Shown one piece after another: positions 1-64,000 of a stretch of DNA of 64,000 nt (the stretch's first letter is position 1; each line of letters starts with the position of its first letter). The DNA is from Cinnamomum chago (lineage: Eukaryota > Streptophyta > Magnoliopsida > Laurales > Lauraceae): positions 74,966,501-75,030,500 of the forward strand of contig CP142452.1 of the NCBI GenBank assembly GCA_038049695.1. Reading direction: 5' to 3'. The position numbers were made by a program, and so were the translations under genes. The notes below the pieces were generated by a model. That model was given only the letters and a program-made list of their open reading frames with translations. It was not told where the DNA came from and made no database searches.

Positions 1-286
1 ATCGACACCCCTTTCCATACTTTGCAATGGAAACTTCTCATTCACAGGCCACAGGGTTAGTGCTGCCCTCCAAGTCATTCCGATTTTTAGGAATGACAAC
101 TCATCATTGACAACTATAGTGCGTCCATCTATCATAAATGTAACACAATTTTAACTATCTCACCATCCATTTTCTATGCCACATTTTATTAGGACACATG
201 TATGGCAGATGCTTGGTGGATGAAAGGTGCCACCTTGAGTTAAAAGAGCACCTTCCTTTGTGTCTCTACATAGAAGCTCTGTAGAA

Positions 287-538
287 ATGGAAAGCTCAAG
301 TTTGATTCTTCCATCATATTATGTAACACCCAAATATATTGTCTGACTCATTGGCACACAATACTTCTCACCTATCGAATGACCCACGGCCAATATCCCT
401 CTCATCGCCGACAATGGGAGAATCAAGAAGATTGCAAAAAACGAAGATGGAAGAGGAGCGGAAGGAGTTTTGGTTGGTTGGTTGATGGAGGTTAGAATCC
501 AGATGAACCGTGCCATTGAGGGCATGATGAGGGATAGG
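287..538 (+). pseudogene. Decayed MBD gene exon 1 (unit copy 1)
   Basis: This is a relic of the first exon of a methyl-CpG-binding-domain gene. An ATG at 287 opens a short serine-rich start resembling the MBD-c start. The last part (about 411-538) still reads as a worn version of the exon 1 end: MGRIKKIAKN in place of the basic MGSRRGRKKK segment, then WLMEVRIQ and MRDR in place of WRMEVKVR and GIRDR, followed by a GT splice donor. The PDWLPEGW core and the acidic N-terminus are lost or shifted. The downstream intron still aligns with the MBD-c intron. The matching exons 2-4 appear to be those at 12,899-13,383, about 12.4 kb away. No TATA element like that of the better copies is kept upstream. 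Confidence 0.6.
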
Positions 539-2895
539 GTAACTAGTCAACCGGGTTTTCATCGATATCTGCTATGCTTTTCTACCACATGTAGTTTCAA
601 ACAATAGAAATATAGAGTTAGAGATTGGTTCCACGTTTTAATTTAGTTTTTATGTATAGTATCCCTTCTTTTTGTTTTCATGTTCAATTCCTTACTTTCC
701 TAAATCAGTTTTTAGAACTTTGAGGTTCATGTTATTTAATATTAGCAACTTTACTCTCTTCTTTCTAAGGAACGTTTTGGTTATGGTGTTTTGATTTTTA
801 ATTTTTTAGATTTTATTTGACTTCATGGGATTTAGAATAGAAGGTTAGATTTAGATAACAGAATTGTTGTCGGTTTAGTTCTTTGTTCCCTGTTTGGTAT
901 CAAATGATGAAAAAGGAAGTGATGGTTCAAATGACAATTTGATATTGTTACATCTGCTTTACAATCAACGCAGACAACAACTTTGAGATTGATTAGTGAT
1001 ATTTTACTATTTATCTAACTCTTGTTGTGAGAATCTTTAAGTGTAAGGTTGATTGAAATTGTAGTTTGATGCATTTAAATTTTGCAGTCAATGTAGACAA
1101 CAAAACTGAGTTTGATTGGTTATATTTACTATTAATTTGAAAAAAGAATTGTGGTACTATAAAGATCTTGAAGCAATTAATTGTTTGATTTTTATTTTCT
1201 TTCTTCCACTTTGGGATTTTACAAAGGATGGAAGCGTTTGTTATCAGTTTGAACAATGGTAGAATTGAAAGAAAAGTTATTAGTGTGATATTTTCTCATT
1301 CTGTAAAAATGCTCAAGTTCTGGTGGTCATACTGTTGGTAGGATAAGATATTTTGAGAATTCTTTTATATCTGTGTTTGCTGGTACATATTTTCCATTAG
1401 AAATGGTCATGTCGCATATTAGGCCTAGTCTGACAACCTATTTGACAGATGTGGGCCCTCACAGGGGCAAAACCATGAATTTTTTTTAGGAAGGGCCAAA
1501 GTAAAAAAAAAAGAAAGAAATCCATTAAAAAATTGCAAAATGTAATAATTAAATACATAATAGATAGCACTCAAAAGTGAAATTACATTACTCTTATTTA
1601 GAAAAAGCAGAATCTTATAAGTTCATGTCATAACCCTTATCAGCTTGCACTCAAAAGTGAAATTATTGATTATTATTTTTGGAACAAACAAATATGCCCA
1701 CTATTATATATTTATGAGCACGGCCCATATTTAAAATCTAGACCATTCAAAACGGTGGTCCGACTAGTTTTATCTCGTCAAAAGACTTTACTTCAATCGG
1801 ATTTATTCTAACATAGATAATCATAGTTACATCATTACTTTTTGCTTATCCTCTTTCCTTTCCTTTATTTTCTTTCATCATTCTAATCTTTCTCCCCCAG
1901 AATAATCTGCTATGATTTTGTTCCTTTTTTTAAATTTTATTTTTTCCCCCATTCCTTTCCTTTCTTTTCTTCCATCATTCTTATATTTCTTCCCCAAAAT
2001 CTACTATGATTTTCTTACTTTTTTTAGAATAAAAAAAATAAATTGATTAATTAATTTTATAAGGTGGGGGTGGGGCGGCTGGATGGGCCCCTGGGCCCTC
2101 ATATGGTATCTCCAATCATCCAACCAATTCACATGACAGACACACACGGGATTCTACACTAGTTTAGGGTCAAATTTACTTACTCCGCAGCAGTAGTTAT
2201 ATTTTATGACATTATAAACTCAACACAAAGAGATTTTGGCACGCTAGTTTCATACAAACTGCCCAAGAATTGATCCCTGAGTTTTAAATCATGGTGTTTA
2301 ATCATATGGAGGGATCCTCATTTTGAGCTGAAATTTAAGAATATACGAGGAGATGAGATCTATCTTGAGCAAAATTTCACATTTTATAGGGGCCCTTGGC
2401 AGAATTTCACTGTAGATAACTCGTTATCCTTTTGATCCTGATCAAGTTGATAGCATGCCAATCTCCTTCTAAACTGAATTCTCAGGCAAAGTCCACACAT
2501 GACCCATTAAAGACAGAGACATCCATTTTGAATGGTTTTACTGATGGAGCCCACCAAAGGTAAGCAAAAATGGTTTTAAAAAGGCTCTCCCCCATCTGCG
2601 ACTGTAGAAACGGAAAGAATGAGAGTAGCAGCAGCTAGAAGAGGTCCGCAAAACAGTTTCTCTTGGGTTTCTGTCTCTAATGTATCTATTTTTTTTAGAA
2701 TTTTTTTTTCTGATCATCCATCCTTTCTTGCACTTTAAATTATTTTTGGCGACTAGGGTCGATACTTGATGTATGACTAGTTGTGGTTTGATTTGTAACT
2801 TAATGTCATGGTTTAGTTGTTATTTCTTTCTTTCTTTATTGGAGTAGCATTTCATGATGGGTATACAAGGACCAAGGGGAAGGATGAGTCCAATC
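539..2895. other. Expanded MBD intron 1 sequence, no gene seen
   Basis: The stretch after the relic exon aligns with intron 1 of MBD-c (shared text around the T-rich tract, 'gggatttagaatagaagg' and the 'gtgggccctcat' segment). About 650 bp of extra T-rich sequence sits near 1,460-2,100. No coding region was recognised. Confidence 0.5.
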
Positions 2896-2945
2896 AGGGG
2901 CGGACCCAGAAAATCGAACGGGGGGGGGGGGGGGGGGGGGGGGGG
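2896..2945. mobile_element. hAT-like terminal remnant plus 26-base G run
   Basis: The sequence CAGGGGCGGACCCAG resembles the outer end of many plant hAT elements and is followed by an uninterrupted run of 26 G (2,920-2,945). Copy 2 instead has about 720 bp of ordinary sequence here (36,089-36,809), so copy 1 carries a deletion with this remnant at the join. No partner end was found. Confidence 0.35.
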
Positions 2946-4535
2946 AGGGATGGATTGTTTCTAACTTGCTAATTTTTTATTGCATTAATGTAGATGTAAA
3001 TGGTTAGATTTGTTGTTCGGAACTGTATCAATGTCTACAAAACTTTGTGTCTATATCTGTCATAGGAATCCTATGATAGTACTAGATGTACTATTTTTGT
3101 TTAAAGTGTGCACAAATGAAATGAAAATTTGAATTGATGTGCTTGGTCTGTTCGTGATAATTCTGGGCTTCTTGTGATTCTTCTAAAACTGATATAGCAG
3201 CTAGAGTGACCGAAGAGGACTTGGATGCATGGTTTAAGATATTGGCCAATGTCGGTACATGTTGGACGATGCGTAACATTACCAGCCACTACTAAACCGA
3301 TATTTTGATGCATATCGGTCTCGGTAGTTGGGGTTTGGGGGGTGGGGAGGGGGGATCTTGATCTGTATTTGAAAATATCAGTTGACTTTACTAAAACCCT
3401 TTGCTTCCTTGTTTCCGTTCATTCTCATTCACTCCAATCTCAGTCCAAGCAACAAGAGACCCTATTTCATCTTTCAAAACCTTCTTTTCCACCATTTTTC
3501 ATCGAATTCTCAACATTTGAGTGGATTTCATCTCAATGAAACCGAATAACTCAACCAAGTGACTTTAGCTAAGCATTTTGAATTCATTATTCTTTTCTTT
3601 TATTTTTTTAAAGTTTCGTTCTCAAAATGCCTTCAAAATGAAGGAAAGGTGTTGGATCTAATGTTTTGGAGTACATCTTCAAAGTTTATTTTTATTTATT
3701 CTTTTTTTTTTGCACGTTTTAAATCCGATTTATGATATTTTTTTAGAAAAAAATTGAAAATGTGAAATATATGCATCAAAAGCCTCAAATTGAGCTGGAT
3801 TTCGTATTGACTCTTGATTTCTCATTTCTCTTAGGTATATTGATTTTCAGCCATATCTAGAAATTCTGTTTTTGAAAATTTGGGGCTTTTTTTAGATTTA
3901 GTGAATTTAAGCCTAAATCTTAGTTTCTCTGATTGTACCCTCTAAATGTTAATGTTATGTAATTCACCGTGAAGTTCATTGTTATATTATGTAAGTTGTG
4001 GCTTTGATTCAGATCACTGAGAAATTAACTCACTTTGATGGCCACTTAGACTTTGAGGCTTCGAACCTAAAACTATGATTTTCTATGACTGATATTTAGT
4101 TCATCCTTGATCCCGAGTCAACTCAATCCATTTTCTCAACTTTTAATTTTTTGCTTTTAAGCAGACCTTAAAGCTTGAGCTTTATCTGAAGAGATTGTAG
4201 TTTATACCTTAAATAGTAAAAAATGTAATCAAATGTTGTTTTTTAAACAAATGTGTTAGGGTGAAAATAAAATGTGATGCAATGAAATGCATCAGGGCTT
4301 GTTATTCAGCCTCATTAAATGATTTTGGCCATTCAATAAAAGACAATGATCTTAATATACTCAATTTCTTATTTACCATGTGCTTTTGCCTTCTTTAATT
4401 AGATAGTATTAACTTTGATGAAATTGAACAAACCCCCTCTTTTACATAGGCATTTTGTCATGTTTCAAGTCCCTAGTCGAATATTATATAATTTATTTTG
4501 GTTGAACCTAGCCTACAATAGGACTCATTTAGTAG
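2946..4535. other. Non-coding stretch before the DEMETER-like fragment
   Basis: AT-rich sequence shared with copy 3 (57,860-59,515) and partly deleted in copy 2. It may include intron sequence of the captured glycosylase gene, but no further glycosylase exon was recognised. Short frames such as the 65-codon one at 3,342 show no family features. Confidence 0.4.
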
Positions 4536-5529
4536 AGCTCACACTCACAAGCAAGGTCTATAATCATGCAGTGCGAACCTATTATTGAAGAGCCGGCAAC
4601 ACCAGAACCAGAGTGCCTAGACACTTTGGAAAGTGCAATTGAGGATGCTTTCTGGATGGAAGATCCTGATGAAATTCTAGTGATCAAACTAAATATTAAA
4701 GAGTTCATGCAGCAGAATGTAAAGAATTACATGCAAGAAAAGGGTGAAATCCAAGATGTTGATATGTCAAAGGCTTTAGTTGCTCTAAGTCAAGAATCTG
4801 CCTCTATCCCTATGCCCAAGGTGAAGAATGTTAGTTGTCTGCGAACAGAGCACCAAGTGTAAGTATATTCCTTCCTTCCTCGTATTGACATTAACATTGA
4901 TACTGAAGTATTAAACTTTGAATATACATAGGAAAACCGTTACCACATGGAAGCATTGAAATATTAATATCAGCTTACTATCTGCTCATTCTCATTTGCA
5001 TATACCATTATTAATTTGAACCCATGTGATATTATTTTTCATTGTACAATAACCATTTTCTTCTCCTCACTGTAACTATGAACCCCTACATGCACACCCT
5101 CTCCTAGCAAAGGTTGGCCACTCCCCAACCATTTATTTAAGCAGTTTTTTTTTTTTTAAATCTAATGTGTACTCAAAAGGATTAATTATTATACACTTAA
5201 AAGTTTCCTAAATTGTTTGCAATCTTATCATTACAGTTGGACAGAAGAGAGCTTAACAAACCATGTACATATCTTTTTGCAATATGGACACCAGCTATGC
5301 ACCAGCATTGAAGATGAAATATAGCTATATGCACTTTAAAATATTGTTTTATATCTGCTAATTAATAACACATGGCATCTGATGATAGGTGAAACTGCAC
5401 AATCCATTCAACCACCTGAAATTCATTGCTCTTCCCAATAGTCTGGTAATTTATGAAGCAATAAGACATGCTTTAGATGCAATAGCATGCGGGAGGCAAA
5501 TGCACAAACAGTCAAGAGGCACGCTTCTC
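4536..5529 (+). pseudogene. DEMETER/ROS1-like DNA glycosylase fragment, copy 1
   Basis: Three exon-like blocks match the C-terminal part of plant 5-methylcytosine DNA glycosylases, which excise 5mC in base-excision demethylation. Block 1 (4,536-4,858, ATG at 4,566) reads EPIIEEPATPEPE, EDAFWMEDPDEI, IKLNIKEFMQ, DMSKALVAL and LRTEHQV, the linker that follows the glycosylase domain in this family. Block 2 (5,237-5,294) reads LDRRE then YLFAIWTP. Block 3 (5,389-5,529) reads GETAQSIQPPE and then CFRCNSMREANAQTV, part of the permuted CXXC motif. Damage: an in-frame TAG after SSQ in block 3, an extra A in GTCAAGAGG that shifts frame, loss of the family's YELPDSHPLL segment, and, only in this copy, the block 2 donor changed from GT to CT. 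The catalytic HhH-glycosylase and Fe-S exons are absent. Confidence 0.85.
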
Positions 5530-6288
5530 GTGAGAAAAAATCACGGCTAATATATACGCAAGCTGTAGGGAAATTTTGCTTTACAATATCATTGATTACA
5601 TTGTGTTGGTAACAGAGCAAGTTCGATTCCCTTGGTCTTGGTTTGGATTTGTAGAGAAAAAAATTACTGCAATAAGTTTAAAATCAACCATTCAAGATGA
5701 GATGTTTATAGTTAGGAATACCCTTGACAAAATGCTGTTAAATATTGAAACCATAGCTGACTTGGTTGAGATCTTTCTCTCTAGGACGGACTATTGGAAA
5801 GTTTAGAAAATAATTAATGAGATATGACCCAGGTTAAAGATTTTAGTTTATGATCATTATGGGTGGCAAGTACAACAATGGGATAGTTGACATGATTCTA
5901 ACAATTTGATTTACAAGTATCCAGCAGTAGGAGTCAATGGTTCAAGTAATAAGAAGCACTGATGTTCCTCTGTGAATAAGTAGACAAGGTTAGGCCACTA
6001 GTCAGGATTAACCTTACTTCTTTTACAATTTTCATATGCCGACTTCAGTTCGGGCAAGGTCCTTTATGCAGCAAATAGGGTTCAGTCAATGAGGGAATTC
6101 CATGATAGTCTGTGTATCTTGTGGCTGTTGTAGAAATGCCCTTAGTCAGCTGATATATGTATCAGCTGTTATAAACTTCTTCGCATACAGCAGGATTCTC
6201 GTACTATGTTTGACCTCATTCTCAGATCCAACCAATTACATTTGCAACAGCCCCCAAAATTGGGTTTGTTTCTGCTTTCCATATCTAA
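5530..6288. other. Flank between glycosylase fragment and LINE, no gene seen
   Basis: Shared by all three unit copies (38,771-39,560 and 60,504-61,285). A 76-codon frame at 5,576 is open in copies 1 and 2 but has a stop in copy 3 and resembles no known family. Confidence 0.4.
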
Positions 6289-6434
6289 ATACATTTCTTT
6301 TTTTTTGTATAAAGGGTAATTGTATTAAGAAAGGGGAGAGGAGATACAAATTCACAGGGCCTCCAAAGGAGGAAAAAACAAAAGAAAGAAGAAAAGAGGA
6401 CAAAATACAAAAAATGCCAAAGCTATTGCAGAGC

Positions 6435-7529
6435 CTAAGAGGCAGAGAGAGCCTCTAAATTCAAAAAATCCAGGAGGGAGTTGAGCTGAAGACTAGCAAA
6501 AGGCTTGGAAATCTTCCTTAGAGAGAAGCAGAGATCTTCATTCAGAAGGGCTAAGATTTGATGGAGGGGGATACTGTGACCTTCAAAGGTGGCTAAGTTC
6601 CTAACCTTCCAGAGAGTATGCAGTGCTGAAAGAAAAGTGGAGGCCATAATAATCTTGCCATATTGGTCATTACCTCTGGTGATAGAGGTCCAGATAGAAG
6701 ATGCAGTATAGGAGGGAGGATGTTGAGCCTTTGAGGATTGAAGCAGCCAATGCCATACTGATTGGGCTATGTTGCAGGAGAAGAAAAGATGGTTGACTGA
6801 TTCAGATTCCTTGAAGCAGAGGTTGCATCTCGATGCTAGGGAGAAGCCCAGGTGCTGCAGACGGTCTTCAGTAGGGGTGCGATTAAGCATCAAGCGCCAT
6901 CCGAAGCAGGAGACTTTTGGTTGTGAGATGCCATTCCAGATCAGAGGAGGCCAAGGAAGAACATTGTCTTTCAGTCTAAGAGCATCCCAAGCCTTTTGTT
7001 GTGACAGATTTCCATCGGTAGCCTCCTTCCAGTGGAGCTGATCACTAACCGAGGGACTGGGAGAGAGAAGAGAAGTAGCAGCAGATAGCAGGTCACGAGT
7101 TGGAGATGGTAAGCTGAGTGGGAAGTGCCAGGCGTCTGAGTGGAAGAAGTAGGCAAGTCTCTGGTCAAGAGGGAAGTTCAGAGTGGGGAAGACTGCCGAG
7201 AGGGGCTTGTCCCCATGCCAAGTGTCATGCCAGGTATTGATGCTCTCTCCATTGCCAAAAGTCCATGCACTACCTTGGTGGATGAAGTGAGAGAGACGCC
7301 GAATACGCTTCCAGATACTTGACTCGTAGGTGGTATTAGCAGGATTCCAGATGGTGGTGCTCTTGAAGTACCTATTCTTGAACCAGGAGGACCAGATTGA
7401 GCTCGTCGTGGATGCTTGCCAGCCCAGCTTGATGAGAGAAGCTTCATTAACTTCTGAGATCTTTCTAATGCCCAGCCCTCCTTCTTGCTTTGGGAGAGTT
7501 ACTTGAGACCAGCTGACATGGTTGATTTT
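6435..7529 (-). pseudogene. LINE ORF2 C-terminal region with zf-RVT domain
   Basis: Continuation of the LINE protein after a stop at about 7,530. From 6,893 down to 6,435 an open frame of 152 codons matches the zinc-binding region found C-terminal to plant LINE reverse transcriptases (zf-RVT): LNRTPTEDRLQHLG, a C-x2-C pair in CNLCFKESESVNHLFFSC, then WHWLL. The stretch 6,894-7,529 also reads as LINE protein but is split among frames. The large + strand frames here (for example 6,769-7,041 and 7,140-7,322) are its antisense shadows. Confidence 0.85.
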
Positions 7530-9040
7530 TTAGGAGGGGAAATTGCCTGACCATAGGAAGTGGCGCATCAGTCGCTCAATGCCTTTGCAAATGGATGCTG
7601 GAAGGGGAAGGATGGAAGCTAGGTGCATAGGAATGCTGGAGAGGACATGCTTGATTAGGATTAGACGACCAGCAAGGGAGAGGAATTTTGCTTTCCAAGC
7701 AGTCAGTCTGCCATTGATGGAGTCCAGCAGAGGGAGGAAATGAGTGCGTTTAGGAGCCTCGAAGGCCAATGGAAATCCCAGGTATTTGAGCTGGGCTTGG
7801 CTGGCTTGCAGGCCAAAAATGGAACTTTTCCTAGCTTTCCTTCTAGTGCCGCATTTTCCCAAGAATAATTGGCTTTTGAGGAGGTTTATATGCTGTCCAG
7901 AGGCTGATTGGTAAAGATCCAGGAGGTCCTGCAGGGCAAGCACACGAGAGGTAGTTCCTTTCATAAAAATGATGATGTCATCTGCATAGAGAAGGTGGCA
8001 GGGAGTGTGGGGGACAGGGAGAGGGGGTGGATGTAGCCTTGGGAGTGGAGGTTGTGAAGGTGAAGGCTTAGAATTTCCTCAGCTAAAATGAACAAGTAAG
8101 GGGAGAGGGGATCACCTTGTCTTAGGCCACAAGAGGAGCTGAAAAATCCATGGGGGGATCGGTTAATCATGATAGAACATTTAGAAGAGCAGACACACTC
8201 TGTAATGAGGGAAATCCAAGCTTCAGAGAAGTTAAAGAACCTGAGGGCTGAGAAAAGAAAAGACCAATTGAGCTTGTCAAATGCTTTGGAGATGTCTAAC
8301 TTGAGACAAATTGAGCCTTTACTGAGCTTGGAGTTGAGCTTTTGAAAGAGCTCATAGGCCAGGGCAGAGTGGTGCTGTATGGATCTTCCTGCAATGAATG
8401 CTGCCTGGTAAGAGGAGACCAACTTAGGGAGGAGAGAGGTGAGTCTAGAGGATAGGATTTTGGAAATTATTTTGTAAGAGAAGTTCAACAAGCTTATAGG
8501 CCTAAAGTCTGCAAAGGTTTTAGGTGAGTTGGACTTAGGAATGAGAGCAAGGAAAAAAGCATTAGAGGCTCTGAGGAGTTTCCTGGATTGGAAGAAATGC
8601 TTAACTGCTTTGATGACAGATTGACCAATGATTGGCCAAGCTGAGGTGTAGAAGACGCCATTGAATCCGTCTGGACCAGGGGAGCTATTCTTCTTGAGAG
8701 CAAAAACAGCATTTTTAATCTCTGTATCAGATGGGATTGAGATGAGGGCTGAGTTTTCGGACTCTGAAACCTTGGGGCTGGTGGTCTGGAAGAGGATGTG
8801 GTTAGGTTGGCTGTCATGAGGTTTGAATAGGTTAGAGAAAAATTCTACAGCTTGGTCTTGGATAATGAGAGGGTCATCTGTGAATTGGCCATCAACTGTG
8901 ATCTGCTTAATGTTGTTGAAGGATCCTCTGGTTTTAGCAGATTGATGGAAGAATCTGGTGTTCTGGTCTCCCTCCTTAAGCCAAGAGATCCTGGACCTCT
9001 GCTGCCAATGGACCTCCTGAGCTTTGAGGGCTTCATGAAG
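7530..9040 (-). pseudogene. LINE ORF2 reverse transcriptase region, frameshifted
   Basis: Reverse transcriptase of the LINE, truncated at its N-terminus. Recognisable parts in order are SRISWLKEGDQNTRFFH, SPGPDGFNGVFY, FRPISLLNFSYKIISKIL, the catalytic-Asp motif LDISKAFDKLNWSFL, GLRQGDPLSPYLFILAEEI and a YADD box. The reading frame breaks at the YADD box (about 7,965-7,990), where one frame ends and another continues with the thumb region (KYLGFPLAF, GRLTAWKAKFLSLAGRL) to 7,530. An ATG at 9,067 in the same frame lies in host flank and is not a LINE start. The frameshift and missing endonuclease mean the copy cannot move by itself. Confidence 0.92.
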
Positions 9041-9049
9041 ATACATTTC

Positions 9050-12000
9050 AATGATGTGCTTTGTCAAGGTTTCTTAATTACCTCTGAATTTGGCTTTCGT
9101 CTTTCAGTTGGGCCTAGGTTCCTAATTTGTAATTCCTTACTTAAGTCCAGTTACTAGGTACAGGACATGACGGCTGAATTTTGACAGCCATTACCCCTGT
9201 ACTGGACTCCTCAACCCTGGATCATGGTGGAAGATCCGAAACCACTTTCTTTGTAGGGTTCAGCTGCTACAATCTGGTCCAATATCCAAACTGTTTGAGA
9301 GCAGCCAGCCCTTAGGTCTGGTTGCTACCGAATTCCAGACCCAATCATGAACTTGTTGTACCAAAAATAGGGCCCACATGACAGTCTGCAAACATGGGCT
9401 TTTTCCATTGGCCAGCACTACTTGTTCAATGTTTTACTATGGTTCAGGTCACGCATTATTAAAAGATTGAACATCATTATTAAAAGTCTAGAAGATGACA
9501 GTTATAGAAGAATTAGAGTTTCTTTATCTATGGTATGTTTCACATAACAAAACTAGATCAATAGGAAAAATCAAGAACGGAACAAGAGAAAATAGATTTG
9601 CACTTAAAGACACTAAATATTGATACCAAGGATCATCAACAAATTAAGACTTCATGGATTTGTAAGAAAACCTCAAAACCAGAATTTATATAATGAAGAG
9701 ATGTCCAAAGACAAGGAAACCTCTCAATCATATTCATAAAACCCCCAATTCGAATGTGAATCAAATCTTTAGTGAAGAACTAATCCAAATTAAACTTTAA
9801 ATCTCAAACATGAAGAGATATAGTTGATGATGATAAAAGGATACTAAGAGATCCAGAGAATTCAAAATAAATCATACATTTGAGAGGCCTCTTCTTCTCC
9901 TTTCAGTAAATCTCCCCAAATTCCACCAGTTTCTTAGAAGGGGTCGTTTGGTGGCTTCCATTTCGGTTCCTTGTAATGAGGAAATGACTAAAGTCATCAT
10001 CCTCCGCATTAGACATCAGCACCTTTGTCAGGTCTTATTACCGTCCACATCCCATACACGAAGCTGTCAATAAGTGGCGGACCTAGGATTTTTGTTTGAG
10101 GGGTGCTAACGATGCTCATTTGAAAATGTTTCTTTTTCTTTTTTTTTTCCATAAATATCCAATTTGATACGTGTCCATGAGTTCTAAGAGCTATTACAAA
10201 AATCATAATAGGTTTTTAATAACACAAAAATCATAATACTTTTCTATAAACGCAAAAATCATAGTAGTTAATTAAAACTAATATGAGATAAAGAGCCAAC
10301 ACCATATAAAGTTCTTTGTTCTTGTTTGATTAAGTATGACACGTATCGGCCTACATCGATATGAGACAGACTCATCAAATTCCTATGTTAGTGGAGACAA
10401 AGAATCACGTATTGCGAAATGAGATAGATAAATGGGAAAGAGATTCAGAGAAAAGAGTTCCTCACCAAAAAGGTTGGAAGAGTGGCAAAGAGTGGAAATG
10501 GGGTTAATGCGATCATTTAAATGGGGGCTAGGCCATATGGACTATATGGCCCTTATGGACATTTTTGAGGATGGTGGGGGGCTGAAGTGCCCAGGCCCTT
10601 CAACTTGGGTCTGGCCCTGCTGTCAATGTTGGTCATTGAAATAGATCATGTGGCTCCTAGAACACCTCTGCCAGATCTAGCTACCATCCACAACCCAAAC
10701 CTGTTTGTTTAGCATGAGTAGTGTAGCAAAGGAAAAAATTGATAGTTATGACAAAGTTTAAATGGAAAATCTAAAAGGAGAGTAAACTTTTGTTTTTAAG
10801 GAAAAGGAGAGTAACCTTGATATGACATACATTTTTACTTAATGTATGTTTGGATGGAAAAGAGGAGGGGTGTGTAAATAACTGATGTGAGTTTTGCCCC
10901 ACTTTATACCTTTTTGTTTATTCTCCACTACTTGGATAAATTGGGGTAGTGTAGAATTCTGTCTTTTGTGCTCTTTTACTTAAACCCTCTGTTTCCTTTA
11001 TTCTTGATTTGGACCATACTCCTCTTATACTCCACTTCTCATGTAAACAAACATGTAAGAAGAGGCGTATGTAAGTCCCACATTAGGAGTCTTTTAGAGG
11101 AAAGAGTAAACAGAATGACATAAAGATTGTCACAGAGATGTAATTCTAATAAATCAAGCATAATCTAAACTAATCACTTATTGAATGTTTGAGGTGATTT
11201 GAGGGTCATCTGAGTCTTCTTGTGGTAGAGAATATATATATATCAGGCCCAAAGAAAGAAATAATATCCTACAAGACCTATACATCTTTCTCTATTTTAA
11301 GCAAATCTCTATTTATATCCCACACATCTTTCTCTATCTTCTCATGCATCAAAATGAGGAAAACTCATCTAAGTACTTTATAAAAATCTAGATATTTGAT
11401 TTTTTTTTTATTTAAGGTGTCTCTTAATTGTTTATCTTCAAAGAAAGACTGGTTTTATAAATTCGGTTTTATATTTAATATCTCCCTCCTCTTCAATTGT
11501 TGAATTTTCATTTAGGAATTTTTAGTTTTTTCTTTTATGAAGATCCATACAACTATAGATGGTGAGTTTCAGCAGTTTATATTTATTTTTATTTCTATTG
11601 TGCCTAGTTGTCTGTTATTTTTCTTTTTTCCACATTTTCTATTAAATTTTCTTTTTTTTAATCGTTAAAAATTGCCTTTATTGTAATATTCAACTAAATA
11701 TTATTCAGTTACCTACTTTTTTTAATCTCTTCTGTTTATTATCTCCTTTTTTTTAATTCCAAAAAAATCCTGTATGCTAAGTATTAATTTATTTTTCCAA
11801 GTTTTTTTAAATTTATCTTTACTAGTGTTGTTTATTTTCTAATATGTGACATCATCTTATTGCAAGTGATTTTCTTTTTGCTAGTCTTACATTAGAAAAT
11901 CAATTAATTAACATTTCGATTTTCGTTTTATATTTTAAAAGAAGGAAGAATGTAATAATATTCTATATAGTACATTACAAGGGGATATAGGTGCATTGCC

Positions 12001-12220
12001 AATGCTATTGTGACCATATTGTAATGATTATTTTGCTGGATATTATTAGAACATCATGTCTAGTGGTTGTACTAGTACTTTTTATCTTTTATACATCTTT
12101 GTCATGATCAATGGGCTTTTTAATGATAATTATGTGGTGCAGATATATATATGGGAAATTCTAAAAAACGCTCCACTTCAAAAACACCCCCTTTTTTGCT
12201 TCAACCTTGCCTCCACCCCA
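9050..12220. other. Expanded intron / intergenic stretch, no gene seen
   Basis: Shared with copy 2 (39,565-42,200) and copy 3 (61,303-64,000). It holds a 'gtggcggacctaggatt' segment near 10,073 resembling a worn hAT-like end, a possible MITE at about 10,843-11,055, and AT-rich sequence. No coding region was recognised. Confidence 0.45.
10843..11055. mobile_element. Possible MITE with diverged inverted ends
   Basis: The left edge reads TGTTTGGATGGAAAAGAGGAG. The right edge, read on the other strand, gives TGTTTGTTTACATGAGAAG and further in AAGAGGAGTATGG. The inner arms also form a short hairpin around CATGTAAACAAACATG. It is present in all three unit copies (near 40,870 and 63,080), so it predates the duplication. 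Target duplication not established. Confidence 0.35.
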
Positions 12221-12226
12221 CCCGCC

Positions 12227-12832
12227 GGCGGAGGATCAAAAGGTAAAGACCCGAAGCGGCGGCACAGCCCATACCAAAGCTAGGAAAAGGCTGAAGGGCT
12301 GCCTGTGGGCTCCAAAAACAAGCCCAAGACACCCATCTACATGACCCACGAATCCGACTGCACCACGAAGACCGCTGTGATCAAGATCCCCCCAAGCGGC
12401 GACATTGTCAAGGGTGTTGCCGTCTTCGCCTTCCACTGCCTCATTGGAATTTGCATCCTCAGCTGCGTTGGCGCCGTCGCAAATGTCTCCTTCATCGACT
12501 CCACCGCCTCCCATGCCCATTCATCGACCTTCACACTGAATGGACATTTTGAAACCCTCTCCCTCTCTGCCACCTTTTTCACATGCCGTATTCCGCCATC
12601 GCCGTCGCAATCCTCCTCCTTGGGCTCTCCAACGGAGTTACTGATCACCATTACTCTCGTGGGAGCTAACGGACAGGTGATTAGAGGGAAAGTGGCTGGA
12701 GCATTGAGTGTCGCTGGCCCTGTCGTTGTATTGGTAGCGTCTTTTAAGTATATATCTTTACTCCGTCTACGACCAGCGAGAGAAGAAACCAACAATACAA
12801 ATCCTAACATCGGCGCCGCCAATGCCGGTTAA
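12227..12832 (+). pseudogene. AHL (PPC-domain) sequence, copy 1
   Basis: Derived from an AT-hook motif nuclear-localised (AHL) gene; these proteins bind AT-rich DNA through an AT-hook and oligomerise through the PPC domain. The frame from 12,305 keeps the AHL linker GSKNKPKTPIYMTHES, then PPC features AVFAFHCLIGICILSCVGAVANV, LNGHFETLSLSATF and ITLVGANGQVIRGKVAGAL. The AT-hook before it is broken: RKRLKGCP stands where RRPRGRP is expected, and one missing base puts it out of frame with GSKNKP. An in-frame TAG lies just upstream of the ATG. The GRFEIL motif is GHFETL. A TAA at 12,830 ends the frame. No intron is visible, as in type-I AHL genes. Confidence 0.82.
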
Positions 12833-12898
12833 CGTCGGCCCAGCTCCGAACACCATGAATCACCAGCTTCCTTCATGGAAAATATCTTGGCTATGCAG

Positions 12899-13383
12899 TA
12901 CTATTACTATGATGCTAGGAGTGGCCATCGATTCCGATCAAAGATAGAGGTTGACAGCTTCACCCAGATGGGAGAGGTTCCAAGATACAAACCCAAGACC
13001 TAAAAGCAAAGAATCCAATGTTTTACATACAGAATGACTTCACCTCCAACTCTTAATCATGTCAGCAAGCACTTGCCAAGTTTCAAGAGTAAGTTCATTT
13101 CATTTTTCTCGTTAATCACTATTGAAATATGTATTCCAGGTTGTAGTCTTGAGAGCTCTCTACATCACTTGTTCTCACTTCTGGTTCTCAGGTTGTGGTT
13201 GAAGTAATCAACATCCTGTCAGATCGTGAGACGGAAAAGGCAACAGGAAGAAGACATCAAGCTGAAATAGACAGAAAAAATCGCCGTATGATGTATCTTT
13301 TTGTACTGATTGAGGCTTTAATTTCACGGTTACCGCACATGTTTGTTCAATTTATTCACGATATCCTATCATCGTCAAAATGA
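12899..13383 (+). pseudogene. MBD exons 2-4 downstream of AHL, copy 1
   Basis: Sequence from 12,899 matches the second half of the MBD (YYYDARSGHRFRSK, then GEVPRYKPK). It starts right after CAG, the old splice acceptor for exon 2. One extra base shifts the frame after RYKP and creates a stop. The following text (SPPTLNHVSKHLPSFK) corresponds to exon 3, but the usual intron 2 is absent. A donor at 13,089 and acceptor at 13,191 keep intron 3, and exon 4 (13,192-13,383) reads VVVEVINILSD, then ATGRRHQAEID. Only the TAA at 12,830 and a 15-base in-frame deletion separate this copy from the continuous AHL-MBD frame in copy 2. Confidence 0.75.
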
Positions 13384-16300
13384 GTTAAGCACAATTCCCG
13401 AGATGGTGATGAGTGTGAGGGCTCTGGTATAACCTAAATTGGACCACAGAAAACTTTTTTTCTTTTTTCTTTTTTTTTTTTTTTGTAAGAAACAACGCGG
13501 AAAACTTAACACAATCAATTCCTAGACTTGCCTCACCTACTAATAAAGGCTGTAAAAAGACTATGTCTCTGTCCATGGGATACCAAGTGCTTTTTAATCA
13601 ACAGATTTTGGCTTTGACCTATGGATCCAATAGACTCAAATCTTATCAGTTACCTTTTTTTTATTTTGTTGGAAAGATCTTATCATTTATTTGGTTATTG
13701 TTATATGAAATATTAACTATATTAAACATAATATTGTACATGTTATAATGCATATTTATTATACATATATTGGTCATTTTGTTCACCTGAGCATCACCAC
13801 TCAAATGAACTTATGGGAGAGCGCTCTGTTGTGTTGTCACCAATTTAATTTCATATTGATGGAGAATATCCTCATCATTGGGTCTCACCCAACAATTTTT
13901 TGAACCATTTATATATTTATTTGAGTGGGAGAGAAGGTATAGCTATTTCCACCCACATGGCTTTTAATCACATAGCTTTTTTATGTTTTGTGTTATACAG
14001 GAGTGAAAGCATATTCAGCTTGGTCCATATTGAACCCTGATCAAACTTCAATCCATTATTCATCATTTACAATAAATGGATGAAACCTTAATTTTTCAGG
14101 TCAGATTGGTCAAACGATATTATAATTAGTCTCATTTACAGCTTCGGCAAGTTTCTTAAACTAGTGTTTTCTACTCCCATGTGCTTCAAAGTGTAACGTG
14201 GGACAACACAAGCAGAAACCCGTGAAACATTAATCAAGAAATAAGAACTTAGATAATCATATCCATTGGTCAAGGAAGGGTTACATGGATTCCAGTATTG
14301 CAAATCGTGGATCATTGGTTATGATTCACCTCTTGTCCATGATTTCTTTATGGGCATATAAAATATCATATATTTTGAATCACTTGTGTAATTGCTTTCA
14401 ATTTTCTTGTGGCTCAGGTTTTAAATCAAAAATTCAAGTGATTGATCTGATTATCCATTTTCTATTATTAGTTGAGGATGGCAGAGGAACCATCCATCTA
14501 TGTGCCATCATGGCTCCCGGAATTAACATAAATAAATAATGCAGACATCTATCATCCGTGTTGAGACTCATGAGATGAATTATATGGACTATGAAACCTT
14601 GGTCAACTTGAAAAATACTCAATGTCTCACATTCCACGAAAAAATTTCACTTAACTAAGAGATTGATTGTTACCAAGCCAATGGCTTGATCCCTTTGTGT
14701 CTCGAAGGTATGCAATTTTTTTTGTGTAAAAAATTCACATGCAAGAATCACAAATGTAAATGTTAATGTGTATCATTATCCTCTAATACTAATCTTGCAA
14801 ATCAAATATAGTTAACCAAACAAAACACCCAAACTTCCTCTGCCCCTGCAACTCAGCACCCAAAATTACTAACCCCTGATCACTTGTAGTGAACTTTTGG
14901 AAGAGTCCTACCGAACCCAACGGGTTCATGCAAGAATGCAGCCCCTTTTAAAGAGTCATTACCTTTCAAATGATTGCACTATCCATTTTATGGGCCTCCC
15001 AGTCCCACCCCAATAAATAAATAAAAGAACACCATCGTCATTGCGTAGAAGCTCTTCCAAAATGCATGTTAAAGAGCTATGCATAGGCTAGGAATATGCA
15101 AAACAAATTCCATTTGATTGTTGTAGCTCTTGAATTAAGGGTCTCAATTTTCATGCTTCGGATTCATGTGTTCAGCATGATTGATCCAAAGGAAGTTAGA
15201 TTTTAAACCCACGGTTACATATTTGCTCAAATATGTGTTGTTATGTTAAAACTAGATATTGCTATCCACAGGCAATGAGCTGTCATATAATGGATGTATC
15301 GATACTTATAGAAAGCTTAATTTCATGTTTATCCCAAATTTTGGTTCAATTTATGCATGGCATCTTTCATTGTTGATAAATATGATATGAGACAAGTGGC
15401 CGCACCAGGCAAGCCTTTTACAACTGGAAAAAATCTCAAGGAATTAATGCTTACACTTAATTTGGGAGAGAACCATATATATAGATTGCTTCATATTAAG
15501 GTTGTAAAACAACTAGGGCCAATGTCCGGGTTATCATGCCTAATTGATACCAATGCCATCTTTTAATTACCATGCATTTTCGCCTGGACCTGATGATCCA
15601 ATGGACTTAGTCCTATATCATTTACTTTATTATTATTATTATTATTATTAGATATATAAAAATTATGGGAGAAAGCCTCTATGCTTATGGTATATATATA
15701 CATATATTGGTAACTTTATTCACTTGAGCGTCAATACAGAAAGAACTTTATGAGAGAGAGCCTCTATGCGGCCCAGTTCTGATCCCATCCTCCCTATTTA
15801 TAGCCAGTTACCAACTCTATTCCCACCTAGTGTGCATGCAAAACTCCGCCAACACTAACTTCACATCTATCTAGACTATCTTCAACTTTGGGTTTCACCG
15901 AGCAAATTTTTAGATTCACTCATAATAGATGGCGAGGATGTTGGTTATTATCAGGTCTTGATCCCTCTTTGTTCCATGAAGGCTTACAGATTTAGTTGCA
16001 AAAAATTCATGAATAGGATAAACAAATCGACAAGTAATGGTAGTATGTATCAATATCCTCCAATTCTAAACTTGCAAAGAGTCCAAATGCTTTTGACCTA
16101 ACACCCTCTCTCCATTTTTAGCGACTACAAGCCAATACCCATAGTTAAAAGGTTCCCCTCCTTGTCACCACTGTATTTCACACGTCAAATTTAATTTTGG
16201 GCAGAGGGTGGTGTGGAAAATATCTCGATTGTCTGATATCCTTTGAATATTAAATTTAGTGAACCCTCTATCCATGCATAGCAGTTTTCCTTCCCCTTAG

Positions 16301-16660
16301 CTTTTTTAAATATTTAATTGATTATACTAAATAATCGTATGTATAAAATCAATGGCTCACATCCAACATGAAAACTCACTCAAAAAGGATGCCTAAGAAG
16401 TCAACTATTAATAAATCAATGGCTCTAATCCTTCTCTGTGTCTCCTAGGCGGACAAAATCTTTTGTACTGGATTCATGTGCAAGAATAGTTAATTTACAG
16501 GCAACAGAAAATCTGTATCCTTATCCTACAATACTAAACTTTGTAGAGAATCCAAATGCAAGTAATCCAATTAAAATCCTTTTCATATTTAGCAATGCCA
16601 ACTTATCACCATAGGTTAATGCACCCCTCTCAGTCATTCCCATTTTTAGCAATAACAACT
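13384..16660. other. Upstream region of MBD-a, no clear gene
   Basis: AT-rich region matched by 43,429-46,140 upstream of MBD-e. A 69-codon frame (15,357-15,566, ATG, begins MASFIVDKYDMRQVA) is kept at 44,651-44,860 with few changes, but a related stretch near 23,100 is not an intact version. A (TTA)n microsatellite lies near 15,632. The last ~400 bp hold the repeat-like block shared by all MBD upstream regions ('ctgtatccttatcct', 'tttagcaatgccaactt'). Confidence 0.45.
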
Positions 16661-16673
16661 CATTATATATAGA

Positions 16674-16683
16674 TGTCTGTTGG
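16674..16683 (+). promoter_or_regulatory. Putative TATA box of MBD-a
   Basis: TATATATAGA lies in a block conserved upstream of MBD-a, c, d and e, followed by the leader text 'caacttaaaagagcacctt'. The decayed exon 1 relics of the large unit lack it. Transcription start is inferred, not shown. Confidence 0.4.
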
Positions 16684-16921
16684 ATGAGAAGCGCCATCTC
16701 AACTTAAAAGAGCACCTTCCTATGTCTCTCTACATCAAAGCTCTATAGAAACTTTATCGTTCTTCTTCTTCTCCTCCTGGAGCCAATATCCTTCTTCTTA
16801 CAACGGAGTTGGATTCGTATTCTGAGATCCTCCTTGGGTTTCAGTGGCCCTCCACACAGGAGCTATCTGCAAAGAAGCAAAAGAAGTGGTGAGGGAAGAA
16901 TGTGAATCAAACATTTTTGCA

Positions 16922-18350
16922 ATGCCATCTGAAGTTAACCCTGCTCCATTACCCGCGACAATGGGATCGAGGAGGGGGCATAAGAAGAAAACTGAGGAGG
17001 AGCGTGACGAGTTCTGGTCACAGAGGCCAGATTGGCTGCCAGAAGGCTGGACAATGAATGTTAAAGTCCGGAAGGATGGTGCCACAGCAGGCATAAGGGA
17101 TTGGGTAATTTGGTGTTTTTATTTTTAACCTTTTGATTATACGGATGTCTGAAATTTAGAATAGAAGATTGGATTTAAATAAGAGATCTGTTGTTGGGTT
17201 CTGTATGTTGTTTGGATTTACATAAGGGTGTCGTTGTTGCTTTTGTCAAATTTATAATCCTTATAAATGTAAATAAATTAAACTTCTGTTATTCATTGTC
17301 TGAGATGTTTTGAGAACCACACCGGTCCTTTCGTGGTTGGAAACATAAATATCCTATTCGTGCACTTTAAGATAAAAATAATTTCCTACATGGCCTACGA
17401 ACGTTTTTTTTTTCAAAGAAAACTTCTATTCAAATCAATGTCTTTGAGAAAATCTTCCCATCAACATCTTCCCCTATTCTCTAATACATCAACATAAGGA
17501 AAATCTTTAATTACCATGATGCAGAAGGGAGTACTCCTCGTCGTCCTCCTCCTCATCATCATCAAAGCCTTGTCCCAATAGTGTTGGGAATTATATAGAG
17601 AATATATATGTGTGTGTATAACATTAAAATATTTTTCTATTTATTTTAAAAAAATTATTCAAAGTTTAACCACTTCGGTAAAATTGGTATAATATTAATT
17701 CTAAACATATGCCATAAGATTGATTGTGTATATAATAGAACTGATTAGTTTTGGTATTTACTAGAAAGTTATAATTGAAAATTGTTGGTGTGCTTTCTGT
17801 TGCTATTTTTATTTATTGAGTTTATTTATTTGAAATTGGTTATTTTGGATAAGCCTTAATATTATCAACTTTTCAGTACTTTTATGAACCAAGGACCGGC
17901 CATCGATTCCGATCGAGGAAAGAGGTCGAGAAGTTCATCGAGACGGGCGAGGTTCCAAGATACAAGCCCAATCCTAAAACCAGAGAATCCAATGTTGTAC
18001 CTACAGTGAGTTTTTGAATTGTTCTCTTCAAGATTCACTATTGAGATTTGATCAGTGCTAGAAATTTTCATGATAATGTGTTTCTTCCTTTCTTTTTTTT
18101 AAGTCTTCTCAGAACTCCAATCTTACTCCGAGTGGTGACATGGTGTTGCCTCCAACCCTTGAATTCTACATCAAGAACTTGCAAAGTTACATGAGTATGT
18201 TTATTTTTTTTTTCCTCAATTTGTCATTACTGCAGTATGTGTTCTAGGTTGTGGACTTGAGACGTTCAGTGCATCACTTGTTCTCACGGTTGGTTTTCAG
18301 GTGGTGGCAGAAGTAATGAACAGTCTGAAGTAGGAGCAACAGCAGTATGA
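16922..18350 (+). CDS. MBD-a: MBD5/6-like methyl-CpG-binding-domain protein, N-terminus damaged
   Basis: Predicted reader of methylated CpG in the nucleus. Proposed exons: 16,922-17,104, 17,877-18,005, 18,113-18,194 and 18,301-18,350, all with GT-AG borders, giving about 147 residues. Exon 1 carries the basic segment GSRRGHKKK and RPDWLPEGW, KVRKDGATAG; exon 2 continues the domain with YFYEPRTGHRFRSRKEVEKF and GEVPRYKP. The exon 1-2 junction is phase 0 inside the MBD, as in the other copies. Oddities: most of the acidic N-terminus seen in MBD-c is deleted and the remnant is out of frame. The upstream in-frame ATG used by MBD-e is GTG here (16,844), so ATG 16,922 is the first usable start. The last exon 1 residue is Trp instead of Arg (IRDW). 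The exon 4 acceptor and phase are uncertain. Confidence 0.7.
17525..17600 (-). mobile_element. Au-type SINE 3' remnant in MBD-a intron 1
   Basis: CATCATCATCAAAGCCTTGTCCCAA followed by a GTTGGGAAT stretch looks like the reversed 3' end of plant Au SINEs (GTGGGATAAGGCTTTG plus a T/G-rich tail). The same remnant sits in MBD-e intron 1 (47,020-47,085) and is missing from the shorter MBD-b intron. Confidence 0.4.
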
Positions 18351-18519
18351 AACAGAAGAGCCAATAGGAATTCAGCAGCCAGTTCCTTCGAACACTGATG
18401 GGTTGGAAACAATAGTTGATATTGAGAGAGAGGAGGTGACAGGAAGAACTCATCAATCTGAGGTGGACACACAGAAAAAAGGAGTTGAAAAGTCCAAATC
18501 AGGAAAAAGAAATTGCTAA
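18334..18519 (+). other. Coding-like frame behind the exon 4 TAG of MBD-a
   Basis: Read in the frame VVAEVMNSLK from 18,301, exon 4 meets TAG at 18,331-18,333 and then stays open as EQQQYETEEPIGIQQP, VDIEREEVTGRTHQSEVD and KKGVEKSKSGK up to a TAA at 18,517. The acidic, glutamine-rich text looks like former protein sequence. The phase set by exon 3 would instead stop at 18,350. Confidence 0.5.
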
Positions 18520-18861
18520 CTCTTTAAACTTCTCTGGACATGAAGCCAACTCTTCAAGAACAAAGAAGGGGGCCTCAAAGGTGGACTGGAACATTTTTTG
18601 TACACATGGGAAGAGAAATATGTAGAAGGGATATATTTGCTGAATCAAATGCACTGCAAACAAGGTATTATGTACCCTGCATTCCTTATGTTGACTTCAA
18701 AACATTCTCGAATACAAAAAAAAAAAAACATGATAAGAAATAGCTGAGAGTGTACTGGCTTTTCCTTCTACAAACATATATTTGAATTTAATTCAGAATG
18801 AAGTAGAAATAGTTTGAAGGTGATACTTGATTTTGAAAGTGTTAGTGGAGTTAACTATTGC

Positions 18862-18868
18862 ACAAGAA
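18862..18868. other. Duplication breakpoint joining MBD-a 3' flank to MBD-b exon 1
   Basis: The text up to 'gttaactattgcac' matches the 3' flank of MBD-b (near 20,420). From 'agaagtggtgaggg' on it matches the inside of MBD-a exon 1 (near 16,881). The join marks a tandem duplication that gave MBD-b a truncated first exon and no promoter. Confidence 0.7.
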
Positions 18869-18904
18869 GTGGTGAGGGAAAAATGTGAATCAAACATTTT
18901 TGCA

Positions 18905-19835
18905 ATGCCATCTGAAGTGAACCTTGCTCCATTACCCGCAACAATGGGATCGAGGAGGGGGCGTAAGAAGAAAACTGAGGAGGAGCGTGACGAGTTCTGG
19001 TCTCGGAGGCCAGATTGGCTGCCAGAAGGCTGGACAATGAATGTTAAAGTCTGGAAGGATGGTGCCACAACAGGCATAAGGGATCGGGTAATTTGGTGTT
19101 TTTATTTTTAACCTTTTGATTATACGGATGTCTGCGATTTAGAATAGGTGATTGGATTTACAGAAGAGATCCGCTGTTGGGTTCTGTATGTTGTTTGTTG
19201 TTTGGTATCAAATGACAAAAATGAAAGTAACGGGTTGATAAAACGGTAGTTTGATACCTTTACATCTATTCTATAATCTATATAGACAGTTTACTTGAGT
19301 TTGGTTTTTGTTATTTCATGACTTATAAAACTTCAGTACTTACCCTGTATTCATCACTTTTCAGTATTATTATGAACCGAGGACCGGCCATCGATTCCGA
19401 TCGAGGAAAGTGGTCGAGAAGTTCATCCAGATAGGCGAGGTTCCAAGATACAAACCCAAACCTAACACCAAAAAATCCAATGTTGTACATAGAGTGAGTT
19501 TTTCAATTGTTCTCTTCAAGATTCACTATTGAGATGTGAGCGCTAGAGATTTTCATGACAATGTGTTTCTTCCTATCTTTTTTAAATCTTCTCAGAACTC
19601 CAAACCTACTCCAAGTAGTGACATGGTGTTGCCTCCAACCCTTGAATTCTACATCAAGAACTTGCAAAGTTACATGAGTATGTTTTTTTTTTTTTCCCTC
19701 AATTTGTCATTACTGCAGTATGTGTTCTAGGTATTGTGGACTTGAGAGATTCAGTGCATCACTTGTTCTCACTGTTGGTTTTCAGGTGGTGGCAGAAGTA
19801 ATGAACAGTCTGAAGTAGGAGCAACAGCAGTATGA
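18905..19835 (+). CDS. MBD-b: MBD5/6-like protein, promoterless tandem copy
   Basis: Same domain and exon plan as MBD-a. Exons: 18,905-19,087, 19,365-19,493, 19,596-19,677 and 19,786-19,835. The MBD is intact across exons 1 and 2: GSRRGRKKK, RRPDWLPEGW, KVWKDGATTG, then YYYEPRTGHRFRSRK and GEVPRYKPK. One Arg of KVRKD has become Trp (KVWKD), at a position where arginine helps contact methyl-CpG in MBD proteins, so binding may be impaired; that is inference. Intron 1 is only 277 nt because about 500 nt present in MBD-a is missing. ATG 18,905 is the first start after the duplication join and there is no promoter block upstream, so expression would need read-through from MBD-a or a new promoter. 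Predicted length about 147 residues. Confidence 0.6.
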
Positions 19836-20253
19836 AACAGAAGAGCCAATAGGAATTCAACAGCCAGTTCCTTCGAACACTGATGGGTTGGAAACAATAG
19901 TTAATATTGAGAGAGAGGAGGCGACAGGAAGGACTCATCAATCTGAGATAGACACGGAGAAAAAAGGAGTTGAAAAGTCCAAATCAGGAAAAAAAATTGG
20001 CTTAACAAAAGAGGGAAGAGGGAGAAGTATAATTCAACAATCTAAATTAGAAACATTGGCTCTAGGAGTTCAGCAGTCAAATCAGTCTACTTCTCTAAAC
20101 TTCTCTGGACATGAAGCCAACTCTTCAAGAACAAAGAAGGGGGCCTCAAAGGTGGATTGGAACATTTTTGTACACCTGGGAAGAGAAATATGTAAAGGGC
20201 TATATTTGCTAACTCAAATGCACTGCAAACAAGGTATTACATGTTGCCTTTAA
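19819..20253 (+). other. Coding-like C-terminal frame of MBD-b
   Basis: After the in-frame TAG at 19,816-19,818 the frame VVAEVMNSLK stays open for 145 codons: EQQQYETEEPIG, IEREEATGRTHQSEID, KKIGLTKEGRGRS, LGVQQSNQSTSLNF, SSRTKKGASKVDW. A GT donor (AAG|GTATTA) occurs near 20,233. It is probably the old C-terminal region of the gene, longer than in the other copies. Confidence 0.5.
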
Positions 20254-20859
20254 AACATTCAAGAATACTAGGAGAGCATGATAAGAAATAGCTGAGAGTT
20301 GATTTATGATTTGGATGGGCAGTGTACTGGATTTTCCTTGTACAAAAACATATTTGAATTCTATTCAGAATCAATTAGATATAGTTTGAACGTGATTCTT
20401 GATTTTGAAAGTGTTAGTGGTGTTAACTATTGCATACTCGCCATTCTTGTGTTAGTGTAAAACTCTTGCATATTCAAATTATCAACTTATGTGATTTGCG
20501 ACCCACAAGAGAATAGATCCCACATAAATGTATGCCCAATGAATATTTGTATTATCTTAAAGTTAGGATAATCCCTGTTTTTAAGGGAATTGACATTGTT
20601 AAACATTCTATAGTAAGAGACTATTGTATGCTTTGTTACTATAGCATGTTTACCTCCTGCTATAGTATCCAATTGATTTTTCAGGGTGAGGTGCATTGTC
20701 GCATAGTGCATGTGGTCGGGCTGAGGCTCTCGGTGTTAAATTCTTTTGAAAATGTAGTGGGCTTTTTTTTCTACTGTGCAAATGTACATTCAAAGAAGTG
20801 GATGGGTTTGCAGAAAATATTCCATCCTTTAGTTATTTGAATGTGTTTTCTGAAGTTAC

Positions 20860-21108
20860 TTGCGAAGTCTTGGGTTTTCCATCAGATCAGGTGTTTGCCA
20901 AGAGTTTTTTAGAATTGGAGAAGAGATCCTTCTAAAGATGGACGAAAGCTTCTCTGGAGAATCCTTCCAACTTTGTGTTAACATTATCTTGAACAATATG
21001 GCAGCTGCAATAGATAGGCTAATGAAAAACACCAATAGAAGCATAATCAAGTTGGCTCTTACTGAAGAATGTTTTCAAGGTTATTGTAGGATGAGTTTAA
21101 AAGGATAA
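20860..21108 (+). other. Conserved 82-codon frame of unknown function, copy 1
   Basis: An open frame (TTG at its start, so probably entered by splicing, for example at TTTTTAG|AATTGG near 20,910) reads FRIGEEILLKMDESFSGE, MKNTNRSIIKLAL and ECFQGYCRMSLKG before TAA. The same frame exists at 49,135-49,383 with about 20 residue changes and no indel. It is not recognised as any family. It could be a terminal exon of the MBD unit or a fragment of another gene or transposon. Confidence 0.4.
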
Positions 21109-23100
21109 TGTATGGTGGAGATTGAACATTTGATCTTCCTAGTGAATCCTTGCACTACAAGAAGTTTGACATTTATAGTGAATCCTTCACCCTGTTGGTG
21201 TTGACTTTGGAGATAATGGTTCGAGACAAATTTCAGTTGGAAGTAAATTTCTCCAAACCAGTAGATGGGTAGGTTCACATCAAGTGAAGGATGAATGTTT
21301 GTTTGTTTGTTTACAATATATAAATATATATATATATATAATAAGCAAGTGGAGGGTAAATGTAGGAGATTGTAAAAGGCCTCCCACAATGTTGTTAGGG
21401 TCATATGATATGAGCAATGTCTCAAATGCTACTGTGTTCACTTGTATCTTTGACGAATTTCTTCATTTAATTTGTAGGTTACACATTATATTTATGCACA
21501 CATACATTTAGGTCAATGAAATAGCTGACTTTAGTTTTGTGAATCACTACCACCTTAGTTTATTTATCCTGCAAACCTCCTTATTTTACATTGAACCTGA
21601 GAACCAAAAAGGAGTTTGGATGAATCACATTCAAGAACTGTTGACTTGTCCCCCAGGTGGAGCAGATAATGTGTAGTTGTTTGTAACCATCTATGAACTG
21701 GTTAGATGCGGTGCTGTGGACTTGAAGATTACTTCCCAGAGAACATCAGAAGCTCATAGTAAAAATAAATAAAAAATAAAAACAGAGACCAGAACAGAGG
21801 ATGCCTCCTCCAGATCAGAGTGTATATATTTACAAGTATATGGGTTAGTGGAGTAGAAACTCCCAAAAAATATCCATTTTTCTACTTTTTAGTTGATTAA
21901 ACAGTGAGGGATAACATGGTTTAATGTGATATGAGTCATAACTCAGTTTAATCCGAGTCTCAAGAGAGTGAAAAATTGGATCAATCATTAGAAGCCATCA
22001 GAAAAAAGGTCATTTCAAGTGCATTTTGAAGAATTTGCCACCTGTATATATGTAAGCTAAATACACTTCTGTCATGACGGCTTCATCTATCTAGAGTTCT
22101 TAAAGATTTCAGCAAGTTTAGGAGCAAGTTGCGTTGAGGATTGTTTGGCTTGATGTGTTTTTGTTATTAATGAAGATGAAATTTTAACTGGGTCTGATCC
22201 TGTAGATAATGACATGATATTGGCATTAGTGTTTCTTTACATAAAAGTAAGATTAGTCGTATTGTTTTGCCGCAAAAACTTTCTCGTTTAGAGAATTTTG
22301 GACTTGCAATCCATCAAGTTAAAAAAAAAAAAGATTTGGAAGAGTTCATTAAAAAAAAAAAAAAAAACACAAGTTAAGCTTGGGTATGGTTTAAGGGGGG
22401 AAAAATACCTTGGGTATGGTTGTGGGTCTCCTGTTCAGGTCAGGGTCCAGGTGTTGGCAATTAAGGGTGCGGGACTGCAGGTCTAGGTACCCTGTGGGCT
22501 CAACCCAAATCTCACCTGGTTTTGCAACTTTGCTTTGAGCGGTTTTACAGTTGAGTTTTGGTTTTATGGGCTTAAACAAGCCCTCTTTTCTAGCTTGGTA
22601 ACTGAATCAGTTAGGTATGGGCCAGCACTTTCAAAGAGCAAAGTAGATGGCCCAGCCCAACCTGACAAATTAATTTATACTAATTGGGTTTGGGCAATTC
22701 ACTTGCTGGTGGATGGGTCCTAATTTTAGGGCATTGCCATATCCATTAGAGGGCCTCAACTAATTAATTGTTAAAGGTTTGGGTCCACATACAGATCGCT
22801 TCTATGGGATACCAAGACCCATTGGTCTTCACACAAGTGCAATGAGGAAGCCCACAAAGTTAGAATAGAAGCAGACACAAGTAGGAAAATGAGATACTTA
22901 AAATTTGAGTATGCATCATTTACATGTGTAAATTGTATTTACGTATCCCACGCGTAAAAGACAAACAACCCCTAAGTGAGAACAAAAGCCCACTCAATTA
23001 GGAAGAAGAACTCACACAAATGGGAAAGTGGCATACCCAGTGATCAACTCCCACAGCAACTAGGTGATATGTGGGGTGCCAATCAACTGAGCAACCCTAT
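21109..23100. other. Intergenic stretch after MBD-b, no gene seen
   Basis: Contains a short (TA)n tract near 21,325, A-rich runs near 22,321 and 22,351, and a GGGT/CCCA-rich repeat-like segment (22,380-22,740). It has no counterpart in copy 2 beyond about 21,140. Confidence 0.4.
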
Positions 23101-24410
23101 TGTCCTCAAGGAGTTAATGCCTACACTTAATTTGGGAGACAACCATATCTATAGATTGCCTCATTTTAATTTTTAAGGCTGTAAAATGTCTACGGCCAAT
23201 GTCCAAGTCATCATGCCAATCGGATACCTAGGCCTGCTTTTAATTAAAATTTATTTCTCTTGGACTTGATGATTCAATGGACTTAGACCTAGATCATTTA
23301 CTTGAATATTATTGTGATTAAATATATACATCTTATGGGAGAGAGCCTCTGTGCATATGGTATATACATACATCTATTGGTAAATCTATTCATCTAAGCT
23401 TCAATACTCAAAACAACTTTACAGGAGATGGCCTCTGCGGCTCAATTCTGATCTCATCCTCCCTGTCTATAGCCAACTACCACCACCATTCCAACCTGGT
23501 GTGCATGTAGCAATGCCACCTATATTAACTTCATATCAATCTAGACTATCTTCAACGTTGGATTTCACCAAGCAAATTTTTAAACACACTCATAATGGAT
23601 GCCATTAATGTTGGTTCTTTCCAAACTTGGTCTCGTTCCCACCCAACACCCAAGGTGAATAGATTTCTTTGTAATAAATTCATGAACAAGAAAAGCAAAT
23701 CCACAAGTATGTATCAATACCATCCAATCCAAAACTAAACTTGCAAAGTGTACAAATTAATGCATTTCCCTTTTGTCTATTTTTAGCAACCGCATGCAAG
23801 CCATCGCCCATGCATAGTTAAAACGTGCCTCTCCTTGTTACAACTGGACTTCACACATCAAATCTAATTTTGGGGAGAGGATGGGCTGGAAAATATGTCA
23901 ATCATCACATATCCTTTGAAAACAAGATTTAGTGGAAACCACCCCCACCCCCTATATATATAGAGCAATTCATCAAATGTGTGATATATCAGGAACAGCT
24001 CACATCCAACATGAAAACTCACTCAAAAAGGAAGGCTAAAATGTCAACTATTATCAAACCAATGGTTTTAATCCTCCTCCACGCCCCCTAGGTGTACAAA
24101 ATCTTTTGTATTGTATTCATGTGCAAGAATAGTTAATATATGGGTAATGGAGAATCTGAATCTTTATCCTCCATTACTAAACCTTTTAAAGAGTCCAAAT
24201 GCAAGTAATCCAATTGAAACCCCTTTTCATATTTAGCAATGCCAACTTATCACTCACAGCCACAAGTTAATGAACCCCTCCTAGTCATTTCCATTTTTAG
24301 ACATCACAACTCATCATATATAGATGTCCGCCGGATGAGAAACACCACCTCAACTTAAAAAGCACCTTTCTTCTTCTTCTTCTTCTTCTTCTTCTTCTGT
24401 AATAGCAAAA
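23100..24410 (+). promoter_or_regulatory. Upstream region of MBD-c with TATA box and CTT leader
   Basis: The block matches the MBD-a upstream region from about 15,430 and the MBD-d upstream region from about 29,435. TATATAG at 24,317-24,323 lies 94 bases before the start codon at the same place as in MBD-a, d and e. A (CTT)n tract at about 24,369-24,398 lies in the leader. Confidence 0.5.
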
Positions 24411-27400
24411 ATGTCTTCCACTTCATCATCCAACTCATTTGAAGATAATATTTCTCGTGTATTTAACGATCCGGAGCCAATATCATTCTCCTTACTAATG
24501 GAGTTGGATTCATTTGCTGAGACACCCGTGAGCTTTCAAAGATCCTTGGCACTAGAACCCAACACCACCCCTGACGAAACTAACATAACTACATTGGCTG
24601 GAGCTATGAGTGAAGAAGCTTTAGAAGTAGCCGAGGAAGAATGCCAATCCGACATCCCTGAAATGCCATTTGAAACCCCCAATGAAACTAACATAGCTAC
24701 ATTGGCAGGAGCTATAGTTGAAGAAGCTTTAGAAACAGCCGAGGAAGAATGCCAATCCAACATTCCTGAAATGCCATCTGAAACCGCCAATGAAACTAAC
24801 ATAGCTACATTGGCTGCAGCAGCAGGTGAAGAAGCTGTAAAAGTAGCAGCGGTAGAAGAACACCAATCCATCATTCCTGCAATGCCATCTAGAGTGAACA
24901 CTACTCTATTGCCCGCAACGGCAGGATCTAAGAGGGGGCGTAAGAAGAAAACTAAGGAGGAGCATGAAGAGTTCTATTCTCGAAGGCCAGATTGGCTGCC
25001 GGAAGGCTGGAGAATGGAAGTCAAAGTCCGAAAGGATGGTGCCACTTTAGGCATAAGAGATCGGGTAAGTTAGTGTTTTTTATTTAAATTTTTTTTATTA
25101 TATGGATATGTGGGATTTAGAATAGAAGGTTGGATTTATATAAGATATTTGTTGTTGAGTTCTGCTCGTTGTTTGTCGTTTGGTGTCAAATGACAAAAAT
25201 GAAAGTGACAGGTTGATAAAATTGTAGTTTCATACTATTTCATCTGTTTTACAATCTAGGCATATAATTTTCCTAAGTCTGACTGGTGACAATTCGGTAT
25301 TTATAGAACTATATTACTTACTGTGAAGATTTTAAAGCATCAAGTTGACTAAAATGATAGTTTGATGCATTCAAATTTGTTTTGCAATCTATGTTTTACA
25401 GTATAATTATCTGAGTTTGATTGTTTATATTTACTATCTACAGAACTTTTAAAATCTCAGTGCATTTAATCCATTGATTTTATTTTATTTTTTTCTCACC
25501 TTTTTTCTTCCTCTTTGGTGGTAGCTTTAGATAGAATCATTTTATCTCGTGTCGACTTGTATACGGTTTCATAAAAAGAGATGGTCAGGTCTCATGTTTA
25601 GGGCTAGTCTAGCCACTTATTGATATGTGTGGGCCCTCATATGGCACCTCTAACTATCCAACATATTCATGTCACACACACCTCATTCCATTGTAGGAAT
25701 TGGCTCAAATTCTACTCCCATCCACAAATTAAATGTTGAAATTTTAGTTATGTTTTACAAGAAGATAATCCTAGTATAAATCGATATCCAGTTTTGTAAG
25801 GTAAAAGTAGATCGATGTAGGCGAAGCAACAAGCATGTTTCTTTTGCTAGAATTCCAAGAGTTCATGTTTGGAGAATTTAAATTGTCCGAAAGTTGTTCC
25901 CTTGAGGTGGAATTTCAATATCCTCATCTTTGTGGAGCATTTGAAATTCCAACATAAAGCAAAGAGATTGGGAATCTAGGAATTTCAAAGGGCCATTTTT
26001 AGGCTTGTACAAAGTTGAGCATGTTATGCTTTGAGTGCGGATCCTTTGAGGCTTTGAATTAGAGAGATCCTCAGTTAAAGGAGTTGGATTACATAGTGGA
26101 GCCCACTTAGTAAAAGCCCAAGCTGCTCAAGATAAGGGCCCACCCAGTTTAAGTGGTATCACCAAATTTTACGTCAATAGTATTTTGTCCTGTGGTAAAG
26201 ATTGATTGTATGATAAGAAAGTGTGATTAACACAATGCTTTGAAGAATCAATTTTCATTTTTACTCAATCTTCAAATGTGATTATCAATTTTTTTTTATC
26301 AATCAGTCAATCTTCGAGTGGGATCAACTCCTATTCGGAAAATCTTGAAATACCCCATATAGTTTTTGGAGGTGGAGGGGGGATTATTTTGAGCGGCTCA
26401 GATTTTTAATAGGTGGGCCCAACTGTAGAGTTCAACTCCAATAACTCATCATTTATAGGACTCAAAGCTTCAGAGGATCCAGGCTCAATCAACGAGGATT
26501 GGATCAGCAAAATGTGGGATCCACACTCGTAAAAAATCCTTGAACCAGAAAAGGCTTAAAGTCACTAGTTACCCATCTTCAAGTGGCTCATGTGTTTTCT
26601 GTTGGATGTTTAAAATCCATGTTTAACTGCCATTGAGGCTTTTTTTTTTTTCCTTCAGAGCTGTTTGGTATTTTTTATATAATTGGAAGACTCCTCAAGT
26701 AGGAATAATTAATAGAGAAGAAAAAAACAGATATAAATACACTTGGCACAGTAAAAAAAATTAGTGATCGCTACAAAAAAACAGTGGCTTTCAACAGCGG
26801 ACAAGATGACCTTTAGCAACGGTTTTTTTCCACCACTAGAGATCCTATTTTGCAGCGGTCTTTGTTTTCCACCGATTTTTCCGCATTTTATTCTTAGACG
26901 GTCACTAACATGGCAATAAAGGCACATTTTGCGGCGGAAGAAAATTTCCACCGCAAAAGGCAGACATTAGCAGCGGAAAAAGAACCTGTCGCTAATCGGA
27001 TTTTTTATATAATGATAGTACTTCATCATCTAAAAAAAAACCATTTTTGACGCTTCGTGAAAGTAGAAATCCACTGAGTGAGAAACTCAAGTGTCACACA
27101 AACATACACTTATTAATCAAGTCTATTGATTTCAAGCGAAAGCTTCCTATTACGTCCATTGATCATATATAGGATGTAAGAACGGGGGAGCTGTTCAAAC
27201 CTTAAGCGAATAAGACCACCGAATAAGAAATTCAAGTGTTACTCAAACATGCACTTAGTGATCAAGACTATTGATTTCAAGCGAAGGCTTCCTATTACGT
27301 CCATTGATCATATATATTATGTAAGAAGGGGGGAGTTGTTCAAGCTTAAGCGATTGAGACCATTGATCTCGTAAATTTATTATCATAGGATATATGTGGC

Positions 27401-28491
27401 TCAAGTTATTAGTTCTAACTTATTGAAGTTATTTTCTTGAGTGCATTAGTCTAAATCCAAATGGTTAGATTAGCTGTTTGAAACTATAACAATGTCTACA
27501 ATAAAGACTAACTTGGTGTTTATATTTGTCATTAAATAATGGATGAGTTTTCTGCTTTGTTGAGTAGAATCATAGAATTACACACTAATGTGGCAATCTT
27601 CTATTCGTACTAGCTAGATGTGCTATTTTGCACATTCCAAAATAATTTGACTAAATAAAAAAAATACTTGAGAAAAATCATCAAAACCACTTATCTCATT
27701 TAATAAAGACAATCAGGCAAAGGGACCGACATGTGTCAAGCTAAGTGAAAAAAATAAAGCAGTAAAAGTAGTATAGTGCAAGAAGACAGGATATATACCA
27801 AAATAAAAACAACAATGCTTTAGATTTATAGAATATTGAAATTGAAAATTTGATTAACAAAAATCTAATTCATAAAATTAATTATGCAAAGATGCAATAA
27901 GATAGATTGTGTATATAATAGAACTGGTTAGTTTTGGTATTTACTAGGAAATTATAATTGAAAATTGTTGGTGTGCTTTCTGTGGCTATTTTTATTTATT
28001 GAGTTTATTTATTTGAAATTGGTTATTTTGGATAAGCCTTAATATTATCAACTTTTCAGTATTTTTATGAACCAAGGACCAGCCATCGATTCCGATCGAG
28101 GAAAGAGGTCGAGAAGTTCATCCAGACGGGCGAGGTTCCAAGATACAAGCCCAAACCTAGAACCAGAGAATCCAATGTTGTACCTACAGTGAGTTTTTGA
28201 ATTGTTCTCTTCAAGATTCACTGTTGAGATTTGAGTGCTAGAGATTTTCATGATAATGTGTTTCTTCGTTTCTTTTTTTAAGTCTTCTCAGAACTCCAAC
28301 CCCACTCCAAGTAGTGACATGGTGTTGCCTCCAACCCTTGAATTCTACATCAAGAACTTGCAAAGTTACATGGGTTTGTTTTTTTTTTTTCCCTCACTTT
28401 GTCATTACTGCAATATGTGTTTTGGGTATTGTGGACTTGAGAGATTCAATGCATCACTTGTTATCACTGTTGGTTTTCAGGTGGTGGCTGA
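24411..28491 (+). CDS. MBD-c: best-preserved MBD5/6-like methyl-CpG-binding-domain gene
   Basis: Exons: 24,411-25,064 (218 codons), 28,060-28,188, 28,292-28,373 and 28,481-28,491, giving about 291 residues. Residues 1-54 are Ser-rich (MSSTSSSNSFED start). Residues 55-162 are three 36-residue acidic repeats (NETNIATLAGA, EECQSNIPEMPSE). A basic patch GSKRGRKKK follows (possible nuclear signal or AT-hook-like contact). The MBD then runs from RRPDWLPEGW, KVRKDGATLGIRDR in exon 1 to YFYEPRTSHRFRSRKEV and GEVPRYKPK in exon 2; the Gly of RTGHRF is Ser here. Intron 1 is about 3 kb and holds transposon remnants. Exon 3 adds SDMVLPPTLEFYIKN. The exon 3 phase leads to TGA at 28,491; the alternative frame VVAEVMNSLK stops at TAG 28,511-28,513. 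Likely role: binding methylated CpG in the nucleus. Confidence 0.78.
24573..24896 (+). repeat. Three 108-bp repeats inside MBD-c exon 1
   Basis: Repeats begin at 24,573, 24,681 and 24,789, each 108 bp or 36 codons with no frame change. Each starts (D/N)ETNI(A/T)TLA and ends near IP(E/A)MP. The third is the most diverged and alanine-rich. MBD-d has a related set, so the expansion predates their split. Confidence 0.8.
26730..27005. mobile_element. CACTA-like non-autonomous remnant in MBD-c intron 1
   Basis: The text 'cgctacaaaaaaacagtgg' resembles a worn CACTACAAAAAA end. It is followed by many short GCGG/CCGC motifs in both orientations ('agcggacaag', 'gcagcggtct', 'ttccaccgc', 'agcagcgga'), the subterminal repeat style of CACTA elements. 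Ends and target duplication are not clean. Confidence 0.4.
27079..27365. repeat. Two-copy tandem repeat of about 150 bp in MBD-c intron 1
   Basis: Two neighbouring units share 'ttgatttcaagcgaa', 'ttcctattacgtccattgat' and 'gttcaa' segments (starts near 27,079 and 27,227). Related single text occurs near 36,680 and 57,715 inside the large unit, supporting the view that those regions are expanded MBD intron 1. Confidence 0.6.
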
Positions 28492-28513
28492 AGTAATGAA
28501 TAGTCTGAAGTAG

Positions 28514-28725
28514 GAGCAACAACAGTATGAAACAGAAGAGCCAATAGGAATTAAGCAGCCAGCTCCTTCGAACATTGATGGGTTTGAAACAGTAGTTGAT
28601 ATTGAGAGAGAGGTGGCGATAGGAAGAACTCATCAATCTGAGATAGACACGGAGAAAAAAGGAGTTGAAAATGTTAGGATTAGCACTCTGGCTGATCCAT
28701 CTAAAGCAAGTGTAGTCCCATCATA
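28514..28725 (+). other. Coding-like frame behind the exon 4 TAG of MBD-c
   Basis: After TAG 28,511-28,513 the frame continues as EQQQYETEEPIGIKQP, IEREVAIGRTHQSEID, KKGVENVRISTLAD and SKASVVPS up to TAG 28,724-28,726, two bases before the Copia LTR begins. Compared with MBD-b, the last part is replaced by sequence shared only with MBD-e. Confidence 0.5.
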
Positions 28726-28727
28726 GT

Positions 28728-29432
28728 TGTAAGATAAATTTAGATCTCTCAAATATTGACTTTCTGTATTATGTAAGATCTGCTGAACTGTAAAGCTTAT
28801 CAACATATCTCCATGTATTATATATACACTATTAATGAGAATCAATCTACTGTGGATTGATATAACACTTTCAATATGGTATTCGAGCCCTAATGATCCG
28901 GTGGAATTTTATTTTTCATTATTGACGGTTTCGATTATTGCCGATCCGAGTGGATCTGTGCATCTTTGGCATGCCACTGCACCCTCTCTGTTGCTGATCC
29001 AAGTGGATCTGTGCTGCTGGTTTTCCAACTTGGGTGCCCTTCTTCATGTTCAAGTCAGAACGTGTCATGGATGGTAGCATTTTCATCAACCAGATCTAAC
29101 AAAGACGTGTTGCCTAAATATGCCGGAGACGTGTGAGTACTACATGCCATTCCATTAACAAGCATCGTGTTGTCTTTAATTTGTGGCTCTCTGACTCACC
29201 AGTTCACTGGTCTACTTGTCTACTATTTTGTCTTTCTTGCTGTCTAGTGAGATCCGCTCACATGGCTACTTCAGGTACCTCCTCTGGCACAATTTCAATT
29301 TCAAATATTGCCAGCCTCGTCTCTATATGATTGGATAGGGACAATTACCTACTATGCAAGAGTCAGTTTCTTCTTGTCCTTCGGGCTAATAAATTGCTTA
29401 AATATGTTGATGGCACTGGACTATGCCTTGCA
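28728..29432 (+). mobile_element. Truncated Copia-type retrotransposon (LTR, primer site, gag start)
   Basis: A 140-bp LTR (28,728-28,867, TGTAAGAT...ATAACA) is followed by a degenerate primer-binding site 'tggtattcgagcc' (the copy at 48,373 reads TGGTATCAGAGC, matching initiator-Met tRNA in Copia elements). A gag start lies at 29,262: MATSGTSSGTISISN, then a TGA, then LDRDNYLLCKSQFL and NKLLKYVDGTG, which fits the N-terminal Copia gag pattern. The element is cut near 29,432, where the MBD-d upstream region begins. Confidence 0.75.
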
Positions 29433-29434
29433 AA

Positions 29435-29894
29435 ATTCCAACCTGGTGTGCATGCAGAAATGCCACCTATATTAACTTCATATCGATCAAGACTTACTAT
29501 CTTCAACGTTAGATTTCACCAAGCAAAATTTTAAACTCACTCATAATGGATTCCATTAATGTTGGTTCTTTACAAACTTGGTCTCGTTCCCACCCAACAC
29601 CCAAGGTGTATAGATTTTTTTGTAATAAATTCATGAACAAGAAAAGCAAATCCACAAGTATGTATCAATACCATCCAATCCAAAACTAAGCTTGCAAAGT
29701 GTACAATTGCATTTCTCTTTGTCTTTTTTTAGCAACCGGATGCAAGCCGTCGCCCATGCAATGCATAGTTAAAAGGTGCCTCTCCTTGTCACAACTAGAC
29801 TTCACACATCAAATCTAATTTTGGGGAGAGGATGGTCCGGAAAATATGTCAATCACCACATATCCTTTGAATAAAAGATTTAGTGGAACCCCCC

Positions 29895-29936
<42 letters not shown>

Positions 29937-30767
29937 CAATTCATCAAATGTGTGTGATATCATGAACAACTAGGGATGTAAATAGGTTCTCGATTATCTG
30001 ATTACCTGAAGGTTTCGATCCATTAAAAACCGGGTCTGGATCCTTATTTAAGCCCTTATAAGTAAATGGGGTTGGGGTCGGGTCCGCCTTGGTTCGAACC
30101 TGTGGACCCGAGACCCGACATATTACTTTAATTTTCGAAAATCTCTCCTAAAAACCAAGTTTTTTAATATCATTCTCTACCGAGACCCGAACCCGGATCT
30201 AGACCGGTCCCATATATGGTTCTAATTTCGATTCCGGAGTCAAGAAACCGGTTCCGAAACGGTTCCGTGTCCGCATCATGTTCCACCTTCTCCTTAACGG
30301 TTCTGGTCCTTAGACCACCATGGACCCGAACCATGACCGACCCGTTTACAACCCTATGAATGACTCACACCCAACATGAAAACTCACTAAAAAAGGAAGG
30401 CTAATATGTCATCAACTATTACCAAACCAATGGTTTTAATCCTTCTCCAAGCCCCCTAGGTGTACAAAATCTTTTGTATTGTATTCATGTGCAAGAATAG
30501 TTAATCTATGGGTAATGGAGAATCTGTATCTTTATCTTCCATTACTAAACCTATTAAAGAGTCCAAATGCAAGTAATCCAATTGAAACCCCTTTTCATAT
30601 TTAGCAATGCCAATGTATCACCCACAACCACAGGTTAATGAACTCCGTCTTAGTCATTTCCATTTTTAGCAATAACAACTCATCATATATAGATGTTTGC
30701 TGGATGAGAAGCACCACCTCAACTTAAAAAGCACATTTCTTCTTTTTCTTCTTTTGTAATATCAAAA
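29435..30767 (+). promoter_or_regulatory. MBD-d upstream region, interrupted by (TA)n and a MITE
   Basis: Homologous to 23,480-24,410 upstream of MBD-c. It contains a (TA)n tract at about 29,898-29,935, an inserted MITE at 29,971-30,356 and the conserved TATATAGA at about 30,685. It joins directly to the truncated Copia element. Confidence 0.5.
29971..30356. mobile_element. hAT-type MITE upstream of MBD-d
   Basis: A segment absent from the matching position upstream of MBD-c (near 23,990). Its ends are inverted: TAGGGATGTAAATAGG at the left and CCCGTTTACAACCCTA at the right. Flanks ATGAACAA and ATGAATGA fit an aged 8-base duplication with two changes, as hAT elements make. The interior is rich in GACCCG/CGGGTC words, as in a common plant MITE type. 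Confidence 0.7.
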
Positions 30768-31406
30768 ATGTCTTCCACTTCATCATCCAACTCATTTGAA
30801 GATATTTCTCGTATATTTAACGACTCGGAGCCAATATCACTCTCCTTACTGATGGAGTTGGATTCATTTGTTGACACCCCCGTGAGCTTTCAAAGATCCT
30901 TGGCACTAGAACCCAGCACCACCCTTGACAAAACTAACATAGCTACATTGGCTGGAGCTTTAGAAGCTTTAGAAGTAGCCAAGGAAGAATGGCAGTCCAA
31001 CATTCCTGAAATGCCATCTGAAACCCCCAATGAAACTAACATAGCTACATTGGCAGGAGCTATGGGTGAAGAAGCTTTAGAAGTAGCTTAGGAAGAATGC
31101 CAAGCCAATATTCCTTAAATGCCATCTAAAACTGCCAATGAAACTAACATAGCTACATTGGCTGCAGCAGGTGCAGTAGCTATAGAAGTAGCAACGGCAG
31201 AAGAAAATCAATCAATCATTCCTGCAATGCCATCTAGAGTGAACACTACTCAATTGCCCGCGACGGCAGGATCTAAGAGGGGACGTAACAAAAAAACTGA
31301 GGAGGAGGAAGAGTTCTATTCTCGAAGTCCAAATTGGCTGTCGGAAGGCTGGAGAATGGAAGTCAAAATCTGAAAGGATGGTGCCACTTTAGGCATAAGG
31401 GATCAG
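30768..31406 (+). pseudogene. MBD-d: exon 1 only, with stop codons
   Basis: A close relative of MBD-c exon 1: MSSTSSSNSFED start, three acidic repeats (NETNIATLAGA), then GSKRGRNKKTEE, SPNWLSEGWRMEVK and KDGATLGIRD before a GT donor at 31,407. Stops occur as TAG after EALEVA, TAA in the second repeat (IP*MPS) and TGA in the MBD (VKI*KDG). The key PDWLPEGW has become PNWLSEGW. No exon 2-4 follows before the next unit begins, so this is a dead, truncated copy. Confidence 0.9.
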
Positions 31407-33247
31407 GTAAGTTGCTATTTTTATTTAAATCTTTCTTATTGCATGGATATGTGGGATTTAGAATGGAAGGCTGGATTTATATAAGATATTTGTTGTTGGG
31501 TTCTGCTTGTTGTTTGTTGTTTGTGGTCAAATGAAAAAAATGAAAGTGACGGGTTGATAAAATTGTAGTTTCATACTATTTCATTTGTTTTACAGTCTAG
31601 GCACATATAATTTACCTAACTCTGAATAGTAATAATTCTATATTTATAGAACTATATTACTTACTGTGAAGATTTTAAAGCATTAGGTTGACTAAAATGA
31701 TAGTTTGATGCATTTAAATTCCTTTTGCAATCTATGTTTTACAGTATAATTATCTGAGTTTGATTGTTTTTATTTACTATCTGCAGAACTTTTAAAATCT
31801 CAGTGCATTTAATCCATTGATTTTATTTGTTTTTTTTTTTTTTCACCTTCTTTCTTCCTCTTTGGTGGTATATTGAGAATTTTAATGATTTAACGGAGTC
31901 CGGACTGTTCCTCTTTGTTTTCTCAATGTCTCCACTTGAAATATTTACCAAAAAAAAAAAACGATTCTGCTTGAAGTAACTCTCTTCTCTTACTCTTTCA
32001 GAAACATCTCTCTCTTAAATACGCAGTAACTCCTTCTCTTACTCTTTCAGAAAGGTATAACGCAGACATCTATTATCTATGTTAATTAATTAGGACTCAT
32101 GAGATGAATTGTTGGACCATCAAACCTTAGTCAATTTAAAGAATGCTAATTCAACATAAGATTGTGGTTCACATTCAACAAGATAACCCACTCCAAATGG
32201 ATGGCTAGGATGCCGATTGTTACCAAATTAACTGTCTTGATCACTCTCCTTGTCTACATGGTATACAATTTTTTTTTTTTTTTTTTTTGTGTAATAAGTT
32301 GGCATGAACGCAAATGCAAACGTAGTATTTTGATAATCTCATATCCTTTATATACAAGATTTAGTGGATACTTTGTCCAAGTATAGCCCTTCCACATAAG
32401 TTTCTTATGGTTTATGTATTATAGCAATTCGTCAAATGTATAAGATCAATGACCCACATCCAACATGCAAACTCACTCAAAATGGATGTCCAGGATGTGG
32501 ATATTAGCAAATCAATGGTCCTCATCCTTCATCATGTCTCTAAGGTGTACAAAATCTTTTGTAGTGGATTCATTTGAAATAATAGTTAATCTACAGGTAA
32601 TGTAGTATCTGTATCCTTATCCTCCATTACTAAATTAATAAAGAATCAAATGGAATTAACCAAATTAATACCCCTTTCCATATTTAGCAATGGAAACTTA
32701 TCACCCACACATTTATACTCATGTCTCTAAATACAAAAACTTTTGGAGTGGATTCATTTGCAATAATTGTTAATCTTTAGGTAGCATAAAATTTTGTATC
32801 CTTATCCTCCATTACTAAACCTCAAAAAGAGTCCATATGCAATTAACCAAATTAATACCCCTTGCTACTCATGCCTCTAAAGTATACAAATCTTTTGTAG
32901 TGGATTCATTTGCAACAATAGTTAATCTTTAGGTAGAAGAAAATTTTGTATCCTTATCCTCCATTATTAACCTCAAAAAGAGTCTGATTGCAATTAACCA
33001 AATTAATACCCCTTTTCTCACACACGTGCTCGCACGCGCTCTCGCACACACGCGCCCACACACACAACACACACACACACAGATATATATATATATATAT
33101 ATATAATAAGATCAATGACTCACATCTAACATGGAAACTCACTCAAGATTGATGGCTAAGTTATTGTCTATATATTTTAAAATCAATGATCTGGATCTTT
33201 CTCCATTTCTTAGGTGTAGAAGATCTTTTCTATTAGATGCATATGTA
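31407..33247. other. MBD-d intron remnant and degenerate upstream repeats
   Basis: 31,407-31,870 is MBD intron 1 text. From 31,870 the sequence is homologous to 50,850-52,300 and consists of several worn copies of the MBD upstream block ('cttttgtagtggattcattt', 'gtatccttatcctccatta') starting near 32,528, 32,721 and 32,867. A (CA)n/(TA)n microsatellite occupies about 33,030-33,105. No gene was seen. Confidence 0.5.
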
Positions 33248-33515
33248 AGAATAGCTAATCTATGGGTGTTAGAAAATATGTATCCTTATCTTCTAGTACT
33301 AATAATAGTTAATCAATGGGTGATAATAGATCTATAACCTTATCTTCTAGTATAAGGATAGTTAATCTATGGGTGATAGAAGATATGTATCCTTATCTTC
33401 TAGTAAGAATAGTTAATCAATAAGTGATAGAAGATCTATATCCTTATCTTATAGTATAATAATAGTAATCTATGGGTGATAGAAGATCTGTATCATTATC
33501 TTCTAGTACTAAATC
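33248..33515. repeat. Minisatellite of about 55-60 bp units
   Basis: About five units of 'agaatagttaatctatgggtg' plus 'atagaagatctgtatcc' and 'ttatcttctagta'. The unit is a sub-piece of the block found once in each MBD upstream region. A matching array of about six units lies at 52,349-52,652. Confidence 0.75.
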
Positions 33516-33834
33516 TTATAAGGAGTTTCACCGTAATTAATCAAATCGACACCCCTTTCCATACTTAGCAATGGAGACTACTCATTCACAGGCCACAGGG
33601 TTAGTGCCGCCCTCCAAGTCATTCCTATTTTTAGGAATGATAATTAACTCATCACTGACAACTATAGTGCCTCCATCTATCACAAATGTAACACAATTTT
33701 AACTATCTCACTGTCCATTTTCTATGCCATATTTTATTAGGACACATGTGCGGCAGATGCTTGGTGGATGAAAGGTGCCACCTTGAGTTAAAATAGCAAC
33801 TTCCTTTGTCTCTCTGCATAGAAGCTCTGTAGAA

Positions 33835-34084
33835 ATGGAAAGCTCGAGTTCGATTCTTCCATCATATTCTGTATAACCCAAATATATTGTCTGACTTATT
33901 GGCATACAATACTTCTCACCTATACAATGACCCACGGCCAATTTCCCCTCTCATCGCCAACAATGGGAGAATCAAGAACATTGCAAAAAAAAGAAGATGG
34001 AAGAGGAGTGAAAGGAATTTTGATTGGTTGATGGAGGTTAGAATCCACATAAACCGTGCCATTGAGGGCACCATGAGGAATAGG
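33835..34084 (+). pseudogene. Decayed MBD gene exon 1 (unit copy 2)
   Basis: Equivalent of 287-538. ATG 33,835 opens a Ser-rich start. The end keeps WLMEVRIH and the GT donor, but the core MBD motif is lost. The exon 2-4 remains of this locus are fused to the AHL sequence at 42,944-43,428, about 8.9 kb downstream. Confidence 0.6.
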
Positions 34085-36005
34085 GTAACTTGTCAACCGG
34101 GTTTTCATTGATATCTGCTATGCTTTTCTAACACGTGTAGTTTCAAACAATAGAAATATAGAGTTAGAGATTGGTTCCTTGTTTTAATTTAATTTTTATG
34201 TATAGTATCCTTTCCTTTTGTTTTCATGTTCATTTCCTTACTTTCCTAATTCAGTTTTTAGAACTTTGAGGTTCATGTTATTTAATATTAGCAACTTTAC
34301 ACTCTTCTTTCTAAGAAACGTTTTGGGTATGGTTTTTTTATTTTTTATTTGAATTTGTGGGATTTATAATAGAAGGTTAGATTTAGATAATAGATTTGAT
34401 TAGTGATATTTTACTATTTATCTAACTGTTATTGTGAGAATCTTTAAGTGTAAGGTTGATTGAAATGGCAGTTTGATGCATTTAAATTTGTTTTGCAGTC
34501 TATGTAGACAGTAAAACTGAGTTTGATTGGTTATATTTAGTATTAATTTGAAAAAAGAATTGTGGTACTATAAAGATCTTGAAGCAGTTAATTGTTTGGT
34601 TTTTATTTCTTTTTTCTATCTTCTTTCTTCCACGTTGGGATTTTACAAAGGATGGAAATGTTTGTTTTCAGTTTGAACAATGGTTGAATTGAAAGAAAAG
34701 TTACTAGTGTGATATTTTCTCATTCTATAAAAATGCTCAAGTTCTGGTGGTCATATCGTTGGTAGGATAAGATATTTTAAGAATTCTTTTATATCTATGT
34801 TTGCTGGTTCACATTTTCCATTAGAAATGTTCATGTCTCATATTAGGCCTAGTCTGACAACCTATTTGATAGATGTGGGCCCTCACATGGGCCCTCACAG
34901 GGCGAAACACTGAATTCTTTTTAGGGAGGGCCAAAGTAAAAAAAAAAAAAAATCCATTAAAAAGTTATAAAATGTAATAATTAAATACATAATAGATAGC
35001 ACTCAAAAGTGAGATTACATTATTCTTATTTAGTGAAATCAGAATCTGAGAAGTTCTTGTCATAACCCTTGTCAGCTAGCACTCAAAAGTGAAATTATTA
35101 ATTATTATTTTGGAACAAACAAATATGCCCACTATTATATATTTATGAGCAGGACCCATATTTAAAATCTAGACCATTCAAAAGGATGGTCCCACTAGTT
35201 TTATCCCATCAAAAGAATTTACTTAAATCATAATTATTCTAACATAGATAATCACAATTACCACATAACTTTTTTAGAATTGTTTTTCCTCTTTCTTTTT
35301 TTTATTTTTTATTTCCTTTCCTTTCTTTTCTTCCATCATTCCGCCTTATTATTTTGGAACAAACAAATATGCCCACTATTATATATTTATGAGCAGGACC
35401 CATATTTAAAATCTAGACCATTCAAAAGGATGGTCCCACTAATTTTATCCCATCAAAAGAATTTACTTAAATCATAATTATTCTAACATAGATAATCACA
35501 ATTACCACATAACTTTTTTAGAATTGCTTTTCCTCTTTCTTTTTTTTATTTTTTATTTCCTTTCCTTTCTTTTCTTCCATCATTCCCCCCCCCCCCCCAA
35601 AAAAAAAAAAAAAACCCAAAAAAAAATATATATACTACGTTTTTGTTACTTTTTTAGAATAAAAACCTAAATTGATTAATTAATATTATAAGGTGGGGCC
35701 ATCCATCAAAAGAACTTTTGGGTTGGGGCCGCGGGTTTCCGGGTTTTGAATGTGAGAGAGATCCATTTTAAATGGTTTTACTGATGGAGCCCACCAAAGG
35801 TAAGCAAAAATGGTTTTAAAAGGGCTTTCGCCCTTCTGCGACGGTAGAAACGGAATGAATGAGAGCAGCAGCAGCAGCAGCAGCTAGAAGAGGTACGCAA
35901 AACCGGTTCTCTTGGGTGTCTCTCTAATGTATCTATTTTTTTTTATTTTTTTTCTGATCATCCATCTCTTGGGTCGTTACTTGATGTATGACTGGCAAGC
36001 AAAAC

Positions 36006-36036
<31 letters not shown>

Positions 36037-37785
36037 GGAGTAGCATTTCATGATGGGTATACAAGGACCAAGGGGAAGGATGAGTCCAATTAATACCTTG
36101 AATGGAGGAGTGGTGAGGGAAGACAAGATATAGTTTGGAGTTATTAAGAATGAGTCTCCAAATAGGGTTGAGTGGAAAGTAAAACTCACAAAGCTGATCC
36201 CTCCTCTTTTGGTCCATTCTCATACATGATATGGATAAGTATGCCATCCACTTACTGCTTGAGCACAAAGCTCTATTTGGTGTTCCACCTCATATTTGTT
36301 GTGTGGCCCATTAAAGGCTCCATGTTTCTCCACATTTGATATCCTAAAGGCTGTGCCCCTTCTAAATTAGATATGATTTCATGCATGCTTTCCACGATCG
36401 TAGTTTGTTTCTCCATTTGCTTATGTATGCACAAGCAGTCCATCACATTCATACATTTGGGTGATCTAAAGGGGAGAGTTGTGTGAAACCTTGAGGGCGT
36501 GTTTTTCATAACACTATGTTTGTGGAAAAGATTCTATTTGTTCGAACACACTATTTTTCTACAATTAGTGTGCCTTTTTGTGTGGAAAGAGGGGGAAGAA
36601 AATGAACTATATCCCCTTTAAGTCAGTGGAAAAAATGAAATTATGAAGTCTGCAACATTAGACGATCATGCGCTAGATGATCAAGTCTATTGATTGCAAG
36701 TAACCATTAGGTCTGCTGATCAAAGGGGAGAGATGTGATAAACCTCAAGTGATTAATACCACTGGTCTCGAGCAAAGGATTCCTATCAAATCCATTGATC
36801 ACGGGATAAATGGCTCAAGAATTGTTTCTAACTTCCTAATTTTTTATTGCATTAATGTAGATGTAAATGGTTAGATTAGCTGTTCGGAACTGAATCAATG
36901 TCTACAATAAAGACTAACTTTGTGTTTATATCTGTCATAGGAATCCTATGATGGCACTAGATGTACTATTTGTGTTTAAAGTGTGCACAAATGAAATGAA
37001 AATTTGAATTGATGTGCTTGGTCTGTTCGTGAAATTCTGGGCTTCTCGTGATTCTTCTGAAACTGATTTAGCAGCTAGAGTGACTGAAGAGGATTTGCTT
37101 GGATGCATGGTTTAAGATATTGGCCAATGTCGGTACATGTTGGACGATGCGTAACATTACCAGCCACTACTAAACTGATATGCTAATGTTATGTAATTGA
37201 CCGTGAAGTTCATTGTTGTAATATGTAAGTTGTGGCTTTCATTCAGATCACTGAGAAATTAACTCACTTCGATGGCCACTTAGACTTTGAGGCTTAAAAC
37301 CTAAAACTATGATTTTCTATGACTAATATTTAGTTCATCCTTGATCCTGAGTCAACTCAATCCATTTTCACAACTTTTAATTTTATGCGTTTAAGCAGAC
37401 CTTAAAGCTTGAGTTTTATCCCGAGAGATTGTAGTTTCTACCTTAAATAGAAACAAATGTAATCAAGTGTTGTTTTTTAAACAAATGTGTTAGGGTTAAA
37501 ATAAAATGTGATGCAATGAAATGCATCAGGGCTTGTTATTCAGCCTCATTAAATGATTTTGGTCATTCAATAAAAGACAATGATCATAATATACTCAATT
37601 TCTTATTTGCCATGTACTTTTGCCTTCTTTAATTAGACAGTATTAACTTTGATGAAATTAAACAAACCCCCTATTTTACATAGGCATTTTCTTAAGAGGA
37701 CACGGACTCATGTTTCAAGACCATGGTCATATATCATAGAATTTATTTTGGTTGAACCTAGCCTACAATAGGACTCATTTAGTAG
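34085..37785. other. Expanded intron sequence of unit copy 2, no gene seen
   Basis: Matches 539-4,535 with rearrangements. A 243-bp tandem duplication covers about 35,106-35,587, followed by a C-run/A-run junction (35,585-35,630) and deletions near 35,700 and 37,180. A T-run lies at 36,010-36,036. A minus-strand frame near 35,933-36,268 is shared with 55,369-55,683 but not recognised. Confidence 0.45.
35106..35587. repeat. 243-bp tandem duplication specific to copy 2
   Basis: The stretch starting 'attattttggaacaaac' at about 35,107 repeats at about 35,350 almost unchanged; copies 1 and 3 have it once. Near-identity of the two units suggests it is recent. Confidence 0.85.
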
Positions 37786-38770
37786 AGCTCACACTCACAG
37801 TCAAGGTCTATAATCATGCAGTGCGAACCTATTATTGAAGAGCCGGCAACACCAGAACTAGAGTACTTAGACACTTTAGAAAGTGCAATTGACGATGCTT
37901 TCTGGATGGAAGATCATGTTGAAATTCCAGTGATCAAACTAAATATTAAAGAGTTCATGCAGAATGTAAAGAATTACATGCAAGAAAAGGGTGAACTCCA
38001 AGATGATATGTCAAAGGCTTTAGTTGCTCGAACTCAAGAAGCTGCCTCTATCCCTATGCCCAAGGTGAAGAATGCCAGTTGTCTGCAAACAGAGCACCAA
38101 GTGTGAGTATATTCCTTCCTTCCTCGTATTGACATTAACATTTATACTGAAGTATAGAACTTTAAATATACATAGGCAAACCGTTACCACATGGAAGCAT
38201 TGAAATATTAATATCAGCTTACTATCTGCTCATTCTCATTTGCATATGCCATTATTAAATTGAACCCATGTGATATTATTTTTCATCGTACAATAACCAT
38301 TTTCTTCTCCTCACTGTAACTATGAACCCCTAGATGCACACCCTCTCCTAGCAAAGGTTGGCCGCTCTCCAACCATTTATTTAAGCATTTTTTTTTTTAA
38401 ATCTAATGTGTACTCAGAAGGATTAATTATTATACACTTAAAAGTTTCCTAAATTGTTTGCGATCTTCTCATTACAGTTGGACAGAAGAGAGCCTGACAA
38501 TCCATGTACATATCTTCTTGCATTATGGACACCAGGTATGCGCAAGCATTAAAGATGAAATATAGCTATATGCACTTTAAAATATTGTTTTATATCTGCT
38601 AATTAATAACACATGGCATCTGATGATAGGTGAAACTGCACAATCCATTCAACCACCTGAAATTGATTGCACCTCCCAATAGTCTGGTAATTTATGCAGC
38701 AAGAAGACATGCTTTACATGCAATAGCATGCGAGAGGCAAATGCGCAAACAGTCAAGAGGCACGCTTCTG
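37786..38770 (+). pseudogene. DEMETER/ROS1-like DNA glycosylase fragment, copy 2
   Basis: Blocks at 37,786-38,102 (ATG 37,816), 38,478-38,535 and 38,630-38,770. Block 1 stays open with one codon less than copy 1 (QDDMSKAL). Block 2 reads LDRREPDNPCTYLLALWTP with an intact GTATGC donor. Block 3 reads GETAQSIQPPEIDC and CSKKTCFTCNSMREANAQTV, the permuted CXXC region typical of DEMETER-family proteins. It carries the same TAG and the same extra A as copies 1 and 3, so it was already broken before duplication. Confidence 0.85.
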
Positions 38771-41700
38771 GTGAGAAAAAATCATGGCTAATATATACGC
38801 AAGCTGTATGGAAATTTTGCTTTACAATATCATTGATTACATTGTGTTGGTAACAGAGCAAGTTCGATTCCCTTGGTCTTGGTTTGGATTTGTAGAGAAA
38901 AAAATTACTGCAATAAGTTTAAAATCAACCATTCAAGATGAGATGTTTATTGTTAGGAATACCCTTAACAAAATGCTGTTAAATATTGAGACCATAGCTG
39001 ACTTGGTTGGGATCTCTCTCTCTAGGACGGACGATTGAAAATAATTAATGAGATATGACCCAGGTTAAAGATTTTAATTTATGATAATTGTGGGTGGCAA
39101 GTACAACAATAGGATAGTTGACATGATTCAAAGAATTTGATTTACAAGTACCTAACAGTAGGAGTCCATGGTTCAAGTAATAAGAATCACTGATGTTTCT
39201 TTGTGAATAAGTAGACAAGGTTAGGCCACTAGTCAGGATTAACCTTACTTCTTTTACAACTTTCATATGCCGACTTGAGTTCGGGCAAGGTCCTTTATGC
39301 AGCAAATAGGGTTAATCAATGAGGGAATCCCATGATAGGTTCAACTCCTATAAGTCAGCCCTTAATATGGTCTGTGTATCTTGTGGCTGTTGTAGAATTG
39401 TCCTTACTCAGCTGATATATGTATCAGCTGTTATAAACTTCTTCGCATACAGCAGGATTCTCGTACTATGTTTGACCTCATTCTCATATCCAGCCAATTA
39501 CATTTGCAACAGCCCCAAAAATTGGGTTTTGTTTCTGCTTTCCATATCTAAATACATTCCAGTGATGTGCTTTGTCAAGGTTTCTTAATTACGTCTGAAT
39601 TTGGCTTTCTTCTTTCAGTTGGGCCTAGGTTCCTAATTTGTAATTCCTTACTCAATTCCAGTTACTAGGCACAGGACATGACGGCTGAATTTTGACAACC
39701 ATTACCCTTGTACTTGACTCATCAACCCTGGATCATGGTGGAAGATCTGAAACCACTTTCTTGTAGGGTTCAGCTGCTACAATCTGGTCCAATATCCAAA
39801 CTGTTTGAGAGCAACCAGCCCTTAGGTCTGGTTGCTACCAAATTCCAGGCCCAATCATGAACCTGTTGTACCAAAAATAGGGCCCACATGACAGTCTGCA
39901 AACATGGGCTGTTTCCATTTGCCAGCACTACTTGTTCAATGTTTTACTATGGTTCAGGTCACACATTATTAAAAGATTGAACATCATTATTAAAAGTCTA
40001 GAAGATGACAGTTATAGAAGAATTTGAGTTTCTTTATCTATGGTATGTTTCACATAACAAAACTAGATTTATAGGAAAAATCAAGAACGGAACAAGAGAA
40101 AATAGATTTGCACTTAACGACACTAAATATTGTTACCAAGGATCATCAACAAATTAAAACCTCATGGATTTGTCAGAAAACCTCAAAACCAGAATTTATA
40201 TAATGAAGAGATGTCCAAAGACAAGGAAACCTCTCAATCATATTCATAAAACCCCCAATTCGAATGTGAATCAAATCTTTAGTGAAGAACTAATCGAAAT
40301 CAAACCTTAAATCACAAACATGAAGAGATATAGTTGATGATGAAAAGGATACTAAGAGATCCAGAGAATTCAAAATAAATCATAGCTTGGAGAGGCCTCT
40401 TCTTCTTCTTTCAGTAGATCTCCCCAAATTCCACCAGTTTCTTAGAAGGGGTCGTTTGGTGGCTTCCATTTCGGTTCCTAGGAAATGACTAAAGTCATCA
40501 TCCTCCGCATTCGACATCAGCACCTCTGTCAGGTCTACTTACCGTCCACATCCCATACACAAAGCTGTCAATAAGTGGCGGACCTAGGATTTTCGTTTGA
40601 GGGGTGCTAATGATGCTCATTTGAAAAGGTTTCTTTTTCTTTTTTTTTCATAAATATCCAATTTGATACGTGTCCATGAGTTCTAAGAGCTATTACAAAA
40701 ATCATAGTAGTTTTTTAATAACGCAAAAATCATAATACTTTTCTATAAACGCAAAAATCATAGTAGTTAATTAAAACTAATATGAGATAAAGAGCCAACA
40801 CCATGTAAAGTTCTTTGTTCTTGTTTGATTAAGTATGACACGTATCGGCCTATATTTTTACTTGGATGTATTTTTGGATGGAAAAGAGGAGGGGCGTGTA
40901 AATAACTGATGTGAGTTTTACCCCACTTTATACCTTTTTGTTTATTCTCCACAACTTGGATAAATTGGGGTAGTGTAGAATTCTGTCTTTTGTGTTCTTT
41001 TACTTAAACCCTCGTTTCCTTTAATCTTGATTTGACCATACTCCTCTTATACTCCACTTCTCATGTAAAGAAACATGTAAGAAGAGGAGTATGTAAGTCC
41101 CACATTAGGAGTCTTTTAGAGGAAAGTTTACAGAATGACATAAAGATTGTCAGAGAGATGTAATTCTAATAAATCAAGCATAATCTAAACTAATCACTTA
41201 TTGAATGTTTGAGGTGATTTGAGGGTGATCTGAGTCTTCTTGTGGTAGAGAATATATATATCGGGCCCAAAGAAAGAAATAATATCCTACAAGACCTACA
41301 CTTCTTTCTCTATTTTAAGCAAATATCTGTTTATATCCCACACATCTTTCTCTATCTTCTCATGCATCAAAATGAGAAGAACTCATCTAAGTACTTTATA
41401 AAAATCTAGATATTTGATTTTTTTTTCTTTGATTATTTTAGGTGTCTCTTAATTGTTTATCTTCAAAGAAAGACTGTTTTTATAAATTTGGTTTTATATT
41501 TAATATCTCCCTCCTCTTCAATTGTTGAATTTTCATTTAGGAATTTTTAGTTTTTTCTTTTATGAAGATCCATACAACTATAGCCGGTGAGTTTCAGCAG
41601 TTTAGATTTTTTTTTTATTTCTATTGTGCCTAGTTTTCTCTTATTTTTCTTTTTTTCACATTTTCTATTAAATTTTCTTTTTTTATAATCGTTAAAAATT

Positions 41701-42214
41701 GCCTTTATTGTAATATTCAACTAAATATTATTCAGTTACCTACTTTTTTTTGTCTCTTCTGTTTATTGTCTCTTTTTTTTTTTTAATTCCAAAAAAATCC
41801 TGCAAGCTAAGTATTAATTTATTTTTCCAAGTTTTTTTAAATTTATCTTTACTAGTGTTGTTTATTTTCCAATATGTGACATCATCTTATTGCATGTGAT
41901 TTTCTTTTTGCTAGTCTTACATTAGAAAATCAATTAATTAACATTTCAATTTTCGTTTTATATTTTAAAAGAAGGAAGAATGTAATAATATTCTATATAG
42001 TACATTACAAGGGGATATAGGTGCATTGCCAATGCTATTGTGACCATATTGTAATGATTATTTTGCTGGATATTATTAAAACATCATGTCTAGTGGTTGT
42101 ACTAGTACTTTTTATCTTTTATACATTTCTGTCATGATCAGTGGGCTTTTATAATGATAATCATGTGGTGCAGATATATATATGGGAAATTCTAAAAAAC
42201 ACTCCACTTAAAAA
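38771..42214. other. Flank and expanded intron of copy 2, no gene seen
   Basis: Matches 5,530-12,220 without the LINE; the empty LINE site is near 39,558. A segment of about 480 bp present in copies 1 and 3 (near 10,370-10,840) is missing near 40,855. No coding region was recognised. Confidence 0.45.
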
Positions 42215-43048
42215 ATGCCCCCTTTTTGCTTCAACCATGCCTCCACCCCACCCTCCGGTGGAGGATCAAGAGGTAGAGACCCAAAGCGGCAGCACAACCC
42301 AAACCAGAGTCAGGAAAAGGCTGAAAGGCTGCCCGTGGGCTCCAAAAACAAGCCCAGGACACCCATCTACCTGACCCACGAATCCAACTGCACCACGCAG
42401 ACCGCTGTGATTGAGATCCCCCCAGGCGGCGACATTGTCAAGGGCGTCGCCGTCTTTGCCTTCTGCTGCCGCATCGGAATTTGCATCCTCAACTGCATTG
42501 GCGCCGTCGCAAATGTCTCCTTCATCGACTCCGCCTCCTCCCATGCCCATGCATCGACCTTCACACTGAATGGACGTTTTGAAACCCTCTTTCTTTCTGC
42601 CACCTTTCTCACATGCCCTATTCCGCCATCACCGTCTCAATCCTCCTCCTCGGGCTCTCCATCGAAGTTGCTTATCACCATTACTCTTGCGGGAGCTAAC
42701 GAACAGGTGATTGGAGGGAAAGTGGCCGGAGCATTGATTGCCGCTGGCCTGGTTGTTGTGCTGGCTACGTCTTTTAAGTATATATCTTTACTCCGTCTGC
42801 AGCCAACGAGAGAAGAAACCAACAATACAAATCCTAACATCAGCGCCGCCAATGCCGGTAGTGGCGATGCCTGTTTACGGCCACCCAGCTCCGAACACCA
42901 TGAATCACCACCTTCCTTCATGGAAAATATCTTGGCTATGCAGTACTATTACCATGATGCTAGGAGTGGCCATCGATTCCGATCAAAGAACGAGGTTGAC
43001 AGCTTCACCCAGATGGGAGAGGTTCCAAGATACAAACCCAAGACCTAA
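42215..43048 (+). CDS. AHL-MBD chimeric open frame, 277 codons
   Basis: One uninterrupted frame joins two families. Residues 42-59 are the AHL linker (GSKNKPRTPIYLTHES). Residues about 61-192 are a PPC domain (IEIPPGGDIVKGVAVFAF, GAVANV, GRFETL at 120-125, ITLAGANEQVIGGKVAGAL). Residues 193-243 are an altered AHL tail. Residues 244-277 are the second half of an MBD (YYYHDARSGHRFRSKNEV, GEVPRYKP). The frame crosses the old exon 2 splice acceptor (CAG at 42,941-42,943) without splicing. The AT-hook (RKRLKGCP, expected RRPRGRP) is out of frame by one base and not in the protein. The first MBD half, with the DNA-contact loop, is absent. Expression is unknown; it could be a young chimeric gene or a pseudogene still open by chance. 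Confidence 0.6.
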   Translation: MPPFCFNHASTPPSGGGSRGRDPKRQHNPNQSQEKAERLPVGSKNKPRTPIYLTHESNCTTQTAVIEIPPGGDIVKGVAVFAFCCRIGICILNCIGAVANVSFIDSASSHAHASTFTLNGRFETLFLSATFLTCPIPPSPSQSSSSGSPSKLLITITLAGANEQVIGGKVAGALIAAGLVVVLATSFKYISLLRLQPTREETNNTNPNISAANAGSGDACLRPPSSEHHESPPSFMENILAMQYYYHDARSGHRFRSKNEVDSFTQMGEVPRYKPKT

Positions 43049-43428
43049 AAGCGAAGAATCCAATGTTTTACATACAAAATGAGTTCACCTCCAACTCTTA
43101 ATCATGTCAGCAAGCACTTGCCAATTTTCAAGAGTAAGTTCATTTCATTTTTCTCATTCATCACTATTGAAATATGTATTCCAGGGTGTAGTCTTGAGAG
43201 CTCTCTACATCACTTGTTCTCACTTCTGGTTCTCAGCTTGTGGTTGAAGTAATCAACATCCCGTTAGATCTTGAGACAGAAAAGGCAACAGGAAGAAGAC
43301 ATCAAGCTGAAATAGACAGAAAAAATCGCTTTATGATGTATCCATTTGTACTGATTAGGGCTTTAATTTCACGGTTACTGCACATGCTTGTTCAATTTAT
43401 TCACGATATGCTATCATCGTCAAAATGA
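43049..43428 (+). pseudogene. MBD exon 3-4 remains behind the AHL-MBD frame
   Basis: After the frame stop, the exon 3 text continues without intron 2 (SPPTLNHVSKHLPIFK) to a donor at 43,134. Exon 4 from 43,237 reads LVVEVINIPLD, ATGRRHQAEIDRKN up to TGA at 43,426. One extra base after RYKP keeps it out of frame with the chimera; the same shift occurs in copy 1. Confidence 0.65.
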
Positions 43429-46332
43429 GTTAAGTAGAATTCCCGAGGTGGTGATGAGTGTGAGGGTTCGGGTATAACCTAAATTGGACCAAGTTGATGC
43501 AAGAGCAAAGACTCATGCAACACAGAAAACTTTTTTTTTTTGTAAGAAACAACGCGGAAAACTTAACACAATCAATTCCTAGACTTGCCTCACCTAATAA
43601 AGGCTGTAAAAAGACTAGGTCTCTGTCCATGGGATACCAAGTGCTTTTTAATCAACAGATTTTGGCTTTGACCTATGGATCCAATAGACTCAAATCTTAT
43701 CAGTTACCCTTTTTTTCTTTGTTGTTGGAAAGATCTTATCATTTATTTGGTTATTGTTATTATTAAATATTAACTATATTAAACATAATATTATACATGT
43801 TTTAATGCATATTTATTATACATATATTGGTTATAATGCAGATTTGATTGGCGTCGTCAAATCCATATAGCCGACCCCACCTAGTGGGAAAAGGCTTGGT
43901 TTGGTTTGGTTTTTTGTTCACCTGAGCATCACCACTCAAATGAACTTATGGGAGAGAGCTCTGTTGAGTTGTCACCAATTTAATTTCATATTGATGGAGA
44001 ATATCCTAATCATTGGGTCCCACCCAACAATTTTTTGAACCATTTATATATTTATTTGAGTGGGAGAGAAGATATAGCTATTTCCACCCACATGCCTTTT
44101 ATTCACATAGCTTTTTATGTCGACCGATATTATAATTAGTCTCATTTACAGCCTCTAAACTAGTGTTTTCTACTCCCATGTGCTTAAAAGTGTTACATGG
44201 GGCAGCACAACCAGAAACCCGTGAAACATTAATCAAGAAATAAGAACTTAGATAGTCATATCCATTGGTCAAGGAAGGGTTACATGGATCCCAGTATTGC
44301 AAATCGTGTATCATTGGTTATGATTCACCTCTTGTCCATGATTTCGTTGTGGGCTTATAAAATATCATATATTTTGAATCACTTGTGTAATTGCTCTCAA
44401 TTTTCTTGAGGGTAAGGTTTTAAATCTAAAATTCAAGTGATTGATCTGATTATCCATTTTCTATTATAAGTTGCAGATATTAAAATTTGATTTTTCTACC
44501 CATGGTTACATATTTGCTCAAATATGTGTTGTTTTTATGTTAAAACTAGATATTGCTATCCACAGGCAATGAGCTGTCATATAATGGTTGTATCTATACT
44601 TATAGAAAGCTTAATTTCATGTTTATTCCAAATTTTGGTTCAATTTATGCATGGCATCTTTCATTGTTGATAAATATGATATGAGACAAGTGGCCACACC
44701 AAGCAAGCCTTTTACAACTGGAAAAAATCTCAAGGAATTAATGCTTACACTTAATTTGGGAGATAACCATATATATAGATTGCTTCATTTTAAGGTTGTA
44801 AAACGACTAAGGACAATGTCCGGGTTATCATGCCTAATGGATACCAATGCCATCTTTTAATTACCATGTATTCTCGCCTGGACCTGATGATCCAATGGAC
44901 TTAGTCCTATATCATTGACTTGATTATTATTATTATTATTATTATTCTTATTATTATTAAATATATAAAAATTATGGGAGAAAGCCTATATGCTTATGGT
45001 ATATACATATATTGGTAACTTTATTAACTTGAGCGTCAATACAGAAAGAACTTTATGAGAGAGAGCCTGTATGCGGCCCAGGTCTGATCCCATCCTCCCT
45101 ATTTATAGCCAATTACCAACTCTATTCCCACCTAGTGTGCATGCAGAACTCTGCCAACACTAACTTCACATCAGTCTAGACTATCTTCAACTTTGGGTTT
45201 CACCGAGCAAGTTTTTAGACTCACTCATAATGGATGGCTAGGATGTTGGTTATTATCAAATTTGGTCTTGATCCCTCTTTGTTCCATGAAGGCTTACAGA
45301 TTTAGTTGCAAAAAATTCTTGAATAGGATAAACAAATCGACAAGTAATGGTAGTATGTATCAATATCCTCCAATCCGGAACTTGTATAGAGTCCAAATGC
45401 ATTTGACCTAACTAACACCCTCTCTCCATTTTTTGAGACTACAATCCAATACCCATAGTTAAAAGGTTCCCCTCCTTGTCACCACTGGATTTCACACGTC
45501 AAATTTAATTTTGGGGAGAGGGTAGTGTGGAAAATATCTCAATTGTCTGATATCCTTTGAATATTAAATTTAATGGACCCTCTATCCATGCATAGCAGTT
45601 TTCCTTCCCCTTAGCTTTTTAAATATTTAATTGATTATACTAATTCATCATATGTATAAGATCAATGGCTCACATCCAACATGAAAATTCACTCAAAAAG
45701 GATGGCTAAGAAGTCAACTATTAATAAATCAATGGCTCTAATCCTTTTCCGTGTCTCCTAGGTGGACAAAATCTTTTGTAATGGATTCATGTGCAAGAAT
45801 AGTTAATTTACAGGCAACAGAAAATCTGTATCCTAATCCTACAATACTAAACTTCGTAGAGAATCCAAATGCAAGTAATCCAGTTAAAATCCTTTTCATA
45901 TTTAGCAATGCCAACTTATCACCATAATACTGTATCCTTATCCTTATCTTTTGTACTGGATTCATTTGCAAGAATGGTTAATTTACAGGCAACAGAAAAT
46001 CTGTATCCTTATCCTACAATACTAAACTTCGTAGAGAATCCAAATGCAAGTAATCCAGTTAAAATCCTTTTCATATTTAGCAATGCCAACTTATCACCAT
46101 AGGTTAATGCAGCCCTCTCAGTCATTCCCATTTTTAGCAATAACAACTCATTATATATAGATGTTCGCTGGATGAGAAGCACCGTCTCAACTTAAAAGAG
46201 CACCTTCCTATGTCTCTCTACATCAAAGCTCTATAGAAACTTTATTGTTCTTCTTCTTCTTCTCCTGGAGCCAATATCCTTCTCCTTACCGGCGGAGTTG
46301 GATTCGTATTCTGAGATCCTCCCTGGGTTTCA
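43429..46332. other. Upstream region of MBD-e
   Basis: Matches 13,384-16,840 with internal deletions. It contains a 69-codon frame at 44,651-44,860 (see 15,357), a (TTA)n tract near 44,925-44,960, an SINE end at 43,833-43,912 and a tandem duplication of the upstream block (about 45,770-45,925 and 45,948-46,105) that is single in MBD-a. The TATATATAGA element is at about 46,152. Confidence 0.5.
43833..43912 (+). mobile_element. Au-type SINE 3' fragment, specific to copy 2
   Basis: The text 'tagccgaccccacctagtgg' then 'gaaaaggcttggtttggttt' matches the 3' end of plant Au SINEs (CCCCACTTAGTGGGATAAGGCTTTG plus a short T/G repeat tail). Copy 1 lacks it at 13,772. The 5' part is truncated. Confidence 0.7.
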
Positions 46333-48012
46333 ATGGCCCTCCACACAAGAACTATCTGTAAAGAAGCAGAAGAAGCGGTGAGGGAAGAATGTGAATCAAA
46401 CATTTTTGCATTGCCATCTGAAGTGAACCCTGCTCCATTACCCGCGACAATGGGATCGAGGAGGGGGCGTAAGAAGAAAACTGAGGAGGAGTGTGTTGAG
46501 TTCTGGTCTCAGAGGCCTGATTGGCTGCCAGAAGGCTGGACAATGAATGTTAAAGTCCAAAAGGATGGTGCCACAGCAGGCATAAGGGATCGGGTAATTT
46601 GGTGTTCTTATTTTTAACCTTTTGATTATACGGATGTCTAAGATTTAGAATAGAAGATTGGATTTACATAGGAGATCTGTTGTTGGGTTCTGTATGTTGT
46701 TTGGATTTACATAAGGGTGACATTGTTGCTTTTGTCAAAATTATAATCCTTATAAATGTAAATAATCTAAACTTCTGCTATTCATTGTCTGAGGTGGTTT
46801 GAGAACAACACCAATCCTTTCGTGGTTGGAAACATAAATATCCTATTCGTGCACTCTAAGATAAAAATAATTTCTACAAGGCCTACGGATGTTTTTTTTT
46901 TCAAAGAAAACTTCTATTCAAATCAATGTCTTTAAGAAAATCTTCCCATCAACATCTTACCGTATTCTCCAATACATCAACATAAGGAAAATCTATAATT
47001 ACCATTATGCAGAAGGGAGTACTCGTCGTCCTCCTCCTCCTCATCATCATCAAAGACTTGTCCCAATAGTGTTGGGAATTATATAGAGAATATATATGTG
47101 TGTGTGTATAACATTAAAACCTTTTTCTATTTATTTTAAAAAAATTATTCAAAGTTTAACCACTTCGGTAAAATTGTTATAATATTAATTCTAAACATAT
47201 GCCGTAAGATTGATTGTGTATATAATAGAACTGGTTAGTTTTGGTATTTACTAGAAAGTTAAAATTGAAAATTGTTGGTGTGCTTTATGTTGCTATTTTT
47301 ATTTATTGAGTTTATTTATTTGAAATTGGTTATTTTGGATAAGCCTTAATATTATGAACTTTTCAGCACTTTTATGAACAAAGGACCGGCCATCGATTCC
47401 GATCGAGGAAAGAGGTCGAGAAGTTCATCAAGACGGGCGAGGTTTCAAGATACAAGCCCAGACCTAGAACCAGAGAATCCAATGTTGTACCTACGGTGAG
47501 TTCTAGAATTGTTCTCTTCAAGATTCACTGTTGAGATTTGATCAGTGCTAGAGATTTTCATGATAAAGTGTTTCTTCCTTTCTTTTTTTAAGTCTTCTCA
47601 GAACTCCAACCCTACTCCAAGTAGTGACATGCTGTTGCCTCCAACCCTTGAATTCTACAAGAACTTGTGTAAGGATCCGGCCCATTTCTACCGGGCTGAT
47701 ATTGTCCGCTTTGGCCCACGGGCCTCACGGGTTTGTTCTTGGACATTCCGGCTCGCTAGCGCCCAAAACGCGTCAACCAAATAAGGCCAGCATCCCACAG
47801 ATAGCCAGGACTCGGGGCAGCCTCATAGGCGATGTGGGACGGGGAACCTGGGTTCTCACAACTTGCAAAGTTACATGAGTATGTTTATTTTTTTTCCCTC
47901 AATTTGTCATTACTGCAATATGTGTTCTGGGTATTGTGGACTTGAGAGATTCAATGCATCACTTGTTCTCACTGTTGGTTTCCAGGTGGTGGTAATGAAT
48001 AGTCTGGAGTAG
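46333..48012 (+). pseudogene. MBD-e: MBD5/6-like gene split by a solo LTR
   Basis: Counterpart of MBD-a in copy 2. Exons: 46,333-46,593 (87 codons, ATG 46,333), 47,367-47,495, 47,602-47,878 (interrupted) and 47,986-48,012. Exon 1 ends GSRRGRKKK, RPDWLPEGW, KVQKDGATAGIRDR; exon 2 reads HFYEQRTGHRFRSRKEV, GEVSRYKP. Changes: KVRKD is KVQKD, exon 2 starts with His, and one codon (Ile) is missing in exon 3. A 193-bp LTR (47,668-47,860) sits inside exon 3 and shifts and ends the frame. The MBD itself lies upstream of the insertion, so a shortened MBD protein is still possible. The acidic N-terminus is deleted as in MBD-a. Confidence 0.75.
47668..47860. mobile_element. 193-bp solo LTR in MBD-e exon 3
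   Basis: The insert starts TGTAAGGATCCGG and ends GGTTCTCACA (TG...CA), flanked by the 5-base duplication ACTTG at 47,663-47,667 and 47,861-47,865. MBD-a, b and c show the uninterrupted site (AAGAACTTGCAAAG). It is GC-richer than its surroundings and has no internal region, which fits a solo LTR from a short LTR element (possibly TRIM class). Confidence 0.88.
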
Positions 48013-48231
48013 GAGCAACAACAGTATGAAACAGAAGTGCCAATAGGAATTAAGCGGCCAGTTCCTTCAAACACTGATGGGTTTGAAACAGTAGTTAATA
48101 TTGAGAGAGAGGAGGCGACAGGAAGAACTCATCAATCTGAGATGGACACGGAGAAAAAAGGAGTTGAAGATGTTAGGATAAGCACTCAGGCTGACCCATC
48201 TAAAGCAAGTGTAGTCCCATCATTGCTGTAA
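48013..48231 (+). other. Coding-like frame behind the exon 4 TAG of MBD-e
   Basis: After TAG at 48,010 the frame stays open: EQQQYETEVPIGIKRP, IEREEATGRTHQSEMD, KKGVEDVRISTQAD, SKASVVPSLL, running four bases into the Copia LTR before TAA. Closely matches the MBD-c tail and differs from MBD-a/b. Confidence 0.5.
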
Positions 48232-48403
48232 GATAAATTTAGATCTCTCAAATATTGACTTTCTGTATTATGTAAGATCTGCTGAATTGTAAAGCTTATC
48301 AACATATCTCCATGTATTATATATACACTATTAATGAGAATCAATCTACTTTGTATTGATATAACACATTCATGGTATCAGAGCCCTAATGATCCTGTGG
48401 AAT
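48227..48403 (+). mobile_element. Copia LTR plus primer-binding site at the MBD-e 3' end
   Basis: A 140-bp LTR (48,227-48,366) nearly identical to 28,728-28,867, followed by TGGTATCAGAGCCC at 48,373, the usual Copia primer site. The element is cut soon after, where text matching the MBD-b 3' flank resumes. Both copies join the MBD gene at the same base, so the insertion predates the split of MBD-c and MBD-e. Confidence 0.8.
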
Positions 48404-48568
48404 TTGAATACTTGATTTTGTAAGTGTTAGTGGTGTTAACTATCACACATGATCGCCATTCTTATGGTAGTGTAAAGCTCTAGCATATTCAAATGATCAA
48501 CTTATGTAATTTGGGACCCATAAGAGATTAGATCCCACATAAATGTATGCCCAATGTAATATTTGTAT

Positions 48569-48819
48569 GGAATAATTAGCGAGAAGTCCCTAGAATCACA
48601 TAAAACAAAGGCGCAATCCAAGCTATTTTGCACTAATGCCTCTAGTCCCTTGCGGATGGGATATGTTTTATCATGAAATAAATAAGAAATTTTAAGGCAA
48701 GGGTAACTTGGACATTTTAGGTGTTCAAATTTGAAAAAAGGACCTCCCACCCTATGACAAAAGGTTGTGGACCTAAAGCCACAAAGAAAAAGGTACAGGA
48801 CCTGCCACGGAATTCCCCT
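48569..48819. mobile_element. 251-bp MITE with 8-base target duplication
   Basis: Inserted in the MBD-e 3' flank between two copies of ATTTGTAT (48,561-48,568 and 48,820-48,827). The MBD-b flank has the empty site near 20,545. The 8-base duplication suggests a hAT-type element. The ends (GGAATAATTAG and AATTCCCCT) show only weak inverted similarity. Confidence 0.75.
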
Positions 48820-49134
48820 ATTTGTATTATCTTGAAGTTAGGGTAGTCCCTATTTTCAAGGGACTAACAGTTGTAATCATTCTATGATGAGAGAGCATCG
48901 TATGCTTTCCCACTATAGCATGTTTACCTCCAGCTATAGTATCCAATTGATTTTTCAGGGTGAGGTGCATTGTCGCATAGTGATGTGGTAGGGCTGAATC
49001 TCACGGTGTTAAATTCTTTTGAAAATGTAGTGAGCTTTCTTTTTTCTACTGTGCAAAAGTACGTTCAAAGAAGTAGATGGATCTGCAGATAATATTCCAT
49101 CCTTCGGTTGTTTGAATGTGTTTTCTAAAGTTAC

Positions 49135-49383
49135 TTGCTAACTCTTGGGTTTTCCATGAGAACATGCGTTTGTCTAGAGATTTTTAGAATTGGAGAAGAG
49201 ATCCTTTTAAAAATGGAGGAAAGCTTCTCTGGCGAACCCTTGCAACTTTGTGTTAAAATTTTCTTCAACAATATAGCAGATGCAGTAGATAGGGTAATGA
49301 AAAACACCAATAGAAGCGTAATCAAGTTGGCTCTTACTAAAGAATGTTTCCAAGGTTATTGTAGGATGCGTTTAAAAGGATAA
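49135..49383 (+). other. Conserved 82-codon frame of unknown function, copy 2
   Basis: Counterpart of 20,860-21,108 with no indel: FRIGEEILLKMEESFSGE, MKNTNRSVIKLAL, ECFQGYCRMRLKG, then TAA. An acceptor-like TTTTTAG|AATTGG lies at its start in both copies. Not recognised. Confidence 0.4.
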
Positions 49384-50849
49384 TGGATTGCGGAGATTGC
49401 AATTTGATCTTTATAGTGAATCCTTGGGGAGCCTACATGTTGTTGGTTTTGACTTTGGAGATAATGTTGGTTTAGATCTCATTTTCTCATAGTTCAAATC
49501 ACTTCAAACTTCTCTTGGATGTTCTTCTTCTACTTGAACACATCAATCTCTTGCTCGGATTTGAATTTGAATTCTTGATGATGAGAGAATCTTAAATCTT
49601 GGACGTCAAAGGAGAAGAATTTCTTCAATTCTTGGAAATTTGCAACAACTAGCAAGTGAGACCCCTCCTTTGGGCGTGGATAGGGATTCACGTCCAAGGA
49701 GGCTCCCTACTTCTTTCTTCTATATTTTCTTCTCTTAATTTCTCTCAAAGTGTGGGCCGCTTAGGTTATTGTCTCCTAAAAATAAAATAAAAAAATGAAA
49801 ACAATGCAATTAATTAATTATGTGAGAGTTATGAAAGTCACCTAAGAGCCCAATTTCCCTCCTCGTAGGTGGCTGAGAGGGGGAGGGAGGGAGAGGAAGG
49901 GGGGAGGGAGGGAAGGAGAGAGAAGAAGAGGAAGGGAGAGAGGGAGAGAAAATAAAGGAGGGGGGCGGAAGAGAGAGGGAGAGGGAGGCCCATAGCTAGC
50001 CGGCCGGGGCTTCCGCCGCGAGTTACCTGCCGGGGATCCCTCCCTGCCGGAGACTGGGTGGGAGGGTGGGGTGGGGTGAGGGAGAGAATGAGGGAAGAGG
50101 GTCGTGGGTGAGGGAGGAGGGGGAGGGTAAGTTTAAGAAAATATATATATTTTTTGCTGTGTGGAGCGACAAAAACTCGATGCCAACAGAAGCATTCTTT
50201 AAATCTTTGCATTTTATATCCATGTCTTCCACAACCCCACTACTTTATTCTTCCCTATATTATAAACCATATGACCATTCATCTTCTTCTTTCCTACCAG
50301 TATAACTGATTTTATTTTCTTACTCATGCCTGCTAGTAAACTAACCATGTATGCAAAGGTGGTGTGACTAGAAAAAAAATACCACTTGTGAGATCTGCCT
50401 TTAGGTTAGTAAGATTTGGAAATGCGGTTGAGTTATGCTCTTATTTGAATATTTTTGGTGTATTTCTAATTTTTGTTACCTGAAAGTTGGGTTTAGGGAT
50501 TTTATATCGATATTTTGATGGATTAAATATTACTTTATTATTTCAATATTTGTTTTTATTTTATTTTAAAAAAAATCTCTATATGTACAAAGAAATATCA
50601 CATTTTAAATTTATTATAAATCATATAATATTAACGTATATTTCTTATATAATGAATTATATTGCCAGTGCTAAGCATGGGGCATTTTTTGATAGTTATT
50701 ATATATGAACCCAACTGTTTTGATTGCAACAGTAAGAAATTTAAAACCAATTGATTTTGACCGTACACCCAATTGATCTTTGACTGTTGCATTTACATCT
50801 TGCATAACGGTTTCCACAACCATTTCCTGTCCGACCATAACTCAAGTAT
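49384..50849. other. Unmatched stretch including a purine-rich G tract
   Basis: Similarity to copy 1 stops near 49,465 and similarity to 31,870 begins near 50,850. Between them lies unique sequence: a CT-rich part (49,480-49,760), a strongly purine-biased G-rich tract (about 49,868-50,135) and an AT-rich part. No convincing gene was seen; the proline/serine-rich minus-strand frames are products of the base bias. Confidence 0.45.
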
Positions 50850-52684
50850 ATTGAGAATTTTGATGATTTAACGCAGTCCCGACTGTTCCTCTTCCTTTTC
50901 TCAATGTCTCTACTTGAAGTATTTACCAAAAAAAAAAAAAAAGGATTATGCTTGAAGTAACTCTCTTCTCTAACTCTTTCAGAAACGTCTCTCTCTTAAA
51001 TACGCAGTAACTCCTCTTACTCTTCCAGAAGGGTATAATGCAGACATTTAGGACTCATGAAATGAATTGTATGGACCATCAAACCTTAGTCAGTTTAAAG
51101 AATGCTAATTCAACAAAAGATTGTGGCTCACATTCAACAAGAAAACCCACTCCAAATGGATGGCTAGGATGTCGACTGATACCAAATTAACGGCCTTGAT
51201 CACTCTCCTTGTCTGCATGGTATGCAAATATTTTTTGTAATAAGTTGGCATCAACGCAAATACTAACGTAGTATTTTGATCATCTCATATCCTTTATATA
51301 CAAGATTTAGTGGATACTTTGTCCAAGTATAGCCCTTCCCATCCCACATACCTTTGATATAGTTTATGTATTGTAGCAATTCGTCAAATGTATAAGATCA
51401 ACGATCCGCATCCAACATGCAAACTCACTCAAAATGATGTCTAGGGTGTGGATATTAGCAAATCAATGGTCCTCATCCTTCATCATGTCTCTAAGGTGTA
51501 CAAAATCTTTTGTAGTGGATTCATGCGCAATAATAGTTAATCTACATGTAGTATCTGTATCCTTATCCTCCATTACTAAATTAATAAACAATCAAATGAA
51601 ATTAACCAAATTAATACCCCTTTCCATATTTAGCAATGGAAACTTATCGCCCACACATTTATACTCATGTCTATAAAGTATACAAAATCTTTTGTAGTGG
51701 ATTCATTTGCAATAATAGTTAATCTTTAGGTAGCAGAAAATTTTGTATCCTTATCCTCCATTACTAAACCTCAAAAAGAGTCCATTTGCAATTAACCAAA
51801 TTAATACCCCTTGGTACTCATGTCTCTAAAGTATACAATATCTTTTGTAGTGGATTCATTTGCAATAATAGTCAATCTTTAGGTAGACCTTAACATTATT
51901 GAAAATTCTGTGATTCAAAGGATCGTCCCATTTCAATTGAAAAAGCAAATATTTTTTCAGGACTAACTCTCGCTTTGCTTTCTTGTTACTCTCAGGTTGT
52001 CCTTTCTTTTCACGTTTTGAATGTCTGATTCCGTGTAATCCTTTTCAAAATCTTTTTGTCATTTTCATGTAGAAAAAAAAAAAAATTTGTATCCTTATCC
52101 TCCATTACTAAACCTCAAAAAGAGTCTGAATGCAATTAATGAAATTAATACCCCTTAATTTTCTCACACAAGGCGCTTGCACGCACGCTCACACACACAC
52201 ACATATATATAATAAGATCAATGACTCACATCTAACATGAAAACTCACTCGAGATTGATGGCTAAGATGTTGTCTATTATAAAATCAATGATCTTGATCT
52301 TTCTCCATTTCTTAGGTGTAGAAGATCTTTTCTATTAGATGCATATGTAAGAATAGCTAATCTATGGGTGATAGAAAAATATGTATCCTTATCTTCTAGT
52401 ACTAAGAATAGTTAATAAATGAGTGGTAGAAGATCTGTATCCATAACTTCTAGTATAAGAATAATTAATCTATGGGTGATAGAAGATCTGTATCCTTATC
52501 TTCTAGTACTAAATAGAAAATCTGTATCCTTATCTTCTAGTACTAAGAATAGTTAATCAATGGGTGATAGAAGATCTATATCCTTATCTTATAGTATAAG
52601 AATAGTAATCTAAGGGTGATAGAAGATCTGTATCCTTATCTTCCAGTACTAAATCCTATAAGGAGTTTCACCTTAATTAATCAA
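50850..52684. other. Degenerate MBD upstream repeats before copy 3
   Basis: Homologous to 31,870-33,544. It contains worn copies of the MBD upstream block and, at about 51,890-52,080, an extra T-rich insert of unknown type. A minisatellite lies at 52,349-52,652. No gene was seen. Confidence 0.5.
52349..52652. repeat. Minisatellite, second array
   Basis: About six units of 'agaatagttaatctatgggtg' plus 'atagaagatctgtatcc' and 'ttatcttctagta', with one unit shortened. It corresponds to 33,248-33,515 but differs in unit number. Confidence 0.75.
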
Positions 52685-52970
52685 ATCAACACCCCTTTCC
52701 ATACTTAGCAATGGAAACTTCTCATTCGCATGCCACAGGGTTAGTGCCGCCCTCCAAGTCATTCCTATTTTTAGGAATGGCAACTCATCACTGACAACCA
52801 TAGTGCATCCATCCATCACAAATGTAACACAATTTTAACTATCTCACCGCCCATTTTCTATGCCATATTTTATTAGGACACATGTGCGGCAGATGCTTGG
52901 TGGATGAAAGGTGCCACCTTGAGTTAAAAGAGCACCTTCCTTTGTCTCTCTGCATAGAAGCTCTATAGAA

Positions 52971-53212
52971 ATGGAAAGCTCAAGTTTGATTCTTCCTTCA
53001 TATTCTGTAACACCCAAATATATTGTCTGACTCATTGGCATACAATACTTCTCACCTATCCAATGACCCATGGCCAATATCCCTCTCATTGCCAACAAGG
53101 GGAGAATCAAGAAGATTGCAAAAAAAGAAGGAAGAGGAGGGAAAGGAGTTTTTGTTGGTTGATGGAGGTTAGAATCCAGATGAACCGTGCCATTGAGGGC
53201 ATGAGGGATAGG
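52971..53212 (+). pseudogene. Decayed MBD gene exon 1 (unit copy 3)
   Basis: Equivalent of 287-538, beginning ATG at 52,971. The end reads WLMEVRIQMN and GMRDR before a GT donor, slightly closer to the intact MBD-c ending than the other two relics. Its downstream exons would lie beyond the window. Confidence 0.6.
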
Positions 53213-55756
53213 GTAACTTGGTCAACCGTGTTTTTCATTGAAATCTGCTATGCTTTTCTAACACATGTAGTTTCAAACAATAGAAATATAGAGTTAGAGA
53301 TTGGTTCCATGTTTTAATTTAATTTTTATGTATAGTATCCTTTCCTTTTGTTTTCATGTTCATTTCCTTACTTTCCTAAATCAGTTTTTAGAACTTTGAG
53401 GTTCATGTTATTTAATATTAGCAACTTTACACTCTTCTTTCTAAGAAACGTTTTGGTTATGGTTTTTTTATTTTTTATTTTTTAGATTTTATTTGAATTT
53501 GTGGGATTTATAATAGAAGGTTAGATTTAGATAATAGATTTGATTAGTGATATTTTACTATTTATCTAACTGTTATTGTGAGAATCTTTAAGTGTAAGGT
53601 TGATTGAAATGGCAGTTTGATGCATTTACATTTGTTTTGCAGTCTATGTAGACAGTAAAACTGAGTTTGATTGGTTATATTTAGTATTAATTTGAAAAAA
53701 AGAATTGTGGTACTATAAAGATCTTGAAGCAGTTAATTGTTTGGTTTTTATTGCTTTTTTCTATCTTCTTTCTTCCACATTGGGATTTTACAGAGGATGG
53801 AAATGTTTGTTATCAGTTTGAACAATGGTAGAATTGAAAGAAAAGTTATTAGAAATGGTCATGTCTCATATTAGGCCTAGTCTGACAACCTCTGTGTTTG
53901 CTGGTACATATTTTCCATTAGAAATGGTCATGTCTCATATTAGGCCTAGTCTGACAACCTATTTGACAGATGTGGGCCCTCACAGGGGCGAAACCATGAA
54001 TTTTTTTTTGGGAGGGCCAAAGTAAAAAAAAAAAAAATCCTTTAAAAAGTTGCAAAATGTAACAATTAAATATATAATAGATAGCACTCAAAAGTGAAAT
54101 TACATTACTCTTATTTAGGAAAATCAGAATCTTATAAGTTCATGTCATAACCCTTGTCAGCTTGCACTCAAAAGTGAAATTATTGATTATTATTTTGGAA
54201 CAAACAAATATGCCACTATTATATATTTATGAGCATGACCCATATTTAAAATCTAGACCATTCAAAAGGGTGGTCCGACTAGTTTTATCTCGTCAAAAGA
54301 CTTTACTTCAATCGGATTTATTCTGACATAGATAATCATAGTTACAGCATAACTTTTTGCTTTTCCTCTTTCTTTTCTTCATTTCCTTTCCTTTCTTTTC
54401 TTCCATCATTCTAATCTTTCTCCCCCAGAATAATCTGCTATGATTTTGTTCCTTTTTTAAATAATATTTTCCCTCATTCTTTTCTTCCATCATTCTTATA
54501 TTTCTTCCCCAAAATCAGCTATGATTTTCTTACTTTTTTTAGAATAAAAAACTAAATTGATTAATTAATATTATAAGGTGGGGCGGGGCGACTGGCTAGG
54601 CCCCTGGGCCCTCATATGTTACCTCCAATCATCCAACCAATTCACATGACAAACACACACGGGATTCTACACTAGTTTAGGGTCAAATTTACTTACTCCG
54701 CAGCTGTAGTTATATTTTATGACATTATAAACTCAACACAAAGAGCCAACATACTCATGGTTGAGTTATATTGGCACGCTAGTTTCATACAAACTGCGCA
54801 AGAATTGATCCCTGAGTTTTTAATCATGGTGTTTAATCATATGGAGGGATCCTCATTTAGAGCTGAAATTTAAGAATATACGAGGGGATGAGATCCATCT
54901 TGAGCAAAATTTCACATTTTTAGGGGCCCTTGGCAAAATTTCACTGTAGATAACTCATTATCAGTTTGATCCTGATCATGTTGATAGCATGCCAATCTCC
55001 TTCTAAACTGAATTCTTAGGCAAAGTCCGCACATGACCCATTAAAGACAGAGACATCCATTTTGAATGGTTTTACTGATGGAGCCCACCAAAGGTAAGCA
55101 AAAATGGTTTTAAAAGGGCTTTCACCCTTCTGCGACAGTAGAAACGGAAAGAATCAGAGGAATAGCAGCAGGAAGAAGAGGTACGTAAAACAGGTTCTCA
55201 TGGGTCTCTGTCTCTAATGTATCTTTTTTTTTTTTTTTTTTTTTTTTTGTGATTATCCATCCCTTCTTGCACTTTAAATTGTTTTTGGCGACTAGGGTCG
55301 ATACTTGAAAGGAAACATCCCTTGGTCCCCATGTTGCTTGGAGTAGTGATTTGATTTGTAACTTAATGTCATGGTTTAGTTGTTATTTCTTTCTTTTTTT
55401 GATTGGATATACATGGACCAAGGAGAAGGATGAGTCCAATTAATACCTTGAATGGAGGAGTGGTGAGGGAAGACAAGATATAGTTTGGAGTTATTAAGAA
55501 TGAGTCTCCAAATAGGGTTGAGTGGAAAGTAAAACTCACAAAGCTGATCCCTCTTCTTTTGGTGTATTGGCATACATGATATGGATAAGCATGCCATCCA
55601 CTTACTGCTTGAGCAGAAAGCTCTATTTGGTGTTCCACCTCATATTTGTTGTGTGGCCCATTAAAGGCTCCATGTTTCTCCACATTTGATATCCAAAGGG
55701 CTGTGCCCCTTCTAAATTAGATATGATTTCATGCATGCTTTCCACGATCGTAGTTT

Positions 55757-57435
55757 TGAATCGTTAAGCTTCAACAAAAACAAAGAAATCCAAATTACTT
55801 GGCATTTCCTACTTAGTGAAGCAGATTCTACAAATTAAAAAGGAAAGCATCATGCTTGAAAGCTAACATTTCATTTGGTCACCGTGGGCAGCCTGCTGTG
55901 CATCCGGGCAGTAGCTGCCCGTGGTGACGTGGCGGACCCTAAGTGGTCCACTAACTGTCACCGTGCGTAAGGCCACTCAGAGGATCCCGATTCTTGGTTC
56001 AACTTCTCACCTTAATCAACATTACTCCTTTTAAAGAAGATAAACACAGGCTATTAACAAAAATCCTAATCTAACAGGATATTATCCACCAGCTTGGCTT
56101 ATCTAGCGACTTGTCTCTTGTCAGTGATGACTCTTAAGAATTATTGGTTATATATTAGATCACCAATCACTTGATACCTTCTTAAAATGGCGATTCAGTT
56201 GTGGGAATAGAGTGGGATTTAAGGTTTTATAATATTTCTGAGTAAATAAGTTTTCTTGTTAAGTGTCAGTATAGTCTATGTCTATATATATCTCTGTGTG
56301 TGTGTGTTGTGATCATATTCTATGATGAGATAATTAAATTCATGAAAATGTAATCTCTGAAGTTTGCAATCTATTATCAAAGCGGCTTATATGTAAATAT
56401 ACATCCATTGATAGCACTGAACCTCTAGTAACCCCAGGTCTTTACTTTTTTCCTTGCTAGGGCATTCAATGAATCTCCATGTACAATCAAAGGAGCGGAA
56501 ACAACTTCTTAAACAAGACAAGCTTATCATATCCATCTATATGATATTTTTGTGGTTCCTTCAAAAGCCTAATGGCCCCAGTCGCTAGTTGATTCCTATT
56601 TGGTTTCAACTTCCACTTTCGTGCAACCTATTCCTCTACTCTTCTTTTTATCTAGCTCAGCGATGGAACCACCTTTCAATTATGAATATTAATTGACCCA
56701 CAATGACATAGTTACCTAAACAAACTAACTTGCAAAATCCGAGTATGGAGCATGGACCTTTCTTTCAAGCCCAATTGATAATTGATCTATATGCATCCAC
56801 CGTTTTAGCCTAGTTAATTATTGGGTCTAATCAAGTCCATGTTTTAATTATACCCTTGTACCAAATATAAATAAGAAAATCAAGTATGTTCTCCTACGAG
56901 CGGACTACATGCTCAGTCAAGCTCTACGGGGCCCACTTTGTTCTACCTTTGATTAGTGCAACTCCTTTAATACTCTTTTCATGCCATGATCTGACATCAG
57001 GCCTAAGACTTGAGAGAATGGAAAGGTGCAGGATTAGACAAGAACAAAGAGAACAATGTATATAAATGGAGCAAGCATAAGTCATTTTTATTGTATCATC
57101 ATAAGCATCCAGTTGTTGGCTATCAGTATATCACATGAATGATCGGATGGCGCATTGCTGCAACTCAATATATCAAACTATTAGTTGGTGCAACAAATGT
57201 TTAGATGATACTGATAAAAAAAAAATGTGAGATGTAACAGAGCCCACTTTGATGCAAAGGGTTTAGCAAATCCATCTCTTTCTTATTTGATTTTCTAAAA
57301 CAAATCACGATCTACTCGTAGCAACCCAATCAAGATTCCTTTTAATAACTAGTAAAGAAGGGAATCTAGAGAACTGCCGTTATTTGAGTTCGCTGATGGG
57401 AAGGAACTCTCTTAGAGATCATAGAAAGATTGGTT
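55757..57435. other. 1.68-kb block specific to copy 3
   Basis: Copy 2 reads straight from 'gatcgtagttt' to 'gtttctcc' (near 36,400), whereas copy 3 has this block between those words. No transposon coding region, clean inverted ends or target duplication were found. A near-perfect inverted repeat (55,878-55,928) lies near its left end. Confidence 0.5.
55878..55928. repeat. Short inverted repeat (hairpin)
   Basis: Arms GTCACCGTGGGCAG and CTGCCCGTGGTGAC pair with two mismatches around a loop of about 23 bases. Another GTCACCGTG lies shortly after at about 55,957. Confidence 0.6.
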
Positions 57436-59516
57436 TGTTTCTCCTTTTGCTTATGTATGCACAAGCAGTCCATCACATTCATACATATGGGTGATCTAAA
57501 GGGGAGAGTTGGTGAAACCTTGAGGGTGTGTTTTTCATAACACTAAGTTTGTGGAAAAGATTCTATTTGTTCGAACACACTATTTTTCTACAATTTAGTG
57601 TGCCTTTTTGTGTGGAAAGAGGGGGAAAATGAACTATATCTCCTTAAGTCAGTGGAAAAATTGAAATTATGAAGTCTGCAACATTAGACTATCTTGCACT
57701 AGATGATCAAGTCTATTGATTGCAAGTAACCATTAGGTCTGCTGATCATATAGGAGGTACAAAGGGGAGAGATGTACTAAACCTCAAGTGATTAATACCA
57801 CTGGTCTCGAGCAAAGGATTCCTATCAAATCCATTGATCACGGGATAAATGGCTCAAGAATTGTTTCTAACTTCCTAATTTTTTATTGCATTAATGTAGA
57901 TGTAAATGGTTAGATTAGCTGTTCGGAACTATATCAATGTCTACAATAAAGACTAACTTTGTGTTTATATCTGTCATAGGAATCCTATGATAGTACTAGA
58001 TGTACTATTTATGTTTAAAGTGTGCACAAATGAAATGAAAATTTGAATTGATGTGCTTAGTCTGTTCGTGAAATTCTGAGCTTTTCATGATTCTTCTAAA
58101 ACTGATATAGCAGCTAGAGTGACTGAAGAGGACTTGCTTGGATGCATGGTTTAATATATTGGCCAATGTCGGTACATGTTGGACGATGCGTAACATTACC
58201 AGCCACTACTAAACCGATATTTTGATGCATATCGGTCTCAGTAGTGGTGGGCCAAAATACACCAAAATATCTGTTCATATCAGCTAATATTTCAAAAATA
58301 TTAGTCGCCAGGCTGATTTTTTTTAAATATTGGTCTGTATTTGAAAATATCAGTTGACTTTACTAAAACCCTTTGCTTCCTTGTTTCCTTTCATTCTCAT
58401 TCACTCCAATCTCAGTCCAAGCAACAAGAGACCCTAATTCATCTTTCCAAACCTTCTTTTCCACCATTTTTCATCGAATTCTCAACATTTGAGTGTATTT
58501 CATCATGATGAAACCGAATAACTCAACCAAATGACTTTAGCTAAGCTTTTTGAATTCATTATTCTTTTCTTTTATTTTTTTTTTAAATTTTCTTTCTCAA
58601 AATGCCTTCAAAATGATGGAAAGGTGTTGGATCTAAAGTTTTGGAGTACATCTTCAAAGTTTAAATTGGTTTTTTTTTTTTTTTTTTGCACGGTTTAAAC
58701 CTGATTTATGATATTTTTTAGAAAAAAAGTGAAAAAGTGAAATATATGCAACAAAGGCCTCAAATTGAGCTGGATTTGGTATTGACTCTTGATTTCTCTT
58801 AGATATTTTGATTTTCAGCCATAACTAGAAAAAAAAAATTGGAAATTTGGGGCTTTTTTTTAGATTTAGTGAATTTAAGCCTAAATCTTAGTTTCTCTGA
58901 TTGTACCCTCTAAATGTTAATGTTATGTAATTGACCGTGAAGTTCGTTGTTGTAATATGTAAGTTGTGGCTTTGATTCAGATCACTGAGAAATTAACTCA
59001 CTGCAATGGTCACTTAGACTTTGAGGCTTAAAACCTAAAACTATGATTTTCTATAACTGATATTTAGTTCATCCATGAGCCTGAGTCAACTCAATCTATT
59101 TTCTCAACTTTTAATTTTATGCGTTTAAGCAGACCTTAAAGCTTGAGCTTTATCCCGAGAGATTGTAGTTTATACCTTAAATAGCAAAAAATGTAATCAA
59201 GTGTTGTTTTTTAAACAAATGTGTTTGGGTGAAAATAAAATGTGACGCAATGAAATGCATCAGGGCTTGTTATTCAGCCTCGTTAAATGATTTTGGCCAT
59301 TCAATAAAAGATAATGATCTTAATATACTCAATTTCTTATTTACCATGTACTTTTGCCTTCTTTAATTAGACAGTATTAACTTTGATGAAATTAAACAAA
59401 CCCCCTCTTTTAGATAGGCATTTTCTTAGGACACGGACTAATGTTTCAAGACCATAGTCATATATCATAGAATTTATTTTGGTTGAACCTAGCCTACAAT
59501 AGGACTCATTTAGTAG

Positions 59517-60503
59517 AGCTCACACTCACAAGCAAGGTCTATAATCATGCAGTGCGAACCTATTATCGAAGAGCCGGCAACACCAGAACCAGAGTACTTA
59601 GACACTTTGGAAAGTGCAATTGAGGATGCTTTCTGGATGGAAGATCGTGATGAAATTCCGGCAATCAAACTAAATATTAAAGAGTTCATGCAGAATGTAG
59701 AGAATTACATGCAAGAAAAGGGTGAACTCCAAGATGTTGATATGTCAAAGGCTTTAGTTGCTCTAACTCAAGAAGCTGCCTCTATCCCTATGCCCAAGGT
59801 GAAGAATGCCAGTCGTCTGCAAACAGAGCACCAAGTGTGAGTATATTCCTTCCTTCCTCGTATTGACGTTAACATTTATACTGAAGTATTAAACTTTAAA
59901 TATACATAGGAAAACCGTTACCACATGGAAGCATTGAAATATTAATATCAGCTTACCTGCTCATTCTTATTTGCATATGCCATTATTAAATTGAACCCAT
60001 GTGATATTATTTTTCATTGTACAATAACCATTTTCTTCTCCTCACTGTAACTATGAACCCCTAGATGCACACCCTCTCCTAGCAAAGGTTGCCACTCTCC
60101 AACCATTTATTTAAGCAGTTTTTTTTTTTTTTAAAGCTAATGTGTACTCAGAAGGATTAATTATTATACACTTAAAAGTTACCTAAATTGTTTGCAATCT
60201 TATCATTACAGTTGTACAGAAGAGAGCCTGACAATCCATGTACATATCTTCTTGCAATATGGACACCAGGTATGCCCAAGCAATAAAGATGAAATATAGC
60301 TATATGCACTTAAAATATTGTTTTATATCTGCTAATTAATAACACATGGCATCTGATGATAGGTGAAACTGCACAATCCATTCAACCACCTGAAATTCAT
60401 TGCACCTCCCAATAGTCTGGTGATTTATGCAGCAAGAAGACATGCTTTACATGCAATAGCATGCAAGAGGCAAATGCGCAAACAGTCAAGAGGCACGCTT
60501 CTG
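59517..60503 (+). pseudogene. DEMETER/ROS1-like DNA glycosylase fragment, copy 3
   Basis: Blocks at 59,517-59,836 (ATG 59,547), 60,212-60,269 and 60,363-60,503. Block 1 reads EPIIEEPATPEPEYLD, EDAFWMEDRDEIPAIKL, DMSKALVALTQEAASIP and SRLQTEHQV, the closest of the three to typical family sequence. Block 2 reads LYRREPDNPCTYLLAIWTP and keeps its donor. Block 3 carries the permuted-CXXC text with the TAG and extra A shared by all copies. No glycosylase domain is present. Confidence 0.85.
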
Positions 60504-63500
60504 GTGAGAAAAAATTATGGCTAATATATACCCAAGCTGTAGGGAAATTTTACTTTACAATATCATTGATTACATTGTGTTGGTAACAGAGCAAGTTCGA
60601 TTCCCTTGGTCTTGGTTTGGATTTGTAGAGAAAAAAATTACTGCAATAAGTTTAAAATCAACCATTCAAGATGAGATGTTTATAGTTAGGAATACCCTTA
60701 ACAAAATGCAGTGAAATATTAAGACCATAGCAGACTTGGTTGAGATCTCTCTCTCTCTGGGACAGACAATTAGAAATTTTAGAAAATAATTAATGAGATA
60801 TGACCCAGGTTAAAGATTTTAATTTATGATCATTATGGGTGGCAAGTACAACAATAGGATAGTTGACATGATTCTAACAATTTGATTTACAAGTATCCAA
60901 CAGTAGGAGTCAATGGTTCAAGTAATAAGAAGCACTGATGTTTCTTTGTGAATAAGTAGACAAGGTTAGGCCACTATTCAGGATTAACCTTACTTCTTTT
61001 ACAACTTTCATATGTCGACTTGAGTTTGGGCAAGGTCCTTTATGCAGCAAATAGGGTTCAGTCATTGAGGGAATCCCATGACGGGTTCACCTCCTATAAG
61101 TCAGCTCTTAATATGGTCTGTATATCTTGTGGCTGTTGTAGAATTGTCCTTACTCAGCTGATATACGTATAAGCTGTTATAAACTTCTTCGCATACAACA
61201 GGGTTCTCATACTATGTGTGACCTCATTCTCAGATCTAGCCAATTACATTTGCAACAGCCCCCAAAATTGGGTTTTGTTTCTGCTTTCCATATCTAAATA
61301 CATTCCAATGATGTGCTTTGTCAAGGTTTCTTAATGACCTTTGAATTTGGCTTTCGTCTTTCAGTTGGGCCTAGGTTCCTAATTTGTAATTCCTTACTCA
61401 AGTGCAGTTACTAGGTACAGGACATGACATGACGGCTGAATTTTGACAACCATTACCCTTGTACTGGACTCAACCCTGGATCATGGTGGAAGATCTGAAA
61501 CCACTTTCTTGTAGGGTTCAGCTGCTACAATCTGGTCCAATATCCAAACTGTTTGAGGGCAACCAGACACAACCAGCTCTTAGGTCTGGTTGCTACCGAA
61601 TTCCAGACCCAATCATGAACCTGTTGTACCAAAAATTGGGCCCACATGACAGTCTGCAAACATGGGCTGTTTCCATTGGCCAGCACTACTTGTTCAATGT
61701 TTTACTATGGTTCAGGTCACGCATTATTAAAAGTCTAGAAGATGACAGTTATAGAAGAATTAGAGTTTCTTTATCTATGGTATGTTTCACACAACAAAAC
61801 TAGATCAATAGGAAAAATCAAGAACGGAACAAGAGAAAATAGATTTGCACTTAGCGACACTAAATATTGATACCAAGGATCATCAGCAAATTAAGACCTC
61901 ATGGATTTGTAAGAAAACCTCAAAACCAGAATTTATATAATGAAGAGATGTCCAAAGACAAGGAAACCTCTGAATCATATTCATAAAAACCCCAATTCGA
62001 ATGTGAATCAAATCTTTAGTGAAGAACTAATCCAAATCAAACTTTAAATCACGAACATGGAGAGATATAGTTGATGATGGGATAAGGATACTAAGAGATC
62101 CAGAGAATTCAAAATAAATCGTACCTTGTAGAGGCCTCTTCTTCTCCTTTCAGTAAATCTCCCCAAATTCCACCAGTTTCTTGGAAGGGGTCGTTTGGGG
62201 GCTTCCAGTTCGGTTGCTTGTGATGAGGAAATGACTAAAGTCGTCATCCTCCGCATTAGACGTTAGCACCTCTGCCAGGTCCTATTACCGTCCACATCCC
62301 ATACACAAAGCTGTCAATTAGTGGCTGACCTAGGATGTTCGTTTGAGGGGTGCTAACGAGGCTCATTTTAAAAGGTTTCTTTTTTTTTTCATAACAATCC
62401 AATTTGATGTGTCCGTGAGTTCTAAGAGCTATTACAAAAATCATAAGAGTCTTTTAATAACACAAAAATCATAATAATTTTCTATAAACGCAAAAATCAT
62501 AGTAGTTAATTAAACTAATATGAGATAAGGAGCCAACACCATATAAAGTTCTTTGTTCTTGTTTGATTAAGTATGACACGTATTGGCCTACATCAATATG
62601 AGACAGACTCATCAAACTCCTATGTTAGTGGAGACAAAGAATCACGTATTGCAAAATGAGACAGATAAATGGGAAAGAGATGCACAGAAAAGAGTTCCTC
62701 ACCAAAAAGGTTGGAAGAGTGGCAAAGAGTGGAAATGGGGTTAATGCAATCATTTAAATGAGGGCTAGGCCATATGGGCTATATTAGCCCTTATGGACAT
62801 TTTTTAGGACGGTGTGGGGCTGAAGCGCCCAGGCCCTTCAACGTGGGTCTGGCCCTGCTGTCAATGTTGGTCAATGAAATAGATCATGTAGCTCCTAGAA
62901 CACCCTGCCAGATCTAGCTACCACCCACAACCGAAACCTGTTTGTTTAGCATGAGTAGTGTAGCAGAGGAAAAAATTGATAGTTATGACAAAGTTTAAAT
63001 GGAAAAAGTAAAAGGAGAGTAAACTTTTGTTTTTAAGGAAAAGGAGAGCAACCTTGATGTGACATACATTTTTACTTAATGTATTCTTGGATGGAAAAGA
63101 GGAGGGGTGTGTAAATAACCCCACTTTATGCCTTTTTGTTTATTCTCCACAACTTTGATAAATTGGGGTAGTGTAGAATTCTGTCTTTTGTGCTCTTTTA
63201 CTTAAAACCTATCTTTCCTTTATTCTTGATTTGACCATGCTCCTCTTATACTCCACTTCTCATGCAAACAAACATGTCCGAAGAGGAGTATGTAAGTCCC
63301 ACATTAGGAGTCTTTTAGAGGAAAGTTTACTGAATGACATAAAGATTGTCACAGAGCTGTAATTCTAATAAATCAAGCATAATCTAAACTAATCACTTAT
63401 TGAATGTTTGAGGTGATTTGAGGGTGATCTGAGTCTTCTTGTGGTAGAGAATATATATATCAGGCCCAAAGAAAGAAATAATATCCTACAAGACCTACAC

Positions 63501-64000
63501 ATCTTTCTCTATTTTAAGCAAATCTCTATTTATATCCCACACATCTTTCTCTATCTTCTCATGCATCAAAATTAAGAAAACTCATCTAAGTACTTTATAA
63601 AATCTAGATATTTGATTTTTTTTTTTTTTTTTTGGCTTTGATTATTTAAGGTGTCTCTTAATTGTTTATCTTCAATGAAAGATTGTCTTTATAAATTCGG
63701 TTTTATATTTAATATCTCCCTCCTCTTCAATTGTTGAATTTTCATTTAGGAATTTTTAGTTTTTTTCTTTTATGAAGATCCATACAACTATAGACAGTGA
63801 CTTTCAGCAGTTTAGATTTTTTTTTTTTTTTTTTTTACTTCTATTGTGCCTAGTTTTCTCTTATTTTTCTTTTTTCCACATTTTCTATTGAATTTTATTT
63901 TTTTAATCATTAAAAATAGCCTTTATTGTAATATTCAACTAAATATTATTCAGTTACCTACTTTTTTTTGTCTCTTTTTTTTTTAATTCCAAAAAAATCC
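60504..64000. other. Flank and expanded intron of copy 3, no gene seen
   Basis: Matches 5,530-6,288 and 9,050-11,770 of copy 1. The empty LINE site is near 61,300 and the possible MITE is near 63,080. The window ends about 450 bases (in copy 1 terms) before the AHL sequence should begin. Confidence 0.5.

Follow-up and report, generated by a model that had tools for sequence, protein, structure and literature searches.

An open reading frame joining AHL and MBD sequence in Cinnamomum chago is probably one copy of a chimeric pseudogene

Baz2B-type animal proteins carry AT-hooks and an MBD/TAM domain in one protein. In plants, the families closest to the locus described here are the AHL proteins, with their PPC (DUF296) domain, and the MBD5/MBD6-type methyl-CpG-binding domain proteins. 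In SOB3 (AHL29, Arabidopsis; allele sob3-6), one missense mutation of the central AT-hook is reported to abolish DNA binding but not interaction, and the resulting protein is dominant negative when overexpressed (PMC9377115, PMC5529009). In a literature search of CC0, CC BY and CC BY-SA papers, no protein combining PPC and MBD was described in a title or the start of an abstract.

The open frame studied here lies in a 64 000-nucleotide stretch of the C. chago genome (C2:74966501–75030500; hereafter the window, whose numbering is used below). It shares the PPC domain with the AHL family and is 77.5% identical in DNA to an AHL of the same genome, L008, which has AT-hook and PPC in one frame; it differs in that the RGRP core is frameshifted, the N-terminus and tail are out of frame and the sequence is truncated at both ends. 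Its final part is homologous to exon 2 of the MBD genes in the surrounding array, whose joined exons match Arabidopsis MBD6, but only the C-terminal half of that domain is present, exon 1 being degraded and kilobases away and the likely splice donor lost. As in sob3-6, PPC is kept and the AT-hook inactivated; however, sob3-6 is a point mutation in an otherwise whole, overexpressed gene (PMC9377115, PMC5529009), whereas the AHL part here is truncated and mostly broken. As in animal proteins such as Baz2B (the subject of PMC10783490), an element for AT-rich DNA and an MBD-like domain occur together, but those proteins have whole domains, no PPC and a function. We conclude that 42215..43048 is very probably one copy of a chimeric AHL–MBD pseudogene and not a new kind of protein. 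The features of the locus, all on the + strand, are as follows.

42215..43048, +: chimeric open frame, 277 codons and TAA
42228..42935, +: AHL-derived fragment, 77.5% identical to L008, about codons 17–257 of 267 (blastn, E 1.3e-163)
42237..42371, +: 45-codon AHL N-terminal remnant, which in the original AHL frame reads MPPPHPPVED... and is followed by a TGA (translation)
42324..42340, +: AT-hook core with a 1-base deletion common to seven of seven copies (alignment)
42401..42778, +: PPC/PCC domain (PF03479), residues 63–188 of the frame (Pfam)
42851..42871, +: site of an 8-base deletion in the AHL tail; the tail beyond it is out of the AHL frame (alignment)
42932..42943, +: AHL/MBD junction, TTGG followed by CTATGCAG with the old acceptor (alignment)
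42944..43045, +: exon 2 of the MBD part, encoding the C-terminal half of an MBD5/6-type domain (tblastn, alignment)
43075..43089, +: likely former exon-2 splice donor, GT changed to AT in seven of seven copies (alignment)
34025..34084, +: decayed MBD exon 1 remnant, about 8.1 kb upstream of the AHL part (search with DNA of copy L005)

Read from stop to stop, the frame (42212..43048, +) has 278 codons, 277 counted from the ATG at 42215, and the coding part up to the stop codon (42215–43045) reads as one uninterrupted frame, as the initial annotation stated. The PPC domain that it placed at codons 61–192 corresponds to a Pfam match (PF03479) at residues 63–188 of 277 (54.2 bits, well above the cut-off of 25; E 2.2e-14), and its assignment of codons 244–277 to an MBD exon 2 half also holds: position 42944 is the start of codon 244, and the final 34 codons are exon 2 of an MBD5/6-type gene in frame with the PPC. 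In 2000 dinucleotide-preserving shuffles of 42212–43048 (all three frames of the + strand), the mean length of the longest open run was 110 codons, with a 99th percentile of 213 and a maximum of 278; a frame longer than usual chance is expected here, since most of it was recently PPC-coding. A PDB sequence search with the frame's product returned two chance matches only (best E 0.24), and an AlphaFold model built on seven alignment rows was uninformative (mean pLDDT 33.8).

The nearest relative outside the array is L008 (C11:51541405–51541980, C11 51.54 Mb; 61% identity in tblastn with the product of the frame), and the other AHL-type matches listed by tblastn have an identity of at most 44%. 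From its ATG, L008 encodes a 267-residue AHL that contains RPRGRPLGSKNKPK and whose PPC scores 63.7 bits, a value exceeded by one of the array copies, L003 (67.6 bits). Where L008 reads RPRGRPLGSKNKPK, the frame reads AERLPVGSKNKPR following a 1-base deletion that alignment shows in all seven copies, and the RGRP core is absent. An 8-base deletion relative to L008 in the AHL tail is present in six of the seven copies; copy L004 has a larger, overlapping deletion whose length fits. The shared MP(I/V)YG reading points to L008 as the keeper of the old tail frame, which the copies would have lost. Between them, the 1-base and 8-base deletions put the AHL part out of frame at both ends: the AHL N-terminus is read in a different frame, the PPC in the correct one, and from about 42860 onwards the AHL frame is lost again. 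The AHL part's own ATG at 42237 matches the start of L008 but reaches a TGA after 45 codons, such that the original start and stop no longer lie within one frame. As the parent is intronless and the fragment lacks both ends of its coding sequence, the AHL part is at most a candidate retrocopy.

AHL similarity stops at 42935, in a TTGG that is also found at the intron end of L031 (C11 27.47 Mb), a locus with MBD exon 2 but without AHL sequence, where the intron end reads TTGGCTGTGCAG. The two sequences may therefore have been joined at these four bases, which both possess. The frame then crosses the old splice acceptor (TGCAG at 42939–42943), as had been proposed from the sequence. On its own, the MBD half has no Pfam match at E ≤ 10; in L010 (C2 74.757 Mb), one of the array's MBD genes, this exon matches the Pfam MBD (PF01429) with E 5.4e-5, and exons 1 and 2 of L010 joined do so with E 4.7e-11, the best solved relative of the joined exons being Arabidopsis MBD6 (7d8k, E 4.6e-15). 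Identity between the MBD half and the other exons 2 of the array is 53–69% (tblastn). All 29 solved MBD sequences matched include the N-terminal half, and since this half is missing, that part of the frame is not the 'methylation-reader module' first suggested; of a complete methyl-CpG-binding domain, only exon 2 is present, with a degraded exon 1 remnant 8.1 kb upstream. Of the splice sites of exon 2, the CAG acceptor is kept while the likely donor GT reads AT in all seven copies. Compared with L031 and with four further MBD genes in the window, all seven also carry one extra base after the MBD half, and this base gives the frame its stop in six copies; L005 reads differently there. No convincing inverted terminal repeats were found in 40800–44500, only arms of 14–23 bases at 73–87%, and capture by a mobile element was rejected on that ground.

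A tblastn search with the product of the frame over the 1.06-Gb genome (14 contigs; counts are lower bounds) found the PPC together with the exon-2 half in at least seven places on C2, spread over about 280 kb: the 42215 copy (L001) and L002–L007. The six copies with enough downstream sequence (L001, L002 and L004–L007) each lie 3.4–4.4 kb upstream of exon 1 of a two-exon MBD gene. The related features of the array are as follows.

12198..13000, +: sister copy L004, with a TAG, a TAA and a 15-base deletion (tblastn, alignment)
16961, 18944, 24924, 31269 and 46450: MBD exon 1 in the window (tblastn)
17877, 19365, 28060 and 47367: MBD exon 2 in the window (tblastn)
3.8 kb upstream of L002: degraded exon 1
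53156–53212, 11.2 kb upstream of L003: degraded exon 1
476–526, 11.7 kb upstream of L004: degraded exon 1
4.1 kb upstream of L005: degraded exon 1
9.1 kb upstream of L007: degraded exon 1
C2 74746891, 74773424, 74801946 and 74900396: approximate starts of degraded exons 1 of the third type

A degraded MBD exon 1 of a third type thus lies upstream of six of the seven copies, 3.8–11.7 kb away, and no further exon-2 match intervenes between it and its copy. Missed at E 0.01 over the whole set, they came to light when a search at E 10 of the 10 kb preceding every copy revealed the one of L005, whose DNA then located the equivalent stretch at six of the seven copies; these searches yielded none for L006. 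The stretch around the remnant of L001 (33705–34372) is 77% identical to its L005 counterpart. The remnants bear out the idea that an intronless AHL sequence sits just before exon 2 in the intron of a decayed MBD gene, and they leave the odds on function unchanged. Along the array, the third, degraded type of exon 1 was seen in seven places, besides two better-kept types.

Several other features of these regions are recorded here for their own sake. The MBD gene whose exon 1 is found at 46450 has an insertion of about 198 bases in an apparent third exon (47662–47865), with AACTTG direct repeats at 47662–47667 and 47860–47865, resembling a small mobile-element insertion. The array spacer at 35102–35589 holds a 244-base tandem duplication (99% identical). 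Two long frames on the − strand, 364 and 370 codons from stop to stop with low ends near 6438 and 7964, sit in a G+C-richer part of the window. On C11, L031 (C11:27471001–27476000) and L032 (C11:40875001–40880000) are dispersed MBD exon-2 loci with no AHL match, whose sequences agree at about 94% along 2.9 kb and at about 92% along 1.9 kb; their exon 2 occurs as 153-base tandem copies (three and two, respectively), four of the five with an in-frame TGA. The same 153-base period is seen in the tandem units of L005, but the repeat unit differs.

The seven copies decay differently. Two TAG codons interrupt L002 and one TAG L003; L006 has a TAG, an extra base and a TAA; L007 has an extra base in the PPC, the three TGA of its tblastn row all lying before that base and out of register. 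For L004, the TAA and the 15-base deletion noted in the initial annotation are both there, the TAA at the deletion, but the TAA is not its only stop, as the N-terminal part has a TAG too. Private stops or frameshifts therefore affect five of the seven copies, one stop (L002) and one frameshift (L007) falling inside the PPC segment. Neither L001 nor L005 has any, but the L005 frame runs into its four 153-base tandem units of AHL tail and MBD exon 2 (L010 1637–2243, C2:74751637–74752243), such that L001 alone is open through the PPC and the complete half domain with a stop of its own. Only in this copy does the ATG at 42215 share the frame of the PPC; in three others it is one base off, and three lack it; L003, L004, L005 and L006 at least have in-frame ATGs farther upstream, in the non-AHL flank. 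Against an intact parent, the family thus carries fixed frame disruptions, two shared in the AHL part and one after the MBD half, together with the private ones in five of seven copies, as a chimeric pseudogene would.

The rates of substitution were examined in a PPC segment of 175 codons with one stop masked; columns with a gap in L001 were dropped from the alignments of most rate tests, the simulations and the N/S counts. Omega within the cluster was 0.60 with L008 included (LRT against 1: 11.5) and 0.63 for the seven copies alone (LRT 9.2), compared with 1.14 and 1.17 in the other two frames. A category-matched pair test, read from its observed/expected ratios as its permutation P values are too small (both directions summed), placed N/S at 0.71 of the neutral expectation for the true frame, against 1.02 and 1.38 for the other two. 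The LRT of 11.5 is tempered by CpG-aware neutral simulations, which already give average omegas of 0.81–0.87, although they are rough, the simulated copies having kept 21–26 CpG against 32 in the real ones. Under four settings, 7, 9, 18 and 38 of 500 simulated omegas were at or below that observed (P 0.014–0.076); smaller simulations gave 0, 0, 1 and 2 of 60, and one without the CpG effect 0 of 60 at or below 0.60. A single stop was observed in the segment against 3.2–4.3 expected in simulations (P 0.10–0.19), and low omega and low stop count arose jointly with P 0.002–0.010 (4 × 500 runs). Second codon positions of the PPC differ by 0.052–0.058 between sister copies, comparable to the 0.029–0.068 of noncoding flanks, the class-corrected ratios of observed to expected change at positions 1, 2 and 3 are 0.87, 0.70 and 0.85, and omega on the L001 branch is not different from 1 (LRT 0.46). 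In plain counts from three independent pairs, the N-terminal part has N 24 and S 10 and the MBD half N 9 and S 1; both parts show no sign of constraint and look neutral. The dN/dS check initially proposed for the PPC thus returned a weak excess of silent change there and there alone, but a signal that is marginal once calibrated and at most weak, and nothing supports selection on a PPC–MBD fusion.

This weak constraint, confined to the PPC segment, bears on the possibility that the PPC frame, with its AT-hook lost, once made an AHL-like protein that joined AHL oligomers without binding DNA, the MBD half being a passenger tail only, and is now mostly dead. The shared deletion falls in the AT-hook core, and the SOB3 AT-hook missense reported in PMC9377115 and PMC5529009 offers a precedent. 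However, calibration leaves only a marginal signal, the N-terminal peptide varies among copies with a different or absent start codon, and the L002 stop and L007 frameshift lie inside the PPC segment; we regard such a past as unlikely. A more elaborate version, in which a family of AT-hook-less PPC proteins was once selected as poisons of AHL oligomers, gained a half-MBD tail through the dead acceptor and still has one product, that of L001, strikes us as very unlikely. A genuine PPC–MBD fusion protein in present use could appeal to 277 open codons with a recognizable PPC, but the AHL sequence is frame-broken at both ends with its AT-hook core destroyed, only half an MBD is present, with nine replacement changes to one silent, the PPC and half domain are open with a stop in one copy of seven, the start codon is private to L001, the likely exon-2 donor is lost and constraint is weak at most. 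The working PPC–MBD protein first envisaged is thereby left unsupported, and its existence is highly improbable. Tandem arrays are prone to collapse in assembly, which might have joined AHL and MBD sequence artificially; against this, the same junction recurs in seven copies that have private differences and are spread over about 280 kb. An assembly error, which the initial annotation had allowed for, is thus largely refuted, and we give it hardly any credence.

Under decay as a chimeric pseudogene, an open L001 needs little explanation. Over the tree of the seven copies, the stops expected and the separate stops seen are 1.6 and 2 in the N-terminal part, 3.4 and 1 in the PPC, and 2.8 and 3 in the tail and MBD half, the TAA of the sisters L004 and L006 being taken as one. 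About 2.1% of weighted substitutions in the frame are nonsense. The probability of no stop on the L001 branch is 0.55 at a terminal length of 0.034, and 0.44 and 0.21 at longer assumed lengths of 0.0465 and 0.09, such that, even in the absence of selection, such a branch would leave the frame open in roughly one case out of two. That L001 is still open would follow from the scarcity of near-stop codons in PPC-coding DNA and from a branch too short for many stops; the agreement in frame between MBD half and PPC would be fortuitous (a chance of one in three). One open copy in seven is in line with decay.

The history that best accounts for these observations begins with a fragment of an intronless, L008-like AHL (about codons 17–257), which would have landed in intron 1 of an MBD5/6-type gene, its end joined at the 4-base TTGG overlap to the final eight bases of that intron, just ahead of exon 2. 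Before amplification, the MBD gene presumably decayed, with exon 1 degraded, the exon-2 donor lost and a frameshift downstream of exon 2, while the AHL part probably lost its AT-hook frame and tail frame, an order suggested by the disruptions common to all copies; gene conversion between copies could be an alternative way of spreading them. The AHL–exon-2 unit would then have been amplified along with the MBD array into the seven copies, each decaying separately and probably yielding no product, and the open reading across AHL and MBD parts in one of the seven would be an accident.

The locus provides a clear case in which fragments of two chromatin-protein genes were joined and then copied in a tandem array, and its seven copies show that an open frame is able to outlast function. 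If the weak constraint on the PPC is real, the family would represent a natural dominant-negative-type AHL born from debris.
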